NCBI RefSeq assembly: GCF_000317635.1
Contig: NC_019779.1
Coordinates: 1,116,001-1,180,000 of the forward strand
Source: Halothece sp. PCC 7418
GTDB taxonomy: Bacteria > Cyanobacteriota > Cyanobacteriia > Cyanobacteriales > Rubidibacteraceae
DNA length: 64,000 nt
Direction: 5' to 3'
Of this stretch, positions 1 to 64,000 are shown in pieces. Each line of letters starts with the position of its first letter. Position 1 is the first letter of the stretch. The translations under genes and the position numbers were made by a program. A model generated the notes under the pieces. That model was not told the origin of the DNA, ran no database searches, and saw nothing but the letters and a program-made list of their open reading frames with translations.

Positions 1-1305
1 GGGATTTTGTTCAATGGCTTGCGCGATCGCGTTCATGGCATCATACGCCATAACGGTCGCCCAGTTGACATCCCCACCCCACAGTTGCCGAGATTTTTGC
101 ACAAATGTCTGACTCCCTGGCTTTTGAATATGCCAAGGAATTGGAATTGCCATTCCCACCGCATCCTCTCCTCCCACTTGCAGGGTTTTCACCCCATATA
201 AATTCCCAATATCCCCAATGAGGGGTAAATTACCATTATTCACATTTACCACTTGTAATGCGCGATCGATGGTTTTTGGAGAAGGGATAAGAACAATTGC
301 TTCCGCCCCTTGTTGCTGTGCTTCATTCAACCGTTGTTGAGCAAGGAATCCCCCTGCACTCAAATCAAACTCAGCCACCGCAGTCCCGCCCCGTGTGGAG
401 AGAGAGGTTTTTAATTCTCGGCGCAAGGAAAGGCTGTACCCACTATCTGAATCATAGAAAATAGCGACTTGTTGCGCTTGTAAATCATTGAGAGCATAAT
501 TTGCCATGGTTGCTCCCACAATAAAGTTACTGGGAATGGTGCGAAAAACATAGTCACTCGCCCCAGAAATTTGGGTGCTGGTACTGACGGGATTCACTAA
601 CACCAGTTCATTTTTGTCATAAATGGGAGCAACAGCAAGGGTGGTGCTACTACTCCAATGTCCGCTCACTGCAAGAATATCTTGTTGGTTAGCAAGTTCC
701 TGAGCCACTTGTGTTGCCACTTTGGGGTTATCATCATCATCAGCAATCACTAATTGCAAGGGTTTACCATTGATACCGCCAGCAGCGTTAATTTCCTCTT
801 GGGCTTGAGCATAACCCCGTAACATTTCTAAAGCAAACAAAACCGTATCACTTCCCACAGGAACGGTGACTGCCACCTTAAAGGCGCTTTCAGCCCCAAT
901 CTCAGCGTTATTCAAGTAAATGAGGGTTTCAGGAGAATTTCGTTTTTCCTGTAAAGCAGCTTGAAACTGCTGAACCGCTTGATTGTAATTGCTAGAGGCA
1001 AAGGCTTGAACACCTTGTTGTTTATGTTCTAAAAAAGTCGTATTGTCAGAATCAGCATTAATTAAGATGTCTTCTCCAGCACTGAAACGATTCTCCAGTT
1101 GAGGGTCTTGAGAAGGCGTATTATTCTTGTTATCAGGAGTCGGATTCGACGTGGGTTGATTGCTGGGTTCCGAGTCTGAATCGGAAGAGGTGGTCATTGG
1201 TTCAGGAGAGTTATTGAAAGCAGTTAAAAGTCGATAACCTCCAAATCCTATAATGAACAGAACAACGAGATACACAACTGGGGGAGGTCCTTTTTTAGAA
1301 GTCAT
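1..1305 (-). CDS. ABC-type branched-chain amino acid-like ligand-binding protein (3' end cut by window edge)
   Basis: The reading frame opens with ATG at 1305 and stays open to base 1, so the C-terminus is missing. The translation has an N-terminal membrane segment (about residues 9-27), a linker rich in S, T, P and N (about 38-75), a TPR-like helical stretch (about 95-130, 'FASSNYNQAVQQFQAAL') and then a periplasmic type I binding-protein fold like LivJ/urea-binding receptors ('AGGINGKPLQLVIADDDNP', 'SGHWSSSTTLAVAPIYDKN'). There is no lipobox, so it is probably anchored by the N-terminal helix. The ligand cannot be told from sequence. No ABC permease or ATPase lies nearby, and the TPR-like insert suggests sensing as much as transport. 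The family call is strong; the role is inferred. Confidence 0.85.
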   Translation of the reverse strand, partial: MTSKKGPPPVVYLVVLFIIGFGGYRLLTAFNNSPEPMTTSSDSDSEPSNQPTSNPTPDNKNNTPSQDPQLENRFSAGEDILINADSDNTTFLEHKQQGVQAFASSNYNQAVQQFQAALQEKRNSPETLIYLNNAEIGAESAFKVAVTVPVGSDTVLFALEMLRGYAQAQEEINAAGGINGKPLQLVIADDDDNPKVATQVAQELANQQDILAVSGHWSSSTTLAVAPIYDKNELVLVNPVSTSTQISGASDYVFRTIPSNFIVGATMANYALNDLQAQQVAIFYDSDSGYSLSLRRELKTSLSTRGGTAVAEFDLSAGGFLAQQRLNEAQQQGAEAIVLIPSPKTIDRALQVVNVNNGNLPLIGDIGNLYGVKTLQVGGEDAVGMAIPIPWHIQKPGSQTFVQKSRQLWGGDVNWATVMAYDAMNAIAQAIEQNP

Positions 1306-1379
1306 AATGATCTCTTGAAAACACTTCCCTGTTATTTTGCCATTGTTAATTTCAGATGGCGAATTACCAATTTCTCGGT

Positions 1380-2579
1380 TTAGCTATCATCCTGTCCAAT
1401 CAACACTTCTCGACTGGCGGGAAACAAGAATAAATCGTAAATCGCTCTTTCTCGTTCAAGAGGTGATTGTTCTGCCCACTTCCAAAGGCTTTCATAGAAA
1501 AAGAACGATACACCATCAAACCCGCGATCGCGCACTTCTTTCACTTGTTGTTTAATCATCGGCATCGGCGTGGGACGATTTTTTAATCCGCTTAAAATGC
1601 CAATGGCAACAGGAATATGAGAATTCGCCAACTGCACTTCGGTTCGTTGTAACTCATCAATAAACCGTTCCATATCTGTGCGATAAACCTGTAAAACCAA
1701 CTCTTCCATATAGCCTTTTTGTTCCCAAGTCAGCCAATCTTGCAAATGAGCAGGTAAGGCAAAATGAAGGGGGTTCGGAGAAACCGAAACAATACAATCA
1801 GGATTCGCTGCTTTAATCGTGTGAAACACTTTCCCCATAAATTCATTCAGTTGATCCGCTCGCCAACGTACCCAAAACGTTTCTCGGGCTTGCTCGGGTG
1901 GAGAAAGATTCACATCCTGTTGATAAAGCTGAGTGGTATAGTCATCATAGCCAAAGGCAACGGGTAAACCAAAATGATCGTCAAATTGAATCCCATCCAC
2001 ATCATACTGGGTCACAATTTCTGTAATTAAATCCAAAATAAATTCTTGTACTGCGGGATGAAATGGGTTTAACCACACCACTTCATCTTCCCCCTTCACC
2101 TCAACAATTGTGCCGTCTCGGCGTTGGGTTAACCACTCAGGATGTTGTTTAACTAAGGGTGAATCCACCAGCTGCATAAAACCAAACTCAAACCATGGAA
2201 TCACCGTCATATCCAATTGATGACCCTTCTTCAGAACTTCTTGCAGCACATCTCGGTCTTCTAAACGCGGGTCTGGATCAATCCGTTGTCCAAATACTTG
2301 TTCTGTCACTGCACTGGGATAAAGGGAATAGCCCCCTTGCCACACTGTCGGGTAAACCGTATTAAAGTGAATATTATCGAGACGATTTAAGGCGGATTGA
2401 ATTCCCTGCGTCGAAAATAAAATGTCACTATCCACATTCGTTAACCAAACCCCGCGAATTTCTTTTTGGTGGGGAAGGGAATAACTGCGGACGACTGTTT
2501 GCAAGCCAAAAATCACGCTCAAAAAGACAGCAAAGATAATGAGTTTATTTTGTTTTCTCAACGACTTGTTCCCCAGCAA
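1380..2579 (-). CDS. GH10-like (UPF0748 / DUF187) glycoside hydrolase, membrane-anchored or exported
   Basis: The 399-residue protein has a signal-anchor helix at about residues 12-30 and then the barrel core typical of the GH10-like/UPF0748 family ('EIRGVWLTNVDS', 'FNTVYPTVWQGG', 'YDVDGIQFDDHFG'). These proteins are predicted to cleave polysaccharide or peptidoglycan-linked glycans outside the cytoplasm; the substrate of this one is unknown. The start is uncertain: the frame begins with TTG at 2579, has no ATG nearby and no good ribosome-binding site. It lies downstream of the metal-transport operon on the same strand, across a heptamer repeat, so it probably has its own transcript. Confidence 0.8.
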   Translation of the reverse strand: MLGNKSLRKQNKLIIFAVFLSVIFGLQTVVRSYSLPHQKEIRGVWLTNVDSDILFSTQGIQSALNRLDNIHFNTVYPTVWQGGYSLYPSAVTEQVFGQRIDPDPRLEDRDVLQEVLKKGHQLDMTVIPWFEFGFMQLVDSPLVKQHPEWLTQRRDGTIVEVKGEDEVVWLNPFHPAVQEFILDLITEIVTQYDVDGIQFDDHFGLPVAFGYDDYTTQLYQQDVNLSPPEQARETFWVRWRADQLNEFMGKVFHTIKAANPDCIVSVSPNPLHFALPAHLQDWLTWEQKGYMEELVLQVYRTDMERFIDELQRTEVQLANSHIPVAIGILSGLKNRPTPMPMIKQQVKEVRDRGFDGVSFFFYESLWKWAEQSPLERERAIYDLFLFPASREVLIGQDDS

Positions 2580-2605
2580 ATGGTGAATTGTTGTTTGTTC
2601 TTTGG

Positions 2606-2658
2606 TGACTGGTCACTGGTAACTGGTCACTGTCCTTAACAGACTCAGAAACGCTATA
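2606..2658. repeat. Heptamer repeat plus solo end of dispersed repeat B
   Basis: Bases 2606-2633 are degenerate TGGTCAC heptamers, the same unit seen near 59120. Immediately beyond, 2640-2658 reads CAGACTCAGAAACGCTATA, matching the outer end of repeat family B (compare 28870-28886 and 36415-36434) without the rest of the element. Confidence 0.6.
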
Positions 2659-2659
2659 T

Positions 2660-3331
2660 TTACTTATTGTTGAGGGGAAGTTCGGAATTGTCAATTGCAT
2701 CGGACAGGAGTTCTGGTTTCACCCGTCGGAAAAAAGAAACCAGCAGCAGGGTAAACGTTCCTTCAATTAAGGCTTGGACACTATACCCAGCTAACCCAAT
2801 ATAAATCGCTCGACGTTCCAATTCCGCATTCACTTCGGCGGGAATGGTGGTTACAACTAACACCGTAAAAATGAGGGCTGATAAGCCTAAAGCCCCACCG
2901 CCCGCAATAAAAGCCAATCCATTCGCCCACCGTTCTCCTTTTGGCAAAGAGTGACGCAATTGGAAAACATGATAAGCCAGTATCGCTGGGATGCCCATCA
3001 TCGCTGCATTGACTCCCAAAGAAGACAATCCCCCGTGCTGAAACATGACCGCCTGAAAAAACAAACCAATAAGAATCGCGGGAAAGGAAAAATACCCTAA
3101 AATCACTCCTACTAAGCCATTCAAAACCAGATGAATACTCGAAGGCGGAATGGGAATATGAATGAGGGAAGCGACAAAAAAACCAGCAGTCAGCAAAGAA
3201 GCACGAGGGATTTGTTCACTGGGGTGACCACAGTGGCTAATTTTCTTGAGAGAATACCAAGTCATGCCCCCAGTAATGGCATAACCGCCGATGGCAATGG
3301 TGGGAGGTAAAATTCCGTCGGGAATGTGCAT
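2660..3331 (-). CDS. cbiM: CbiM/NikM cobalt or nickel transporter S-component
   Basis: CbiM/NikM is the membrane substrate-binding component of energy-coupling factor transporters for Co2+ or Ni2+. The 223-residue protein begins with MHIPDG, the family signature in which the N-terminal amine and His2 bind the metal, and a second His cluster follows at 'ASLIHIPIPPSSIHL'. About six or seven membrane segments are visible. Its ATG overlaps the stop of the upstream gene (TAATG at 3331), so the two are translationally coupled. The partner T-component (CbiQ) and ATPase (CbiO) are not in this window. Cobalt versus nickel cannot be decided from sequence alone. Confidence 0.92.
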   Translation of the reverse strand: MHIPDGILPPTIAIGGYAITGGMTWYSLKKISHCGHPSEQIPRASLLTAGFFVASLIHIPIPPSSIHLVLNGLVGVILGYFSFPAILIGLFFQAVMFQHGGLSSLGVNAAMMGIPAILAYHVFQLRHSLPKGERWANGLAFIAGGGALGLSALIFTVLVVTTIPAEVNAELERRAIYIGLAGYSVQALIEGTFTLLLVSFFRRVKPELLSDAIDNSELPLNNK

Positions 3332-3816
3332 TATTTTTTCTCAGATTGATTACGGGCAAAGAAAAGGGCAGTACCAACAAACCCCCAAATTCCTAAAGCA
3401 GCCATCATTGCTTTTTGTAAGGGGGTATAGTTGCCACCTTGCCAAGCGTTGCTAGCTTGGGCTGGATCAGGATTAGGATCAGAAGCAGTCGTTGTCGGTG
3501 TGGTTTCAACAGGAATACTGACTAAATCCCCATGCCCAGATTGACGCACTTTGACATCCCAATTCCCCGTGACTTCAGGATCAGGAACAAAAACAAACGT
3601 GCCGTCGTCTGTTGTTGTTCCTTTTAACCAAGGCTGAGTGGGGTTGCTGGGGGAATAAACCGTGACTTGTGCGTTTGCCATCGGTTCTCCACTGTCGTAA
3701 GTGGCGCGAATTTCGATCGCGCTGGTTTTCCGATGCTCGATCGCTGCACCATGGGCAAAAACAGGGGCAGCAGTCAACAGAGAGAAAATGAAATAAATTA
3801 AAAATTGCCAACGCAT
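3331..3816 (-). CDS. CbiL/NikL-like exported accessory protein of Ni/Co uptake
   Basis: The product is about 161 residues: a signal peptide ('FLIYFIFSLLTAAPVFAHG'), a His right after the predicted cleavage site, an Ig-like or carboxypeptidase-regulatory fold ('YDSGEPMANAQVTVYSP', 'TTDDGTFVFVPDPE'), a T/P-rich linker and one C-terminal membrane helix ('KAMMAALGIWGFVGTALFF'). This layout matches the additional components (NikL/CbiL) encoded beside NikM/CbiM transporters. I chose ATG 3816 because it starts the signal peptide and has a GAGAGTGAG ribosome-binding site; an in-frame start at 3855 would overlap the upstream gene. It sits 17 bases after the DUF4382 gene and overlaps cbiM by one base. 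Confidence 0.75.
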   Translation of the reverse strand: MRWQFLIYFIFSLLTAAPVFAHGAAIEHRKTSAIEIRATYDSGEPMANAQVTVYSPSNPTQPWLKGTTTDDGTFVFVPDPEVTGNWDVKVRQSGHGDLVSIPVETTPTTTASDPNPDPAQASNAWQGGNYTPLQKAMMAALGIWGFVGTALFFARNQSEKK

Positions 3817-3833
3817 ATCAAAACTCACTCTCG

Positions 3834-4664
3834 TTAATTGGCGGTTTCCTTGCAATGTCCTTCGCCCACATGACCTAAGCCAATGATCGCTTTTTTCAGA
3901 GTTTGATATTCTTGTGCAGACAATTCTTGTTGAAGCATTTCTAAATCAGCATTCACCGTGCCATTGTTGGCAAGTTTCGCCATGGGACCAAACCCAACCG
4001 CGCCTGTATTAATCGCATCATCCATGGGGGCTTCAGCATCGCCAAAGATGTGGTCGAAGTGGAAGGTGGTTTCTAATTCTGTCTCGCGATCGGCTTGTAA
4101 AAATCCTTTGCGGACATCGCCAACATATTCTCCGCATTTGTAAGCCAGAGGCTGATCGAGGTTGAGACTAAAATCGATGGTCTTGCCCTCTTTTTTCGCA
4201 GTTCCTTGAAGCATGATCGCGCTGCTAATGTCTCCTGTTTGCGGAGTAACCACTTCCCAACTCAAAGCATTATAAAATCCAGCACTGCCTTCTTTCTCTG
4301 TTACTGAAATCGGATCAGCATCTGCCCCTCCTGCTGCCAAATCAACCGTCGTCGGTTCTTCAATCAGGCTGACCAGTTCTTTCGCCTGAATCATTTCATC
4401 TTCATCCGGGTCAAAGGCGGGCTCGGTTTGATAGGCTTTGACGTTATCAAGGGTGACATAAACATGATCAAAGTCGATTCTCCAGCCGTCTTTGGTGACA
4501 AATCCTTGACGAACAAAATCTTCTCCGTTGGCGACGATCGCGAGTGTTCCTGACCCCTCAGCAGCCAGGGTTTGACCCACTTCGTTGGCTTGAGAACTAT
4601 ACCCTAATGCTAACAGAGGGCATCCTAAAGCAAGAGATGTTAATAAGGCTTGTCTATTCACCAC
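3834..4664 (-). CDS. DUF4382-like exported protein at the head of the Ni/Co operon
   Basis: The 276-residue protein has an N-terminal signal peptide (about residues 1-26) and a mature part resembling DUF4382 ('DGWRIDFDHVYVTLDNVKAY'). Acidic and His-containing stretches ('PAFDPDEDEM', 'TTFHFDHIFGD', 'GLGHVGEGHCKET') could bind metal. It is the first gene of the cbiM transcript, 17 bases before the CbiL-like gene, so a periplasmic metal-handling role is plausible but unproven. A candidate metal-responsive operator lies about 60 bases upstream of its start. Confidence 0.65.
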   Translation of the reverse strand: MVNRQALLTSLALGCPLLALGYSSQANEVGQTLAAEGSGTLAIVANGEDFVRQGFVTKDGWRIDFDHVYVTLDNVKAYQTEPAFDPDEDEMIQAKELVSLIEEPTTVDLAAGGADADPISVTEKEGSAGFYNALSWEVVTPQTGDISSAIMLQGTAKKEGKTIDFSLNLDQPLAYKCGEYVGDVRKGFLQADRETELETTFHFDHIFGDAEAPMDDAINTGAVGFGPMAKLANNGTVNADLEMLQQELSAQEYQTLKKAIIGLGHVGEGHCKETAN

Positions 4665-4722
4665 AATTTTTCCTCAATTTCCTTTCCTGCTCTAGCTTCG
4701 TCTGTTTTTTTTGAATTTCAAT

Positions 4723-4746
4723 ACCCCCCTAGGGGATCAGGGGGGT
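4723..4746 (-). promoter_or_regulatory. G/C-tract inverted repeat, candidate CsoR/RcnR/InrS-type operator
   Basis: ACCCCCCT at 4723-4730 and AGGGGGGT at 4739-4746 form a perfect 8-bp inverted repeat with an 8-base spacer, and CCCCTAGGGG (4726-4735) is itself a palindrome. CsoR/RcnR-family metal sensors, including cyanobacterial InrS, bind operators made of A/T-flanked G/C tracts. The site lies 59-82 bases upstream of the first gene of the metal-transport operon. It could instead be an RNA hairpin; no T-run follows on either strand. Confidence 0.45.
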
Positions 4747-4930
4747 TTCATTCTCAATTTTTGTTCTTGGTTCTTTGTTCTGTGGAGATGTTCCATGGAA
4801 GGTGTTGAAATTGTTCTTTGTTATTTGTTCACACTCTCACCCTGTCCCTTTCTCCAGCGCGTAGTGCTATTGTTAAATAGACTTTTGCACCATAAGATAT
4901 CAATTGTTAAGTCTTTCTTGAAATTATTGC

Positions 4931-6055
4931 ATGATCGTGTCTAAAAATCGCCTTTGGGAGCATTTGCTGATTATTGTTGGTGTTACCCCCATCATTTTCG
5001 TTCCCTCGATTAGCCTCAGTGAAGCAGTGGGAGAAATCAATATTCGGGACAGGACTCACCTCGCTCAACAAAATCGTCAAGAGCACTTACGAGAGTTACT
5101 GCGACGGGGACGAGAATTGGCAGATGCGAACGAATATCAAGCAGCTACGGAAGTTTATCAACAAGCAGCGCGTCTCGACCCTAAAAATCCCAAGATTTTT
5201 TCTGGAATTGGTTATCTTGAAGCCCAGCAAGGGAACTATGATGCTGCGGTTTGGTCTTATCGCCGTGCTGTGGAACTGGCCCCCGATAATGCTGAGTTTT
5301 ATTATGCCTTGGGTCATACCTTAGCGCAACTGGAAAATTACTCGGAAGCGACAACTGCTTATTTTCGGGCGACGGAACTCAACTCTGATAAGATTGAAGC
5401 GTATTTGGGATTAGGGGCGGTGCTGTTGCGTCAAAATGATCACGCTGGGGCGTTAACCATTTACCAAAAACTGTTAACCATTGCACCCAATCATCCTGAA
5501 GCCAATGCCATGGTTGGATCGCTACTGGTGAAACAAGGGAATTATCCTCGCGCGATCGCGCACTTAAGCAAAGTCATTCGCATTGCACCGCAAGAAACTT
5601 CGGCCTGGTTAGAGCTCTCTACGGCTTATCAACAACAAGGTCAGCTTTCCCAAGCCTTGCAAACCATAGAACGGTTTATACAACGCTATCCTCGTCACAG
5701 TGCGGGCTACTATTACAAAGGCAAACTTCTGCAACAAGAGGGAAACATCGCAGCAGCAGCCTCCGCATACAAAAAAGCAGTCAGCTTGAATCGGAAACCC
5801 ATTTCCGCGCTGGTGGCGTTAGGGGAAGTCCAACTCAAGCAAAAGGATTATTTACAAGCGGTTGTGAGCTATCGCCGTCTGACGGAATTAGTACCGAATA
5901 ATCCTAGCATTTATTATAATTTAGGGCTTGCCCTGAAAGGGCGCGATCGAACCCGTGAAGCCAGACAAGCCTTTCAGAAGGCTTACGAACTGTTTCGACA
6001 AGTCAGGAATCAAGAGGGTAAAGATCGCTCGCAAATGCAACTACGATCTCTGTGA
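4931..6055 (+). CDS. TPR-repeat protein with N-terminal signal/anchor
   Basis: A hydrophobic N-terminus (about residues 11-31, 'HLLIIVGVTPIIFVPSISL') is followed by about eight tandem tetratricopeptide repeats from residue 55 to the end ('AATEVYQQAARLDPKNPKI', 'AAVWSYRRAVELAPDNAEF'). TPR arrays are protein-protein scaffolds; no catalytic domain is visible and the partner is unknown. The protein is probably exported or anchored with the repeats outside the cytoplasm. Its last 15 bases overlap the 3' end of the convergent GH57 gene. Confidence 0.82.
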   Translation: MIVSKNRLWEHLLIIVGVTPIIFVPSISLSEAVGEINIRDRTHLAQQNRQEHLRELLRRGRELADANEYQAATEVYQQAARLDPKNPKIFSGIGYLEAQQGNYDAAVWSYRRAVELAPDNAEFYYALGHTLAQLENYSEATTAYFRATELNSDKIEAYLGLGAVLLRQNDHAGALTIYQKLLTIAPNHPEANAMVGSLLVKQGNYPRAIAHLSKVIRIAPQETSAWLELSTAYQQQGQLSQALQTIERFIQRYPRHSAGYYYKGKLLQQEGNIAAAASAYKKAVSLNRKPISALVALGEVQLKQKDYLQAVVSYRRLTELVPNNPSIYYNLGLALKGRDRTREARQAFQKAYELFRQVRNQEGKDRSQMQLRSL

Positions 6056-8590
6056 GTCTGGGTCCTGCAGCCAAGGACGGACATCCACAGCTAAATCAAG
6101 TCCTAATTGCAGTAAACGGCGTAACTCCTGAGAAATGGTTTCTTGGGACTGACCTTGTAACCAGTGGTAATACAATTCTTGGCAGCGATCGAGCATCAGT
6201 CCCACATTTAATAAATGTCCTAAATCAATTAAACGTTTGGTATAGTTTCCAGTGACTTCATCATGGGGACATTGATGGAGTAAATGCCACAGCGATCGTA
6301 AGGTCAGTCGCTCTAAAATTCTCTGTCCTTCAGGAATTTCTAAAGTTAACTTTAAATGATGCGCTTCTTGGGTAATGGCTTCTAATTCTTCTAAGGTTTC
6401 ATGACGGGCGCTGACATCGTCTTCCACCTGCTCTAGAGCCTGTAAACTGTTTAAGCAGCGTTGAGAAAGGGTGATTTCCGCAGCAACTTGCAGTTCTCGG
6501 GGAACTGGTAGGCGATCCTGATGAAAAGCAACTAAAATGCTATAGTTATCGCGATAAATTTGGGTGTAAAGTTCATGCAAGCGAGTTTTGGTTTGTTGAG
6601 CCAACTGCTGCATAATTTCCATGCGCTTCTCCACCAGTAAATTTTCTAAGCCTAAAGATTGTTCACCGAAGTGAGTTTTCATCACCAGAATGGTTTTCGC
6701 TGCACTTCCGTGTTTGAAGGTGGCAAAAATTTCTGCCACTTGCTTACTGTAAGTGGTTCGCCCTGGAAATCCCTGCACACAGCAATGAAAGTCCCATCCC
6801 CCCAGATGCAGAACGGCAAAGACAACGTGATCGGTTTCGCTAGTGGTGCGAGATTGCATTTTTAATTCACCGATTGCCAAGGTTAAAGCGCCAACGGTTT
6901 GACGCTGGTAGTCTTGTTGGGTGATGTAGTACGCATAGTGATGTACTTGCTGGGGTTGCGGTTTGAAGAGGGAACTGAGGGCATAATAAGCAGCAATTTG
7001 TTCTGGAGTAATGCGAGCAGATTTTACTAAATCTTGATAAATATCCGCAGCAGTTTGGAAATGTTCGTTATTGCTTGGCGCTCGTGCTAACCGTTGGATA
7101 AATTCAGTTTCCAGCAGTTGACCCGAGATTTCTCCAGCTAATTCGATCGCGCGGGAGGCATACCGTAAAATTTGCACCCCTTCGGGACGGGAAATTTCTT
7201 CAAAAAACCAACCGCAACTGGTGTACATCAGCAGGGCATTGCGTTGCATTTCCAGTAAGCGCAAGGCTTCAATTTGTTCTTGTGGACCTAAGGCATAACA
7301 GCGATGACGGGCAAGAAATGGGGTCACTTGAGCGCGATCGCGCAACACTTGGATATAATCATTTCGCGCCTCCCAAGGATCAACAAACAGTTTTTTTCCT
7401 TCTGTGCTAAAAATAGCAGCCAGTTGATCCCGTAACCAATCTAAACTGTCTCGCAACGGTTTGCGCCAATGCTGCTGCGAATGATCATCACCGCCACAAC
7501 CGCAAGCACTGCGCCAACGTTCTACCCCATGAGTGCAACTCCAAGAACTGACGGGTTTTAGCATCACTTCCCAAGTGGGAGGATGTTGGCTGAGATAATA
7601 GCCATAGTTAGTCACTTGCCATTCTCTCGCAGGAAACTCGCGGGTAAAGGCATAAGCGAGAGATTTCTCGGTTCCTGGTTTATGGTGTCCAAAGGTTTCC
7701 CCATCCGTGGCGACATTAATCAGTTGTGACGGACGATGATCCCCTTGAATCGCTTGTCTTAACCGTTCTGCAAAGTATTGCGAGCTACTAAGGACGTTAT
7801 GAAAGCCCATATCAGCCGAAATGGGGCCATCGTAGAAAAAAATATCAATAAATTGATCATGATCCACATAACAGCGATAAGGGCGGGTGGGATTAATTTG
7901 CGCGCCCCCGACTTCTTGCCAAGAGCGAGGGGCGGGATTTTTACCAGTGGGAAGCGGGCGACAACGTTGGGCTTGCGAGGGAGAGAGGATAATAAAGCGG
8001 ATGTCTTCTGCAATGAGGGCTTCTAAGGTGGGATAATCGACTGCGGTTTCTGGAAGCCACATTCCTTCTGGGTTTCGCCCAAACCGCAATTGAAAATCGA
8101 CTTTTCCCCAGCGAATTTGTGTGATTTTATCTTCCCAGTTGGCTAGGGGAAGAATCATGTGATTATAGGCTTGCGCGATCGCGTTGCCATGTCCATTGAG
8201 GCGTTGACAACTCGCGCGATCGGCTTCAATTATTTTTTGATAAACTTCTAAATCATATCGTTCCAACCATGACATCAACGTTGGACCAACATTAAAACTT
8301 AGATATTCAAAATTATTAACAATATCAATGACTTCTCCCCTCTCATTTAAAACTCTGGCAAAGACATTCGGGCGATAGCATTGATGATGAATCCGTTCAT
8401 TCCAATCATGAAACGGTTCTGCACTGGGCTGGCGCTCGATCGCTTCTAAATACGGGTTTTCCCGTGGGGGTTGATAAAAATGCCCGTGAATGGTCACGCA
8501 AACCCCAGTTTGGGTTTCTAACGAGTTGATGTCATGACCTCGGGTTAGTTGTTGCGTACCAACGGCTGGAGATTTTTCGCGAATATCCAT
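6041..8590 (-). CDS. GH57 family hydrolase with DUF3536 domain
   Basis: The 849-residue protein opens with a glycoside hydrolase 57 catalytic region ('VTIHGHFYQPPRENPYLE', 'GRNPEGMWLPETAVDYPTL', 'INVATDGETFGHHKPG'), containing the Trp-x-Pro-Glu and Thr-Asp-Gly-Glu segments that carry the usual acidic catalytic residues. A C-terminal DUF3536 region of about 400 residues follows. GH57 enzymes act on alpha-glucans as amylases, amylopullulanases or branching enzymes; the exact activity of DUF3536 members is not settled. No signal peptide is seen, so a cytoplasmic role in glycogen or other alpha-glucan metabolism is likely. ATG at 8590 is the natural start. Confidence 0.88.
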   Translation of the reverse strand: MDIREKSPAVGTQQLTRGHDINSLETQTGVCVTIHGHFYQPPRENPYLEAIERQPSAEPFHDWNERIHHQCYRPNVFARVLNERGEVIDIVNNFEYLSFNVGPTLMSWLERYDLEVYQKIIEADRASCQRLNGHGNAIAQAYNHMILPLANWEDKITQIRWGKVDFQLRFGRNPEGMWLPETAVDYPTLEALIAEDIRFIILSPSQAQRCRPLPTGKNPAPRSWQEVGGAQINPTRPYRCYVDHDQFIDIFFYDGPISADMGFHNVLSSSQYFAERLRQAIQGDHRPSQLINVATDGETFGHHKPGTEKSLAYAFTREFPAREWQVTNYGYYLSQHPPTWEVMLKPVSSWSCTHGVERWRSACGCGGDDHSQQHWRKPLRDSLDWLRDQLAAIFSTEGKKLFVDPWEARNDYIQVLRDRAQVTPFLARHRCYALGPQEQIEALRLLEMQRNALLMYTSCGWFFEEISRPEGVQILRYASRAIELAGEISGQLLETEFIQRLARAPSNNEHFQTAADIYQDLVKSARITPEQIAAYYALSSLFKPQPQQVHHYAYYITQQDYQRQTVGALTLAIGELKMQSRTTSETDHVVFAVLHLGGWDFHCCVQGFPGRTTYSKQVAEIFATFKHGSAAKTILVMKTHFGEQSLGLENLLVEKRMEIMQQLAQQTKTRLHELYTQIYRDNYSILVAFHQDRLPVPRELQVAAEITLSQRCLNSLQALEQVEDDVSARHETLEELEAITQEAHHLKLTLEIPEGQRILERLTLRSLWHLLHQCPHDEVTGNYTKRLIDLGHLLNVGLMLDRCQELYYHWLQGQSQETISQELRRLLQLGLDLAVDVRPWLQDPDSQRS

Positions 8591-8974
8591 TTTTATTGCT
8601 CGCGGTGGAGACTCCCTATCCCCCTGATCTCCCTCATCGAGAGAGGAGGGTAGAGAGAGGAAACCGCGCCTCCTAGTAATTTGCTAAACTGAGGGCACTT
8701 ATTCTGACAAAAGAGCTTAAATTACCCTCTGCGGAGCAATGTCCTCACTTTCACCCTCGTGCTGATTTCATCAAGCTCATTCCCCGGACAAGCATCAAGA
8801 GTATTATCATCCCTCTTTTAACAGTTTTACTGTACAATAAACTCCGAGGTTTTATTGTTCATTATTAACGATTGTAAACTGGACGCATTCTAGCATCATT
8901 GCTGTTCTGATCTCCCCCCACTGCAATCAATCTGTCGCTAACCTTAACCATTGCATTTTAGCAAGAGGAGAATA
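8591..8974. other. Intergenic region between divergent GH57 and purN genes
   Basis: About 380 bases with no credible gene. It must hold both divergent promoters; a weak candidate for purN is the AT-rich stretch around 8850-8880. No hairpin or repeat stands out. Confidence 0.5.
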
Positions 8975-9619
8975 TTGATTTTGACGGACTCGGTAATTAT
9001 TTCCCCAGAGGGAATTGATGGTCAGTTATCGCATCCCGTATCGTTAGCCGTGATGGCATCGGGGAAAGGAAGTAATTTTGTTGCGATTGCCAGCGCGATC
9101 GCGCAAGGACAACTGAACGCAGAGATCAAGGTCGTTATTTACAATCAGCCTCAAGCACCAGTGCGGGAAAAAGCTGAACAGTTTGGCGTTCCCGCAATTC
9201 TCTGTAACCATCGCGACTATCCGACGCGAGAAGCATTTGATCAGGTTTTAGTAGAAACCTTAAAAGCCCAGGAAGTGGATTGGGTGATTATGGCGGGTTG
9301 GATGCGAGTGGTGACCCCAGTGTTAATTAAGGCTTTTCCTGATCGATTGATTAATATTCACCCGAGTTTACTCCCCAGTTTTAAGGGTCTTAATGGGGTG
9401 GAACAAGCCTTAGCAGCAGGGGTGAAAATTGCGGGTTGTACGGTGCATTTAGTGCGCCCAGAAGTGGATAGTGGTCCGATTCTGATGCAAGCTGCGGTTC
9501 CCGTTTTAGAAGAGGATACCCCCGAAACCCTGCACCAACGAATTCAAGTACAAGAACATAAAATTCTTCCCCGCGCGATCGCGATCGCGGCTGACAAGGA
9601 AGAAAAACGCCGTTCATAG
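8975..9619 (+). CDS. purN: Phosphoribosylglycinamide formyltransferase, folate-dependent
   Basis: PurN transfers a formyl group from 10-formyltetrahydrofolate to GAR in purine synthesis. The sequence shows the 'MASGKGSNF' phosphate-binding loop, the catalytic Asn/His motif 'INIHPSLLPSFKG' and the Asp of 'HLVRPEVDSGPIL'. The frame extends upstream to a TTG at 8951, but the strong ribosome-binding site AAGAGGAG (8963-8970) favours TTG at 8975 or 8981, and I chose 8975. Either way the enzyme starts with TTG. It is followed 44 bases later by the YciI-like gene on the same strand. Confidence 0.92.
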   Translation: MILTDSVIISPEGIDGQLSHPVSLAVMASGKGSNFVAIASAIAQGQLNAEIKVVIYNQPQAPVREKAEQFGVPAILCNHRDYPTREAFDQVLVETLKAQEVDWVIMAGWMRVVTPVLIKAFPDRLINIHPSLLPSFKGLNGVEQALAAGVKIAGCTVHLVRPEVDSGPILMQAAVPVLEEDTPETLHQRIQVQEHKILPRAIAIAADKEEKRRS

Positions 9620-9663
9620 TACAATCAAATCGGTATGAAATGTCAATATCATCGATTGTCTAA

Positions 9664-9930
9664 ATGCCCTTATTTGTCAAAATTGAAAAAGGAATCGTTG
9701 AAAAACCCATTTTTGATCAATATGTTCCCGCTCATATTGACTATGTTAAACAGTTAGTCACTCAAGGATACAAAGCCCGCAGTGGCTATTGGGGAGACTT
9801 TGGTGGCGGGATGCTCTTATTTGAAGCGGATAGCTTAGAAGAAGCGCAAAAAATTGTTGAGAATGACCCACTGGTCAAAAATGACTGTGTGACTTATGAA
9901 CTCCATGAATGGTGTATTGTTGTGGAATAG
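9664..9930 (+). CDS. YciI family protein
   Basis: This 88-residue protein has the ferredoxin-like alpha/beta fold pattern of YciI/YCII proteins, with the conserved His in 'VPAHIDYVKQL', a glycine-rich turn ('GYWGDFGGGMLLFEA') and the segment 'SLEEAQKIVENDPLV'. Members are small cytoplasmic proteins of unclear function, some thought to be dehydrochlorinase- or lyase-like. It lies 44 bases after purN and may be cotranscribed. The specific reaction is unknown. Confidence 0.82.
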   Translation: MPLFVKIEKGIVEKPIFDQYVPAHIDYVKQLVTQGYKARSGYWGDFGGGMLLFEADSLEEAQKIVENDPLVKNDCVTYELHEWCIVVE

Positions 9931-9966
9931 TCGCCATTACGAAGAGTTTTATGTTATTCTTTAATT

Positions 9967-10061
9967 GATCCGGGATAGCGCGATTGTGACGCCCGAACCT
10001 TGTCAGGACCGGAAGGTAGCAGCAATAAGGGATGCTCACAATAGGCGCTAGACTCCGGGTC
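9967..10061 (+). ncRNA. ffs: Signal recognition particle RNA, small bacterial type
   Basis: The conserved SRP domain loop is present (TCAGGACCGGAAGGTAGCAG at 10003-10022), binding Ffh. The 5' arm (GATCCGGGATAGCGC) pairs with the 3' arm (GGCGCTAGACTCCGGGTC), giving the long hairpin of 4.5S-type RNA. A T-run at 10062-10069 ends the transcript. Ends are approximate. FtsY, the SRP receptor, is encoded at 48530 in the same window. Confidence 0.93.
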
Positions 10062-10138
10062 TTTTTTTTGATTAACGACTATATAGCAAAAGTCCAGGAG
10101 TTAACCCCCCATCCGATGTGGATTGAGGGAAGAGGATC

Positions 10139-10270
10139 TTAATCTTCGTGATCTTCAAAGGGATCGCTTAACTCCGCAGACGGGGGGCCAAAAGAGAGAT
10201 AGAGAGAATAACCTGTTACTGCGAGGACAACCGCTGCGATCGAAATACTAATTAGTGTTGCAGATTCCAT
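10139..10270 (-). CDS. psbN: Photosystem II assembly protein PsbN
   Basis: The 43-residue product begins MESATLISISIAAVV, has one membrane helix, and ends with the family tail 'DPFEDHED'. PsbN helps photosystem II repair and early assembly in the thylakoid. The frame extends upstream to 10333, but the conserved start is the ATG at 10270. It is divergent from psbH at 10425, the classic cyanobacterial and plastid arrangement. Confidence 0.96.
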   Translation of the reverse strand: MESATLISISIAAVVLAVTGYSLYLSFGPPSAELSDPFEDHED

Positions 10271-10424
10271 AGTGATCATAAATTTAGGAGAACTGTTGTT
10301 TACAATTGTACATATTTTTCCCAGAACTTCCACCTCGCATCGAGGGAAACTGGCGGGAAACCGCGAAGTAAGGCTGGAAGTATGTCAAAATTAGGAAAAG
10401 TAGATTAACATTCAAGATTTAGGT

Positions 10425-10628
10425 ATGGCACAGCGAACTCGGTTAGGAAATCTTCTCAAACCCTTAAACTCAGAATATGGGAAAGTTGCTCCAGGTTGGG
10501 GAACAACTCCTCTGATGGCGGTCTTTATGGGACTGTTCTTTGTCTTTTTACTGATTATTCTGCAAATTTATAATTCTTCTCTCCTAATTGAAGGATTTGA
10601 TGTGGATTGGAGAAATCTTAGTCAGTAA
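10425..10628 (+). CDS. psbH: Photosystem II reaction centre protein H
   Basis: PsbH is a 67-residue single-span subunit of photosystem II. The sequence matches over its length: basic N-terminus ('[20 protein letters not shown]'), the 'PGWGTTPLM' turn, one membrane helix and the lumenal tail 'LIEGFDVDW'. psbN lies on the opposite strand upstream and a strong terminator follows 30 bases after the stop. psbB and psbT are not adjacent. Confidence 0.97.
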
Positions 10629-10657
10629 GACTGATTAGCGCAATCCTGATTCAAAGT

Positions 10658-10684
10658 AAACCCGGAACTCTGCCGGGTTTTTTT
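10658..10684 (+). terminator. Rho-independent terminator after psbH
   Basis: AAACCCGG (10658-10665) and CCGGGTTT (10673-10680) form a perfect 8-bp stem with a 7-base loop followed by further Ts. It sits between psbH and the convergent Pmp3-family gene. Confidence 0.9.
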
Positions 10685-10688
10685 GTCT

Positions 10689-10850
10689 TTACTTTTTCGC
10701 AATGACCCATACCGCGTGGATCAGACCAGGAATGTATCCCAAAAGCGTCAGTAGAATATTCAGCCAAAACTGTCCACCAAAACCAACTTGGAGGAATACC
10801 CCTAAAGGAGGGATAATAACAGATAAAATAATTCGGATAACGTCAGCCAT
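10689..10850 (-). CDS. Pmp3/YqaE (UPF0057) family small membrane protein
   Basis: A 53-residue gene reads from ATG 10850 to TAA at 10689. It has two hydrophobic helices in the Pmp3 pattern: 'ILSVIIPPLGVFLQVG' and 'WLNILLTLLGYIPGLIHAV', ending 'WVIAKK'. Pmp3 proteins are tiny proteolipids of the cytoplasmic membrane, induced by salt, cold or membrane stress, that help keep the membrane potential. That would suit a salt-tolerant cell, though its regulation cannot be read here. It converges on psbH. Confidence 0.88.
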   Translation of the reverse strand: MADVIRIILSVIIPPLGVFLQVGFGGQFWLNILLTLLGYIPGLIHAVWVIAKK

Positions 10851-10880
10851 TGTCTTTCCTTTCTTGAGACTGTTTATGTT

Positions 10881-11129
10881 TTGACACTCCCCTTCCTACG
10901 CTTCGCGCTTTGGAAGGGGATTCTTCGTTCTGCGAGGGCCCTTGCTTTAGCAGGACTTGTGAGGACACGGATGCGGAACTTGGTTTCGCACATGGTTAAG
11001 CTGATTAAAGTAGCTGAAACCATGATAGCATAAATAGGTAGAGTTTGTTAAGATCAACTGGAGCTTTAGTTCATCATGCACGCTTAACTCGCCTTATATC
11101 CCTGCTCTAAAGAGACAGGGTTTTACGGC
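10881..11129 (-). mobile_element. Solo IS200/IS605-like element remnant without transposase
   Basis: On the minus strand the element begins near the hairpin at 11100-11120 (CCCTG and CTCT arms pairing with AGAG and CAGGG, enclosed by CGCC and GGCG) and ends with the hairpin at 10888-10920 (TCCCCTTCC pairing with GGAAGGGGA) followed by GTCAA at 10881-10885. The right end has the same layout as the end of the TnpB element at 41621: hairpin, GAGT, then GTCAA. The interior of about 170 bases has no tnpA or tnpB frame, so this is a deletion derivative or a non-autonomous palindrome-associated element. Its left end lies inside the 3' end of wecB. Confidence 0.65.
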
Positions 11130-12240
11130 GATCAAGATAACGTTCAATAATACTGACAATCCGTTCTGCTGCTTGACCATCCCCAAACGGATTAATTGCC
11201 ATTGCCATGCGTTGATAAACATCAGGATTGCTTAATAACTCAGTTGCCGAGTGCAAAATTCGCTGAGGATCAGTCCCCACTAAACGGGCTGTTCCTGCTG
11301 TTACCGCTTCTGTCCGTTCTGTATTGTCCCGCAAGACTAAAACAGGTTTTCCTAAACTCGGGGCTTCTTCTTGTAGTCCTCCTGAATCCGTTAATAAGAG
11401 ATAACAGCGTTGCATTGCTCCCACTAGTTGGGAGTAGTCTAAAGGTTCAGTCAAAAATACGCGAGGGTGATTCCCTAAAGCGGTTTGAATAGGTTGGCGA
11501 ACAGTTGGGTTGCGATGAAGGGGAAGTAATAGGGCGGTGTCTGGAAACTTATCTAAAATTAGTTGTAAGCCTTCAATAATCTGAGTTAGAGGTTTACCCC
11601 AATTTTCTCGTCGGTGAACCGTTGTCAATAACACGCGGTAATGATTCCAGTTTAAATCGGGGATATGGCAGGGAGGATGACGTTGCGCCATGGTTAAGAG
11701 AGCATCAATGACAGTATTGCCCGTGAGATGAATTTCTCCAATCACTCCCGAATTTTCTAAATTTTTGACGGCAGCTTCTGTGGGAGCAAAATTCAATTGC
11801 GCTAGTTGACCAATGAGACGACGGTTCGCTTCTTCTGGATAGGGATTATATAAATGATGAGAGCGCAACCCGGCTTCAACGTGAGCGGTAGGAATTTGCT
11901 GATAAAAAGCTGCTAGTGTGGCAGCAAAGGCAGTTGTGGTATCTCCTTGGACAATCACTAGGTTGGGCTGGATTTGGGTGAAGAGTTTTTCCAGCCCTTT
12001 TAAGCTGCGACAGGTAATGTCACTGAGGGTTTGTTCCGCTTGCATGATCTGCAAATCATGGTCGGCTTCGAGGTGAAATAAATTCATCACCTGAGCCACC
12101 ATTTCTCGATGTTGTCCCGTGAGAATAACAGAGGTTTTCAGTTGGGAGGAACGTTGACATTGCTGAATAATCGGAGCCAGTTTAATCGCTTCCGGTCGCG
12201 TTCCTAGGGTGATGCAGACCGTACCAGAGTCAACGTTCAT
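11107..12240 (-). CDS. wecB: UDP-N-acetylglucosamine 2-epimerase, non-hydrolysing
   Basis: WecB interconverts UDP-GlcNAc and UDP-ManNAc for surface polysaccharide synthesis. Signatures are 'CITLGTRPEAIKLAPII', 'GDTTTAFAATLAAFY', 'HVEAGLRSHHLYNPYPEE', 'TVHRRENWGKPL' and 'LTDSGGLQEEAPSLGKPVL'. ATG 12240 is preceded by GGGGGA at good spacing, so I prefer it to a GTG at 12276; this gives 377 residues, the usual size. The last residues (KTLSL) and the stop codon lie inside the hairpin end of the neighbouring mobile-element remnant, so the insertion replaced the original C-terminus without visibly damaging the catalytic fold. Confidence 0.93.
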   Translation of the reverse strand: MNVDSGTVCITLGTRPEAIKLAPIIQQCQRSSQLKTSVILTGQHREMVAQVMNLFHLEADHDLQIMQAEQTLSDITCRSLKGLEKLFTQIQPNLVIVQGDTTTAFAATLAAFYQQIPTAHVEAGLRSHHLYNPYPEEANRRLIGQLAQLNFAPTEAAVKNLENSGVIGEIHLTGNTVIDALLTMAQRHPPCHIPDLNWNHYRVLLTTVHRRENWGKPLTQIIEGLQLILDKFPDTALLLPLHRNPTVRQPIQTALGNHPRVFLTEPLDYSQLVGAMQRCYLLLTDSGGLQEEAPSLGKPVLVLRDNTERTEAVTAGTARLVGTDPQRILHSATELLSNPDVYQRMAMAINPFGDGQAAERIVSIIERYLDRRKTLSL

Positions 12241-12345
12241 GCAAATCCCCCAATGACATTTGACAGTAGAGAACACTCATGAAATTGCCTGACCCAAAAT
12301 GAGGTATAAGGGGAGTTTAGCATAAGTCGAATGTCCTCCCAATGC

Positions 12346-13101
12346 TTACTGATGGATTTTGCCAAAACGCCGATCGCGCTGTTGATAAGATTGCAAGGCT
12401 TGATGAAAGGCAGCGCGGTCAAAATCGGGCCATAAGGTATCTGTAACATAGATTTCTGCATACGCCAACTGCCAGAGTAAGAAGTTACTCAAGCGCATTT
12501 CGCCACTGGTGCGAATTAACAAATCGGGATCGGGTAAGTCGGCGGTGTAAAGGTGTTGGGCAAATAATTCTTCATTCACTTGCTCTGGGGTAATTTCTCC
12601 CTTTTGCACTTCTTGCGCGATCGCGCGACAGGCGGAAATAATTTCTTGTCTTCCGCCATAGTTGGTCGCCACAGTAAATTCAATCCCCGTATTGTCTGCA
12701 GTTTGTGCCATCGCTTGCGCGATCGCGCTTTGTAAAGACTCGGGAAGAGCAATTAAATTACCCACAAAGCGAATCCGCACCTGTTCGGTCATCATTTCCG
12801 CTAATTCTCGCTGTAAGACCCGCTCAAACAAGGTCATCAAAAAATCCACTTCTTCCGACGGTCGCCCCCAATTTTCCGTTGAGAAAGCATAAGCCGTCAA
12901 ACCACCAATCCCCCAATCTCGACAACATCGCAGCAACCCTTTCAGCGCATCCACCCCTTTGCGGTGTCCCATTACTCTAGGAAAGCCCCTTTGTCTTGCC
13001 CAACGACCATTACCATCCATAATCACCGCCACTTGCTTCGGGAGACGATTGGCATCTAAATCGGGGGGAAGTTGTTGTAAGAGAGAGGGCTGAGTAGTCA
13101 T
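12346..13101 (-). CDS. uppS: Isoprenyl transferase (undecaprenyl diphosphate synthase)
   Basis: This cis-prenyltransferase makes the C55 lipid carrier for peptidoglycan and glycan export. The 251-residue protein shows the signature '[16 protein letters not shown]' with the catalytic Asp, '[10 protein letters not shown]', '[11 protein letters not shown]' and the C-terminal '[19 protein letters not shown]'. Its start overlaps the stop of cdaA by four bases (ATGA type), so the two are translationally coupled. The order lysA, cdaA, uppS is common in cyanobacteria. Confidence 0.96.
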
Positions 13102-14033
13102 TTTTTACGGTGAGACTTCGGTGATAAAAGACGAAAACTGCGCTTTAAGAGAACTTTTCCCTGTGAGCCAATTTCACGGGTCAGGCGACCAAAATCTTGA
13201 GCCACCGTTTCCCGTTCCACAGTCGGTGAAAATCTCAATTCTAACAACTCTCGCAGTCGGCTTCGTGTCAGGGGGCGTTGTAACGTCCCTTGTTCTGCAA
13301 GAGAGATCGATCCCGTTTCTTCAGAAACGACAATACACAAACAATCTGAGATGCGTTCAGTCATCCCGATCGCAGCGCGATGGCGAGTTCCCAATTGCCG
13401 AGACAAACTTTTCTCGGTTAACGGTAAAATTACTGCTGCTGCAGCAATGCGCGATCCCCGCAAAATGACCGCCCCATCATGTAAAGCGGTTGTGGTTTGA
13501 AACAAGGTTTGAATCAACTCACTGGAAATCTCGGCATTCAAGGTCACCCCAGGACTTCTAAACTGACTGGGATCAATGGGTTCATTGGTTTCTAACAATA
13601 ACAAAGCCCCAATCCGTTTTTGCGATAGTTCTCGCACTGCATCCAAAATTTGATCCAAAACATTATCAGGTTGGAGCTTATCATTACTTGAGGACGGAAA
13701 CAATTGCCGTAACTCACCGCGTCCGAGTTGTTCCAAAAACCGACGAAACTCAGATTGTAAAATCACAACAATCCCCACCGCAGAGCCAATCAACATTTTT
13801 TCTAACACAAATTGCAATAACTGGAGTTGAAGCAATTGGCTGAGATAAATTGTGACCAGCAATGTCGCCACCAGAATGATAAATCCCTGAATGATCCAAC
13901 GAGTTCGGCTTTGCGGTTCTCCTAATAAACGGATGACCACATAAACTAAGATAACAACGAGAACAACATCAAAAACAGAAATTAACCAACTGGGAAACCA
14001 AGAAAGAAAATCGGATAAGCCTGGGGAGGGCAT
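13098..14033 (-). CDS. cdaA: Diadenylate cyclase CdaA (c-di-AMP synthase)
   Basis: CdaA condenses two ATP into cyclic di-AMP, a second messenger tied to potassium, osmotic and night-time control in cyanobacteria. Three N-terminal membrane helices (about residues 12-90) precede the DAC domain, which has the catalytic '[10 protein letters not shown]' and '[12 protein letters not shown]' motifs. Length is 311 residues; heterotrophic CdaA is nearer 270, the extra part being a basic C-terminal tail. The start is the ATG at 14033. It is coupled to uppS by a 4-base overlap. Confidence 0.94.
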
Positions 14034-14131
14034 TGTTGTGTAGAACAGACAAGAAACAATGGACAGTCAACAACGAACAATTAACAATTGTTATTCGTTA
14101 AGAGTATTCGTACAAAACAAACAACAAATGA

Positions 14132-15517
14132 TCAACTATCAATTGTATTGAGTCTTGACGGTAAATTATCCTGACTAATTAAATCCTGATAGGTTTCACG
14201 ATTAATAATGACATCCGCTTCTCCCTCATGGACTAACACCATTGCGGGACGCAGTAGGCGATTATAATTGGAAGCCATGCTATACCCATAAGCCCCCGTA
14301 CTCATCACCACAAGGGTATCTCCAGCACTGGTTTCAGGAAGTTCTGCTTCTTTAATCACCACATCCCCTGACTCACAATGTTTTCCAGCAACTGTCACCG
14401 TTTCACTTGTGGATTGAGACATTTTATTTGCCAAAACCGAGCGATAGACAGATTCATAAGTGATGGGACGAGCATTATCGGACATTCCGCCATCCACAGC
14501 AATGTAGGTTCTGATTTCGGGAACTTGTTTACGCGCACCCACAGTATAAGCCGTCACTCCTGTTGTTCCCACTAACGAGCGACCCGGTTCACAAATTAAT
14601 TTTGGGGGAGAAACTTGCGCTTCCGAACAAGCTGCATCCACCGCTTTTGCAACCGTTGCTGTCCATTCACTAATACTCGGGGGATCATCCGCTTCTGTGT
14701 AACGAATCCCTAAACCACCACCAACATTTAATTCTCGGGCAGGTAAACCTAACTCTTGTGCTGTTTTCAGCCACTTCACTAAGACTCCCCCTAAATCTTG
14801 ATGCGGTTGACGCTCAAAAATTTGAGACCCAATGTGAGCGTGAACCCCAACAAAATCTAATGCAGGTGTTTTTACTAAGAAATCCAAGACTTCCGCCACC
14901 TGATTGGGATCAAAGCCAAACTTGCTATCAAGGTGTCCCGTGCGAATATACTCATGAGTATGACATTCAATGCCTGGGGTGATCCGTAGCATGACACGAG
15001 GGGATTTGCTCGTCGCTAACTCGGCTAAGGTTTGCAACTCTAACCAGTTATCGGCAACAATAGTACAATCTGCTGCGATCGCTTCTTCTAGTTCAGCACG
15101 AGATTTGTTATTGCCATGAAAATAAATGGTTTTTGGGTTGACCCCAGCTTGTAAGGCGGTATAAAGTTCTCCCCCAGAAGCCACATCAATCCCTAAACCT
15201 TCACTGGCGACAAGGGCGCAAATCGCAAGACAATTGAGAGCTTTAGACGCATAAATGACTAAGGACTCTCCTGAGTAATTATTTTTTAATCCATCTCGAT
15301 ACTGACGACAAGCGGTGCGGATACTAGATTCATCCATAATGTAAAGCGGAGACCCGAATTCTTTCACTAATTCGGTCACATCACAACCGCCAATTTCTAA
15401 ATGATCTTGAGCGTTAATCTTTGCGGTGAGGGGGAGGAGGGACTGGTTGGGAGAATCAGTAATTTCTTTGAGAAAATGGCTTCCTGTGGGCTGTTGCGTC
15501 GTTTCTGTTAACACCAT
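14132..15517 (-). CDS. lysA: Diaminopimelate decarboxylase
   Basis: LysA removes CO2 from meso-diaminopimelate to give lysine, using pyridoxal phosphate. The PLP lysine lies in 'LVIYASKALNCLAI'; other hallmarks are 'FHGNNKSRAEL', 'HIGSQIFE', 'ELNVGGGLGIRY', 'CEPGRSLVG' and the active-site Cys in 'GKHCESGDVV'. At 461 residues it is normal for cyanobacteria, which carry an N-terminal extension. The start is the ATG at 15517. It lies 98 bases upstream of cdaA on the same strand. Confidence 0.96.
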   Translation of the reverse strand: MVLTETTQQPTGSHFLKEITDSPNQSLLPLTAKINAQDHLEIGGCDVTELVKEFGSPLYIMDESSIRTACRQYRDGLKNNYSGESLVIYASKALNCLAICALVASEGLGIDVASGGELYTALQAGVNPKTIYFHGNNKSRAELEEAIAADCTIVADNWLELQTLAELATSKSPRVMLRITPGIECHTHEYIRTGHLDSKFGFDPNQVAEVLDFLVKTPALDFVGVHAHIGSQIFERQPHQDLGGVLVKWLKTAQELGLPARELNVGGGLGIRYTEADDPPSISEWTATVAKAVDAACSEAQVSPPKLICEPGRSLVGTTGVTAYTVGARKQVPEIRTYIAVDGGMSDNARPITYESVYRSVLANKMSQSTSETVTVAGKHCESGDVVIKEAELPETSAGDTLVVMSTGAYGYSMASNYNRLLRPAMVLVHEGEADVIINRETYQDLISQDNLPSRLNTIDS

Positions 15518-15584
15518 ACTTAATCTTTAATCTTGAGAATTTTAAAAGCAGTCACCTTCCCATTATCTCGATTGATTGCCCAAA

Positions 15585-15651
15585 CAGCAAAAAGGTCACC
15601 GTTTAACAAGATAACTTACTAGACCAGCAAATCACCCTGCTAAGCAGCGAC
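15585..15651 (-). terminator. Possible terminator after cpcG
   Basis: On the minus strand GGGTCGCTG can pair with CGGTGACC (two G-U pairs), enclosing a long loop with its own CTGCTTAGCAG palindrome, and is followed by TTTTTG. The long loop makes this uncertain. Confidence 0.4.
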
Positions 15652-15695
15652 CCTTTCTTTTCTCCTAGTGGAGATGAAATTAGCAATCTCTGAAT

Positions 15696-16460
15696 TTAGC
15701 CGACCTTACGATAAGGAACTTTCTTGTCGTAGTCAATGTTCATTGCAGAGACTTTTGGTAAAGGATTCCCTTTCGCACTGCTGAGACTACGAGCAACATT
15801 TAAGTACGCACTGGGATCGCCCGCTTGGGGTTGCTTTTCTTGGGGAGTAAAGCGACGGACTTGATTTTGCCAAACAATTTGAGGGAAGCCCAATTGTTGA
15901 CGGTGGTAAGCCCCATAGCGAGGAGTTTTGAGATTAAAGGGAGTTTCTCCTTCATCTTTTTGAGGTAGTACGCGACGACGTTGAAAAGGAACAGTATCTT
16001 CACCAAAGCTGTTGAGATACTCTTCACTATTGAGTAAGTCTTCAACGAAGCCGTTAACGCCTTTTGTTGCAACGACAATCGACCAAGCAATTTTTTCTTG
16101 TTCGTTGTAAACATCGCGTCCTAAAGCCCGTTGTACACAGAGTTCCACAAAGCGATAGTTGCTATTGGGTTCGTAGTTCAGACGGCGGAAAGCATCAGAG
16201 GTTAATAATCCACGGATAAAGTCTCTAACGCTAATTTGACCATAACGCAGTTGCGATTCCAGAAAACGCTGACGGTTACTCGTGAGCATTTGGTGTTCGC
16301 TAAAGATTTGGCGATACGCAGCCCAGATAATGGCTTGTGCATCTTCCTCGGAATTCATCATCCCGGGGGTTGGTTGAATTTGTTCTTCACTGGGGACTTC
16401 ATATCCTTCTACGCGCTGATTTTGGCTAGAAGGGATATAGTTCAACAAAGGTAAGGACAC
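15696..16460 (-). CDS. cpcG: Phycobilisome rod-core linker polypeptide CpcG
   Basis: CpcG joins phycocyanin rods to the allophycocyanin core. The 254-residue protein begins '[20 protein letters not shown]' and carries one Pfam phycobilisome linker domain (about residues 15-175: '[20 protein letters not shown]', '[20 protein letters not shown]', '[20 protein letters not shown]'). There is no hydrophobic C-terminal segment, so it resembles CpcG1 rather than the photosystem I-associated CpcG2/CpcL. The start is GTG at 16460 behind a strong AGGAGG site. It is monocistronic; the other cpc genes are elsewhere. Confidence 0.95.
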
Positions 16461-16638
16461 GCCCTGAACCTCCTTATACTAATTTTTTCAAAAGTTTATC
16501 CTTGATCATACGTGACTGTGGCGATAAAAACTCAGAAATCTTATAACTTCTTACCAATTTGTTACTAAATCATTGACAGTTACTAATTGACAGTTGACAA
16601 TCAGAGGGTTATATGCAGTAACGGTAAAGCAATCAATA

Positions 16639-17289
16639 ATGAGCAAACCAGCAACTAGCATTCCTCCCCTTGAAAACGGCGATCGCGCCACCCGCCCTAA
16701 TTTTGAGTATCGCTACACACACGCTAAAAGTGATCAAAAAGCAGAACTGATTGAAGGAATTGTTTATTTGATGGCTTCTCCCCTACGCTTTCAGCAGCAC
16801 GCTGAACCTCATGCTAAGATTATGGGCTGGTTGACAACATATCAAGTGGCACAACCTCAAGTTAGAATCGGAATTGAACCCACAGTTCGCCTCGACTTAG
16901 AAAATGAACCTCGTCCTGATGCGGTACTTTTCTGGGAACCAAATGCAGGAGGACAAGCGAAACTCAGCGAAGATGACTATATTGAAGGCGCACCAGAACT
17001 GATTGTTGAAATTGCTGCGAGTAGTTCTGCAATTGATTTATATGATAAGAAACGGGCTTACCAACGCAATGGGGTCAAAGAGTATTTAGTCTGGTGTATC
17101 TACGAGAATACCTTCTACTGGTTTAGTTTAGAAGGAGGAGAATATATCACCCAACAACCCGATGAACAGGGAATTATTAAAAGCAAAGTGTTTTCGGGAC
17201 TCTGGTTAGCAGTGAATGAACTCCTCGCGGGAAATATGAGTGCCGTTTTAGATACCTTAAACCAAGGGAAGCAAGACAGCCATGACTAA
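16639..17289 (+). CDS. Uma2 family (DUF820) endonuclease-like protein
   Basis: Uma2/DUF820 proteins have a PD-(D/E)xK-like fold and are very abundant in cyanobacteria; the biological role is mostly unknown. This copy shows 'KAELIEGIVYLMASPL', 'DLENEPRPDAVLFWEP', 'GAPELIVEIAASSSAIDLYDKK' and 'YQRNGVKEYLVW', which hold the expected Asp, Glu and Lys positions, so it looks intact at 216 residues. I chose the ATG at 16639; a TTG at 16594 in the same frame would add 15 residues. It stands alone between cpcG and recF. Confidence 0.85.
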   Translation: MSKPATSIPPLENGDRATRPNFEYRYTHAKSDQKAELIEGIVYLMASPLRFQQHAEPHAKIMGWLTTYQVAQPQVRIGIEPTVRLDLENEPRPDAVLFWEPNAGGQAKLSEDDYIEGAPELIVEIAASSSAIDLYDKKRAYQRNGVKEYLVWCIYENTFYWFSLEGGEYITQQPDEQGIIKSKVFSGLWLAVNELLAGNMSAVLDTLNQGKQDSHD

Positions 17290-17309
17290 AGAGAAGACTT
17301 GGTTAGATT

Positions 17310-18449
17310 TCAGATAATTTCTCCTTTTTCAACGGTCAAAATTTGGGAAGAATTAACCCATTGCTGATCAAATGAGTTTAAATGAGTGGTAGTAATTAAG
17401 GTTTGAAATCGATCCTCAATCGCGCTTAATAATTGATTTTGACGATCTAAATCGAGTTCGGCTAAAACATCATCCAGAAGCAGTAAGGGCGGTTCTCCGA
17501 CAACCGTTTCAATTAGTTCTAATTCTGCCAGTTTTAAGGCTAAAACTAAAGTTCTCTGTTGTCCTTGTGACCCATAAGATCGCGCAGGTGTTTCATTAAT
17601 TTTAAACTCGACTTCATCCCGATGCGGTCCGACAACGGTTGTTCCTAAATTGTGTTCTGCTGCTTGACGAAGTTTAATTCGATTTAAAATTGCTTGCTGC
17701 ACTTGTTCGGGGTTATCTTCAGACCAGTTAACATTCGGGGCATAGTCAATGTCAAGTTTTTCTGTCGCGTGACTAATTCTACTATGCCATTGTTGCGCGA
17801 TCGGTGTTAGCCGTTCCATAACTCTAGCCCGACGACGCATCACCCGTGATCCGTTTGCTGCTAATTGAGCATCCCATAAGGCTAATTGTTCCCAAGTGGA
17901 ATCTTCTACTGGAGAACCCATTTCATCATCATAAAGGGATTTCCGAATCTTTTTGAGTAACGCATTTCGTTGCCGTAACACTTTATTATATTCTTGTAAA
18001 ATATAAGCATAAATCGGTTCAATTTGAATTAATAACGCATCTAGCCAATGACGACGTTTTTCAGGTGAACCTCTCACTAAATCTAAATCTAAACTCGAAA
18101 ATTCGACAGCGTTAAGAACCCCCAAAAAATCAATTTGTCGGCGCAACGATTCATGATTAATTGCAACCGTGCGTCGTCCTTTTTGCCGTAAGGTTAGGGT
18201 TAATTCGCTGTTACTATAGCGCCGTTTGACTAAGGCTTCGATTTGCCCAACCGTTGCTTCTTGAAAGACCAGATCTTGATCTTTTGTTGTCCGATGACTT
18301 TTTAAGGTTGCTAAGAGTTCCACAGCTTCTAAAAGATTCGATTTTCCTTGGGCATTATTTCCCACTAAAATTGTTTTTTGAGCATCGAATTTAACGGAAC
18401 AATTCCAATAATTTCGGAATCGTGTGAGATAGAGTTTCTCTAAATACAT
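17310..18449 (-). CDS. recF: DNA replication and repair protein RecF
   Basis: RecF is an SMC-like ABC ATPase that loads RecA at single-strand gaps. The 379-residue protein has Walker A ('LVGNNAQGKSNLLEAVELLA'), the signature motif ('SYGSQGQQRTLVLALKLAEL') and Walker B ('PLLLLDDVLAELD'). The start at 18449 gives 'MYLEKLYLTRFRNYWN', the normal N-terminus. It is not beside dnaA/dnaN/gyrB here, as is usual in cyanobacteria. A heptamer repeat array lies directly upstream. Confidence 0.96.
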   Translation of the reverse strand: MYLEKLYLTRFRNYWNCSVKFDAQKTILVGNNAQGKSNLLEAVELLATLKSHRTTKDQDLVFQEATVGQIEALVKRRYSNSELTLTLRQKGRRTVAINHESLRRQIDFLGVLNAVEFSSLDLDLVRGSPEKRRHWLDALLIQIEPIYAYILQEYNKVLRQRNALLKKIRKSLYDDEMGSPVEDSTWEQLALWDAQLAANGSRVMRRRARVMERLTPIAQQWHSRISHATEKLDIDYAPNVNWSEDNPEQVQQAILNRIKLRQAAEHNLGTTVVGPHRDEVEFKINETPARSYGSQGQQRTLVLALKLAELELIETVVGEPPLLLLDDVLAELDLDRQNQLLSAIEDRFQTLITTTHLNSFDQQWVNSSQILTVEKGEII

Positions 18450-18458
18450 TATTTGTTA

Positions 18459-18597
18459 TTCGTCATTCGTCATTAGTCATTAGTCATTAGTCATTCGTCA
18501 TTAGTCATTCGTCATTAGTCATTAGTCATTCGTCATTAGTCATTAGTCATTCGTCATTAGTCATTAGTCATTCGTCATTCGTCATTAGTCCTTCGGT
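18459..18597. repeat. Degenerate heptanucleotide tandem array (TCATTAG/TCATTCG)
   Basis: About 19 contiguous copies of a 7-base unit GTCATTA or GTCATTC run upstream of recF, with a partial 21-base higher-order period. This matches the cyanobacterial short tandemly repeated repetitive sequences (STRR). There are no spacers, so it is not a CRISPR array. Confidence 0.9.
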
Positions 18598-18662
18598 AAC
18601 TGGTAATTTCTTTCTTTTCTAAGACAGAGAACAGGGAGAGGTTGAAAACTGAATTGTTGACA

Positions 18663-18772
18663 TATAGCGTTTCCTAGTTGGTTGAGGTACAAAGCGAGTC
18701 GGTGGATGTTCATGGTTAATTAACCTGTTGAACGGTCAAAGAACGAAGAACAACGAACCAAGAACGACTATA
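18663..18772 (+). repeat. Dispersed repeat family B, diverged copy
   Basis: It starts TATAGCGTTTCCTAGTTGG, then TTGAGGTAC and the core GCGAGTCGGTGGATGTTCAT shared with copies at 28746, 36281 and 62265. The far end lacks the TGTACCTCA arm, so this copy looks truncated. No coding capacity. Confidence 0.75.
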
Positions 18773-18775
18773 AAA

Positions 18776-19957
18776 CTATTGTTGTGAAAGTCGGTTGACT
18801 GCTTCACCATTAAACCATTGATGGGCTTGGGCTAAAAGAGAAGGGATTTTATCAGCGTGAGGACTATTTTTTAAACAAGGTTTCAAGTCTAGAGAGTCTA
18901 AGTCATTCGCTTTTTCTCCTGGAAACCAATGACTGGCTTTTCCTAATAAGTTATAGCGCATTTTGGCATAATCGGTTAAGTCATAGGCAAGGGCTAAGTT
19001 TCTTAACCATAAAATAACGGGAATATTGATATGGTTTGGGGTTTCTTCCGCGCGAGGTAATCCTGTTTCCCATGTTTTATACCAGTTTTCTCCTAATGCT
19101 TCAATGGCTGCTTTCTCTAATTTTTCTAAGATGGGCGGTAAAATTTCATTCGCTTTTTCTAGTAAGGGTAAAACCTTTAAATGTTCTTCAAAATCACTGG
19201 GTTGTGCTGCGCCTAAAGATAATGTATGCACTTGGGGATGACTGAGACAAAATAAGTCATTAAACACCATTGGACTTAGGGGTTGGCATAAATCAACTAA
19301 TTTTTGAGGGGGGTTATAAAGTTGTCCGCCTTTATCCGAAGGACTAATAATAAAAACGCCCATATCATGATGATTGGCTGCTTGAATGGCTTCCCAATTA
19401 GTTTGATTAATGTAGTACCAATGGAGATTTACATAATCAAATTGATCAGTTTCAATGGTTTTGATAATGACTTCAGGGGAACCATGAGTGGAAAAACCAA
19501 CAAAGCGAACTTTTCCTTGTTCTTGTAATTTTCTAACTTCATCTAAGCACCCCCCAGGGCGAACGGTTTGTTCTAATAATTCTTCTGTATTAATGCCATG
19601 AATGCCTAATAAATCAATGTAATCTAAATTGAGGAATTGTAAGGACTGATTAAATTGCCGTCGAAATTCTTTCGGATCATCTTTGGGTGCAATTTTTGTT
19701 TGTATAATTAATTTTTCCCGATCAAATTTGGGTAAGACTTGACCTAGTTGCATTTCAGAACTACCATAGCCTCTAGCGGTTTCAATATGATGAATTCCCA
19801 CGGCTAAAGATTTTTCAATTGTTGCTTCTAAATTACGTTGATTGGCTTGGGGAACATCCGCTAAAGGAATATCTTGCCACTTATGTTGATAACGCATTCC
19901 GCCACAGGAAAAAACGGGAATTTGTAAGTCAGTCCGACCAAAACGACGATATAGCAT
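18776..19957 (-). CDS. Aldo/keto reductase with cysteine-free C-terminal ferredoxin-like domain
   Basis: The N-terminal part (about residues 1-270) is an aldo/keto reductase barrel ('MLYRRFGRTDLQIPVFSCGG', 'HIETARGYGSSEMQLG', 'LIIQTKIAP', 'LDYIDLLGIHGIN'), retaining the Tyr, Lys and His of the active site. The C-terminal part aligns in pattern with the 4Fe-4S domain of related oxidoreductases ('INIPVILWLRNLALAY'), but the cluster cysteines expected around 'WETGLPRAEETPNH' are absent, so it should not bind an iron-sulfur cluster. The substrate is unknown. The start is ATG 19957. It is a single-gene unit flanked by repeats. Confidence 0.87.
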   Translation of the reverse strand: MLYRRFGRTDLQIPVFSCGGMRYQHKWQDIPLADVPQANQRNLEATIEKSLAVGIHHIETARGYGSSEMQLGQVLPKFDREKLIIQTKIAPKDDPKEFRRQFNQSLQFLNLDYIDLLGIHGINTEELLEQTVRPGGCLDEVRKLQEQGKVRFVGFSTHGSPEVIIKTIETDQFDYVNLHWYYINQTNWEAIQAANHHDMGVFIISPSDKGGQLYNPPQKLVDLCQPLSPMVFNDLFCLSHPQVHTLSLGAAQPSDFEEHLKVLPLLEKANEILPPILEKLEKAAIEALGENWYKTWETGLPRAEETPNHINIPVILWLRNLALAYDLTDYAKMRYNLLGKASHWFPGEKANDLDSLDLKPCLKNSPHADKIPSLLAQAHQWFNGEAVNRLSQQ

Positions 19958-19989
19958 TTTTTGTTTAAGATTTTAACGATTAATTGACA

Positions 19990-20106
19990 TATAGCAATCC
20001 CAAATCAGTTGTAAATTAATCCCCCCTAGCCCTCCTCACTAAAGCTCCGGTTAGTAAGGGGGAGAACGGTTAATCTACTTTTTACAAATGACATCATATT
20101 GCTATA
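19990..20106. repeat. Dispersed repeat family A (MITE-like), copy 1
   Basis: Bounded by TATAGCAATCC at 19990 and TTGCTATA ending at 20106, with imperfect terminal inverted repeats of about 26 bases (AAATCAGTTGTAAA matched by TTTTTACAAATGACATCAT). The second copy is at 62145-62266. It has no gene and fits a miniature inverted-repeat element inserted at TA, a pattern seen in IS630-type derivatives. Confidence 0.75.
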
Positions 20107-20179
20107 TTATAGGAAAATATTCTCATAATAAATAGCGAGTAAACCTTAAAAAACAGTCTCTCACCAAGTATTAATTATT

Positions 20180-23100
20180 ATGAAATTATCGGTTCGATCG
20201 CGCTGGATTTTGTTTTTACTAACCCTAGGCGCGATCGCTGGCAACTATTTTAACCTTCCTCTGTTTTTTCGCGTTGATCTTCTCTTCGGGACGATCTTCG
20301 CCCTTACCGTGATCAAACTCTATGGTATCGGTTGGGGAACATTAGTGGGGTTGCTTGCTGGGAGTTACACCCTCCATTTATGGAGTCATCCTTATGCGAT
20401 GATTATCTTCACCCTTGAGGTGTTCATCGTTGGCTGGCTATTTCATCGACAAGGATTGAAAGATCTCGCCCTAGCAGATGCGCTTTACTGGCTAATCATC
20501 GGTATTCCTTTGATTTGGCTATGTTATGAACATCTCTTAGAGATGAATCCCCCACAAAGTACATTGATTATCTTCAAGCAACCGATTAACGGGCTCATTA
20601 ATGCCATCATTGCTAATTTTATTACCAATTACTTGCCTTGGAATAAATGGCTGCAACGGGAGAATATTGATGATTTTAGACTATCATTCCAGCAAACACT
20701 TGCGAATCTCCTAACGGCTTTCATTTTTGTGCCAGTGATTGTTTTGATGGTTTGGCAGGGGTATATTAATGTTCAGCAAACAGAAAATCGAGTCGAATCT
20801 TATCTCACAACGATTGCTGAGGATACTCTAGCAAGAATGGAGTTGTGGCAACGTCCTTATCAACAAGCCTTAGACCAACTTGCTAAATCAGCCCTAGAAG
20901 AAGATGTGGTTTCTTTACAAGTCAAAATAGAATTTATCCAAGCTGGATTCCCAGATTTCCTAAGAATTTATGCCACTGATTCTCAAGGAACAATTATTGC
21001 GAGTTCCACTAATAAAAATCAAAGCAAGAATGACTTAATCGGAACAAATATTGCTGAGAAAGACATTTTTCAAAAAACCAGTCGTACCCTGAAAACTCAA
21101 GTGAGTGAAGTTCATCGAGACGAAGCAGATCAAACGCCCCATGTTGGAATTAGTGTTCCCCTTATCAATCAGGGTCAATTTCAAGGTTTAGTTTATGGGT
21201 CTTTTAATTGGCAAGGATTAAAGCAATTGCTGATCGATGATCAACAAAATGATTTATTAACTATAAAAAACGGATCAACAAATAGAATTCTAGCACAATT
21301 TACCTTACTCGATCAAAACCGAAACCTTATTGTCAGCACTCGCGAAGACTCGCAACTGATGAAACCGTTGTCGATTCAAGGAATAACAAAACCCATCAGC
21401 GATCGCGTTCACTTGAATATTCCCAATCGAGCTTTCCATACTTCAGCAATGATCCAATGGCGGAACTCTAGCTATGTTTTAACTATCAGTGGAACGGAAC
21501 AAGAACCTCTGAGAAATAGTCAACTAATCTCAGGATTGCAATTAAGAGTTGAACTCCCCGCAGCCCCTTTTGTGGATAGATTGCAGTATAACTATATCAA
21601 TTATTTAGCCGTCATGCTTGGGGTGACAATTTTGGGTTTACTCTTGGCATTTTTCCTCAGCCGTCAACTGGTGAAACCGTTGCAGAAGTTAGCAGGAGTA
21701 ACCACTGATTTACCGAATAAAGTCTCAGAAAACCTCAATATTAAGTGGCAGCGATCGCGCATTGCAGAAGTGGATCATTTGATTACAAACTTTCAACAAA
21801 TGGCGCTAGTTCTTTCTTATAAATTCCAAGAACTTTCTGAGGCAAAAGCAACCTTAGAGGCGCGAGTCAAAGAACGCACTAAAAGCCTGACTCAATACAA
21901 AATTATTGTTGAAAATTCCACCGATGCCATCATGATTAAAGATCTCGATGGAGTCTATCTACTGGTCAACCAAAGTGTTGCGGATTATCTTGGGTATAAA
22001 CAACGAGAAATCATTGGTCACACTGATATAGAATTATTTGGGTCAGATGCGGGAAAACAATTACAAGAACAAGAACAAATGGTGATGAAATTTAAAAATC
22101 AAGAAATTATCACCTATAAAGAAGCACTCCCCACAGTTTATGGAGAACGGATTTTTCAAACCACTCGCATTCCTTACTATGATGATAATAAAGAAGTTAT
22201 TGGTATCATTGGCATTTGTCGAGATATTACAGAGCGAGAACAGACCAATCAACAAATTCAAGAACAAAGTCAAGCCTTAGAAACAGGACTGAGACAGCAG
22301 GTTATTTTATCAGAAATTGCGCTCCAACTGAATTTACTAGAAGACTTTGAATCAACAATTAACTCTGTACTGCAAAAAATTGGTGAACATACCCAAGTCA
22401 GTCGCGTTTATATTTTTGAAGATCAATCGGAAACAGTCACCCATAATACATTTGAATGGTGTAACGTGGGGATTACTCCGCACAAAGAACAACTACAACA
22501 AGTTAATTATCTTACCGACATTCCCTCTTGGAAACCCCTTTTATTGCAAGACGGTCGAATTTATTCTGAAGATATTCAAACACTCCCTTGGGATCTCAGA
22601 GTGATTTTAGAATCACAAGCTATTAAATCAATCATTATTTATCCTCTCTATGTGCAAGGGAAATTCTTTGGTTTTATTGGATTTGATGAATGTGTTGAAA
22701 TTCGACAATGGAAACAATCAGAATTAGAACTCTTACGCACTGTAGCCAGCATGATTGGTAATGCTTATGAACGTCGTTTAATGGAACAATCGGTCATCGA
22801 TCAACGGGATAAAGCCAATAAAGCGAACCAAGCCAAAAGTGAATTTCTCGCCAATATGAGTCATGAAATTCGCACGCCCATGAATGCCATTATTGGAATG
22901 ACGGGATTGTTACTGGATACCCCATTAAATAACGAGCAAAAAGAATTTACAGAAATCATTCGTAATAGTGGCGATACCTTGCTGACATTAATTAATGATA
23001 TTTTAGATTTCTCAAAAATAGAGTCGGGAAAGTTAGCCCTCGAACCAACTCGCTTTTCCTTACGTCATTGTGTGGAATCCGCGTTAGACTTAGTCACCCA

Positions 23101-24844
23101 AAAGGCTCTAGAAAAAAACTTAGAATTAGCGTATTTTGTTGATCCTAATCTGCCTAGTGAAATCTTAGCGGATGAAGCGCGATTACGACAGATTTTGGTG
23201 AATTTACTCAGTAATGCCGTAAAATTTACCGAGGAAGGAGAAGTTCTGGTGCAAGTGAGTTCTTTATCTCTCTTTTCTGGAAAAATTCAATTATTATTTG
23301 CTGTTCATGATACAGGAGTCGGGATTCCTCCTGATAAAATGAATCGTCTTTTCCGACCCTTTTCTCAAGTGGATTCCTCTTATACTCGGCGCATGATGGG
23401 GAGTGGGTTAGGTTTAGTCATTTCCCGCCGACTTTCTGAGTTAATGGGAGGACAAATGTGGGTCACCAGTCATGGTGCAATTGCGGGATCAAACCCCAAT
23501 GATTGGCAACCCGAAGAAAATTGTTTACCATTATCGCCCTCATTTGATGTCAACAAGGGATCAACATTTTACTTTACCATGACCTCGGACGTGGCAACAG
23601 CACGCAGAAATTTTGACACACTACAACCGCTAACAGGAAAACAGGTCTTAGTGGTGGATGATAGTGCGACCCATCGCCAAGTTTTACAGTTACAACTCCA
23701 AAATTGGGAAATGAATGTCCAAACGGCTGCTTCTGGAAAGTCAGCTTTAACTCTTCTTTCTCAAAATGATTCGTTTGATTTAGCGATTTTAGATACGCAG
23801 ATACCAGAGATGGATGGTTTGACTTTAGCCCAAAAAATCCGTCAGTCTCCTCAAGGAAAACAACTTCCTTTGTTATGTTTAACCGCTTTAGGAAATGCGC
23901 GATCTACACTTAGGGAAAACATGAGTGGTAACTGTATTGCATGGTTAAATAAACCGATTAAGCAGTCCCAGTTATACAACATTCTTGTTGATCATTTTGT
24001 TCCTCATCCCGAACAAACCCTTACTTCTTCTAATCTTTCGGATACCAATATGAGCCCTCAACTTGCTGACCAATACCCTTTCAAAATCCTCCTTGCTGAA
24101 GATAATGTTGTTAATCAGAAAGTTGCTTTGCGGATGTTGGAACGTCTAGGCTATCGGGCTGATGTGGTAGCGAATGGGTTAGAAGTGTTAGAAGCCCTGC
24201 GCCGTCAAAGCTATGATGTAATTTTAATGGATGTGCAAATGCCAGAGTTAGATGGGATTTCTACAACTCGGCTGATTCGAGAACATAATGATAATTCTGA
24301 TTATCCTTGGATTATCGCGATGACGGCTAATGCGGTGGGAGAAGCCAAACAAGCGGGGTTAGAAGCAGGGATGAATGAGTATTTAACGAAGCCTGTTAAA
24401 CTCGACCAGTTAAGTCGGGTGTTACAACAAGTCTGTCAGAATCAAAATGCAGTTGCGTCGGATGCTTCGGAGTCAGATGTTAACCTCCCCCTGATTGATG
24501 AACAAATCTTTTGTAATCTAGAAGAGATTATGGATGATCATGAAGAGATGTTGGAATTGATTGATAGTTTTTTAGAAGATAGTGAAGCATTAATGAGCGC
24601 GATCGCGCAAGCCTATCAAAATCATAATATTCAACAATTGCAACAGCAAGCTCACGCCCTGAAAGGAAGTAGCGCTAACCTTGGTTTATCTGCTCTTTCT
24701 GAAGTCTGTCGGGAAATCGATCGTCATGGGAAAGCCCAGCAACTCCCTTCTGCATCATTGATGGAACAACTGCAAACAACTTATCAAGAAACGGCGGTTG
24801 CTTTGCAGACCAAGCGAAATCATCATGATTCCCGTAAGACATAA
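20180..24844 (+). CDS. Hybrid sensor histidine kinase with PAS, GAF, two receivers and HPt
   Basis: The 1554-residue membrane phosphorelay protein has, in order: about six N-terminal membrane segments (1-200), an extracytoplasmic sensor region (about 205-470), a membrane helix and HAMP linker (about 475-560), PAS (about 575-690), GAF (about 700-865), HisKA with His895 ('FLANMSHEIRTPMNAIIG'), HATPase (about 1000-1130), receiver 1 with Asp1205, receiver 2 with Asp1351 ('VILMDVQMPELDG') and an HPt domain with His1492 ('QAHALKGSSANLG'). A complete His-Asp-His relay is therefore present in one chain. The signal is unknown. Its 3' end overlaps the convergent regulator gene by 22 bases. No obvious output partner is cotranscribed. 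Confidence 0.95.
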   Translation: MKLSVRSRWILFLLTLGAIAGNYFNLPLFFRVDLLFGTIFALTVIKLYGIGWGTLVGLLAGSYTLHLWSHPYAMIIFTLEVFIVGWLFHRQGLKDLALADALYWLIIGIPLIWLCYEHLLEMNPPQSTLIIFKQPINGLINAIIANFITNYLPWNKWLQRENIDDFRLSFQQTLANLLTAFIFVPVIVLMVWQGYINVQQTENRVESYLTTIAEDTLARMELWQRPYQQALDQLAKSALEEDVVSLQVKIEFIQAGFPDFLRIYATDSQGTIIASSTNKNQSKNDLIGTNIAEKDIFQKTSRTLKTQVSEVHRDEADQTPHVGISVPLINQGQFQGLVYGSFNWQGLKQLLIDDQQNDLLTIKNGSTNRILAQFTLLDQNRNLIVSTREDSQLMKPLSIQGITKPISDRVHLNIPNRAFHTSAMIQWRNSSYVLTISGTEQEPLRNSQLISGLQLRVELPAAPFVDRLQYNYINYLAVMLGVTILGLLLAFFLSRQLVKPLQKLAGVTTDLPNKVSENLNIKWQRSRIAEVDHLITNFQQMALVLSYKFQELSEAKATLEARVKERTKSLTQYKIIVENSTDAIMIKDLDGVYLLVNQSVADYLGYKQREIIGHTDIELFGSDAGKQLQEQEQMVMKFKNQEIITYKEALPTVYGERIFQTTRIPYYDDNKEVIGIIGICRDITEREQTNQQIQEQSQALETGLRQQVILSEIALQLNLLEDFESTINSVLQKIGEHTQVSRVYIFEDQSETVTHNTFEWCNVGITPHKEQLQQVNYLTDIPSWKPLLLQDGRIYSEDIQTLPWDLRVILESQAIKSIIIYPLYVQGKFFGFIGFDECVEIRQWKQSELELLRTVASMIGNAYERRLMEQSVIDQRDKANKANQAKSEFLANMSHEIRTPMNAIIGMTGLLLDTPLNNEQKEFTEIIRNSGDTLLTLINDILDFSKIESGKLALEPTRFSLRHCVESALDLVTQKALEKNLELAYFVDPNLPSEILADEARLRQILVNLLSNAVKFTEEGEVLVQVSSLSLFSGKIQLLFAVHDTGVGIPPDKMNRLFRPFSQVDSSYTRRMMGSGLGLVISRRLSELMGGQMWVTSHGAIAGSNPNDWQPEENCLPLSPSFDVNKGSTFYFTMTSDVATARRNFDTLQPLTGKQVLVVDDSATHRQVLQLQLQNWEMNVQTAASGKSALTLLSQNDSFDLAILDTQIPEMDGLTLAQKIRQSPQGKQLPLLCLTALGNARSTLRENMSGNCIAWLNKPIKQSQLYNILVDHFVPHPEQTLTSSNLSDTNMSPQLADQYPFKILLAEDNVVNQKVALRMLERLGYRADVVANGLEVLEALRRQSYDVILMDVQMPELDGISTTRLIREHNDNSDYPWIIAMTANAVGEAKQAGLEAGMNEYLTKPVKLDQLSRVLQQVCQNQNAVASDASESDVNLPLIDEQIFCNLEEIMDDHEEMLELIDSFLEDSEALMSAIAQAYQNHNIQQLQQQAHALKGSSANLGLSALSEVCREIDRHGKAQQLPSASLMEQLQTTYQETAVALQTKRNHHDSRKT

Positions 24845-25506
24845 CCCACACCGCGCACGGTTTGAATCAGTCGTTTATATCCCCCCTGTTCGATTTTGAG
24901 GCGTAGATAGCGAATATAAACTTCAATCACGTTTGATTCTCCCCCATGATTATCTTCCCAGACATTATCAAGGATTTGCTCGCGAGTCAGCACTTCCCCT
25001 GGGTGAGACATCAAATATTTGAGAAGTTCAAACTCTTTGACGGTTAACTCAATTTTGCGCCCATTACGGTTAGCACAGCGATGGGATAAATCGAGCACTA
25101 AATCGCTAAATTGGAGTTGTTCAGGGACTGTTGTAGCGGGTTGGAGATACAGTTGAACTAACTCTAAAAACCGATCGCGCTGGTAAGGAAGTAGCATATA
25201 GTCATCCGCCCCAGCTTCTAAACAAGCGGTTCGATCTTCTAGAGTATCTTCCTTCATAAATAGCACAATCAGAACGGGGTTATTATGTCCCCGTAACTGA
25301 CGCGATACCGTTAACCCTTCTTCTCCCAAATGGGCTTGATCAATGACCACTAACGCGGGTTGTAATTCTTCAAACTGTGGTTTAGCTTGGTCGGTATTGC
25401 TAGCAACAGTAACGGTATAACCCGCGTTGGTTAAATCTAGATTGACGGTTTGCGACAACTCTGGGTCATTGGCAATGACTAACACTGACGGCTGAGACAT
25501 AGACAT
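24823..25506 (-). CDS. OmpR/PhoB-family response regulator with atypical receiver
   Basis: The 227-residue protein has an N-terminal receiver-like domain (about residues 7-120) and a C-terminal winged-helix DNA-binding domain (about 128-225, 'LTVKEFELLKYLMSHPGEVL', 'LIQTVRGVGYVLRES'). Asp56 of 'LVVIDQAH' is kept, but the acidic pair at the phosphorylation pocket is replaced ('VLVIANDPE', Ala12-Asn13) and the conserved Lys near the end of the domain is Leu ('YMLLPYQRD'). It may thus work without canonical phosphorylation, as reported for the cyanobacterial regulator NblR; I cannot confirm orthology. It lies 28 bases downstream of nadK on the same strand, suggesting cotranscription. Confidence 0.9.
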   Translation of the reverse strand: MSMSQPSVLVIANDPELSQTVNLDLTNAGYTVTVASNTDQAKPQFEELQPALVVIDQAHLGEEGLTVSRQLRGHNNPVLIVLFMKEDTLEDRTACLEAGADDYMLLPYQRDRFLELVQLYLQPATTVPEQLQFSDLVLDLSHRCANRNGRKIELTVKEFELLKYLMSHPGEVLTREQILDNVWEDNHGGESNVIEVYIRYLRLKIEQGGYKRLIQTVRGVGYVLRES

Positions 25507-25534
25507 CGGATGTTGTCTCCATGAGACATTAATC

Positions 25535-26455
25535 CTACGGTAGCTCGACTGATGTCGGTTTGGCGATATGAGGCAGTCCCCAACCCAGTTTTTCGCGGAG
25601 AATACGGAAAAATTCGGGGCGCTCTAAGCGAATAAAATAAGCCGAGTAGCGCGATCGCGCAATATGAACCACATCTTTTGGCTGTACATAACACCCGCCA
25701 TTACCATCCACCACCATTACTAACTGATGAGCATCACTGGCGGAATGAATAATAATCGGTTCGCGATCGGAGAAAACTAACGCCCGCGAGGCTAAAGAAT
25801 GGGGACATATAGGAACTAACTGTAAAATCGGCACGTCTGGAGTGACCACAGGACCGCCAGAACTCAAAGAATAAGCGGTCGAACCCGTGGGCGTAGAAAC
25901 AATAATGCCATCGGCTGCAATATCCACAGGCGCATGATGTCCCACCACCACTTCAAAATGACACATACTGGTCATCGGTTCCCGATGCAGTACCATTTCA
26001 TTGAGACAGAGGGCTTCCCATTGTAACTTCTCCCCACGCATCACCTGTACAGTAATCATGGAACGTTCTTCGACGGTATAGTTTCCCGCTAAAACCTCTT
26101 CTAAAGCCGAAGAGAGTTGATTGACATAAGTTTCTGTCAAAAAGCCCATGTGTCCCGTGTTCACCGTTAACAAAGGAATCCCATAGGGGGCTAACTGACG
26201 GAAACCCGATAAAACCGTCCCATCTCCACCCAAGACGAGACAAAACTTCATCGTTTCATCAAACCCAGGGGGGATTAACTTATCCATGGGAGTATGACAA
26301 ACGGGGCTATCGGGGCTAGGATAGCCTAGGAGTCCACCCACGCCTGTGGCGAGAGTAACCTCCCATCCTTGTTCTTGGAATTGTGCTTGTACTTGGTATG
26401 CAAGGTCACAAGCAACAGGTTTATTATCGTTGTAGATGATGCCTAGTTTCGGCAC
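25535..26455 (-). CDS. nadK: NAD kinase
   Basis: NadK phosphorylates NAD to NADP, supplying the acceptor of photosynthetic electron flow. The 306-residue protein carries the '[17 protein letters not shown]' motif with its catalytic Asp, '[13 protein letters not shown]', the NE/D-type motif '[11 protein letters not shown]' and '[18 protein letters not shown]'. The only in-frame start is GTG at 26455 ([10 protein letters not shown]). Cyanobacteria usually have two NAD kinases; this is one of them. It is followed by the atypical OmpR-family regulator. Confidence 0.95.
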
Positions 26456-26561
26456 GACGACTAATCCGTGTGTAGAGTGTTTATATCCACGACAAGAGTG
26501 TTCTCTTATCTTAATATTTAAGCAGAAAGAATTGATGCAAGGGTTGAACTTAAATCAAAGG

Positions 26562-27539
26562 TTAAGATTTCGATTTAAAGGGCGTTTTCTTTTTCTTCTT
26601 ACTTTTCTCTTTCTCGTAGTTAATTTCTTTTAATTTTTTCATGATGCGCGAGAAGTATTCCTGTAAATAAGTTTCAACGGTTGTCATCTCATTGGGGTTA
26701 AACCCAAAGATATCATAGACTTCACTCATGTCCGCATCAAAAGACTGACCACTGACTAAAACATTGGCAAAAATGAGGCGATCTGAGGCATTCCGTGTCC
26801 ATTCAAAAAACCGCATCGCCCGCGCCAGAAACTGTAATAATCCCATGGGAAGCCGAGAAATTTTGGCATTTTTCCCAGAGAGATTTTCACAAATATTAAT
26901 AATTTCTTCTGCGGTCCAAGGGCGAGATCCCGCTAGGGGAAAGGTTCGTTTTGCCGTTTCTGGGACTTCTACCGCCCGCACCGCAAACTTCGCAATATCT
27001 AGGGTATCCATGTAAGCAATGGGGGTGCTTTCTCCTGTTACCCAAACCGCTTGGTTATCTAAAATGGGGATGGCATATTGGGGAATTAAACCCTGCATAA
27101 ACCCACAAGGGCGGAGAATGGTGTAGTCGAGATCCGTTTCTGCTAAAAACTGTTCGGTACAGTGTTTAATATTCATTAACGGCACATCAGGATAGTTCTC
27201 CGCATTGAGAATGGAGAAAAAGATATAGCGTTTGATTCCCGCAGCTTCTACCGCTTGTATAAAAGCCACTTTTCCGTCCCAATCTACTTCTTTGATGCTG
27301 AGAGCATCTGTTGGGCGGGCGGTGGCTGCATCAATGACAGCATCGACTCCTTCTAAGGTGCGCGGTAAGGTTTCGGGTTGACAGAGGTCGCCTTTGACGA
27401 GGTTCGCCCCCCATTCTTTAAGAAATGTTGCTTTTCTGGGATTTCTAACGAGGCATTTCACGTCATGACCTTCATCAAGCGCTCGTCGCACCACTTGTCT
27501 GCCAAGTGTGCCTGTTGCCCCAGCGATCAATATATTCAT
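26562..27539 (-). CDS. ycf39: Ycf39-like atypical short-chain dehydrogenase, photosystem II assembly factor
   Basis: Ycf39 (HCF244 in plants) is an NAD(P)-binding protein that, with high-light-inducible proteins, helps deliver chlorophyll to newly made D1. The sequence shows the Rossmann motif 'ILIAGATGTLGRQVVRRAL', 'DAVIDAATARP', the 'LDYTILRPCGFMQGLIPQYA' segment and the family's 'WVTGESTPIAYMDTLDIAKF'. The core matches the usual 320-residue length; the C-terminus ends in a Lys-rich tail (about residues 300-325). The start ATG is at 27539. It appears to be transcribed alone. Confidence 0.93.
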   Translation of the reverse strand: MNILIAGATGTLGRQVVRRALDEGHDVKCLVRNPRKATFLKEWGANLVKGDLCQPETLPRTLEGVDAVIDAATARPTDALSIKEVDWDGKVAFIQAVEAAGIKRYIFFSILNAENYPDVPLMNIKHCTEQFLAETDLDYTILRPCGFMQGLIPQYAIPILDNQAVWVTGESTPIAYMDTLDIAKFAVRAVEVPETAKRTFPLAGSRPWTAEEIINICENLSGKNAKISRLPMGLLQFLARAMRFFEWTRNASDRLIFANVLVSGQSFDADMSEVYDIFGFNPNEMTTVETYLQEYFSRIMKKLKEINYEKEKSKKKKKTPFKSKS

Positions 27540-27614
27540 TTATAAATATGAGAGTATCTTAAACTTTCTATAAGATTCTATCAAACTCTGTTACCTTCTG
27601 TACTAGGATGATAA

Positions 27615-28709
27615 TTATTTGTCAAAAAGATGACATTGGGCGCGATCGCGCAGTAGGTGATCACATAAAATCAGAGCCACCATTGCTTCCACCATGGGAA
27701 CTGCACGGGGTAACACACAAGGATCATGTCGTCCTCTCGCAGCGAGTTCGGTCGCTTCTCCACGACTGGTAACGGTTTCTTGGGCTTGACCAATGGTCGA
27801 GGTGGGCTTAAAGGCAGCCCGAAGAATAATATTTTCCCCGTTACTGAGTCCCCCTTGGATTCCGCCAGAATGATTGCTACGGGTGCGAATATTCCCAGTT
27901 TCATCGCTATAAAAGGGATCATTATGTTCACTTCCGAGCAGTAACGTCCCCGAAAAACCTGATCCGATTTCAAAGCCTTTACTGGCGGGAAGGGACATCA
28001 CGCCTTTCGCTAAGTCGGCTTCTAGTTTATCAAAAACGGGTTCTCCTAGTCCTTTGGGAACATTTCTCACCACACATTCCACAACGCCCCCAATGGAGTC
28101 TTTATCCCGTCGAGTTTGGTCAATCAGGTCAATCATTTGTTGGGCGCATTCTTCATGAGGACAGCGAACAATATTTTTCTCGACTTCCTCGCGGGTGACG
28201 GTATCAGTATCAATGGGGGCTTCTAAATCTTTAATCCGTTTCACATAGCCCACTATTTCGATATTGGCAAATTGACTAAGAATTTTTTGCGCGATCGCGC
28301 CTGCTGCGACTCGTCCAATAGTTTCCCGCGCTGATGAGCGTCCTCCCCCTTGCCAGTTACGAAAGCCATATTTAGCATCATAAGTCGCATCCGCATGAGA
28401 GGGGCGATAAGTCGTAGCCATTTCGCTGTAATCTTGGGGGCGGGTGTCTTTATTGGGAACTAACAGCGCGATCGGTGTGCCAGTGGTTTTCCCTTGAAAG
28501 ACTCCCGAGAGAATCTGACAAGTATCGGTTTCTTTACGAGGCGTGGTAATTTTACTTTGTCCTGGTCGTCGGCGGTCTAACTCCACTTGGATCTCTTCAG
28601 CAGAAATCGGAAGTTGGGGGGGACAACCATCAATGATCACTCCCACACCCCCGCCATGTGACTCACCAAAGGTACTGATCCGAAAAAGTTGTCCGAAGAT
28701 GCTACCCAT
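27615..28709 (-). CDS. aroC: Chorismate synthase
   Basis: AroC makes chorismate from EPSP, the last common step to aromatic amino acids, folate and quinones, and needs reduced FMN. Family signatures are all present: '[18 protein letters not shown]', '[20 protein letters not shown]' and '[17 protein letters not shown]', with '[20 protein letters not shown]' near the end. Its 364 residues are normal. The start is ATG 28709 ([10 protein letters not shown]). A family B repeat follows upstream of its start, between it and the region before the retropepsin gene. Confidence 0.97.
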
Positions 28710-28745
28710 AGCGTTTGATTTGCAGTTGTTGTGAATAATAGGGAT

Positions 28746-28888
28746 ACAGAAGTTTCTACTCTTGTGAGGTACATTCTAAATTTTTGTTCTTCGTTCTTTG
28801 TTGGTTGTTAATCAATGAAGCACGAACCATGAACCATGAACATCCACCGACTCGCATTACGTACCTCAACAGACTAAGAAACGCTCTA
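28746..28888 (-). repeat. Dispersed repeat family B copy
   Basis: In the minus orientation it reads TCTAGAGCGTTTCTTAGTCT, then TTGAGGTAC, GCGAGTCGGTGGATGTTCAT, a run of GTTC-type heptamers, and ends near the GTACCTCAC arm at 28765-28773. Closely matches 36281-36434. Ends are approximate. It nearly fills the spacer between aroC and the retropepsin gene. Confidence 0.8.
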
Positions 28889-28916
28889 GAAGAACTATTT
28901 TATCAAGTTTTATTTA

Positions 28917-29447
28917 TTATTCGCGATCATGAAATTCCACCACATCCTCTTTAATGACCACATCGTAACGGCTAAAAAAGTTTTGTCCTAATAACCCCAT
29001 GGATAAAGCTGGAGAAATGACAACGACGACATCTCTTGCGGTAGCACCTCCAGCAGTAATCGACTCCACTCGTCCAGCGGGAAATTCAACTTCTCGATCG
29101 CTAGGGGTATTCGCCAGAAAAGTTCCTTCTTGTTTCACTCCTAACTGTTGCGCCACTTCTGGAGATAGCAGCGTTGCACTTGCGCCAGTATCAACCATCA
29201 TCTCAACAGTTCGCTCATTATTGAATCTGACATCAATAATGGGGATTCCCCCTTGACGACGTTTAATCGGTGCGCGAAATATACCCGATGTTGTGGTGGA
29301 AGTGCTATTCTCACAGAGCCCATTGAGATCAACAGGGTTACCATTGCTATCAAGCATATAACAGCCTTGATGTTCTTGAGCATAACTTTCACTGGGAAGC
29401 AGTAACAGTCCAAAACAACAGGTCAACAGAGCTAGGGGTCGCTTCAT
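28917..29447 (-). CDS. Exported retropepsin-like aspartic protease
   Basis: The 176-residue protein has a signal peptide (about 1-23, cleaved after 'ESYAQ'), a Cys-containing spacer and a single retroviral-type aspartic protease domain (about 65-172). The catalytic triplet is in 'VEMMVDTGASATLLSPEVA', the second conserved region is 'ALSMGLLGQNFFSRYDVVI'. Such proteins act as homodimers. Bacterial clan members are mostly periplasmic with unknown substrates. The start is ATG 29447. It is divergent from ald, with 130 bases between them. Confidence 0.88.
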   Translation of the reverse strand: MKRPLALLTCCFGLLLLPSESYAQEHQGCYMLDSNGNPVDLNGLCENSTSTTTSGIFRAPIKRRQGGIPIIDVRFNNERTVEMMVDTGASATLLSPEVAQQLGVKQEGTFLANTPSDREVEFPAGRVESITAGGATARDVVVVISPALSMGLLGQNFFSRYDVVIKEDVVEFHDRE

Positions 29448-29577
29448 GTTTTTTTTCTAGGTCTTAGTCAATATTTTCTCCAATATAGCGATTGGCTATT
29501 CGTCTTGATAGAGATTCAGGGAAATTAATAGATCTTGTAGCATAATCAAATCAGATCAGCACAGAAGGGATATTAAT

Positions 29578-30660
29578 ATGGAAATCGGCGTTCCCAAAGA
29601 AACCAAAGACCAAGAATATCGGGTGGGATTAAGCCCGAGCAGTGTTCGCAGTTTGTGTGAGAGGAAGCATCCAGTTTTTGTGGAAACTCAAGCGGGAGTC
29701 GGCGCAGGGTTTAGTGATCAAGACTACGAAGCAGCAGGAGCAACCGTTGTTCCTGATCCAAAATCCGCTTGGAATCGGGAACTGGTAGTTAAGGTGAAAG
29801 AACCGCTCCCTGATGAATACACTTATTTACAGAAAAATCAAGTTTTATTTACTTATCTTCACTTAGCAGCTAATCGTCGTCTCACCGAGGCTTTGATTGA
29901 TTCTGGCATCAGCGCGATCGCGTATGAAACCGTAGAACTCCCCAACGGGAAACTCCCCCTTCTGAACCCAATGAGTATTATTGCGGGGCGTTTATCGGTA
30001 CAATTTGGAGCGCGTTATCTAGAAAAACAACAGGGGGGACGCGGGGTTTTACTCGGCGGCTTTCCTGGGGTACGTTCAGGACGAGTTGTAATTCTCGGCG
30101 GTGGGGTTGTTGGGACGGAAGCTGCACGAATGGCGGTCGGAATCGGGGCGCAAGTCCAGATTTTAGATGTCAATGTGGAACGGTTAGCCGAACTGGAAAA
30201 CCTCTTTGGATCACGAGTGGAACTGCTCTATAGTAACTCTTCACAAATTGAAGCGGTCGTCCCAGAAGCAGATTTACTGATTGGCGCAGTTCTGACCACA
30301 GGAAAACGCGCCCCCAAGTTGGTGACGCGAGAACTGGTCAAACAAATGCGTGCAGGAAGTGTGATTGTTGATGTCGCTGTGGATCAAGGGGGATGTGTGG
30401 AAACCTTGCAAGTTACCTCTCATAGTCATCCCACTTATACCGAAGAAGGAGTGGTTCACTTTGGTGTTCCTAATATGCCAGGGGCTGTTCCTTGGACAGC
30501 AACTCAAGCCTTAAACAACAGCACTTTGCCTTATGTGATCCAGCTTGCGGATCAAGGCTTAACCGCCCTAGAAAGCAATCCGATTTTAGGGAAAGGGTTG
30601 AACGTTCAGAAACAGCAATTGATTCATCCTGCGGTTAAAGAAGTTTTTCCTGATTTATAG
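29578..30660 (+). CDS. ald: Alanine dehydrogenase
   Basis: Ald interconverts L-alanine and pyruvate plus ammonia with NAD(H). The 360-residue protein has the N-terminal signature 'MEIGVPKETKDQEYRVGLSP', the substrate-binding Lys and His regions 'LVVKVKEPLPDEY' and 'LFTYLHLAANRRL', and the NAD-binding loop 'VVILGGGVVGTEAARMAVG'. The start ATG follows AGAAGGGAT. The C-terminus ends in 'IHPAVKEVFPDL', close to known enzymes. It is transcribed alone. Confidence 0.96.
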   Translation: MEIGVPKETKDQEYRVGLSPSSVRSLCERKHPVFVETQAGVGAGFSDQDYEAAGATVVPDPKSAWNRELVVKVKEPLPDEYTYLQKNQVLFTYLHLAANRRLTEALIDSGISAIAYETVELPNGKLPLLNPMSIIAGRLSVQFGARYLEKQQGGRGVLLGGFPGVRSGRVVILGGGVVGTEAARMAVGIGAQVQILDVNVERLAELENLFGSRVELLYSNSSQIEAVVPEADLLIGAVLTTGKRAPKLVTRELVKQMRAGSVIVDVAVDQGGCVETLQVTSHSHPTYTEEGVVHFGVPNMPGAVPWTATQALNNSTLPYVIQLADQGLTALESNPILGKGLNVQKQQLIHPAVKEVFPDL

Positions 30661-30676
30661 AGATTTTTTTTGTTGT

Positions 30677-30709
30677 GAGGGGGAGACATTTTGTGGAACG
30701 TCTCCCCTC
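30677..30709. terminator. Hairpin between convergent ald and the 30719 gene
   Basis: GAGGGGGAGAC (30677-30687) pairs with GTCTCCCCTC (30700-30709) with one bulged G. There is no T-run after the stem on either strand, so terminator function is a guess from its place between convergent genes. Confidence 0.5.
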
Positions 30710-30718
30710 TGATCTAGT

Positions 30719-31288
30719 TTAATTTTCCACTTGCAAGGGAACTTCCTGATCCGATTCAGCTTGTTCAGCGACGGCTTGAATGAGTAACGGTAATCCCGCC
30801 CCTTTCAAGCCCCGACGAATTTTGTCTGATGTTTCCGTAAACCCAACAAAGAGAGGATAGGCTTTTTGCGTGCCTTCACTAAAGATATGCTCTTTACCAG
30901 GTGGCATCACCCATTCATACTCTTGGTTTAACCACACTTCCGTTTGTCGCCACCGACGGAGCAATTCTGAAAATTGTTCTTGGGGACGATGGATAAAGAC
31001 CATAATTTCCACCCCCATTTTGATTTTCCATTCAGGATCACAGGTAAGAAGGGCTAAATCACAAGGGAGTTGTACTGCTTTCGGGGCTGAGCAACTGTCA
31101 TCACTAGCAGATTTTCCACTGCGTAACCGAAGCAGAGGCAGTGGAATCGTAATCACACTTTCGTCTGGACGACGCAAACTGGGCAACATTTCCAAGTAGG
31201 GTCGATATTGACGCAGGAGCGCGATCGCGCTGTGACGGTTACTATATTCAGCAAGGAGGGTTTCGTATTGCGACTGTTTAATCAGCAT
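30719..31288 (-). CDS. Conserved-looking protein of unknown function downstream of pilC
   Basis: The product is 189 residues, soluble, with no signal peptide or recognised domain. It is mixed alpha/beta by eye ('IALLRQYRPYLEMLPSLRRP', 'GVEIMVFIHRPQEQFSELLR', 'QKAYPLFVGFTETSDKIRRG'). It begins 25 bases after the pilC stop on the same strand, so it is probably cotranscribed with the pilus motor genes, but that is not evidence of pilus function. The start is ATG 31288. I do not recognise the family. Confidence 0.7.
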   Translation of the reverse strand: MLIKQSQYETLLAEYSNRHSAIALLRQYRPYLEMLPSLRRPDESVITIPLPLLRLRSGKSASDDSCSAPKAVQLPCDLALLTCDPEWKIKMGVEIMVFIHRPQEQFSELLRRWRQTEVWLNQEYEWVMPPGKEHIFSEGTQKAYPLFVGFTETSDKIRRGLKGAGLPLLIQAVAEQAESDQEVPLQVEN

Positions 31289-31313
31289 AATTTTTCGGGA
31301 GCCAGTAGCAAGG

Positions 31314-32534
31314 TTAACCGAGTTCTTGAAAGACTTTGAACATAGGCAGATACATAGACAAGAGAATCACACCCACCATCACTGCCACGCCAACCATCAT
31401 AATCGGTTCAATTAAACTGGTGAGAGACTTCACTGCTTGTTCCACCTCATCTTCATAGAAGTCAGCAACTTTCATCATCATCGCATCAAGTTCTCCCGTT
31501 TCTTCGCCAATACTCATCATTTGAATCGCGAGAGGAGGAAATGCTTGTTTACGTTGCAGTGCCAGGCTAATCATACCCCCTTGCTGGACTTCTTGCTTCG
31601 AGGCTTCAATGGCATTAGCAAAGACTTTATTTCCTGCTGTATCACGAGAAATTTCGAGGGTGCTTAAAATGGGAACACCAGAACGGGTTAAAGTTCCAAA
31701 AATTCGACAGAATTTCGCCACCGCATTTTTTTCGAGTAAATCTCCGAAAACTGGAATTTTGAGCATTAAAGCATCAATTTGTAACCGTCCTGCGGGTGTC
31801 TTGTAGTATTGTTGGAATCCAAAAACTGTCCCACCAATAATTACAATAGGAATCAGCACTCTGGGGCTTCTTAAAAGGTCGCTGAGACTCAACATAAACA
31901 CGGTTAAAGCGGGTAGTTCTACCCCAAGGTCTTGGAAAATTCCAGCAAAAACGGGAATTAAAAACACCGTCATCCCAATGAACACGGCAAATGCAAATAA
32001 GCCAACAGCCACAGGATAAGCCATCGCTGACTTGATTTGCCCTTGTAGTCGCGCCATATCTTCTAAGAGTTTCGCAATACGGTTGAGAACTTCATCGAGA
32101 ACCCCACCTGCTTCTCCCGCTTCTACCATGCTCACATAAAGTTGGTCAAAGCATTCGGGATGTTTACTCATGGCATCGGACAGATTCACCCCTTGTTGTA
32201 CATCACTACCAATCACATTTAAAGCCTTTCGCAGTTTCGGATTATCACATTGTTCCGAGAGAACGCTTAAACAGCGAACAATCCCCACCCCAGCGTTGAC
32301 CATAGCTGAAAACTGACGGGAGAAAATGGCTTTATCCTTCACACCAACCCCCGATAGCCGTTCTTCAATCACGGATAAATCCATATCCAGATCGAGCCCG
32401 ACTTTCTTTGCCCGACCAATTTTGGGATATTTTCCCCGCAATAATCGTTGTGCTTCTACAGGGGAATTGGCATCTACTTTCTCTTTGCTGCGTTGACCTT
32501 TGGCATCTTGAACTTCTACCACATAAGTTGTCAT
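31314..32534 (-). CDS. pilC: Type IV pilus inner-membrane platform protein PilC
   Basis: PilC (GspF family) is the membrane platform on which PilB and PilT act. The 406-residue protein has two repeated T2SF domains ('FSRQFSAMVNAGVGIVRCL', 'KFCRIFGTLTRSGVPILSTL') each with the 'EAGEAGGVLDEVLNRIA' or 'GEETGELDAMMMKVADFYEDE' motif, and three membrane helices. The start ATG at 32534 gives 'MTTYVVEVQDAKGQRSKEKV', typical of cyanobacterial PilC. It lies 38 bases downstream of pilT. Needed for motility, phototaxis and DNA uptake in related species. Confidence 0.96.
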   Translation of the reverse strand: MTTYVVEVQDAKGQRSKEKVDANSPVEAQRLLRGKYPKIGRAKKVGLDLDMDLSVIEERLSGVGVKDKAIFSRQFSAMVNAGVGIVRCLSVLSEQCDNPKLRKALNVIGSDVQQGVNLSDAMSKHPECFDQLYVSMVEAGEAGGVLDEVLNRIAKLLEDMARLQGQIKSAMAYPVAVGLFAFAVFIGMTVFLIPVFAGIFQDLGVELPALTVFMLSLSDLLRSPRVLIPIVIIGGTVFGFQQYYKTPAGRLQIDALMLKIPVFGDLLEKNAVAKFCRIFGTLTRSGVPILSTLEISRDTAGNKVFANAIEASKQEVQQGGMISLALQRKQAFPPLAIQMMSIGEETGELDAMMMKVADFYEDEVEQAVKSLTSLIEPIMMVGVAVMVGVILLSMYLPMFKVFQELG

Positions 32535-32572
32535 GGTTTTATTTCCTCAACTAATCACTCATCTGGTCGGTT

Positions 32573-33685
32573 TTAACGACGTGCATTGGCTTTAACTTTT
32601 GCTTTCCCGGATGCTCCCGAAGTTAAGCGATAGAGTTCATCGGGCTTACTACTTTTCGAGAGAGCTTCTTCCATAGAAATCACCCCTTTATTCACCCAAT
32701 CGGCAAGAGACTGTTCCATGGTCTGCATTCCCAGTTTCATTCCCGTTTGGATGGAAGAATAAATTTGTGAGGTTTTTCCTTCTCGAATTTGGTTCGCGAT
32801 CGCGGGAGTGACCACCATAATTTCTTGGGCTAAGGCGCGTCCAAATTCACCGGGTTTGGGATTTTGTTTCTTCGGTAAACATTGACTAAACACTGCAATC
32901 AGAGATCCAGACAACTGTGCTCGGATTTGCTCTTGTTGTTCGGCAGTGAACACATCCACCATCCGATCCACGGTTGCTGCTGCCGAACTGGTGTGTAATG
33001 TTCCAAATACTAAGTGACCCGTTTCTGCTGCAGATACGGCGAGAGAAATCGTTTCTAAGTCCCGTAGTTCTCCCACGAGGATGATATCAGGGTCTTCCCG
33101 CAACGCTGCTTTTAAGGCATTGGCAAAACTCTTTGTGTCTTCCCCTTTTTGCCGTTGGTGAAAGAGACATTTTTCATTGGGAAAAACATACTCAATAGGA
33201 TCTTCAACGGTTAAAACGTGCTCATGACGGGTGCGATTAATTAAGTCTAAAATGGCAGCAAGTGTGGTTGTTTTCCCAGACCCCGTCGGTCCTGTTACTA
33301 AGATTAAACCACGGGGACGACCTGCCATTTCTTTCACTACATCGGGTAATCCTAACTTTTCGTAGTTAGGAATTTTTGAGGAGAGAGCCCGTAAGCAAGC
33401 AGCATAACAACCCCGTTCTTTATAGACATTAACCCGAAAGCGAGCCAGTCCTTTCACCCCATAAGAACAATCTAATTCCCAGTTTTGCTCTAACTGTTTC
33501 CGTTGGCTATTATTAAGCATCGTGAAAATCAGCCGTTGGGTTTCTTGGGGAGTAAGGGGGTCATCGGTTACGGGTTGCAGTTTCCCGTTATAGCGGAAAT
33601 AAACTGGTGCACCAGCTTGAATGTGCATATCCGAGCCTCCTTTTTCCACCAGTTGTTCCATCAAGTCTTCGATCATTAAATCCAT
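32573..33685 (-). CDS. pilT: Pilus retraction ATPase PilT
   Basis: PilT is the hexameric ATPase that depolymerises type IV pili. The 370-residue protein has the N-terminal 'KGGSDMHIQAGAPVYFRYNG' domain, Walker A 'LVTGPTGSGKTTTLAAILD', the Asp box and Walker B in 'EDPDIILVGELRDLETI', the His box 'TGHLVFGTLHTSSA' and a version of the retraction motif AIRNLIRE ('AIANQIREGK'), with Arg to Ala at the third position of the classic consensus. It is 38 bases upstream of pilC. The start is ATG 33685. Confidence 0.96.
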   Translation of the reverse strand: MDLMIEDLMEQLVEKGGSDMHIQAGAPVYFRYNGKLQPVTDDPLTPQETQRLIFTMLNNSQRKQLEQNWELDCSYGVKGLARFRVNVYKERGCYAACLRALSSKIPNYEKLGLPDVVKEMAGRPRGLILVTGPTGSGKTTTLAAILDLINRTRHEHVLTVEDPIEYVFPNEKCLFHQRQKGEDTKSFANALKAALREDPDIILVGELRDLETISLAVSAAETGHLVFGTLHTSSAAATVDRMVDVFTAEQQEQIRAQLSGSLIAVFSQCLPKKQNPKPGEFGRALAQEIMVVTPAIANQIREGKTSQIYSSIQTGMKLGMQTMEQSLADWVNKGVISMEEALSKSSKPDELYRLTSGASGKAKVKANARR

Positions 33686-33913
33686 TTTTGTTTCTCCAGA
33701 ATCTAAACATTAACTGCATCTAACTAACACTATACAATTAATAATTAATGATCTTCCGAGGGGGCCTTTGATCGTTATTTTTACGGAAATACCACTCTCT
33801 TAAAATTGATGGTTGGTTACAGCGTCTTACTGTTGTCCCCAGTAACGAAGAACAAATAACAAATAACAAAAATTAAGAATGTCCCTCGCCAGTTGAGAGA
33901 ATTGCTATATTAA

Positions 33914-35938
33914 TTATTCATTGTCTTGGAAACGAGGGGTCAAGCAATAAGGACAATCTAACCATTCGGGTTGCAGTTCTGCTGAGCAAGTATTACAAGT
34001 GAGTGAACTCTTCCGTTTCGCTTTCAGTTCTGCTTCTAGCCCCGAGTCGGTAAAGGTGACCCGTTCTACTTCGTCTAAGGTGGTGTATCCTTCTCGCACC
34101 AGATTCAAACTATAAGCTAGTAGTGTTTGCATCCCTTCCTCAACCGCAGCTTCTTTGATTCTTTCTGTGGGGGCCCCTTCGTTAATTAGCATTTGTAAGG
34201 TTTCACTCATTGCCATGATTTCATAGACCCCAGCACGCCCTTTATAACCAACGCCGTTACATTTACTACACAATTTATTTTGCTTTCGGGCTTGTTCAAT
34301 TTCATCGGGTTGTAGGGTATTGGCTTTGTAGAAGGTGACTTCTTCTTCTTTGGTTGCGGATAAACCAAACCGAGCCAGTTCCTCTTGAGTCGGGTTGTAT
34401 GGGATACGACATTGACTACACACCCGACGCATTAAACGTTGGGCAAGAACACCAATTAACGAACCGGAAATCATAAAGGGTTCTACTCCCATTTCATCTA
34501 AACGCGCGATCGCGCCCGCAGCATCATTGGTGTGTAAGGTCGTTAAAACCAAGTGTCCCGTTAAAGCAGCTTCAATTGCTGTTTTTGCGGTTTCTTTGTC
34601 TCGGGTTTCCCCCACCAGAATAATATCAGGGTCTTGACGGAGAAATGACCGTAAGATGGAAGCAAAATCCATCCCTTTTTCCCGAATCACCTGCACCTGG
34701 GTAATCCCCGGTAAGGCATATTCAATGGGGTCTTCTGCGGTGCTAATATTCACCCCTGGGTCATTGCGCTCGGCGAGAATCGAATACAAGGTGGTTGATT
34801 TCCCCGAACCCGTGGGTCCAGTCACCAGAATCAGACCAAAGGGGCGACTCGCCATATCCCTGACGAGATCCAAACTTTTCTGGTCTGTAATTAATTTATC
34901 CAGTCCCAGTTGCGTCGCACTGTTATCTAAAATCCGTAGTACAATCTTTTCCCCATAACGACTGGGAAGCGTGCTCACCCGAAAATCCACATTACGCCCT
35001 TTATATTTCCGACGAATCTTGCCATCTTGAGGCATCCTGCGTTCGGCAATATCTAACTCAGCCATAATTTTAAAGCGAGCCGCGATCGCGGGAGAAATTT
35101 TAATCGGTAAGTTGTCAAAGGTTTCTTGAAGAACACCATCACGGCGCATCCGCACCCTCACATATTCTTCTTGAGGCTCAATATGAATATCAGAAACTCC
35201 ATCCTTGAGGGCTTTAATTAAAATCCGATTCACTAAGTTAATAATCGGCGCTGCTTGTGCATCTCCCAATGACTTTTCTAGGTCAGCATCTGTATCGTCA
35301 TTGACCTCTTCCAGCCCTTCCATATCAAGATTAGCGATGTCTTTCGTAACATCAAGTTGATCCTCTTCTTCCGCTTCTTCTTGCTGCGCCGATTGCTCAT
35401 CCAAATATTTGCCAATAATTCGTTCATAATCGTCCAACGTCATCACCACTCGCTGAGGGATAAACCCTTTGGGGCGTAAAATGCGCGTTAGATCATCTTG
35501 GGCGGTCAGTTCATCTGGATTGACCATTCCCACTAACAAGGATGGAGGGCGGGTGTCTCGCTTGGACAAAGGCAGCAACTTGTGACGACGACAGAGGTCG
35601 AGGGGGATAATGTCATCAATCAATTCTGCAATCGGATACTCTTCGAGATCTGTAACCTCTGGATCGAGAGACTCGACCCCATAATAAATTTTTAATTCAA
35701 ATAAATGATGTTTTTTGTACTGACGATAGAGTTCAGGCGGTAATTCTTTACCAGTAACTTCACTCAGCGCTTCGGTAAAAGATTGCTTGCCTTCTGATTG
35801 AGTAACTTGTTGTCTGGCTTGTTCAATTTCCTTACTACTAGCATAGCCAGCTTGAATCAATTTATTCCCAAATGGGGAGGAGTCACGTAATGTGGTTAGG
35901 GCTCTTTGACGTTTTTTGGCAGATGAGGAATAAGTCAT
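33914..35938 (-). CDS. pilB: Pilus assembly ATPase PilB
   Basis: PilB powers pilus extension. It has an N-terminal MshEN/GspE-N-like region (about residues 20-190), a linker, and the ATPase core with Walker A 'LVTGPTGSGKSTTLYSILAE', 'RQDPDIILVGETRDKETA' and the His box 'LTGHLVLTTLHTNDA'. A tetracysteine motif (CSQC...CSKC) and an extra C-terminal zinc-ribbon (CNTC...CPYC) are visible. I prefer ATG 35938 (MTYSSSAKKRQ), giving 674 residues; a TTG at 35971 adds 11. pilT begins 228 bases downstream, an unusually wide gap, so pilB may be transcribed separately. Confidence 0.94.
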   Translation of the reverse strand: MTYSSSAKKRQRALTTLRDSSPFGNKLIQAGYASSKEIEQARQQVTQSEGKQSFTEALSEVTGKELPPELYRQYKKHHLFELKIYYGVESLDPEVTDLEEYPIAELIDDIIPLDLCRRHKLLPLSKRDTRPPSLLVGMVNPDELTAQDDLTRILRPKGFIPQRVVMTLDDYERIIGKYLDEQSAQQEEAEEEDQLDVTKDIANLDMEGLEEVNDDTDADLEKSLGDAQAAPIINLVNRILIKALKDGVSDIHIEPQEEYVRVRMRRDGVLQETFDNLPIKISPAIAARFKIMAELDIAERRMPQDGKIRRKYKGRNVDFRVSTLPSRYGEKIVLRILDNSATQLGLDKLITDQKSLDLVRDMASRPFGLILVTGPTGSGKSTTLYSILAERNDPGVNISTAEDPIEYALPGITQVQVIREKGMDFASILRSFLRQDPDIILVGETRDKETAKTAIEAALTGHLVLTTLHTNDAAGAIARLDEMGVEPFMISGSLIGVLAQRLMRRVCSQCRIPYNPTQEELARFGLSATKEEEVTFYKANTLQPDEIEQARKQNKLCSKCNGVGYKGRAGVYEIMAMSETLQMLINEGAPTERIKEAAVEEGMQTLLAYSLNLVREGYTTLDEVERVTFTDSGLEAELKAKRKSSLTCNTCSAELQPEWLDCPYCLTPRFQDNE

Positions 35939-36743
35939 GTCAATAATGGCTGCGAGTTGGACATTAAGCAATAGTCGCCGAAAGCTGCATTTGCGCAGAG
36001 GGAGGGAGTGGTCGTCTGATCAAATTCGAGCCCTCACCTCAAAAGCAGGGTAATTTGTGACCTTCAGTATTTATAACCAATTTCAGACCAAGTTGGTAAG
36101 TTGAATCTGATCCACATATCTTTAGGATATCGGTTATTAACTGAAGAAACTACTGTTATTGTCCTACGCGCTGGGAAAAGAAGGGGAAAGGAACGTTACA
36201 GTTATCTTTTCTCCAATTTATCCCTAAACAAGAAATCTTGAGTCAGGGGGAAATTGTCAATATTCTTTATAAAATTCCTTTATAGCACTTCCCAATCTCA
36301 TGAGGTACATTCTAAATTTTGGTTCTTTGTTCTTTGTTCTTCGTTCTTTGTTGTTAATCAATGAACCACGAACTATGAACCATGAACATTCACCGACTCG
36401 CATTACGTACCTCAACCAACTAGGAAACGCCATAAATCCATTCCTCATTCCCTCAGACTAAGCCCAAAATTATTGATATAGCTTGCTTTCAACTTGATTG
36501 GATTTCGATCAATTTCTATTTTTTGTTATTGTTTACTTTTAATATAAAGTAATATACAAATCTAAATTATAAAACAAAACAAAAGTTTATAGAGCTTAAC
36601 AGAGTAGAAATACCGAACTAACTTTTTTCAGATTATTTTAACTTTGTTTTAAAGACTAAGTTTAATTAAACAAGCCTTTTCTTTCCCAAGTCACTGCGTA
36701 ATAATTGCAATCAACAAGCAAGGCAAAGCACGAGGAAAATCCT
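35939..36743. other. Intergenic region between pilB and chlL
   Basis: About 800 bases between divergent genes. Apart from the family B repeat at 36281-36434 it holds no credible gene. The 250 bases before chlL are very A/T-rich (36470-36700) and probably hold its promoter and leader. Confidence 0.6.
36281..36434 (-). repeat. Dispersed repeat family B, best-preserved copy
   Basis: Outer ends TATAGCACTTCCCAATCTCA and, on the opposite strand, TATGGCGTTTCCTAGTTGG, each followed by TGAGGTAC, form imperfect terminal inverted repeats of about 28 bases. The middle holds TTCTTTG-type heptamers and the shared core TGAACATTCACCGACTCGCA. 154 bp, non-coding. Confidence 0.82.
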
Positions 36744-37622
36744 GTGAAGTTATCAGTTTACGGAAAAGGCGGAATTGGCAAATCGACAACCAGTTGCAAT
36801 ATTTCAGTTGCTCTCGCTAAACGAGGGAAAAAGGTTTTACAAATTGGCTGCGACCCGAAACATGACAGCACATTTACCCTCACTGGATTTTTAATTCCGA
36901 CAATTATCGATACCTTACAAGAAAAAGATTTCCACTATGAAGATATTTGGCCAGAAGATGTGATTTATCGGGGTTATGGTGGTGTTGACTGTGTAGAAGC
37001 AGGGGGTCCCCCAGCTGGTGCTGGCTGTGGCGGTTATGTCGTTGGTGAAACCGTGAAACTGCTTAAAGAATTGAATGCGTTTGATGAGTATGATGTGATT
37101 TTGTTTGATGTGCTCGGTGACGTGGTTTGTGGTGGATTTGCTGCCCCCTTAAATTATTCGGACTATTGCATGATTGTCACGGATAATGGCTTTGATGCCC
37201 TATTTGCAGCGAACCGCATTGCTGCTTCCATTCGGGAAAAATCTCGCACTCATCCCTTACGGCTAGCGGGATTAATTGGGAATCGCACCTCGAAACGAGA
37301 TTTAATTAATAAGTATATTGAAGCAGTTCCCATGCCCGTTTTAGAAATTCTCCCCTTAATTGAAGATATTCGCGTGTCTCGGGTGAAGGGAAAAACCATC
37401 TTTGAAATGGCGGAAACGGAACCGATGTTAGATCAAGTCGCGCAATACTATCTCAACATTGCAGATCAATTGCTTGCGCTTCCAGAAGGGGTTGTTCCTA
37501 ATGATGCGCCCGATCGCGATCTGTTCTCTTTATTATCTGATTATTATCTCAATCCTACAGATAATACCGCTAAAGGGACACCTGTAGAGGAAAGCGAAGA
37601 ATTAGAAGCATTAATGGTTTAA
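36744..37622 (+). CDS. chlL: Light-independent protochlorophyllide reductase iron-sulfur ATP-binding protein
   Basis: ChlL is the NifH-like ATPase that gives electrons to ChlNB for light-independent chlorophyll synthesis. The sequence has the P-loop '[17 protein letters not shown]', the two cluster cysteines in '[14 protein letters not shown]' and '[15 protein letters not shown]', and the ChlL-specific C-terminus '[15 protein letters not shown]'. A GTG at 36744 behind GAGGA starts the conserved [10 protein letters not shown]-terminus, giving 292 residues; a longer frame from TTG 36705 is less likely. chlN follows in the same direction. The enzyme is oxygen-sensitive. Confidence 0.96.
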
Positions 37623-37625
37623 ATA

Positions 37626-39131
<1,506 letters not shown>

Positions 39132-39474
39132 GTTTATTGATAGTTACCATTTTTATAGCCTTTTGAGCCTTGTAGGGTGGGCAATGCCCTACTTTTCCCT
39201 CTCCCCAACTCCCCCTCGCCCTCTCTCCTCGATCAATAGACCGTACACCGAGATTGGAATGGCGCCCGTAACATTATGCTACGGGCTTTGGCGACAACGC
39301 CCTTTACTCTTACGAGTAATGCTATACCTAGCTTAAGTTTACTCAACTATGAGTAGATTTAAGAAGGTTAAATGTTGCACATTGATCAATGGGATATCGC
39401 TTGGGAAATGCTGAACAACTTGCTATCATACAGCAGTAGAGTTTTTAACACAATTTTAAGAGAGAATAGGAACT
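39132..39474. other. Structured intergenic region between chlN and petN
   Basis: Non-coding by inspection. It holds a GTAGGGTGGGCAATGCCCTAC palindrome-like hairpin near 39174-39194 and a stem GCCCGTA (39264-39270) / TACGGGC (39280-39286) with a 9-base loop. The petN promoter should lie near 39410-39440. Confidence 0.55.
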
Positions 39475-39564
39475 ATGGATATTTTGACACTGGGTTGGGT
39501 TGCGTTTTTAGCCCTCTTTACTTGGTCGATTACGATGGTAGTTTGGGCACGCAACGGATTCTAA
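39475..39564 (+). CDS. petN: Cytochrome b6f complex subunit VIII (PetN)
   Basis: A 29-residue single-helix protein starting [18 protein letters not shown] and ending WARNGF matches PetN along its full length. PetN is a small subunit needed for assembly of the cytochrome b6f complex in the thylakoid. AGGA lies just before the ATG. A second small membrane gene follows after 12 bases. Confidence 0.95.
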
Positions 39565-39576
39565 ATGAGGTGAACT

Positions 39577-39717
39577 GTGGAACTTTTATCACCCCTGAAT
39601 GTACTGTTTCTGGTTGCGTTTGTCTTGCTGATCTTAGTCAGTGGTGGGATTTTATATCTCACCGCGATCGAGTGGCGCGATCGACGTCGTCAGTCGCGGG
39701 ATAAAAAGGGGAATTAA
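39577..39717 (+). CDS. Small single-span membrane protein downstream of petN
   Basis: A GTG at 39577, five bases after GAGGTG, opens a 46-residue frame: a membrane helix ('LNVLFLVAFVLLILVSGGIL') followed by 'YLTAIEWRDRRR' and a basic tail. It is 12 bases after petN and ends before a terminator, so the two form one short transcript. The size and the helix plus 'EWRDRRR' tail recall NdhP, a small subunit of the cyanobacterial NDH-1 complex, but I cannot confirm that from memory alone. A real gene is likely; the name is a guess. Confidence 0.7.
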   Translation: MELLSPLNVLFLVAFVLLILVSGGILYLTAIEWRDRRRQSRDKKGN

Positions 39718-39765
39718 CGTTTCCCGAACTGGATCAGCAGATGACAACCGTAGAAAAAAATATCG

Positions 39766-39790
39766 GGCGGACATGGTTTCCGCCTTTTTT
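39766..39790 (+). terminator. Terminator of the petN transcript
   Basis: GGCGGA pairs with TCCGCC across a 7-base loop and is followed by six Ts, about 50 bases after the small membrane gene. Confidence 0.8.
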
Positions 39791-39794
39791 GCCC

Positions 39795-39824
39795 ATAAAA
39801 AACCTCCCCTGACAACAGAGGAGG
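39795..39824 (-). terminator. Terminator of the S1-domain protein gene
   Basis: On the minus strand CCTCC and GGAGG arms with a 12-base loop are followed by a run of Ts (39795-39801 region), about 23 bases after the stop of the gene ending at 39847. Confidence 0.7.
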
Positions 39825-39846
39825 AAGAACGATCGCGCTGTCTCAA

Positions 39847-40746
39847 TTAACTTTCAGTTTGTTTCACTCGCGATTCCGCTTTTGCCATTACTTCGGCTTT
39901 ATTCTCCAACATCTGACCAGGATAATGTTCTAATTCTTTCGTCGATAACGCAATGCGTCCTTGATATTCATCCACATCCACAATCATCACTTTAATCATT
40001 TCACCAACGGTTAACACTTCTTCCAAAGATTCCACCCGTTTCTGGCTCACTTGCTTAATATGGAGTAACCCCGTAACACCAGCAGCGAGTTCAATAAATG
40101 CGCCATAGGGTTTGAGATTAACCACTTTACCTTCAATCAGGCTACCTGCAATAATCTGACCCATGGCATCAGCTTTGGCTGCTTCTCGTTGCGATAACAC
40201 GAGGCGTTTGTCTTCTGGCTTCACTTCAATCAGCAGTCCTGTTACCGTTTGACCAATGAGGTCATCTAAATTATCGGCTGCGAGTAAATGCGATCGCGGG
40301 ACAAAAGCCCGTAAGCCCATAATTTCTCCTTTCACACCGCCACGGTTACTTCCGGTCACTTGCATTTCCACAGGCTTACGTTCGGTTTGATATTCCTCTA
40401 AGGTTTCCCAAACGCGCTGTTCTTGCAGTTGACGACGAGAAAGGGTGACTTGTCCATCGGCATTTTGTTCGCGAATGACTAAAAATTCTAATTCTTCATC
40501 AAGGGGAATGATATCTTCAAAACGAGTCGTTCCTGCAATGTCGGCTTCTTTCAGGGGAAGCAGTCCAGGAGATTTTCCCCCAATATCAACGTATGCAACA
40601 TCATTATCGTAGTTAACGGCTTTTCCTCGGACGACTTCTCCTTGTTGGAAGTGGTAATCGTAATCAGCGAGGGCTTTTTCAAAATCATCTTGCGAAAAAG
40701 GAACGTTAGCTTGAGATTCAGGAGAAGGGGTGAAATCGGAGGTCAT
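39847..40746 (-). CDS. rps1: 30S ribosomal protein S1-like protein with three S1 domains
   Basis: The 299-residue protein has three S1 RNA-binding repeats (about residues 37-110, 125-195 and 205-275), the last the most typical ('GSLIEGKVVNLKPYGAFIEL', 'GLLHIKQVSQKRVESLEEVL'). Cyanobacterial S1 proteins are shorter than the six-repeat form of E. coli and often occur as two or three paralogues (Rps1A/B); this may be the Rps1B type. It probably binds mRNA at the ribosome. The start is ATG 40746. It has its own terminator. Confidence 0.9.
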   Translation of the reverse strand: MTSDFTPSPESQANVPFSQDDFEKALADYDYHFQQGEVVRGKAVNYDNDVAYVDIGGKSPGLLPLKEADIAGTTRFEDIIPLDEELEFLVIREQNADGQVTLSRRQLQEQRVWETLEEYQTERKPVEMQVTGSNRGGVKGEIMGLRAFVPRSHLLAADNLDDLIGQTVTGLLIEVKPEDKRLVLSQREAAKADAMGQIIAGSLIEGKVVNLKPYGAFIELAAGVTGLLHIKQVSQKRVESLEEVLTVGEMIKVMIVDVDEYQGRIALSTKELEHYPGQMLENKAEVMAKAESRVKQTES

Positions 40747-40840
40747 CTTAATTTAAACAGTATGCGTAAAAAAATAGAAATGGGGAAAACCATTCAGGAA
40801 TATCATATCGGTTTTCCCCGACTGGGTTACATAGACAGGT

Positions 40841-41578
40841 TTACTGTTTCAAAGTTTCTTGAAACAATCCTTTCACTCGTTCCCAGGCATCTTGTGCAGC
40901 AGTGGGGTTATAGCTGGCTCGTTGATCACAGAAAAAGCCATGATCGGCTCCATCATAGCGAAAGACACGGTGGGGAATATTCTGTTTTTTAAGTTCTGCT
41001 TCAATTTGATCCACTTGGTCTAAGGGAATCAGGGGATCTTCTGTGCCGAAAAAGGCGTAAATTGTCCCTTTGATGTCCTTGGTGCGAGTAATAGTGGGTT
41101 CACCGCCACCAGGGGTTTCTGTGGCAATTCCTGCACCATAGAAGGAAGCTGTGGCTTGAATATCGGGAAGGGTTGCTGCGAGATAAACCACGTGACCCCC
41201 AAAACAGAAGCCAATACTGCCAAACTTGCCGTTACATTGCGGAAGAGATTTTAAGTAATTAATTGCCGATTGAATATCGTTGAGGAGTTCGCTGGCTTTG
41301 GTTTGTTCTTTATATTTTCTGCCCTCTTCTAAATCTTCGGCGGTATAACCAACGGCAAAACTTGGGGCTTGACGTTGATAAATTGCGGGCGCGATCGCGA
41401 TGTATCCTTCTTTTGCAAACCGTTGGGTGACATCTTTAATATGGCTATTGACCCCAAACACTTCTTGAATCACAATCACCCCTGGGTAAGTGCCTTCAGC
41501 AGCAGGTTGAGCCAAATGAGCATCAATCTGAACATCGCCTGCATCAAGTTTAAGATCTTGGGTTGTAATTTCAGACAT
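40841..41578 (-). CDS. Dienelactone hydrolase family protein
   Basis: The 245-residue alpha/beta hydrolase shows the DLH catalytic triad: Cys in 'FGSIGFCFGGHVVYLAA', Asp in 'FFGTEDPLIPLDQ' and His in 'YDGADHGFFCDQ', with 'PGVIVIQEVFGVNSHIKDVT' near the N-terminus. Substrates of cyanobacterial members are unknown; they may hydrolyse lactones or esters in the cytoplasm. The start is ATG 41578. It borders the right end of the TnpB element. Confidence 0.93.
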   Translation of the reverse strand: MSEITTQDLKLDAGDVQIDAHLAQPAAEGTYPGVIVIQEVFGVNSHIKDVTQRFAKEGYIAIAPAIYQRQAPSFAVGYTAEDLEEGRKYKEQTKASELLNDIQSAINYLKSLPQCNGKFGSIGFCFGGHVVYLAATLPDIQATASFYGAGIATETPGGGEPTITRTKDIKGTIYAFFGTEDPLIPLDQVDQIEAELKKQNIPHRVFRYDGADHGFFCDQRASYNPTAAQDAWERVKGLFQETLKQ

Positions 41579-41625
41579 AATTGTTGTTCTTAATTGGTTG
41601 AAGAGACCTCTCGTTGAATTTTGAC

Positions 41626-41660
41626 ATACTCACCGCCCTAGAAGGACGGTGATTCCTACC
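41626..41660 (-). ncRNA. 3' part of the TnpB guide (omega/reRNA) scaffold
   Basis: TnpB guide RNAs come from the 3' end of tnpB plus the right transposon end, and the guide is the host DNA just beyond. Here the stop codon TAG is followed at once by GAATCACCG, a stem pairing with CGGTGAGTA, then GTCAA. The guide would begin with AATTCAACGAGAGGTC on the minus strand (from 41620 downward). The 5' limit of the RNA cannot be seen. Confidence 0.55.
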
Positions 41661-42912
41661 CAAAGGTAGTTACTGGCTCAGCGACACCACTTACTAATTC
41701 TGGTTTCCCTTCATCAGCAGAGGTGGAAGTCTCCCCAGTCTTTCCCTCTTCCGAGGCAGTTCCCCAATGCCCTTGGGTACTGTTGTTTGACCATTCTATT
41801 CCTATCGCTTCCATCCCTTTTTTTAGGATGTTCAATGCTGCGTTTGTATCTCGACAGATTTCAATCCCACAACTAGGGCACTTATGCGTTCTAGTGCTTA
41901 AGGATTTCTTGCTTCTATGCCCACAGTTATGACAATCTTGGCTAGTGTATGCAGGATTAACAGCTACTACTGCTTTACCCCAAACTTTTCCATAGTAGTC
42001 GAGAAAGCCTGTGAATTGACTCCATGCAGCATCAGAAATGGATTTGGCTAAGTTATGATTTTTAACTAAGTTAGCAACCCTTAAATCTTCATACACCACG
42101 ACATCTTTCGAGGCCACTAACGCCTGAGCTTGCTTGATTGCCCAGTCTCTACGTTGGCGTTGAACTTTAAGGTGCTGTTTTCCGAGTTGTTGGCGTGCCT
42201 TATGGTAGTTAGCTGACTGCTTCTTGCCTTTTTGGTGTCTCCTACTTAAACGACGTTGAAGTTTCTTAAGCCTGTGTTCAGACCTTCTTAAGAACTGAGG
42301 ATAGATGACTTCGTTATCGTCTTGGTCTTTGATGAAATACTTAATACCAAGATCAATACCAACTACTTCCCCTGTATAAGTTCCTTCTTCAACTCTTTCT
42401 ACATCTAAGCAAAATTGAGCATAATAGCCGTCAGCACGGCGAATCACCCTCACCCGATTAATTTTGCTTCTGAGGATATCTTCCCTTGCCTTACCATTAC
42501 AGTAGAGAGAAAACGTTCCCGCTTTGAAGCCATCGCTGAAAGTTAGACAGAAACCATCATTTGATAGTTTCCAGCCACTAGTTTTGTATTCAACCGAACG
42601 GCTATGCTTCTTAAATTTAGGATAGCCGACGGGTTTAATCCCATGACGACAGTTTTCATAGAAGCGTTTAACCGCAGCCCAAGCACGATCCGCGTGAGCT
42701 TGTCGAGCCATACTGTTTAGCTTTTTGGCAAAAGGAAATTCTTGGGCTAAGTCTTTGCAGAAAGATTGCATTTTAGACTTTCCTACCTTTTCACTATCCA
42801 TCCACAATCGCAAGCACTTATTTCTGATGAACTGTCCTGTGCGAATTGCTTCATCAAGTGCTTGATACTGTTCTGGTCTCCCGTCTTTAAGTTTGGCTTC
42901 TCTAACTAGCAT
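41656..42912 (-). CDS. tnpB: RNA-guided endonuclease TnpB
   Basis: TnpB is the transposon-encoded ancestor of Cas12; it cuts DNA matching its guide RNA next to a short motif. The 418-residue protein has the helical N-terminal recognition region, RuvC residues Asp187 ('VVGIDLGIKY'), Glu275 ('VVVYEDLRVANLV') and Asp355 ('CRDTNAALNIL'), and a zinc ribbon with CHNC and CPSC pairs. All key residues are present, so it should be active. The C-terminus continues past RuvC with a Ser/Thr/Glu-rich tail and ends at the right-end hairpin. The start is ATG 42912. Confidence 0.93.
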   Translation of the reverse strand: MLVREAKLKDGRPEQYQALDEAIRTGQFIRNKCLRLWMDSEKVGKSKMQSFCKDLAQEFPFAKKLNSMARQAHADRAWAAVKRFYENCRHGIKPVGYPKFKKHSRSVEYKTSGWKLSNDGFCLTFSDGFKAGTFSLYCNGKAREDILRSKINRVRVIRRADGYYAQFCLDVERVEEGTYTGEVVGIDLGIKYFIKDQDDNEVIYPQFLRRSEHRLKKLQRRLSRRHQKGKKQSANYHKARQQLGKQHLKVQRQRRDWAIKQAQALVASKDVVVYEDLRVANLVKNHNLAKSISDAAWSQFTGFLDYYGKVWGKAVVAVNPAYTSQDCHNCGHRSKKSLSTRTHKCPSCGIEICRDTNAALNILKKGMEAIGIEWSNNSTQGHWGTASEEGKTGETSTSADEGKPELVSGVAEPVTTFG

Positions 42913-43044
42913 GGCTCGACCTCACCAACTTCAATATTTATCTTAGCACGAATTCTTACCAGTGACTAAAGCGGATAAAGTCGCCCTAGAAGGGTCCGGA
43001 GCGAAGGTGAGGAGCTTTAGACCCGTGATTTAATGGTAACGGAA

Positions 43045-43794
43045 TTAGGAATCTACTTGAGGAGGAGAGGGTTTCAGGATGCCATCTTCGAGATAGGTAA
43101 TGTGGTCAGCAACATCTTGAATTCTCGGGTCATGGGTAACAATTAAAACTGTGCAATGATGTTCTTTCGCTAAACGGCGCAATAATTCTATAATGCGATG
43201 TCCACTGTGGGAGTCGAGGGCTGCGGTGGGTTCATCTGCCATAATTAAAGGGGGGTTTCCTGCTAGGGCGCGAGCAATGGCAACTCGCTGTTTTTGTCCC
43301 CCCGATAAGTCTCTCGGTTTTTGATTGGCATAGCGGTCTAAGCCCACTTGTTCGAGCAGAAATTGGGCATCGTAGCGGGCTTGTTTTCCCTGAATCCCCT
43401 TGAGATTGAGAATAATTTCTAAATTTTCCGCAGCCGTGAGGGCGGGAAAGAGATTAAAGTTTTGAAAGATAAAACCAATGTGTTGGCGACGAAAGGTGGT
43501 GCGTTTTTTCCGAGAGAGTTTTGTAATCTCTTGTCCGAGTAAATAGACCTGTCCACTGGTGGGGGTAAGGAGTCCCGCTAAAATAGACAAGAATGTGGTT
43601 TTTCCCGAACCCGAGGGCCCCATTAACAGTTGAATGCTCCCGCGTTGTGCTTCCCAAGTAATGCCATGGAGAATGGGGATTTCTTCCCGCCCCGACTTAA
43701 AAAACATGGTAATGTCTTGGGCGCAAATGGAAGTCTGGGTTAAGGAATTGGATGTTGGAAATGAATTTGATCGCGCTGGGGTTTTAAATAACAC
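43045..43794 (-). CDS. devA: DevA-type ABC exporter ATPase
   Basis: DevA-like ATPases (MacB/LolD group) energise DevBCA exporters of glycolipids or other molecules. The 249-residue protein has Walker A 'LLMGPSGSGKTTFLSILAGL', signature 'DLSGGQKQRVAIARAL', Walker B 'PLIMADEPTAALDS' and the His switch 'VLIVTHDPRI'. It lies 51 bases after the DevC-like permease on the same strand. An N-terminal extension of about 30 residues before 'ITMFFKSG' may mean that a later start is used. No DevB adaptor is nearby. Confidence 0.85.
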   Translation of the reverse strand: MLFKTPARSNSFPTSNSLTQTSICAQDITMFFKSGREEIPILHGITWEAQRGSIQLLMGPSGSGKTTFLSILAGLLTPTSGQVYLLGQEITKLSRKKRTTFRRQHIGFIFQNFNLFPALTAAENLEIILNLKGIQGKQARYDAQFLLEQVGLDRYANQKPRDLSGGQKQRVAIARALAGNPPLIMADEPTAALDSHSGHRIIELLRRLAKEHHCTVLIVTHDPRIQDVADHITYLEDGILKPSPPQVDS

Positions 43795-43845
43795 AATTAA
43801 TGAGAGAAAAAAGCGACAGTAACTCAGGTAGAGAGTGAGGAGAAG

Positions 43846-45102
43846 TCAAGCCTTAAAGACGATGGCTGGGTCAACACGGTTCACTTTTTGAATCGCAAAC
43901 ATGGCTGAACCTATACACATGATAATCGTAATCACAAAAATGGCGATCGCGCTGACAGGTGTAATTAATAATAATGTCCCTTGATTCCAATTAATCCACT
44001 GCGCTAATCCTAAACATAAAATCATTGCGGGTAAGTAGCCTAAAACTGCCATCCACAGGGCTTGTTCGATAATCACCCGATAAATCATCCCCGCCGAAGC
44101 TCCCATTGCTTTTAATGTACCAAATTCGCGAATATGGTCAGAGACGGAAGAATACAAAATTTGACTGACGACAACAATTCCGACAATAATGCCCACTACT
44201 GTTCCTAACCCTAAAATTAAACCGATTCCGGTGCGTTGTTGCCAATAAGTTTGGGTCTTTTGGATCAGTTCTTCCTGAGTGTAAACTGAAACTTGGTTGA
44301 GTTCGCTTTCTAATCGTTGTTTTAAGGGGGAAAGTTCGACTCCTGCTTCTGGCTGGACTAAGATAAACGTAATGATATCAGAGGCAACTAAATCTCTCGG
44401 TTCACTGGGAGGCGTAACTAACTCCTCTTCTCCACTCTTCGGTTCAAAGCGATTGACACATTCTAACTCTGATGACCCTTGCGGTAGGCGACACTGAATC
44501 TGAGACGTTTGTCCTGCATTGAGATACGCGGTTGCATTCTTGAGAGAAGTTAAGACAAAGGGATTAGAAATCATTGACGCATTCCCGTCCGTTAACCCTA
44601 CCACTTTTGTTGATATCCCATTCATCTGCACTTCTGTTCCCACTTTTTGCACATTTAAACTGTCTTGATCCGTGCGGTCAATCATGACGGTGTAAGGTTC
44701 ATTCAAGTCATTGAGATCTCCTTCTCGGATTTTGGGAGGACGATATAAGCGACCCTTGGGGCTAAAACCAACCATGCGCGATCGCGCCATTTCTCCCTCT
44801 GGAGGATACCATTGCGCCCCCGCAAACAATAACCCTTCTGCACGAGCAACACCCGCCACTTTCCGCGCTTTAATGAGTTCAGAAACAGGGAGGGGTAAGG
44901 TTAATTCTAACTGTACGAGAGAATCTGATGTCACCCACAGCGCAGCCGAAGAATTATTAATGAGGGTAACGGTGGATTGACTAAACCCACTAAAAATGCC
45001 TGTTTGCAAAGTGACAAGACTCACCGCAAATAAAATTCCAGCTTGGGCAACTAAAAAACGGGGGATATCTTCGAGAAGGTTTTTACGAGCGAGAGAAACC
45101 AT
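43846..45102 (-). CDS. devC: DevC-type ABC exporter permease (FtsX-like)
   Basis: The 418-residue permease has one N-terminal helix (about residues 20-40), a large periplasmic domain (about 45-280) and three C-terminal helices ('GLILGLGTVVGIIVGIVVVS', 'LWMAVLGYLPAMILCLGLAQ', 'AIAIFVITIIMCIGSAMF'), the MacB/FtsX topology. The motif 'SDHIREFGTLKAMGASAGMI' is typical of DevC. It is the first gene of a two-gene unit with the ATPase. The cargo is unknown. The normal adaptor gene devB is missing upstream, where there is a 436-base non-coding gap. Confidence 0.85.
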   Translation of the reverse strand: MVSLARKNLLEDIPRFLVAQAGILFAVSLVTLQTGIFSGFSQSTVTLINNSSAALWVTSDSLVQLELTLPLPVSELIKARKVAGVARAEGLLFAGAQWYPPEGEMARSRMVGFSPKGRLYRPPKIREGDLNDLNEPYTVMIDRTDQDSLNVQKVGTEVQMNGISTKVVGLTDGNASMISNPFVLTSLKNATAYLNAGQTSQIQCRLPQGSSELECVNRFEPKSGEEELVTPPSEPRDLVASDIITFILVQPEAGVELSPLKQRLESELNQVSVYTQEELIQKTQTYWQQRTGIGLILGLGTVVGIIVGIVVVSQILYSSVSDHIREFGTLKAMGASAGMIYRVIIEQALWMAVLGYLPAMILCLGLAQWINWNQGTLLLITPVSAIAIFVITIIMCIGSAMFAIQKVNRVDPAIVFKA

Positions 45103-45538
45103 GATTGCCTTTAGTCGTCAGTTCCGAAAGAAACAGGTTAGTTGTTCTAATTGGTTCTTCGATAATATCTCAATCCAGTCAGAGCAAATGGATTGAGGTG
45201 AGAAAGGGAAGGGCAATCCGATGTCATTTCTGTTGAACATGAATCAATCAATTTCATTTTCTAATTGCGGGGAAACTATTCTTAACCCTGACCGTTGGTT
45301 AGGTCTCATCCCTAAGCACCAAGAATCATGATTTTGTCTTTTAAACTGTGAAGAATATTTAAGCAGTTTAGCAGAATTGACGACAACTTTTTTACAGAAA
45401 CAGGTTGGAAATTAATGCCATTATGGCAGATTAGTCAGGAAGTTCTTTGATAAAAAAATAAATATCGAATTCAAGATTTCGAGACCTTTTAGGTGCGATT
45501 TCTTATTACTAAAAAGTATCTTCCTTTTCCTTAATCAA
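45103..45538. other. Intergenic region between devC and the haloperoxidase gene
   Basis: Divergent promoter region of 436 bases. I see no gene, repeat or clear hairpin in it. No good ribosome-binding site precedes the haloperoxidase ATG. Confidence 0.5.
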
Positions 45539-47713
45539 ATGATACAACTGACTTTAGATCCAGAAACGCAATTAGTGACGGTTGCCGACCCTGACCCTTC
45601 CATTTCTGTCGTGTGGGATCAGGTGATGCAGCAAGCCGTGATGAATACGGGAGTCGGACCGACCGTTGCGTCTCGTGCTTATGGGATGGTGCATACAGCG
45701 ATGTATGATGCTTGGGCAGCGTATGATTCCAGCGCGATCGCGACCCAACTCGAAGATCAACTACAACGTCCAGCAGAAGAAAACACTGAGGCAAACAAAA
45801 CTGAAGCAATGAGTTTTGCTGGCTATCGGGTTTTAAGCGAACTGTTTCCTTCCGAGATTCCTGCTTTTACGGAACAAATGACGGCGTTGGGCTTCGATCC
45901 GAGCAATACCACCACTAATCCCGAAACCCCTGCGGGAATTGGTAATCTTTCGGCGGAGGCTCTCTTAGACTTTCGTGATCAGGATGGGTCGAATCAACTG
46001 GGAAATCATGACCAGGGGACTCTGGGTGTACCTTACTCAGACATTAGTGATTATGAACCAGTTAACAGCCCAGATGTGATGAATCAAATGGATCGTTGGC
46101 TGCCAGAACGAGTTCCCATTGATGCTGAACCGGGAAGTGAAGATCGGATTCAATCATTTTTGACCCCCCATTGGGCAGATGTTGAGCCGTTTGCTCTCAA
46201 TTCAGGCAGTGAATTACGACCAGAACCGCCAGAACCCTTTTTATTAGTGGAAGGAGAGGTCAATGCCCAAGAGGGGACGATTACTTTGGCTGATGGCTCG
46301 ATCGTTGAGATTAGCAAAGATCTGATTGGAACCGTGATTAATCCCGCTTTTATTGAACAAGCAGAAAAGTTGGTAACGGTAAATGCGAATCTCACTGATG
46401 AAGAGAAACTCATTGCTGAGTTTTGGGAAGATGCAGCAGGAACGTCTTTTCCACCAGGGACTTGGATGACGTTTGGTCAATTTGTGTCCGCCCGAGATGA
46501 TAATTCTCTGGATGAAGATGCAAAATTGTTCTTTGCTTTGGGAAATGCCGTATTTGATGCGGGAATTGCCACTTGGGAAGCGAAACGATTTTATGATTAT
46601 GTGCGCCCTGTGCGTGCGATTCGGGAGTTAGGTCGTTTGGGGTTAATTGGTGAGTTTAATGAAGATTTAGGCGGATTCGCCATTGAAGCCTGGCAGCCTG
46701 GTGAAGGGACACAGACAATTTTAGCAACGGATTTCTTAACTTACCAAACCCCCGGTAGCGATCCCTCTCCTCCCTTTGCCGAGTACACTTCGGGACATAG
46801 TGGCTTTAGTGCCTCTGCTGCTACCATCTTAGAAGAGTTTACAGGAAAGGGTGAGTTTGGAGCGTCTGTGACGTTTGAGCCTGGAGACTCTCGTTTTGAA
46901 CCTGGGGTAACCCCGAAAGAGCCAGTGACTCTAGAATGGGAGACGTTTCGGGAGGCTGCGGATGAAGCAGGAGTCTCTCGCATCTATGGTGGGATTCACT
47001 TTGATGATGGGGATCTTAATGGTCGCACTCTCGGAACAGCAGTGGGTGAAGCCGTTTGGGAAGAAACCAATTTCTTGATCGGTGGCGGGTCAAGTTCCAT
47101 TTTTGGTACTTCCGCAGCCGATATGATTGACGTGGCAATGGATTCTGATTTTGATGGTCATCGTGATTTAATTGTGACAGGAGCAGGGAATGACATCATT
47201 AATCTCAGTCAAGCCAGTTTTGGTCAAAATCGAGTTTACGGGAATCGGGGCGATGATTTGCTGATTGCTGGACAACAGGATCAATTCTTTGCTGGGGCGG
47301 GAAACGATACCTTTGAAGGCTCTACCAGTGGTGGCGATAACCAAATTTATGGCGGTGAGGGGAACGATTTATTTTTCAATGGTCAGAATGATCGCCTTTT
47401 TGGCGGGACAGGAGATGACCGTTTCTTCATGACAGAAACCAGTGGAAATAATGTGATTACTGGTGGGTCAGGGTCAGATCTGTTCTCGATTGTCAATGCA
47501 GGTTTTCCCGAAAGCCCGAATGTGATTACTGATTTTACTAGTGGGGTTGATCGCCTTCAGATTGCAGGAATTCCTGATTTAGAGGAGTTGGCTGATTTGA
47601 CTTTGGTTGAGGGCGACTTGGGGACGACGATTAGCATTGACGATCGCGCGATCGCCATTCTACAAAACCTCACCGCAAGCAGTCTCAGCAGTGACGACGT
47701 TTTCTTTGCCTAG
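45539..47713 (+). CDS. Vanadium-dependent haloperoxidase with C-terminal RTX-like repeats
   Basis: Vanadium haloperoxidases use H2O2 to oxidise halides. The 724-residue protein has the vanadate-binding residues in the PAP2-like fold: Lys349 and Arg356 ('AKRFYDYVRPVRAIR'), Ser418-Gly419-His420 ('EYTSGHSGFSASA'), Arg481 and the axial His487 ('SRIYGGIHFDDGD'). Residues about 520-715 are glycine/aspartate-rich nonapeptide-like repeats ('GNRGDDLLIAG', 'AGAGNDTFEGS', 'GGEGNDLFFNG') that bind calcium and mark type I secretion. There is no N-terminal signal peptide, which agrees with C-terminal secretion. The likely role is extracellular peroxide and halide chemistry; halide preference is unknown. 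Confidence 0.9.
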   Translation: MIQLTLDPETQLVTVADPDPSISVVWDQVMQQAVMNTGVGPTVASRAYGMVHTAMYDAWAAYDSSAIATQLEDQLQRPAEENTEANKTEAMSFAGYRVLSELFPSEIPAFTEQMTALGFDPSNTTTNPETPAGIGNLSAEALLDFRDQDGSNQLGNHDQGTLGVPYSDISDYEPVNSPDVMNQMDRWLPERVPIDAEPGSEDRIQSFLTPHWADVEPFALNSGSELRPEPPEPFLLVEGEVNAQEGTITLADGSIVEISKDLIGTVINPAFIEQAEKLVTVNANLTDEEKLIAEFWEDAAGTSFPPGTWMTFGQFVSARDDNSLDEDAKLFFALGNAVFDAGIATWEAKRFYDYVRPVRAIRELGRLGLIGEFNEDLGGFAIEAWQPGEGTQTILATDFLTYQTPGSDPSPPFAEYTSGHSGFSASAATILEEFTGKGEFGASVTFEPGDSRFEPGVTPKEPVTLEWETFREAADEAGVSRIYGGIHFDDGDLNGRTLGTAVGEAVWEETNFLIGGGSSSIFGTSAADMIDVAMDSDFDGHRDLIVTGAGNDIINLSQASFGQNRVYGNRGDDLLIAGQQDQFFAGAGNDTFEGSTSGGDNQIYGGEGNDLFFNGQNDRLFGGTGDDRFFMTETSGNNVITGGSGSDLFSIVNAGFPESPNVITDFTSGVDRLQIAGIPDLEELADLTLVEGDLGTTISIDDRAIAILQNLTASSLSSDDVFFA

Positions 47714-47866
47714 AAACAGAATTCGGATCACCGAGGAGGCGGTGGGGTGCTTGTTTCTCCCTCTGGGAAAGGGATGGGCTTCCCAACCGCCGTCATTCGT
47801 CATTGAAAGATTTTCTGCCTGCTATGCTTTTAAATACAACTCAGCAAGCAGATGTCTAACTTTTAG

Positions 47867-48505
47867 ATGAAACGAAAACAACCGCGTCGAGTCGCTCGTG
47901 AACTGGCGCTTTTAAGTCAAGGTCAAATGGGGAAAGACCCCGAGAAAATTGCTCAGGAAGAATTGAATAATATTGTACTGGCTGCGATTCGCACCCTCAC
48001 TCACGAAGTGGAGGAAACCCTTGAAAATGCAGCCCAAGATTTAAAACGAGGTCGAGACCGTTTACTCAGCAGTGAAACCCGCGCTACGGGAATGAATAGT
48101 GCGAAAACCATGGTTTCCGATGCCGTTGACCAGACCCAAACCGCAATTAATCGCCTCGGTTACGCTATTGAATTGCCAGAATTTCTTTATATTGCCAGTT
48201 TACAGGAAGTACGAGACTATACGTTACAACTGTTAACCACCATTGTTAAACATCGCCAAGAGATTGATGATGCGATTCGAGAGTCTTTGGTCGATTGGAA
48301 TTTTGATCGCCTGCCTAAAATTGATCGGTCTCTCTTACGCATTGCAGTGGCAGAAATGGTATTTTTAGAAACTCCTGTCCAAATTGCAATTAATGAAGCA
48401 GTGGAGTTAGGAAAACGGTATTCTGATGAGGAAGGGTATCGTTTTATTAATGGTGTCTTGCGTCGCGTGAGTAAAAAATTAGAGTTACCGTCATCTCGCG
48501 CTTAA
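47867..48505 (+). CDS. nusB: Transcription antitermination factor NusB
   Basis: NusB binds boxA RNA with S10 and supports rRNA antitermination. The 212-residue protein is longer than the E. coli form because of a cyanobacterial insert (about residues 40-110). The N-terminus 'RRVARELALLSQGQM' and the C-terminal 'DRSLLRIAVAEMVFLETPVQ', 'AINEAVELGKRYSDEEGYRF' and 'INGVLRRV' are standard. ftsY starts 24 bases later, so the two probably form an operon, an order seen in other cyanobacteria. Confidence 0.95.
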   Translation: MKRKQPRRVARELALLSQGQMGKDPEKIAQEELNNIVLAAIRTLTHEVEETLENAAQDLKRGRDRLLSSETRATGMNSAKTMVSDAVDQTQTAINRLGYAIELPEFLYIASLQEVRDYTLQLLTTIVKHRQEIDDAIRESLVDWNFDRLPKIDRSLLRIAVAEMVFLETPVQIAINEAVELGKRYSDEEGYRFINGVLRRVSKKLELPSSRA

Positions 48506-48529
48506 TTACTGGAAAGATTTGGAGTAGTT

Positions 48530-49831
48530 ATGGTTTTTAACTGGTTTCGTCGTCAATTTAATGAACCAGAGGAACAACAATCTCAATCGGATGTTCCCAC
48601 ACAATCCCAACCCGAGGAAACAACCGAGGAGGACAGCGCGATCGCGCCTTCTTCTGCTGTTGAAAGTGATGAAAAATCTGATTCTAAAGTGACGCAAGAG
48701 GCTTCTCCCTCAACTGCAACCCCAGCTTGGCTGCAACAATCAGGGGGTTTGGAAAAACTGGAAGAAACTGCTATTGATGATACTCCACCCGCACCCGAAC
48801 CAACCCCTGCCGAAACAGCTACCGAAGCCGACGAAGAATCCGCTTGGTCTGCGCAAGTTTTAGCCAATCAAGGACGGAAACCCGAGGACATCTCGGAAGA
48901 AGAAATTAGTTGGCTGAAACAGTTACGGAGAGGACTGGGGAAAACTCGTCGTAACTTCCTCAATCAGTTAAAAGCTGTGGTGGGGAAAGGGCCCCTCAAT
49001 GATGACGCAATCATGGAGATTGAGGCGTTACTGTTGCAAGCAGATGTGGGGATTGAAGCAACTGATTATATTATCGAAACCCTACAGGCAAAAATGCGGG
49101 AAGAAGCCCTCCCTCTAGACAGCGCGATCGCGTACTTAAAAGAGATTGTCCAAGACATTTTAGAACGTCCCTTTCAAGAAAAGAATACCCCTGTGACCTT
49201 CGCTCCCGAAAAAGATGAACTGAATATTTGGTTGATTACTGGGGTGAATGGGGCTGGAAAAACGACAACCATTGGTAAACTTGCCCATTTGGGTCAAAAA
49301 TCCGATTATCGCTGTCTCATTGCTGCTGCGGATACGTTTCGGGCTGCTGCGGTAGAACAAGTGAAGGCTTGGGGCGATCGCGCCAATACAGAAGTGGTCG
49401 CTAACCCAGGAAAAAATACTGACCCAGCGGCGGTGGTTTATGATGCGATTACCAAAGCTCAAAGTCAAGGCACGGAACTGTTGTTAGTGGATACTGCTGG
49501 ACGGTTACAAAACAAGAAAAACCTGATGGAAGAGTTGGGGAAAATCCGCAAGGTGATTGACAAAAAAGCCCCTGAGGCGAAAATCGAATCGCTGCTGGTG
49601 ATTGATGCCAGTTTGGGACAAAATGGCTTGAAGCAAGCGGAAGCCTTTACGGAAGTTGCCCGTTTAAGCGGTGTGGTCTTAACTAAGCTCGATGGTAGTT
49701 CTAAAGGGGGAGTTGCTCTGGCGATTTCCAAACAACTCAATCTTCCCATTCGTTTTGTCGGTGCGGGTGAGGGCCTTGAAGATTTACGTCCCTTCTCTAG
49801 TTACGAGTTCGCTGAAGCCCTCTTGAGCTAG
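48530..49831 (+). CDS. ftsY: Signal recognition particle receptor FtsY
   Basis: FtsY is the GTPase receptor that docks SRP-ribosome complexes at the membrane. The 433-residue protein has an acidic, low-complexity A domain (about 1-110), the N helical bundle, and the G domain with 'ITGVNGAGKTTTIGKLAHLG', 'AADTFRAAAVEQVKAWGDR', 'LLLVDTAGRLQNKKNLMEEL', 'TKLDGSSKGGVALAI' and the C-terminal 'IRFVGAGEGLEDLRPFSSYE'. GGAG lies at good spacing before ATG 48530. The SRP RNA partner is at 9967. Confidence 0.97.
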   Translation: MVFNWFRRQFNEPEEQQSQSDVPTQSQPEETTEEDSAIAPSSAVESDEKSDSKVTQEASPSTATPAWLQQSGGLEKLEETAIDDTPPAPEPTPAETATEADEESAWSAQVLANQGRKPEDISEEEISWLKQLRRGLGKTRRNFLNQLKAVVGKGPLNDDAIMEIEALLLQADVGIEATDYIIETLQAKMREEALPLDSAIAYLKEIVQDILERPFQEKNTPVTFAPEKDELNIWLITGVNGAGKTTTIGKLAHLGQKSDYRCLIAAADTFRAAAVEQVKAWGDRANTEVVANPGKNTDPAAVVYDAITKAQSQGTELLLVDTAGRLQNKKNLMEELGKIRKVIDKKAPEAKIESLLVIDASLGQNGLKQAEAFTEVARLSGVVLTKLDGSSKGGVALAISKQLNLPIRFVGAGEGLEDLRPFSSYEFAEALLS

Positions 49832-49888
49832 GGTTTGCCTTTAGCGAATACGTTATCCTGAAGTTGTGCTATCTAATCTAATCTCAAG

Positions 49889-50122
49889 ATGTATAAACGT
49901 TCCTCTTTTAACTCTGATGAGATCGTCAAACGGGCTGAGCAGTTAATGAATGCTGCGTCAAATCGCTATCGGATTACGGTACGAGTGGCTAAACGAGCCA
50001 AGCGTCGCCGTAGTGAGGATAAAGCCCAAGACAATCTCGAAGATCCCTTAATGACTCCTCCTATCCGTGCCATTATTGAAATGTCTGATGAAGTGACTCA
50101 ACCCGAAATCCTCGTCGAGTAA
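49889..50122 (+). CDS. rpoZ: RNA polymerase omega subunit
   Basis: The 77-residue cyanobacterial omega shows '[20 protein letters not shown]', '[20 protein letters not shown]' and '[12 protein letters not shown]'. It helps assemble the beta-prime subunit into RNA polymerase. It lies 57 bases after ftsY and may be the last gene of that unit. A hairpin, CCCTCCT/AGGAGGG, at about 50132-50149 follows its stop without a clear T-run. Confidence 0.94.
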
Positions 50123-50452
50123 GTTGATTTTCCCTCCTGCCTGAGGAGGGGATTGCTTACCACATTTTACTTGATTTGTCCATTTTTTCTCTTCCGCCTC
50201 GACTTGCGCTTAATTAAAATTCATGCGTTCCGTTGGCTTTGTCAAGGGGGGTCGCTCCAGAAAAAATAACGATTCCTCGCCTCTTTAGGGCTGTATTTTT
50301 ATTTTTGGCACTATTTCCCATTATCTAGAAACATCTTATCATTAAAAAATCTTCAGGGCAAGTTTATCCCCCTGAAAAGTCGCAATTTCGTTCCTCTTTA
50401 CAGACCGTAACATTAATGAATCTCATTATTTTGGGATATCGGTTTAGTCTTT
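50123..50452. other. Intergenic region after rpoZ
   Basis: Between convergent rpoZ and the receiver-like gene. Apart from the CCCTCCT/AGGAGGG hairpin just after rpoZ nothing is seen; no gene or repeat. Confidence 0.5.
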
Positions 50453-51664
50453 TTAATCAATTGAAGAGGGCGACAGTTGTTCCCTTAAACTGGATAAAAG
50501 TTCCTGCATCGACTGGGGATGACCGGGTAGGATTTTAGTTGCAACTTTTTGGAGAAGATGGTGTAGCGTTTCCTGTTGCAGGAGTTGTTGCGGGGACGCG
50601 ATCGCGAGAATGGGTAAATTTTGAATGGTGCTCAGTTGTCGTAAGCCTTCTAGAATCTCGGCATCGACTTCTGTTCCTTCTAAATCTAACAGTAAAATAT
50701 CAGCGCCTTGCTGTTCCACTTGCTGATAAACTTCTCCCCAAGAATGAGCCAGAGAACTGCGATAACCCGCCGTAGATAAATACTGGATAAAGGCATTTAG
50801 CCATTCCGAGGCAATATGATCACAAGCCTGACTGCTCAGTCTTTTGCCATCGACGACCCCCACATAAGGTGCGGTATGTCGAGGAGGGGGATTAATCCCT
50901 GCTGCAAACTGTAACACTGACCACAGGGGATTTTTCGCTTCAGCAGAGTGTAAGGTCAGACAAGGGTAAATGGATAACTTGCCAATTTGATGCCCTAAGC
51001 GAGCCGTTTCCGCATCAAGACAGACAAGGGGTAAGTTAGAGAGGGTTTCTTGTTCGCTGAGTTCTTGCAGAAAATGGCGTGGAATCTGGTCACCAGTGAG
51101 GAGTAAAACATCAGGATGCCAGATCCGTTGCAAGAGTTCGGCTTGTTGGGGATCATCCGCTTCTAAGATGCGATAGTTGACGTTTTTGGCATGGGTTTCG
51201 GGGGGGGTACTTAAAATTTCCGTGACGGGATCGCGCTTCGGAGGAGGAGTCTCCCCAGAATAGTGTAATCGCAAAACGGTTAAGGATTTACGATAGAGAG
51301 AACGAGGGGCTGCACAAACAGAGAGGGCATCTTCTAGGCTGTTGAGTTCAACGGGTAAGGAAAGAAAGGCATCTGCGCCATTATTCATCGCTTCTTGTTT
51401 TTCTCCGCGAGTTCCAGTGACAATAATCGGGAGGTTACAACTGCTGGGATGAGATTTGAGGAGGGTGAGGACATCCCAACCGGAAAGCAGGGGTAAGACT
51501 GGGTTCAGGAGAATGGTACAAGGTTGAAAGGTACGGGCTTTCAGGAGGGCTTCTGTCCCCGATCGCGCGATCGCGACCCGATATCCCAATTGGCGAAGTT
51601 GTTGGGTAATATTGGTTAAATATTGGGCGACTGCTTCCACGACTAACACCAGTTTTCCAGCCAC
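50453..51664 (-). CDS. Multi-receiver regulator lacking phosphorylation residues
   Basis: The product is about 403 residues with no DNA-binding or catalytic output domain: a receiver-like domain (about 5-120), a diverged receiver-like middle (about 150-255) and a third (about 285-400). In the first, the phosphoacceptor Asp is Asn54 ('CTILLNPVLPLLSGWD'), the acidic pair is reduced ('LVLVVEAVAQ') and the conserved Lys is Leu103. The third keeps an Asp ('DILLLDLEG') but not the rest of the pocket. I chose GTG 51664, which overlaps the kinase stop by 22 bases; the longer open frame to 51943 only runs over the kinase gene. It is coupled to that kinase. Confidence 0.8.
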   Translation of the reverse strand: MAGKLVLVVEAVAQYLTNITQQLRQLGYRVAIARSGTEALLKARTFQPCTILLNPVLPLLSGWDVLTLLKSHPSSCNLPIIVTGTRGEKQEAMNNGADAFLSLPVELNSLEDALSVCAAPRSLYRKSLTVLRLHYSGETPPPKRDPVTEILSTPPETHAKNVNYRILEADDPQQAELLQRIWHPDVLLLTGDQIPRHFLQELSEQETLSNLPLVCLDAETARLGHQIGKLSIYPCLTLHSAEAKNPLWSVLQFAAGINPPPRHTAPYVGVVDGKRLSSQACDHIASEWLNAFIQYLSTAGYRSSLAHSWGEVYQQVEQQGADILLLDLEGTEVDAEILEGLRQLSTIQNLPILAIASPQQLLQQETLHHLLQKVATKILPGHPQSMQELLSSLREQLSPSSID

Positions 51665-53232
51665 TTTCTGGGAAGAGGCTTGAGAGTGAAAGGGTTTTGG
51701 GGGGGAGTGGGGGGAAGCAATAAGGTAAACTGCGATCCTTTCCCTTCTTCGGAAATAAAGGAGACATCTCCCCCGTGAGCATGGGCTAAGCGTTGGGTTA
51801 ACACTAATCCTAATCCTGTCCCTGAAAATTGTCGGGTCATGGGGTCTTCTAACTGCTGAAATTTCTGAAAAATCAGATGTTGGGACGATTCGGGAATCCC
51901 AATCCCAGTATCCCAAACTGTAAAGGCGATCCATCCTTCCCATTGACTGACCTCTAAGCCCATTTCCCCTTTTTCGGCGGTAAACTTGCGCCCATTGGAG
52001 AGTAAATGGACTAACATCTGACGTAAGCGCAGTTCATCGGCGATGATAGTTTCTAATCCCTCCTCAATGTGTTGGGTAAATTCGGCGGGGGAGTCGGGGG
52101 TTTGTTGATGGGCTTCTTCATAAGCGCGATCGCAGACTTGTTTGAGATTAACCACTTCGGGATGAATTTGTAACTGTCCTGTTTCTAATCGTGCTAAATC
52201 TAAGAGATCATTCACTAAATTCATCAACTGACGACCACTTTGATGAATTTGATTAACATAGCGCTGTTGTCGCTGATTAAGATCGCCAATACTCTTTTCA
52301 CCCATTAAATTCGACAAGCCGACAATTGCTGTTAAGGGGCTTTTCAGTTCGTGAGTAATGCAGGCTAAAAACTCATCTTTCAGCCGATTTAACTGTACTA
52401 AGTCCGCATTTTTCGCAGCGAGTTCTTTACACAGTTGTCGTTGTTCTGTAATATCAGTGGCGATAACCACCCATAACCCACCCCACTCACTCTCAGGAAG
52501 ATTGAGGGTTAAAAATTGCCAGACTCCTGACGTTTTAGCGGTAGTGGTTTCCTTGGGATGAGCGGATAAGGGAAATAAGGGACAAGGAGAGTGGGTTTCT
52601 CTGACTGTTTGTGGAGTCGCCTCAGGAGATTGAGAAATCACATTACACCATTGTTTTTCCCCTCCAGAGGACTCCCCCGTGACTAAGCAACAATTTTCAG
52701 TGTGAGTGCAAATGTTTTCCCGCCATTGGCTGTTTTGATGGAGCAGTTTTCCCGCTTTAGTTTGTAACATCAAAGGGAGAGGAAGTTTCTCTAAGAAGTT
52801 AATCAGCAATTTTAAATTGGTGGAAGCGGGCTGAGACTCTTCTGTTTTCTCTCGCAACAAAACTTGTAAAATGCTTTCGGTATCTAATTGTCCTCGTAAT
52901 TTTCCTTTGCGATCCACGACGACAATTTTTTCCTGATTGCTGAGCTTTTCCAGATAGGGAAGCAACTGTTGTAAGCTCATTTGCTCGGAAACTGTTGTCA
53001 CAGGAGAGAGTAAGGAAATCACAGAAGAGTCTGCTGCCATTTTATCGTTGATTCCTTGCAAGGCTGTCCCAGCAGAAATAATCCCAAGGGGAAAATCAGC
53101 AGCATTGACCACCACTAAAAAATCACTGTTGTTTGAGCCCAAAGCGGGGAGAATCGTTTCCAGTGTCTTCTCAGACTGACAAGAGGGAACGGACTTGATA
53201 AATTGTTCTAGGGTCGGATCGCAATTAGACAT
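51643..53232 (-). CDS. Sensor histidine kinase with CBS pair and PAS domain
   Basis: The 529-residue soluble kinase has two N-terminal CBS repeats (about 1-130, 'NNSDFLVVVNAADFPLGIIS', 'EKIVVVDRKGKLRGQLDTES'), a PAS-like domain (about 145-265), HisKA with His294 ('FLACITHELKSPLTAIVGLS') and a HATPase domain (about 400-510, 'DTGIGIPESS', 'GTGLGLVLTQRLAHAHGG'). CBS pairs usually sense adenine nucleotides, so an energy-state input is plausible. It is followed by the overlapping multi-receiver gene and is divergent from kaiA across about 300 bases. It is not SasA, which has a KaiB-like N-terminus. Confidence 0.92.
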   Translation of the reverse strand: MSNCDPTLEQFIKSVPSCQSEKTLETILPALGSNNSDFLVVVNAADFPLGIISAGTALQGINDKMAADSSVISLLSPVTTVSEQMSLQQLLPYLEKLSNQEKIVVVDRKGKLRGQLDTESILQVLLREKTEESQPASTNLKLLINFLEKLPLPLMLQTKAGKLLHQNSQWRENICTHTENCCLVTGESSGGEKQWCNVISQSPEATPQTVRETHSPCPLFPLSAHPKETTTAKTSGVWQFLTLNLPESEWGGLWVVIATDITEQRQLCKELAAKNADLVQLNRLKDEFLACITHELKSPLTAIVGLSNLMGEKSIGDLNQRQQRYVNQIHQSGRQLMNLVNDLLDLARLETGQLQIHPEVVNLKQVCDRAYEEAHQQTPDSPAEFTQHIEEGLETIIADELRLRQMLVHLLSNGRKFTAEKGEMGLEVSQWEGWIAFTVWDTGIGIPESSQHLIFQKFQQLEDPMTRQFSGTGLGLVLTQRLAHAHGGDVSFISEEGKGSQFTLLLPPTPPQNPFTLKPLPRKWLENWC

Positions 53233-53527
53233 GGGACACTTCCGAAAATTATCATGCAGTCGGTGAGGGGGAAAACGCTCGCAAATGATTCATTTTGATC
53301 AAACTCCTTGTTGTTGCCGTGAAAATGTTAAATTTTTATAAAGGGTGCTGTTTAAGCTCAAGATGACCCTTTGTTTGGAATGACCATTGGTCACTATCAG
53401 TCAAAGGCTATCTTTCCAGATTTCCTCTAGGGGAAATGAGGCTGAAATAAGTTCCTGCGCCTACTACCCGTTTCGGTCATTGGATGATTCCTCCACTTCT
53501 AGAGTCTCACTAATAATTATTTCAACT

Positions 53528-54355
53528 TTGTCTGCTCAACTATTTATTTGTTTATTCACCATCAGCCCTGATCTCGCCAAATCTGTCAAAGAGATTTTGC
53601 GGGATAAACCTTATCATTTGCGTGTTTTTGACTCATCAGAAGCCGTTATCGGTTATATTCTGGAGCAAACTGAGCAGATCGATTGTTTACTGTTGCATCA
53701 GGGTCAGGGGATAGAAGAAGTGGTCACTTGTTTACGCAATGAAGGTAAACTTTTACCTGCGGTCATTTTAACCACAGAGGCGGACAATCAAGACTTAGTT
53801 TATCACCCTGCCCAAACCTATCTTGCCACGGAAACACTGGCTAAAATTCCGACCGTAATTGAGGGCGCGATCGCGGATTTCCTCCAACTCACTCCCGAAG
53901 CTAAACCGCAATTTGAGATTGAACAGATTAATGAATTTTTAACAATTAAGCAACATCGTTTAACAGAAAAATTACAAGAGCGACTGGGATACAAAGGAGT
54001 GTACTATAAACGAAATCCGCAAGATTTTTTTCGTTACCTCACCTCTGAGGAAAAAAGGAATTTAATCTCAGAATTAACGGAAGAATACCGCCTCATTCTT
54101 TTAGACTATTTTCAGGATGCAACAGAAGTCAATTCCAAAATTGATCAGTTTGTTACCCGTGCGTTTTTTGCTGACCTTTCTGTCTCACAAATCATGGAAA
54201 TTCACATGGATTTAATGGATCAATTTTCTCAACAATTAAAACTAGAAGGTCGCAGTGATGAAATTTTGTTAGATTATCGCCTCACGTTAATTGATATTAT
54301 TGCTCATCTGTGCGAAATGTATCGCCGTTCGATTCCGACAAAAGTTCGGAAATAA
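53528..54355 (+). CDS. kaiA: Circadian clock protein KaiA
   Basis: KaiA stimulates KaiC autophosphorylation. The N-terminal pseudo-receiver (about residues 1-135) and the C-terminal helical KaiC-binding/dimer domain ('RLGYKGVYYKRNPQDFFRYL', 'DLMDQFSQQLKLEGRSDEIL', 'DYRLTLIDIIAHLCEMYRRS') are both present, so it is the full-length type. The start is not secure: the frame is open to a TTG at 53387, but homology of 'SAQLFICLF' to the KaiA N-terminus favours TTG 53528, giving 275 residues. No ATG start is available. kaiB follows after 83 bases, which include a fragment of repeat B. Confidence 0.92.
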   Translation: MSAQLFICLFTISPDLAKSVKEILRDKPYHLRVFDSSEAVIGYILEQTEQIDCLLLHQGQGIEEVVTCLRNEGKLLPAVILTTEADNQDLVYHPAQTYLATETLAKIPTVIEGAIADFLQLTPEAKPQFEIEQINEFLTIKQHRLTEKLQERLGYKGVYYKRNPQDFFRYLTSEEKRNLISELTEEYRLILLDYFQDATEVNSKIDQFVTRAFFADLSVSQIMEIHMDLMDQFSQQLKLEGRSDEILLDYRLTLIDIIAHLCEMYRRSIPTKVRK

Positions 54356-54372
54356 AGCGCAAAACCCAGCGC

Positions 54373-54393
54373 TAGACTAAGAAACGCTTTATA
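54373..54393. repeat. Solo end fragment of dispersed repeat B between kaiA and kaiB
   Basis: TAGACTAAGAAACGCTTTATA matches the outer end of family B (for example 28871-28886) but the rest of the element is absent. Confidence 0.5.
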
Positions 54394-54438
54394 ATGTAAC
54401 ATCAGACTGTCATCTAGCGACCACTGAGCCTCTTTAAT

Positions 54439-54765
54439 ATGAATACCTCTTCTAAAAAAACTTATGTCTTAAAACTTTACGTTGCTGGAAACACCCCTGA
54501 ATCAGTTCGCGCTCTCAATACCCTGAAAACAATTTTAGAAAAAGATTTTCAAGGGGTTTATGCTCTGAAGGTAATTGATGTGTTAAAAAATCCTCAACTG
54601 GCGGAAGAAGATAAAATCTTAGCGACTCCAACTCTGGCTAAAGTGTTACCGCCCCCTGTGAGAAAAATAATTGGCGATCTGTCAGATCGAGAAAAAGTAT
54701 TAATTGGTTTAGATCTACTGTACGAAGAAATTGGCGATGAGCAGGAAGAAGAGTTTCCTGAATAA
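54439..54765 (+). CDS. kaiB: Circadian clock protein KaiB
   Basis: KaiB binds phosphorylated KaiC at night and sequesters KaiA. The 108-residue thioredoxin-like, fold-switching protein is well conserved: '[20 protein letters not shown]', '[20 protein letters not shown]', '[20 protein letters not shown]', and an acidic C-terminus. kaiC begins 36 bases later, so kaiBC is an operon as usual. Confidence 0.98.
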
Positions 54766-54801
54766 ATATTATTATAAATTAACTTCAAAATAAGGATTGA
54801 A

Positions 54802-56361
54802 ATGACAGAAGAGAAACAGCAAGAACCACAAAAATTAGTGCAGAGTGTACAAAAACTAAAAACCATGATTGAGGGGTTTGATGAAATCAGTCATGGTGGA
54901 ATTCCTATTGGTCGAACCACTCTTGTTAGTGGGACATCAGGAACAGGAAAAACTCTACTTGCTATTCAATTTTTATATAATGGCATTCAACAATTTGACG
55001 AGCCAGGAGTGTTTGTCACGTTTGAAGAATCCCCAGCAGATATTATTATTAATGCTAATAGTTTCGGTTGGGATTTACAAGCACTGATTGAACAAGGAAA
55101 ACTGTTTATTCTTGATGCGTCTCCTGATCCAGAAGGTCAAGAAGTGGTGGGAAATTTTGACCTTTCAGCACTCATTGAACGGATTCAATATGCGATCCGC
55201 AAATATAAAGCAAAACGGGTTTCTATTGATTCAGTCACTGCTATTTTTCAACAATATGAAGGGGTGGGTTTAATTCGCCGAGAAATTTTCCGTCTTGCAG
55301 CCCGCTTGAAACAAGTGGGGGTCAGTTCTATTATGACAACAGAACGAGAAGAAGAGTATGGGCCCGTGGCGCGATTTGGCGTTGAAGAATTTGTGTCTGA
55401 TAATGTTGTTATTATGCGGAATGTGTTAGAAGGAGAACGTCGCCGCCGTACTGCAGAAATCTTAAAATTACGGGGAACCACCCACATGAAAGGGGAATAT
55501 CCCTTTACTATTAATCGCGATGGAATTAATATCTTCCCCTTGGGTGCAATGCGCTTAACCCAACGCTCATCCAATGAACGAGTTTCTTCAGGAATTAGTA
55601 CCCTCGATGAAATGTGTGGCGGTGGCTTTTTTAAAGACTCAATTATTCTTGCTACAGGCGCAACGGGAACGGGTAAAACCTTATTAGTGAGTAAGTTTTT
55701 AGAAGAAGGGTGTTTACGAGGAGAAAGAGCAATTTTATTTGCTTATGAAGAATCTCGCGCCCAGTTATCTAGAAATGCTTATTCTTGGGGAATTGATTTT
55801 GAAGAGTTAGAATCGCAAGGGCTATTAAAATTACTTTGTACCTATCCTGAATCAGCGGGTTTAGAAGATCATTTACAAGCCATTAAATCAGAAATTGAAG
55901 ATTTTAAGCCCTCCAGAATTGCTATTGATTCTCTTTCTGCTTTAGCCAGAGGCGTAACCGAGAATGCGTTTCGTCAGTTTGTCATTGGCGTGACAGGATA
56001 CGCTAAACAAGAAGAAATTACAGGTTTCTTTACCAATACCACGGATCAGTTTATGGGGTCGCATTCGATTACTGATTCCCATATTTCTACGATTACCGAT
56101 ACAATTATTATGCTGCAATATGTGGAGATTCGGGGAGAAATGTCACGGGCGATTAATGTCTTTAAGATGCGCGGATCGTGGCATGATAAAGGAATTCGGG
56201 AGTATATTATCGCGGAAGAAGGTCCAGAAATTAAAGCCTCTTTCCGTAATTATGAACGGATTATTAGTGGCGCACCAACTCGCATTTCTGCGGATGAAAA
56301 ATCAGAATTGTCGCGTATTGTCCAAGGGGTTAGAGGGAAATCAGAAACAGATGAGTCATAG
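54802..56361 (+). CDS. kaiC: Circadian clock ATPase/kinase KaiC
   Basis: KaiC is the double-ring RecA-like ATPase whose rhythmic phosphorylation is the clock. Both domains are intact: CI Walker A 'VSGTSGTGKTLLAIQFL' with the paired Glu in 'VTFEESPADI', and CII Walker A 'LATGATGTGKTLLVSKFL' with 'FAYEESRAQL'. The phosphorylation pair is Ser429-Thr430 in 'SHISTITDTI', and the A-loop and C-terminal tail for KaiA binding follow. At 519 residues it is full length. Cotranscribed with kaiB. Confidence 0.98.
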   Translation: MTEEKQQEPQKLVQSVQKLKTMIEGFDEISHGGIPIGRTTLVSGTSGTGKTLLAIQFLYNGIQQFDEPGVFVTFEESPADIIINANSFGWDLQALIEQGKLFILDASPDPEGQEVVGNFDLSALIERIQYAIRKYKAKRVSIDSVTAIFQQYEGVGLIRREIFRLAARLKQVGVSSIMTTEREEEYGPVARFGVEEFVSDNVVIMRNVLEGERRRRTAEILKLRGTTHMKGEYPFTINRDGINIFPLGAMRLTQRSSNERVSSGISTLDEMCGGGFFKDSIILATGATGTGKTLLVSKFLEEGCLRGERAILFAYEESRAQLSRNAYSWGIDFEELESQGLLKLLCTYPESAGLEDHLQAIKSEIEDFKPSRIAIDSLSALARGVTENAFRQFVIGVTGYAKQEEITGFFTNTTDQFMGSHSITDSHISTITDTIIMLQYVEIRGEMSRAINVFKMRGSWHDKGIREYIIAEEGPEIKASFRNYERIISGAPTRISADEKSELSRIVQGVRGKSETDES

Positions 56362-56461
56362 CTAAGAGATTAGGGGAGGTGAACAGTTTTGAATGGGTTG
56401 TTGAGGAGAAACCCAGATGCGATAAAATCAAAGCGCGTTCCTACTCACTCCAAATCTGGCT

Positions 56462-58633
56462 ATGTCAAAATCCAAGGCTGAAACTCCGACGATTGACTTT
56501 AAAGATCCCGAATATTACTTTAACCGTGAACTGAGTTGGTTAGAATTTAACGATCGCGTTCTTCATGAAGCCATAGATTCCCGTACCCCACTGTTAGAAC
56601 GTTTGAAGTTTATGGCAATTTTTAGCTCAAACTTAGACGAATTTTACATGGTACGGGTTGCAGGTTTAAAGCAACAAGTCGAAGCCAATGTTAATAAGCT
56701 AACAGCAGATGGACGTGACCCTTCACAGCAACTGACAGATATTAGTGAACGGTTGCGTCCGATGATTTGTAAACAAGATCAGCATTTTGAAGAAGTCTTG
56801 CGGGGATTACTCGCAGAAGAAAAAATTCATCTCCTGAACTATACAGACTTAAATGTTGAACAACGAACGTATCTCCAACATTATTATGAAGATCATGTTT
56901 TTCCCGTTTTAACGCCTTTAGCCGTTGATCCAGGACATCCCTTTCCTTATATTTCTAATTTAAGTTTAAATTTAGCGGTTGTGGTACAAGAACCCAGTAC
57001 AGGAGATGAACGTTTTGCACGGATTAAAGTTCCGAAAGTGTTACCGCGCTTTGTCCAGTTTCCCAAAGAGTTAGGGATTTATGATGAAAAAGGAAAGCCT
57101 GCGATTTGGACTGGTGTTCCCTTAGAACAAATTATTGCTCATCATTTAGAAACTCTGTTTCCAGGGATGACGATTCAAGAATGCTATCCGTTTCGGATTA
57201 CCCGTAATGCGGATATTGCGGTGGAAGAAGATGAAGCCGATGATTTGTTATTAGCTATTCAAAAAGAACTACGGAAACGTCGCATGGGCGGATCGGTGGT
57301 GCGGATGGAAATTGATGATTCCGCGACGGATCAGGTGCGGGGAATGTTGATGCGGGAAATGAAGTTAGAAGAGTCGGATGTGCATCAAATTCAAGGATTA
57401 CTAGGTTTAGGAGATTTGATGTCATTTATGTCTCTTCCGCTACCTGAATTAAAAGAGCCGAAATGGACTCCCATTGTTCCCCCGCCGTTTGAACGTTACC
57501 GAGAGTCAGAAAACGCTGAAGGGGGGCTTTCTGTTGAAGAAAAAAGTGAAAGTTTATTTGGAGAAATTCGCAAATCAGATTTATTAGTTCATCATCCTTA
57601 TCATTCTTTTAGTGCAACAATACAAGAGTTGGTTGAGTTGGCTGCGGTTGACCCGAAAGTGTTAGCAATTAAGATGACGCTTTATCGGACTTCTGGTGAT
57701 TCTCCGATTATTAATGCGCTGATTAATGCTGCGGAAAATGGGAAACAAGTGGCGGTTTTAGTGGAAATTAAAGCCCGATTTGATGAAGAGAATAATATTG
57801 TTTGGGCGCGAAAGTTAGAAAAGTCTGGGGTTCATGTGGTGTATGGGATTGTCGGCTTAAAAACCCATACGAAAACGACTTTAATTGTGCGCCAAGAAGA
57901 CGATAAAATTCATCGTTATGTGCATATTGGAACGGGAAATTATAATCCGAAAACGGCGAATCTTTATACGGATTTAGGGTTATTTAGTTGTCGGGAAGCG
58001 TTAGGTGCAGATTTAACGGATTTATTTAATTTTCTAACAGGACATTCTCGTCAACGGTCCTATCGGAAATTATTGGTTGCGCCAGTGAGTTTGCGCGATC
58101 GGATGATTGTGTTAATACAAAGAGAGCGCGATCGCGCGAAAAAAGGGGAAAAAGCGCGTATTATTGCCAAAATGAACGCTTTAGTCGATCCGAAAATTAT
58201 TCAAAACCTCTATGAAGCCTCACAAGCGGGTGTAGAAATTGATTTAATTATTCGTGGAATTTGTTGCTTACGTCCAGGTTTAAAGGGCGTTAGTGATAAT
58301 ATTCGAGTGGTCAGTGTTATTGGTCGTTTTCTGGAACATTCCCGTATTTTCTATTTCTATAATCAAGGGGAAGAAGATATTTATATCGGAAGTGCAGACT
58401 GGATGCAGCGCAACTTAGATCGTCGCATTGAAGCGGTTGTTCCTATTGACGATCCGAACATTTTCCAAGAGTTAAAAGAGATTTTAGATTTAATGTTATC
58501 AGATAACCGTCAAGCCTGGGAATTACAACCTGATGGACATTATATTCAAAGACAACCCGAAGAAGATGGAGAGGTGATCAGCACCCATGAAACGTTAATG
58601 AAGAAGGCGTTGGACTCTTCTACAGTGACTTAA
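56462..58633 (+). CDS. ppk1: Polyphosphate kinase 1
   Basis: PPK1 makes inorganic polyphosphate from ATP. The 723-residue enzyme has the four-domain layout: N-terminal helices ('YYFNRELSWLEFNDRVLHEA'), head domain, and two PLD-like catalytic domains ('VLVEIKARFDEENNIVWARK', 'HIGTGNYNPKTANLYTDLGL', 'IYIGSADWMQRNLDRRIEAV'). The autophosphorylated His is in 'YGIVGLKTHTKTTLIVRQ'. The YraN gene starts two bases after its stop, so the two are translationally linked. Confidence 0.97.
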   Translation: MSKSKAETPTIDFKDPEYYFNRELSWLEFNDRVLHEAIDSRTPLLERLKFMAIFSSNLDEFYMVRVAGLKQQVEANVNKLTADGRDPSQQLTDISERLRPMICKQDQHFEEVLRGLLAEEKIHLLNYTDLNVEQRTYLQHYYEDHVFPVLTPLAVDPGHPFPYISNLSLNLAVVVQEPSTGDERFARIKVPKVLPRFVQFPKELGIYDEKGKPAIWTGVPLEQIIAHHLETLFPGMTIQECYPFRITRNADIAVEEDEADDLLLAIQKELRKRRMGGSVVRMEIDDSATDQVRGMLMREMKLEESDVHQIQGLLGLGDLMSFMSLPLPELKEPKWTPIVPPPFERYRESENAEGGLSVEEKSESLFGEIRKSDLLVHHPYHSFSATIQELVELAAVDPKVLAIKMTLYRTSGDSPIINALINAAENGKQVAVLVEIKARFDEENNIVWARKLEKSGVHVVYGIVGLKTHTKTTLIVRQEDDKIHRYVHIGTGNYNPKTANLYTDLGLFSCREALGADLTDLFNFLTGHSRQRSYRKLLVAPVSLRDRMIVLIQRERDRAKKGEKARIIAKMNALVDPKIIQNLYEASQAGVEIDLIIRGICCLRPGLKGVSDNIRVVSVIGRFLEHSRIFYFYNQGEEDIYIGSADWMQRNLDRRIEAVVPIDDPNIFQELKEILDLMLSDNRQAWELQPDGHYIQRQPEEDGEVISTHETLMKKALDSSTVT

Positions 58634-58635
58634 AC

Positions 58636-59064
58636 ATGGTAAGTTTGGGAGAGTTAGGGGAACAAGTGACAGCCCAGTGGTTACAAGGTCAAGGTTGGGA
58701 AATTTTGGCTTCTCGCTGGCGTTGTCGTTGGGGAGAGTTGGATCTGGTCGCTTACGATCGCGCTTCTACTTTAAGTTTTGTGGAGGTGAAAACCCGCCAA
58801 AGTAGAAACTGGGATGCGGATGGCTTATTAGCAATTACCTCTCAAAAACAAAGAAAACTTTATCGTAGCGCACAGATGTTTTTGTCTGCTTATCCTCAAT
58901 TTTCGGAGTTAATTTGTCGCTTTGATTTAGCGTTAGTGAAAGCCCGTTTGCTAAGCTCAGAAAGGGATTGCAAAACTTCTTTACCTCCCGTTACTCTTAA
59001 TTCTCCCATCTTTTACCATGGCTATGAATTAACCTTAACCACCTATTTAGAAGGAATTGATTAA
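58636..59064 (+). CDS. YraN (UPF0102) family nuclease-like protein
   Basis: The 142-residue protein has the Holliday-junction-resolvase-like fold of UPF0102: 'LGEQVTAQWLQGQGWEIL', the catalytic-type 'RWGELDLVAYD' and 'SFVEVKTRQSR', i.e. the E-x(n)-D-x(n)-ExK pattern. The family's true role is not established. It starts two bases after ppk1. A 78-base heptamer array follows its stop. Confidence 0.88.
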   Translation: MVSLGELGEQVTAQWLQGQGWEILASRWRCRWGELDLVAYDRASTLSFVEVKTRQSRNWDADGLLAITSQKQRKLYRSAQMFLSAYPQFSELICRFDLALVKARLLSSERDCKTSLPPVTLNSPIFYHGYELTLTTYLEGID

Positions 59065-59069
59065 TTATT

Positions 59070-59147
59070 AGTCATTAGTCATTGGTCATTGGTCATTAGT
59101 CATTAGTCATTGGTCATTAGTCACTGGTCACTGGTCACTGGTCACTG
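59070..59147. repeat. Degenerate heptanucleotide tandem array before moaB
   Basis: Units GTCATTA, GTCATTG and GTCACTG repeat about 11 times; the array stops ten bases before moaB. Related to 18459-18597 and 2606-2633. Confidence 0.88.
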
Positions 59148-59156
59148 TTAAAAAAA

Positions 59157-59657
59157 ATGTCTCAACCTCATCAAGATCAAGAATTAATTTCTCTATATTG
59201 CGCTGTGATTACGGTTAGTGATACTCGCACCGCAGAAACGGATCGCAGTGGTCAATTGATGAAAAATAAGCTGCAAGAAAAGGGTCATCACATCCGAGAT
59301 TATGTAATTATTCCTGATGACCCCAAACAGATTATTGAACAAGTTGTGAGACTGGGAAAAATGGAAGATTTAGCAGTCATTCTGTGTAATGGGGGAACAG
59401 GGATTGCGCCACGGGATACCACTTATGATGCGCTGGTGACACTGTTAGAGAAAACCTTACCAGGGTTTGGGGAGTTGTTTCGGTATTTAAGTTATCAAGA
59501 AATTGGGTCACGCGCGATCGCGTCACGAGCAATTGCTGGCGTTTATCAGGGGAAATTGGTCTTTTCTCTCCCTGGCTCAAGTAATGCCGTAAAATTGGGG
59601 TTAGAGCAGCTAATTTTGCCTGAATTAGTCCATTTAGCCCGCATTCAGAACTCTTAG
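59157..59657 (+). CDS. moaB: Molybdenum cofactor biosynthesis protein MoaB
   Basis: MoaB/MogA-type proteins adenylate molybdopterin. The 166-residue protein shows the MoCF-binding motifs 'YCAVITVSDTRTAETDRSGQ', 'VILCNGGTGIAPRDTTYDAL' and 'LVFSLPGSSNAVKLGLEQLI'. The ATG at 59157 follows a run of As rather than a clear ribosome-binding site. Its last 24 bases overlap the 3' end of the convergent mysD gene. Confidence 0.95.
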   Translation: MSQPHQDQELISLYCAVITVSDTRTAETDRSGQLMKNKLQEKGHHIRDYVIIPDDPKQIIEQVVRLGKMEDLAVILCNGGTGIAPRDTTYDALVTLLEKTLPGFGELFRYLSYQEIGSRAIASRAIAGVYQGKLVFSLPGSSNAVKLGLEQLILPELVHLARIQNS

Positions 59658-60653
59658 TTGAGACGCATTGCGCCAAACTTCAGCTACCACATCTTCTAAC
59701 ATTTCTCCATCTGCGAGTAGCATCCGAGAGATCATACTAATTTCTCCGAATGACCAAAAGAGTCCCGCTTCTAAAAGATAAGGTTCGTCTGTTTCTTCAT
59801 GAACGCGAAAATCAAACAGGGAATAATCGCGACAACCAAGGGCGATATGGGCTTTTCTTGCTGCATCTGCGAGTTTCTCGAATAATTCTGGCGTAACTTC
59901 GGCGGGACACTGGGGTTTTGCGACGGGTTGATCGGGTTGTTTTCCAGGCGTTCCATCGGCTTGTAGGTCATACTTATCCTGAGTGGTGCGAATGGTGTGA
60001 TCTTTGGGGAATACGTATTCAATCATGGAGGGAACATACAATTCATTCCCCCGTTCAATGACTCCCACACGCAGTTCTCGTCCTGGAATATAATCTTCTA
60101 CAAGTAGAGTGTCGTCATATTCAAAGCCTGTCTGTAACGCTGCTGCAATTTGATCTTTGGTTTTGACTAAGGTTAACCCTAAAGAGTTATCTTCGGAGTT
60201 GGCTTTGACGATAAATGGCGGTTTCATTGTCACTGTATCCCCAGAACGGATTTGTTGTGCTTTTGCGACGGTAACGCCCATGGTTTCAACAACGCTTCTG
60301 GTGTGGGCTTTATTACTAGCTAATGCGGTACAGTGGGCGGGAGAACCAACAACGGGTAAACCGAGTAAGTCTTCAAAAAATCCCCGAAAACTAGTCATTC
60401 CTGGAAAGCAAAATAAGTGAGGAACAACCACATCAACCTCGGGAAGTTGCGCGATCGTTTCTTGCAGGGAGAGTTTCTCGGATAAATTCTCTAAAGATGA
60501 CCCCAGTTGCCAAACCCCATCAGGATGCACTACTGCATAGTAACTTTTTATGTTAGCAGGTTGCACCACTTCTTTTGCATATAGCATGGACAAATTGTAA
60601 TAAAATTGCGAAACCCTTGACCCTGCTAAGTGTAAAACTCGTAATAAAGACAT
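59634..60653 (-). CDS. mysD: MysD, D-Ala-D-Ala ligase-like ATP-grasp enzyme of mycosporine synthesis
   Basis: MysD attaches a second amino acid to mycosporine-glycine, giving disubstituted UV-absorbing compounds such as shinorine. The 339-residue protein is an ATP-grasp ligase of the D-Ala-D-Ala ligase type ('PPFIVKANSEDNSLGLTLVK', 'DTLLVEDYIPGRELRVGVIE', 'LFDFRVHEETDEPYLLEAGL'), with the family's N-terminus 'LLRVLHLAGSRVSQFYYNLS'. It is last of the mysB-mysC-mysD series on the minus strand and follows mysC by 3 bases. Assignment rests on family pattern plus the mysC neighbour. Confidence 0.9.
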   Translation of the reverse strand: MSLLRVLHLAGSRVSQFYYNLSMLYAKEVVQPANIKSYYAVVHPDGVWQLGSSLENLSEKLSLQETIAQLPEVDVVVPHLFCFPGMTSFRGFFEDLLGLPVVGSPAHCTALASNKAHTRSVVETMGVTVAKAQQIRSGDTVTMKPPFIVKANSEDNSLGLTLVKTKDQIAAALQTGFEYDDTLLVEDYIPGRELRVGVIERGNELYVPSMIEYVFPKDHTIRTTQDKYDLQADGTPGKQPDQPVAKPQCPAEVTPELFEKLADAARKAHIALGCRDYSLFDFRVHEETDEPYLLEAGLFWSFGEISMISRMLLADGEMLEDVVAEVWRNASQLRVLNAG

Positions 60654-60656
60654 GAA

Positions 60657-61991
60657 TTAATCTCCTCCTAATTTGACAATTTTTCCGATGTTGAAGTCAA
60701 TGCGAATCCAATCTTGGAAACGTTTTAAGTTACTTAAAAGTAATAGGGGAATTTGCCAGTGATGGACAAATAAAAAGGGTAAGGGGTCATCTTTACGAAA
60801 AATTCCATCGGTTCCTTGCGTGATTTTTTGCCACCATTTTGTTAAGTCTTCTAAGGAACGAATTTCAGTTAGTCGCCACAGTTCGTGATATAGCCAGTAA
60901 GTGGGTTTGCTATTGGGTAAAGGCGCAATCGGTTCAGAATAATGATTATCTTCTAAATAAGCAGATGCTAAATTAGGATGATCATGAAACATCGTAATCG
61001 CCGAATGAGTGCGAGGGTTGCATTCAATGGGATAAATATTGCCATCTGGGGTTTCGATAAAGTCAAAAGAAATTTGACCCGTTAACTTTAATTCCCCGAC
61101 AAAGTGTTTCACCCAAGCGAAAATTTCTGGATGATCGACTTTTTGATAATTGACTTGAAAGGGAGAAGATTCAGAACAACAATGGACTTGAATTTTGCCA
61201 TTGCGAACGGTGCTATGAGTACAAAATTCTTTCCCGCGAATAAACTCTTGCATCACCCAAGGATTATCTTTTGAGATAGGAAGAGTTTTGATATAACTTT
61301 CCATTCCTTGAAAGGGAAGTTTAGTCAGATCTAAACGGCGAACGGAATCGTAATTAATACTTTTAATAATGTAACGACTACCATCGGCTTCAAAGTCAAA
61401 ATCTAAAACTTCTTGGGGAGAAGTAAACTTAAAAACTTTTGGTGCAGCAAGTCCTAGGGCTTGCGCTTGTTTACAAAATTCATATTTATTATCCAGCATT
61501 GCGGTAATGTCTGGATCAAAATGAATGACTTCACAACCTACTTCTGTGAGTAATGGTTTTGCGGTGGAATCATAGTAACTAGAAACGGGACTGCAAACGG
61601 GAATAAAAACATTAATTTGCTCTTTTTTAACAATATCAAGCAGTCCTTGACGATAGCCTTCTGGGTCTTTTTCGGGTGCGGGAACGGTGTAAAATCCGCT
61701 TACAGCTTGGGAGAAGCGATGACCTGATAGCCAGTAACGATGGGTTTCGACGAGGAAAACGGTGTGTCCCGCTTGATAAAACGATCGCGCTAACTGTAGC
61801 GATTTTGTCATTTTGCCACCCGTAATTAGGATACGCTTAGGATTATCAGTAACAGCTTGCCTAAGTTTCTCCTGAGTCAAAAAAGAGAACAAGACGGTGA
61901 TTAAATTGATGGGGAAAGCGATTAACAGTAAGGTTAATGTCCCCATCGTTTTGACTGCGGAATTGATTCGTCCTCGGACAAATAGAAGCAT
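60657..61991 (-). CDS. mysC: MysC, ATP-grasp ligase forming mycosporine-glycine
   Basis: MysC joins glycine to 4-deoxygadusol. The 444-residue protein has an N-terminal hydrophobic segment (about 10-38), a Rossmann-like start ('RILITGGKMTKSLQLARSFY') and the ATP-grasp domain ('YIIKSINYDSVRRLDLTKLP', 'PWVMQEFIRGKEFCTHSTVR', 'FDFIETPDGNIYPIECNPRT'). It is 3 bases upstream of mysD, so the two are cotranscribed. mysB is separated from it by 430 bases that contain two dispersed repeats. Confidence 0.92.
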   Translation of the reverse strand: MLLFVRGRINSAVKTMGTLTLLLIAFPINLITVLFSFLTQEKLRQAVTDNPKRILITGGKMTKSLQLARSFYQAGHTVFLVETHRYWLSGHRFSQAVSGFYTVPAPEKDPEGYRQGLLDIVKKEQINVFIPVCSPVSSYYDSTAKPLLTEVGCEVIHFDPDITAMLDNKYEFCKQAQALGLAAPKVFKFTSPQEVLDFDFEADGSRYIIKSINYDSVRRLDLTKLPFQGMESYIKTLPISKDNPWVMQEFIRGKEFCTHSTVRNGKIQVHCCSESSPFQVNYQKVDHPEIFAWVKHFVGELKLTGQISFDFIETPDGNIYPIECNPRTHSAITMFHDHPNLASAYLEDNHYSEPIAPLPNSKPTYWLYHELWRLTEIRSLEDLTKWWQKITQGTDGIFRKDDPLPFLFVHHWQIPLLLLSNLKRFQDWIRIDFNIGKIVKLGGD

Positions 61992-62144
61992 TGTTATTTG
62001 TTCTTGGTTCTTGGTTATTTGTTATTTGAGGCGTTCTATGGAACGTCTTGACATTATTGGTTAAAAGGGACAGGGAAGAGACTCAAAAATTGCTGATATC
62101 ATTTCTGCTCAATCCTTCCCTGTGTTCTGTAGAAAAATCTGATC

Positions 62145-62266
62145 TATAGCAATCCTAAATCAGTTGTCCCCCCCAGCAATCCCCCCTTTAATTCCCCCCT
62201 TAGTAAGGGGGGATAGGGGGGATCGTCAGTTAATCTACTTTTTACAAATGACATCATACTGCTATA
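62145..62266. repeat. Dispersed repeat family A (MITE-like), copy 2
   Basis: TATAGCAATCCTAAATCAGTTG at its left end and TTTTTACAAATGACATCATACTGCTATA as the right arm (given in parts: TTTTTACAAATGACATCAT then ACTGCTATA) match copy 1 at 19990-20106. The middle contains runs of C and G that can pair (CCCCCCTTAGTAAGGGGGG). 122 bp. Confidence 0.78.
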
Positions 62267-62409
62267 TAGCGTTTCTTAGTCTGTTGAGGTACGTAATGGG
62301 AGTCGGTGGATGTTCATGTTCATTTTTGATTACTAGAACTGCTGTCCAAAATTTTTGAGATTGTCAAAGAACAACGAACAAAGAACAAAGAACAAAAAAT
62401 GTACCTCAC
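62265..62409 (+). repeat. Dispersed repeat family B, abutting family A between mysC and mysB
   Basis: It begins TATAGCGTTTCTTAGTCTG, sharing its first two bases with the end of the A copy, then TTGAGGTACGTAATG and GAGTCGGTGGATGTTCAT, and closes with heptamers and TGTACCTCA at 62400-62408. The end lies about 13 bases from the mysB stop. Confidence 0.8.
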
Positions 62410-62421
62410 CCAAGTCAAAGA

Positions 62422-63261
62422 TTACAGTTTTCTAATCATAGTTAAGCCATCACGGAGGGGAAGCAAAACTTGTTCCACACGAGGATCATCGGCGACCATT
62501 TGATTAAATTGCGCGATCGCGTCACCATTTAGAGTTCGTTTTTCTGGCGGGAGATACGCCTGTCCTTGTAACAAGCTATTATCGACAAAAATATAGCCAC
62601 CGTCTTCTAGTAACCCTTCATCTAGCAGGAGGCGATAGTAATCTTTATATTCGGTCTTATCTGCATCCAGAAACGCCAGTTGGAACGTCTGACCATCCGC
62701 AGCTAACTTCTTCATGCTGTTAATCGCGGAATCGACCATAATTTCGATTTTTTGACCGTGAGGAGAAACATCAAAGCAGTTGCGACCCAATTGCGCGGTG
62801 TAAGGATCGACCTCTAAAGCAACCACACGACCGTTTTCAGGAAGGGCTTCCGCCATAGCTAATGCAGAATAGCCCGTAAACATCCCCACTTCTAAAATCC
62901 GTTTTGCGCCTGTCATGTGAACAAACATTTTCAGGGTTTGTCCTTCAATATGACCTGACAGCATTTCTTGTTCTAAACGGCGTACCGTTTCCCCATCAGA
63001 AAACGATTGACTCCAGTCTTCTTCACGGGTTTTGCGATCTAAGTTAGCTAAGGCTTCTGATTCTTGGGTCGTGATTTGTTCCAGATAGGGGTCAAGTCCA
63101 GCACCCAGTTCATAAGCACTTTCGATCGCGCTTTGTAACTGAGAAGAAATCCCTTCTTCTTTTCCTTGTTCCACAATCTGTTCTAACTGCTGAACTAAAA
63201 TCCCCAAGGGAGTTACAGGTCTTGCGGTTTTTTGACTGGGTTTATCGTTAGTGATCGTCAT
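62422..63261 (-). CDS. mysB: MysB, O-methyltransferase of mycosporine synthesis
   Basis: MysB methylates demethyl-4-deoxygadusol to 4-deoxygadusol. The 279-residue class I SAM methyltransferase shows motif I 'KRILEVGMFTGYSALAMAEA', the acidic loop 'GRVVALEVDPYTAQLGRNCF', 'FQLAFLDADKTEYKDYYRLL' and 'GYIFVDNSLLQGQAYLP', with the N-terminal extension of about 100 residues typical of MysB. It is upstream of mysC on the same strand. mysA, which makes the substrate, is not in the window. The start is ATG 63261. Confidence 0.92.
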   Translation of the reverse strand: MTITNDKPSQKTARPVTPLGILVQQLEQIVEQGKEEGISSQLQSAIESAYELGAGLDPYLEQITTQESEALANLDRKTREEDWSQSFSDGETVRRLEQEMLSGHIEGQTLKMFVHMTGAKRILEVGMFTGYSALAMAEALPENGRVVALEVDPYTAQLGRNCFDVSPHGQKIEIMVDSAINSMKKLAADGQTFQLAFLDADKTEYKDYYRLLLDEGLLEDGGYIFVDNSLLQGQAYLPPEKRTLNGDAIAQFNQMVADDPRVEQVLLPLRDGLTMIRKL

Positions 63262-63635
63262 TTGCCAATACTCTCTCTTAATACTGCTTTTACATGAGGA
63301 TGATTACAATTTGGCTTTGGCGAGGGAAGCATCGCCGTCCTTATCTTAGAATATTGTTAAGAAAAATGTCACGATCGCGCTGCCATTTTTCAGATTAATC
63401 TTCCTTTTGATTTATAACTTTTCTCTATGTTTACGTCTAAATCCCTGTTATATCTTGTTTTTAGTGCTCAGAGCTTAAAGTATTTCCCTTGATAGATGAC
63501 GCAGCGCTTTCTCAGAATACCTTTAGAAAACTTATTAAAAATCAGAGAAATCCCTATTTTTAGCCAGAAGTGATAAGAACTCTTAAGCGTGTTTTAATTT
63601 TAGGGAGAGTGATGTACCCGTAACCGAAAAGACTA
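63262..63635. other. Divergent promoter region between mysB and the MFS transporter
   Basis: 374 bases with no gene. A small stem GGCGA...TCGCC lies near 63318-63335. No known UV- or salt-response motif can be named from sequence. Confidence 0.5.
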
Positions 63636-64000
63636 ATGACAAATGACCAACCCTTACCTTTATCCACGCGCATCGCCTACGGAATGGGAGATTTCGGGGC
63701 TTCCATGTCTTTAAATGTCCTGATTATCTTCTTCTTCTTCTTTCTCACCACCGCAGCGAGTGTTCCCCCTAATATTGCAGGAACAATTTTGTTAATCAGT
63801 AAGGGCTGTAATGCGGTTGCAACGCTCTTTGTTGGCCCCTTGAGCGATAATACCCGCACTCGCTGGGGAAGGCGACACACATGGATGTTGGGCAGCGCAC
63901 CAATTATGGCGATTAGCTTTGTATTGCATTGGTGGATTCCGCCACTAACGGGTTGGCAGTTGTATGGGTATTACCTGATTGCTGCAATTTTCTTTCAAGT
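63636..64000 (+). CDS. MFS transporter of the GPH (glycoside/pentoside/hexuronide) type, truncated by window edge
   Basis: The frame opens with ATG 63636 (MTNDQPLPLSTRIAYGMGDF) and stays open to the end, 121 codons. It shows the GPH-family start ('RIAYGMGDFGASMSLNVLII'), a Phe-rich first helix, 'NAVATLFVGPLSDNTRTRWG' and 'RRHTWMLGSAP', the family's loop motif between helices 2 and 3. GPH carriers usually move sugars with Na+ or H+. It is divergent from mysB; whether it is linked to osmolyte or sunscreen transport is unknown. Confidence 0.88.
   Translation, partial: MTNDQPLPLSTRIAYGMGDFGASMSLNVLIIFFFFFLTTAASVPPNIAGTILLISKGCNAVATLFVGPLSDNTRTRWGRRHTWMLGSAPIMAISFVLHWWIPPLTGWQLYGYYLIAAIFFQ

Follow-up and report, generated by a model that had tools for sequence, protein, structure and literature searches.

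A kaiA-adjacent CBS-PAS hybrid kinase gene with a conserved pseudo-receiver, interrupted by one base in Halothece sp. PCC 7418

Introduction

The closest described systems are sensor kinases carrying receiver-like domains that no longer accept phosphate. According to passages of a review (PMC12632262), the pseudo-receiver of CikA is an inhibitor of autophosphorylation that also binds KaiB and quinones, that of ShkA binds the kinase core and inhibits its own kinase in a protein with a further receiver, and Glu is a common replacement at the phospho-site of pseudo-receivers. The excerpts of clock papers used here name CikA, SasA, RpaA and LdpA, and in the part used of a preprint on Crocosphaera watsonii (PMC12265555) the kinase or other sensor in CikA's role is described as yet to be identified. 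In the open-access literature (subscription papers lay outside the scope) no paper was found on the gene described here, a CBS-PAS kinase gene lying beside kaiA.

The locus was followed up in the window, the whole 64,000-nucleotide stretch of Halothece sp. PCC 7418 DNA that was analysed, starting from an earlier note made from the sequence alone. As described there, a kinase ORF and a receiver ORF lie divergent from kaiA, which kaiB and kaiC follow.

Results and discussion

Organization of the locus

The features of the locus are as follows, in positions of the window.

51643..53232, minus strand: 5' portion of the gene, coding for CBS pair, PAS-like domain, HisKA and HATPase_c of the hybrid kinase, 529 aa, with a stop created by the frameshift
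52840..53214, minus strand: CBS pair (Bateman module), aa 7-131 (Pfam CBS in 42/45 members, model, Foldseek)
52447..52827, minus strand: PAS-like domain, aa 136-262, with near-invariant Cys196 (model fold, weak Pfam PAS)
52177..52380, minus strand: HisKA, phospho-acceptor His294 with its codon at 52351-52353 (domain match, alignment)
51706..52038, minus strand: HATPase_c, N- and G-box residues present (domain match, alignment)
51699..51705, minus strand: C7 run (G7 on the plus strand), one base below four congeners (alignment)
50453..51664, minus strand: 3' portion of the hybrid kinase gene, coding for the three receiver-like domains and read in the -1 frame; the earlier note took GTG 51664 as its start
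51311..51652, minus strand: REC1, pseudo-receiver, with Asn54 at 51503-51505 and Leu103 at the Lys site (domain match, alignment)
50903..51178, minus strand: REC2, degenerate (Thr190, Leu236)
50474..50866, minus strand: REC3, degenerate (Asp327 kept, Leu379), a gap in 17/45 aligned rows
53322..53344, no strand assigned: 23-bp block common to four congeners with kai genes, matched once in each genome
53387..54355, plus strand: kaiA, longest ORF

For kaiA, open frames of 276-279 aa in the congeners suggest a start near 53520-53530.

In the ORF list of the window the kinase ORF ends at 51643 after 529 aa, and the receiver ORF, ending at 50453, has a frame open upstream as far as 51943. ORF comparison gave a single ORF of 918-953 aa in the four congeners having the gene, against 548 aa in the window, and alignment placed the difference at the C7 run, in the linker between HATPase and REC1, where the window is one base short. 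Histidine kinase and REC1 share one frame in 36/37 relatives and in 78/80 named loci, the other two being contigs that start inside the gene; relatives, named loci and class genomes are overlapping sets. On this comparison the two ORFs are one hybrid sensor-kinase gene, frameshifted in Halothece sp. PCC 7418, where the missing C7 base may be either a sequencing error or a recent mutation. The earlier note had taken kinase and receiver for two overlapping genes made together, a view that the single hybrid kinase of the relatives does not bear out: the 22-base overlap, which arises only if the receiver gene is started at GTG 51664, is to be read as the scar of a one-base frameshift, given the single ORF of the relatives and the base missing from the C7 run. 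For the same two reasons a two-gene operon was rejected, and the apparent operon of this genome serves as a caution.

Sensor and kinase domains

The complete chain is that of a hybrid kinase: a CBS pair, a PAS-like domain, an intact HisKA/HATPase core and three receiver-like domains. The CBS call of the earlier note was borne out: Pfam CBS scored 22.5 bits on the whole kinase ORF and 24.9 bits on its first 281 aa (cut-off 24), 42/45 family members matched, and the predicted model, with mostly high pLDDT in aa 7-131, contains two CBS folds forming a pair, that is, two CBS motifs in one Bateman module. Foldseek top matches of this N-terminal module were CBS-pair structures, including c-di-AMP and AMP binders. 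The PAS-like domain is seen as a fold in the model, with low confidence in aa 184-230; its Pfam PAS matches are weak (PAS_4 in 4/45 members), and residue 196 is Cys in 43/45 members.

The HisKA phospho-acceptor His is present in 45/45 aligned rows, and by alignment the kinase core is intact in the family; the 45 rows exclude G018 (L051), in which the kinase is broken. With this His, the N and G boxes of HATPase_c and a receiver on the same chain in the relatives, interrupted by one base in the window, the protein has the features of a hybrid histidine kinase.

Receiver-like domains

REC1 is recognised as a receiver (Response_reg, 56-57 bits) and in the window has lost both phospho-Asp and Lys, as a pseudo-receiver does. 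Of what the earlier note had said about this domain, Asn in place of Asp (Asn54) and the loss of Lys (Leu103) stand, but the acidic pair, reported there as lacking, is partly kept as Glu10-Ala11.

The phosphorylation-dead receiver proposed in that note proved to be family-wide rather than a local decay: among the 131 class orthologs 2 have Asp at the site, the other 129 having Asn (99), Ser (29) or His (1). Catalytic Lys is retained in 27/131, all from one family (f55), where the site is Ser in 25/27 and Asn in 2/27 and Lys is present in 27/27, so the active-site change is not uniform. A subset of 100 of the 131 orthologs, leaving out 23 f55 genomes, gave Asn 90, Ser 7, Asp 2 and His 1, with Lys in 4; the receiver turn residues are kept, with Pro at D+4 in 99/100 and Gly at D+8 in 100/100. 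In the 45-row alignment the site is Asn in 40 rows and Asp in 2, and three kaiA-side kinases among these rows (L057, L081, L085) have little or no REC1; G018, outside the alignment, has Asp. All 80 named loci, which were picked by similarity, have Asn. As judged from these alignments, REC1 has lost the phospho-Asp throughout nearly the whole family and, with f55 excepted, the catalytic Lys as well; its other parts are strongly conserved. Since a dead phospho-site conserved across a family favours a binding or gating role, REC1 probably acts as a binding domain and not as a phosphate acceptor. An origin of REC1 as an offshoot of KaiA's own pseudo-receiver is unsupported: hhalign of one KaiA sequence against the REC1 profile gave a probability of 1.8%, no detectable kinship.

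The second and third receivers had also been called degenerate, which holds for Thr190 and Leu236 (the Asp and Lys sites of REC2) and for Leu379 (the Lys site of REC3), but not for the acidic residues of REC2 or Asp327 of REC3, which remain. Across members, REC2 has Asp in 35/46, a mostly kept acidic pair and Leu at the Lys site in 45/46; phosphotransfer to REC2 despite the missing Lys would be less likely than transfer to a regulator in trans. REC3 is unlikely to be a general phosphate acceptor, since its Asp is found in only 8/28 aligned members having the domain.

Distribution and place beside kaiA

At a strict ortholog cut-off (E <= 1.2e-30, at most 14 candidates scored per genome, which makes the count a lower bound), the kinase is present in at least 131/291 class genomes; G012, with a divergent kinase beside kaiA, falls outside the 131. 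In Anabaena sp. PCC 7120 the gene is probably all2883, judging by the locus tag adjoining that of kaiA (alr2884). The kinase adjoins kaiA in 123/131 orthologs, always divergently, and does so in 19/20 families having it; kaiA is on the opposite strand in 76/80 named loci, a set overlapping the class orthologs. The earlier note had asked whether the pair stays next to kaiA elsewhere, naming a position far from kai genes in most relatives as one part of the evidence that would refute its idea. Most relatives have it next to kaiA, and adjacency is the basis of the clock link, which that note had rightly called positional.

Proposed mechanism

Taken together, these observations make it reasonably probable that the single broken gene encodes a sensor kinase gated by its pseudo-receiver, with the phosphate acceptor in trans. 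In a chain ordered CBS pair, PAS-like, HisKA, HATPase, pseudo-REC1, REC2 and REC3, the CBS pair, presumably with a ligand of the adenine-nucleotide or cyclic-di-AMP type, would set the state of the kinase together with the PAS-like domain. REC1 would take no phosphate and, by docking either to the kinase core or to a partner protein, would gate the kinase as in ShkA and CikA; phosphate would pass to a separate response regulator, less likely to REC2. Because the gene is divergent beside kaiA in nearly all families that have it, either shared regulation with the clock operon or a signal of cell state from the kinase to the clock is probable; its retention in genomes that have lost the Kai system points to a function there as well.

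Relation to the circadian clock

Two rival views concern the relation to the clock. The slightly stronger, quite possible if short of even, is that the protein is a sensor kinase without a clock role, kept at the side of kaiA by shared promoter control or local gene order. In G002 and G010 the kai genes are decayed remnants, with no kaiC match at E <= 1e-60, and the kinase is intact; in G002 the nonsynonymous to synonymous changes of the kinase (49:111) resemble those in congeners with a clock (62:99 and 47:92). As it is intact in two genomes without intact kaiC, the kinase, on this genomic evidence, is not strictly clock-dependent; such genomes distinguish a gene that needs the clock from one that sits by it. 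Local synteny is also strong among the named loci, where the commonest downstream neighbour of the kinase is kept in 44/65. However, adjacency to kaiA is tighter than this, over 19 families, and the outer neighbours of the locus in the window, ftsY, nusB and ppk, occur in none of the 80 loci within <=7 kb on each side.

A dedicated clock component, an input or output kinase comparable to CikA and acting on KaiA, KaiB, KaiC or RpaA, is nearly as possible. In addition to the consistent divergent position, joint absence speaks for it: in G009 and G008 (both 99% complete) none of kaiA, kaiC and the kinase was found, and G040, a congener of G009, has kaiA and the kinase. On the other hand, besides G002 and G010 and the unaltered constraint in G002, G006 keeps kaiC and the kinase was not found there, and kaiA is present in 259/291 class genomes, of which 129, about half, have the kinase, so that many clocks run without it.

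The intergenic region also bears on this question. Four congeners with kaiABC carry the 23-bp block, allowing up to 2 mismatches, and it was not found in G002, which lost the clock and keeps the kinase. The block may thus belong to kaiA and not to the kinase, a further point against a dedicated clock component, and a shared bidirectional promoter element was rejected on the same result. Across 203 intergenic regions (some genomes counted twice) the core of the block shows a weak shift relative to shuffles, and a promoter and terminator scan gave no more hits than in shuffles.

A narrower proposal, that the CBS-PAS hybrid kinase reads adenylate or cyclic-di-AMP and informs Kai/RpaA through a binding pseudo-receiver, appears unlikely as a whole. 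If true, it would reveal an overlooked, widespread clock-side kinase, working beside CikA or replacing it where no CikA-type sensor has been identified.

The break in the reading frame

It is improbable that kinase and receivers were split during the evolution of this species into two translationally coupled proteins, with the receivers acting in trans. The receiver frame starting at GTG 51664 gives the overlap and contains no internal stop, and its changes in the window lineage (33 synonymous, 14 nonsynonymous) point to purifying selection. By contrast, each of the four congeners with the gene has one ORF, the difference amounts to one base of a homopolymer, and no ribosome-binding site is evident by eye before GTG 51664. 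Breaks elsewhere also argue against a functional split. Eight of 100 REC1 ORFs of class orthologs were without the H-box pattern: one contig stops within the gene (G316), in two (G311, G186) the REC1 ORF itself, of 801 and 871 aa respectively, holds the kinase match that the pattern missed, and in five (G066, G285, G292, G318, G289) a change of frame, differently placed from genome to genome, cuts REC1 off from HisKA, in four of the five inside a conserved domain. This is the pattern expected of draft errors or decay. Decay of the receiver part itself was rejected for the family on its conserved columns and is unsupported in the window lineage, given the change ratio above; REC1 has changed slightly faster in the window (7:13) than in its sister (1:8).

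Ribosomal or polymerase slippage at C7, yielding a short kinase and a full hybrid in some ratio of free to gated kinase, is very improbable and is retained as a minor rival: P-site CCC can re-pair after a -1 step, the following codons are those of the receiver frame and G289 is likewise broken close to a C7 run of this linker, but C runs of >=7 occur there in 12/180 intact rows (some genomes twice) and the fold is unremarkable rather than stimulatory (z -0.65), against a programmed frameshift.

Comparison with known systems

The gated hybrid kinase proposed here, abutting kaiA and silenced at the phospho-site of its receiver, is a candidate extra sensory branch of the clock. The family is, moreover, suited to the study of pseudo-receiver action: instead of the common Glu it has Asn at this position, with Ser in one family, on an otherwise preserved receiver scaffold.

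Like CikA, which is cyanobacterial and tied to the clock and is known here by description only, the protein carries, behind its histidine kinase core, a receiver-like domain without phospho-Asp. Unlike CikA, its sensor is a CBS pair with a PAS-like domain and not GAF: Pfam detected no GAF domain in 45 members at E <= 0.01, a search that did find weak PAS and CBS. It further differs in having up to three receiver-like domains, in the receiver turn residues kept in REC1 and in a gene that abuts kaiA. SasA is set apart by its N-terminal KaiB-like (thioredoxin-like) domain, in place of which a CBS pair is found here. KaiA, encoded next door, also carries a receiver-like domain at its N-terminus, although kinship with REC1 is undetectable.

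Other likenesses lie outside the clock. HrmK (NCBIfam NF038297) is the best NCBIfam match of the kinase piece (234.6 bits, aa 260-512) and also matches the receiver piece (44.0 bits), but both scores, obtained with the two pieces of the window scanned apart, are far under the cut-off of 725 bits and the sensor part is unmatched. PleD, with two receivers and a GGDEF domain, gives the best PDB fold and sequence matches of the receiver part, whereas here the receiver-like domains are joined to a kinase and there is no GGDEF output. ShkA of Caulobacter is likewise a hybrid kinase with a pseudo-receiver and a further receiver, a likeness limited to domain families; its true receiver is phosphorylated, whereas REC2 here is without Lys.

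One reading frame in relatives, two in the window

The earlier note had described a kinase gene and a multi-receiver gene as a coupled pair beside kaiA, in a genome that consists of one contig of 4,179,170 bases, of which the window covers 1,116,001-1,180,000. The features concerned are:

51643-53232, minus strand: kinase ORF (ORF reading)
End at 50453, open upstream to 51943, minus strand: receiver frame (ORF reading)
Strand opposite to the kinase: kaiA, then kaiB and kaiC (ORF reading and Pfam)

On the level of domains, Pfam assigns HATPase_c and HisKA to the kinase ORF, with a CBS match just below the cut-off, and Response_reg to the receiver frame (two stretches in one scan, one in another). 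The 22-base overlap stands if the GTG at 51664 is taken as the start, but the gene pair built on it does not, as kinase and receivers form a single ORF in congeners. The oddity that the note picked up is real, but the supposed operon is a broken gene: the relatives carry one ORF, and the window has one base fewer in the linker. A search with the sensor part across 60 genomes, the window's own among them, found it in 38, and kinase and receivers share a single ORF in 36 of the 37 relatives fetched, the exception being a broken copy in genome G018. The open frame spans 918-953 aa in the four kinase-bearing congeners, compared with 548 in the window, and alignment of the linker DNA places the window one base short of these congeners within a C7 run, so that the first part stops by chance and the receivers go on in the -1 frame.

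Over the receiver part, the window lineage has accumulated 14 nonsynonymous and 33 synonymous changes and its sister lineage 7 and 32, with receiver 1 alone slightly faster in the former (7:13 versus 1:8). The receivers are thus still under constraint, and the break is either recent, bypassed or a sequencing error. A conserved slippage site at the C7 run was considered and is not supported. Separately, a second slippage-prone homopolymer of the kinase gene, a C8 run (G8 on the plus strand), lies at 51200-51207 in the receiver coding sequence. Elsewhere in the window, a 724-aa ORF with terminal repeats (45539-47713) gives the impression, from its sequence, of a vanadium-type haloperoxidase or PAP2 protein.

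Domain architecture and receiver active sites

The N-terminus of the family is a CBS pair (Pfam match in 42 of 45 members), and the model of the sensor part (mean pLDDT 79.2) is matched in Foldseek by CBS-pair structures, c-di-AMP and AMP binders among them. It is followed by a PAS-like domain, barely detected by Pfam, and by a kinase core that is, by identities, the best-conserved part of the protein and keeps its HisKA histidine in 45 of 45 rows. The model of the receiver part (mean pLDDT 83.6) shows three receiver-like folds, with PleD and DivK among the fold matches.

Within the PAS-like region, Cys196 (window 52645-52647) is near-invariant (43 of 45 members, alignment A4), and there is a further C-x-C motif, not present as such in the window, whose two columns are occupied by Cys in 27 and 30 of the members; this could be a metal or redox site.

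The claim that receiver 1 is phosphorylation-dead is borne out as far as loss of its Asp is concerned. The phospho-site is non-Asp in 129 of 131 class orthologs (Asn 99, Ser 29, Asp 2, His 1) and Asn in all 80 named loci, which are best matches picked by motifs flanking that site, while the 45 aligned rows hold Asn 40, Asp 2, Lys 1 and gaps 2. The catalytic Lys occurs in 0 of the 45 rows and in 27 of the 131 orthologs, all from family f55 (L265-L268, L299-L321), in which the phospho-site is Ser in 25 and Asn in 2. Asp is thus absent almost everywhere, but other active-site residues vary by family, and the f55 receiver 1, unlike other families in its active site, may work differently. Both Asp cases among the 131 (G061 and G085) belong to the six orthologs located away from kaiA; Asp is also present in the kaiA-adjacent G049 and G016 and in the broken G018 copy. 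Many columns of receiver 1 are invariant among the 100 members scored, including Gly-Trp-Asp past the site, Arg31, Lys39 and Arg41, which indicates selection. Receiver 2 has Asp in 35 of 46 members and Leu at the Lys position in 45 of 46, and receiver 3 is gapped in 17 of 45 rows.

Position beside kaiA

A receiver-1 profile run on 291 class genomes left a gap from E = 1.2e-30 to 4.1e-26 with 131 genomes above it, spanning 20 families (hand count from the table); these are a lower bound, as more diverged copies, for example the one in G012, score below the gap. The kinase lies less than 6 kb from kaiA in 123 of the 131 (74 + 49), divergently every time and in 19 of the 20 families; six kinases are away from kaiA, five of them on a separate contig, and two genomes, both incomplete bins, have no kaiA. 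In G297, the kinase-adjacent kaiA contains internal stops. Among relatives, 41 of 45 kinases outside the window genome divergently adjoin kaiA or a remnant of it (33 of 37, plus 8), and three divergent kinases of the 45 (L057, L081, L085) have a slight or absent receiver 1. Twenty kaiA loci fetched as initially kinase-negative yielded a kinase in 8 and a receiver remnant in one (G004); in the other 11 no kinase was found in the stretch examined, one contig beginning 545 bases before kaiA. As a synteny control, 44 of the 65 named loci compared share the commonest downstream neighbour, whereas none of 80 has ftsY, nusB or ppk within the stretches examined. Most of the named loci come from heterocystous cyanobacteria, a group in which neighbouring genes tend to stay together in any event.

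Between kinase and kaiA, a 23-bp block (window 53322-53344) occurs once per genome, with at most one mismatch, in four kai-bearing congeners; it has repeats about 10 bp apart, reminiscent of an OmpR-family site. A TTCCTCAAGGTTCTA-like element, probably belonging to the heterocystous group, is conserved in the same interval in about 60 of 203 intergenic rows, which include some genomes twice, and is enriched over shuffles. In family f33, the kinase is present in 16 of 16 genomes listed in the kaiA survey, and KaiA frames of about 190-205 aa (one of 111 with stops) match the C-terminal model only in part.

Relation to the clock

A link to the clock is favoured by the divergent adjacency to kaiA and by G009 and G008, in each of which kaiA, kaiC and the kinase were all not found, G040, a congener of G009, having kaiA and kinase. 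However, the kai genes of G002 (L035 5035-5909) and G010 (L046 1441-3368) have decayed to remnants, with no kaiC match at E <= 1e-60 in either genome, and their kinases are intact, that of G002 having a ratio of nonsynonymous to synonymous changes (49:111) close to the ratios of clock-bearing congeners (62:99 and 47:92). The 23-bp block of the four kai-bearing congeners was not found in either of the two with decayed or truncated kai genes, G002 and G004. Conversely, G006 keeps kaiC with a damaged kaiA and no kinase was found there, and kaiA is present in 259 of the 291 class genomes against 131 with the kinase, leaving many clocks without it. Kinases without an intact kaiC and clocks without the kinase make an obligate role unlikely, and leave room for an accessory one.

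In G004 (L087 8994-10005; genome 85% complete), a few hundred bases separate the receiver remnant from what is left of kaiA, a layout that a single deletion reaching from the kinase core into the N-terminal part of kaiA could have produced; the genome still has kaiB and kaiC.

Significance and comparison with known systems

The larger finding is a conserved hybrid kinase with an intact core, a CBS pair and a silenced receiver 1 that lacks Asp, encoded as a single chain in relatives and located beside kaiA, with a possible link to the clock. Searches of a library of open-access papers found no study of the gene. The circadian transcriptome of Halothece PCC 7418 counts two-component genes and, in the portions of the article consulted, leaves the kinase locus unmentioned (PMC9374696). 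As Anabaena kaiA is alr2884 (PMC8064755), all2883 is taken as the ortholog there; among the papers of that library it figures in one, as a table entry in a CRP-site prediction study (PMC2633013). A diel study of Nostoc punctiforme sought CikA-like GAF kinases (PMC12691664), from which the present family differs in having no GAF match in Pfam.

Mechanistically, a ligand would act on the kinase through the CBS and PAS domains, receiver 1 would gate the kinase, and phosphate would be passed on to a separate protein. Precedents for such gating are ShkA and CikA, in which a pseudo-receiver inhibits its own kinase (PMC12632262). In the sections consulted, that review names Glu as a frequent substitute for the Asp of pseudo-receivers and describes a D+4 Pro and a D+8 Gly as far less usual in them (PMC12632262); receiver 1 of this family carries Asn or Ser at the Asp site and retains both the D+4 Pro (99 of 100 members) and the D+8 Gly (100 of 100).
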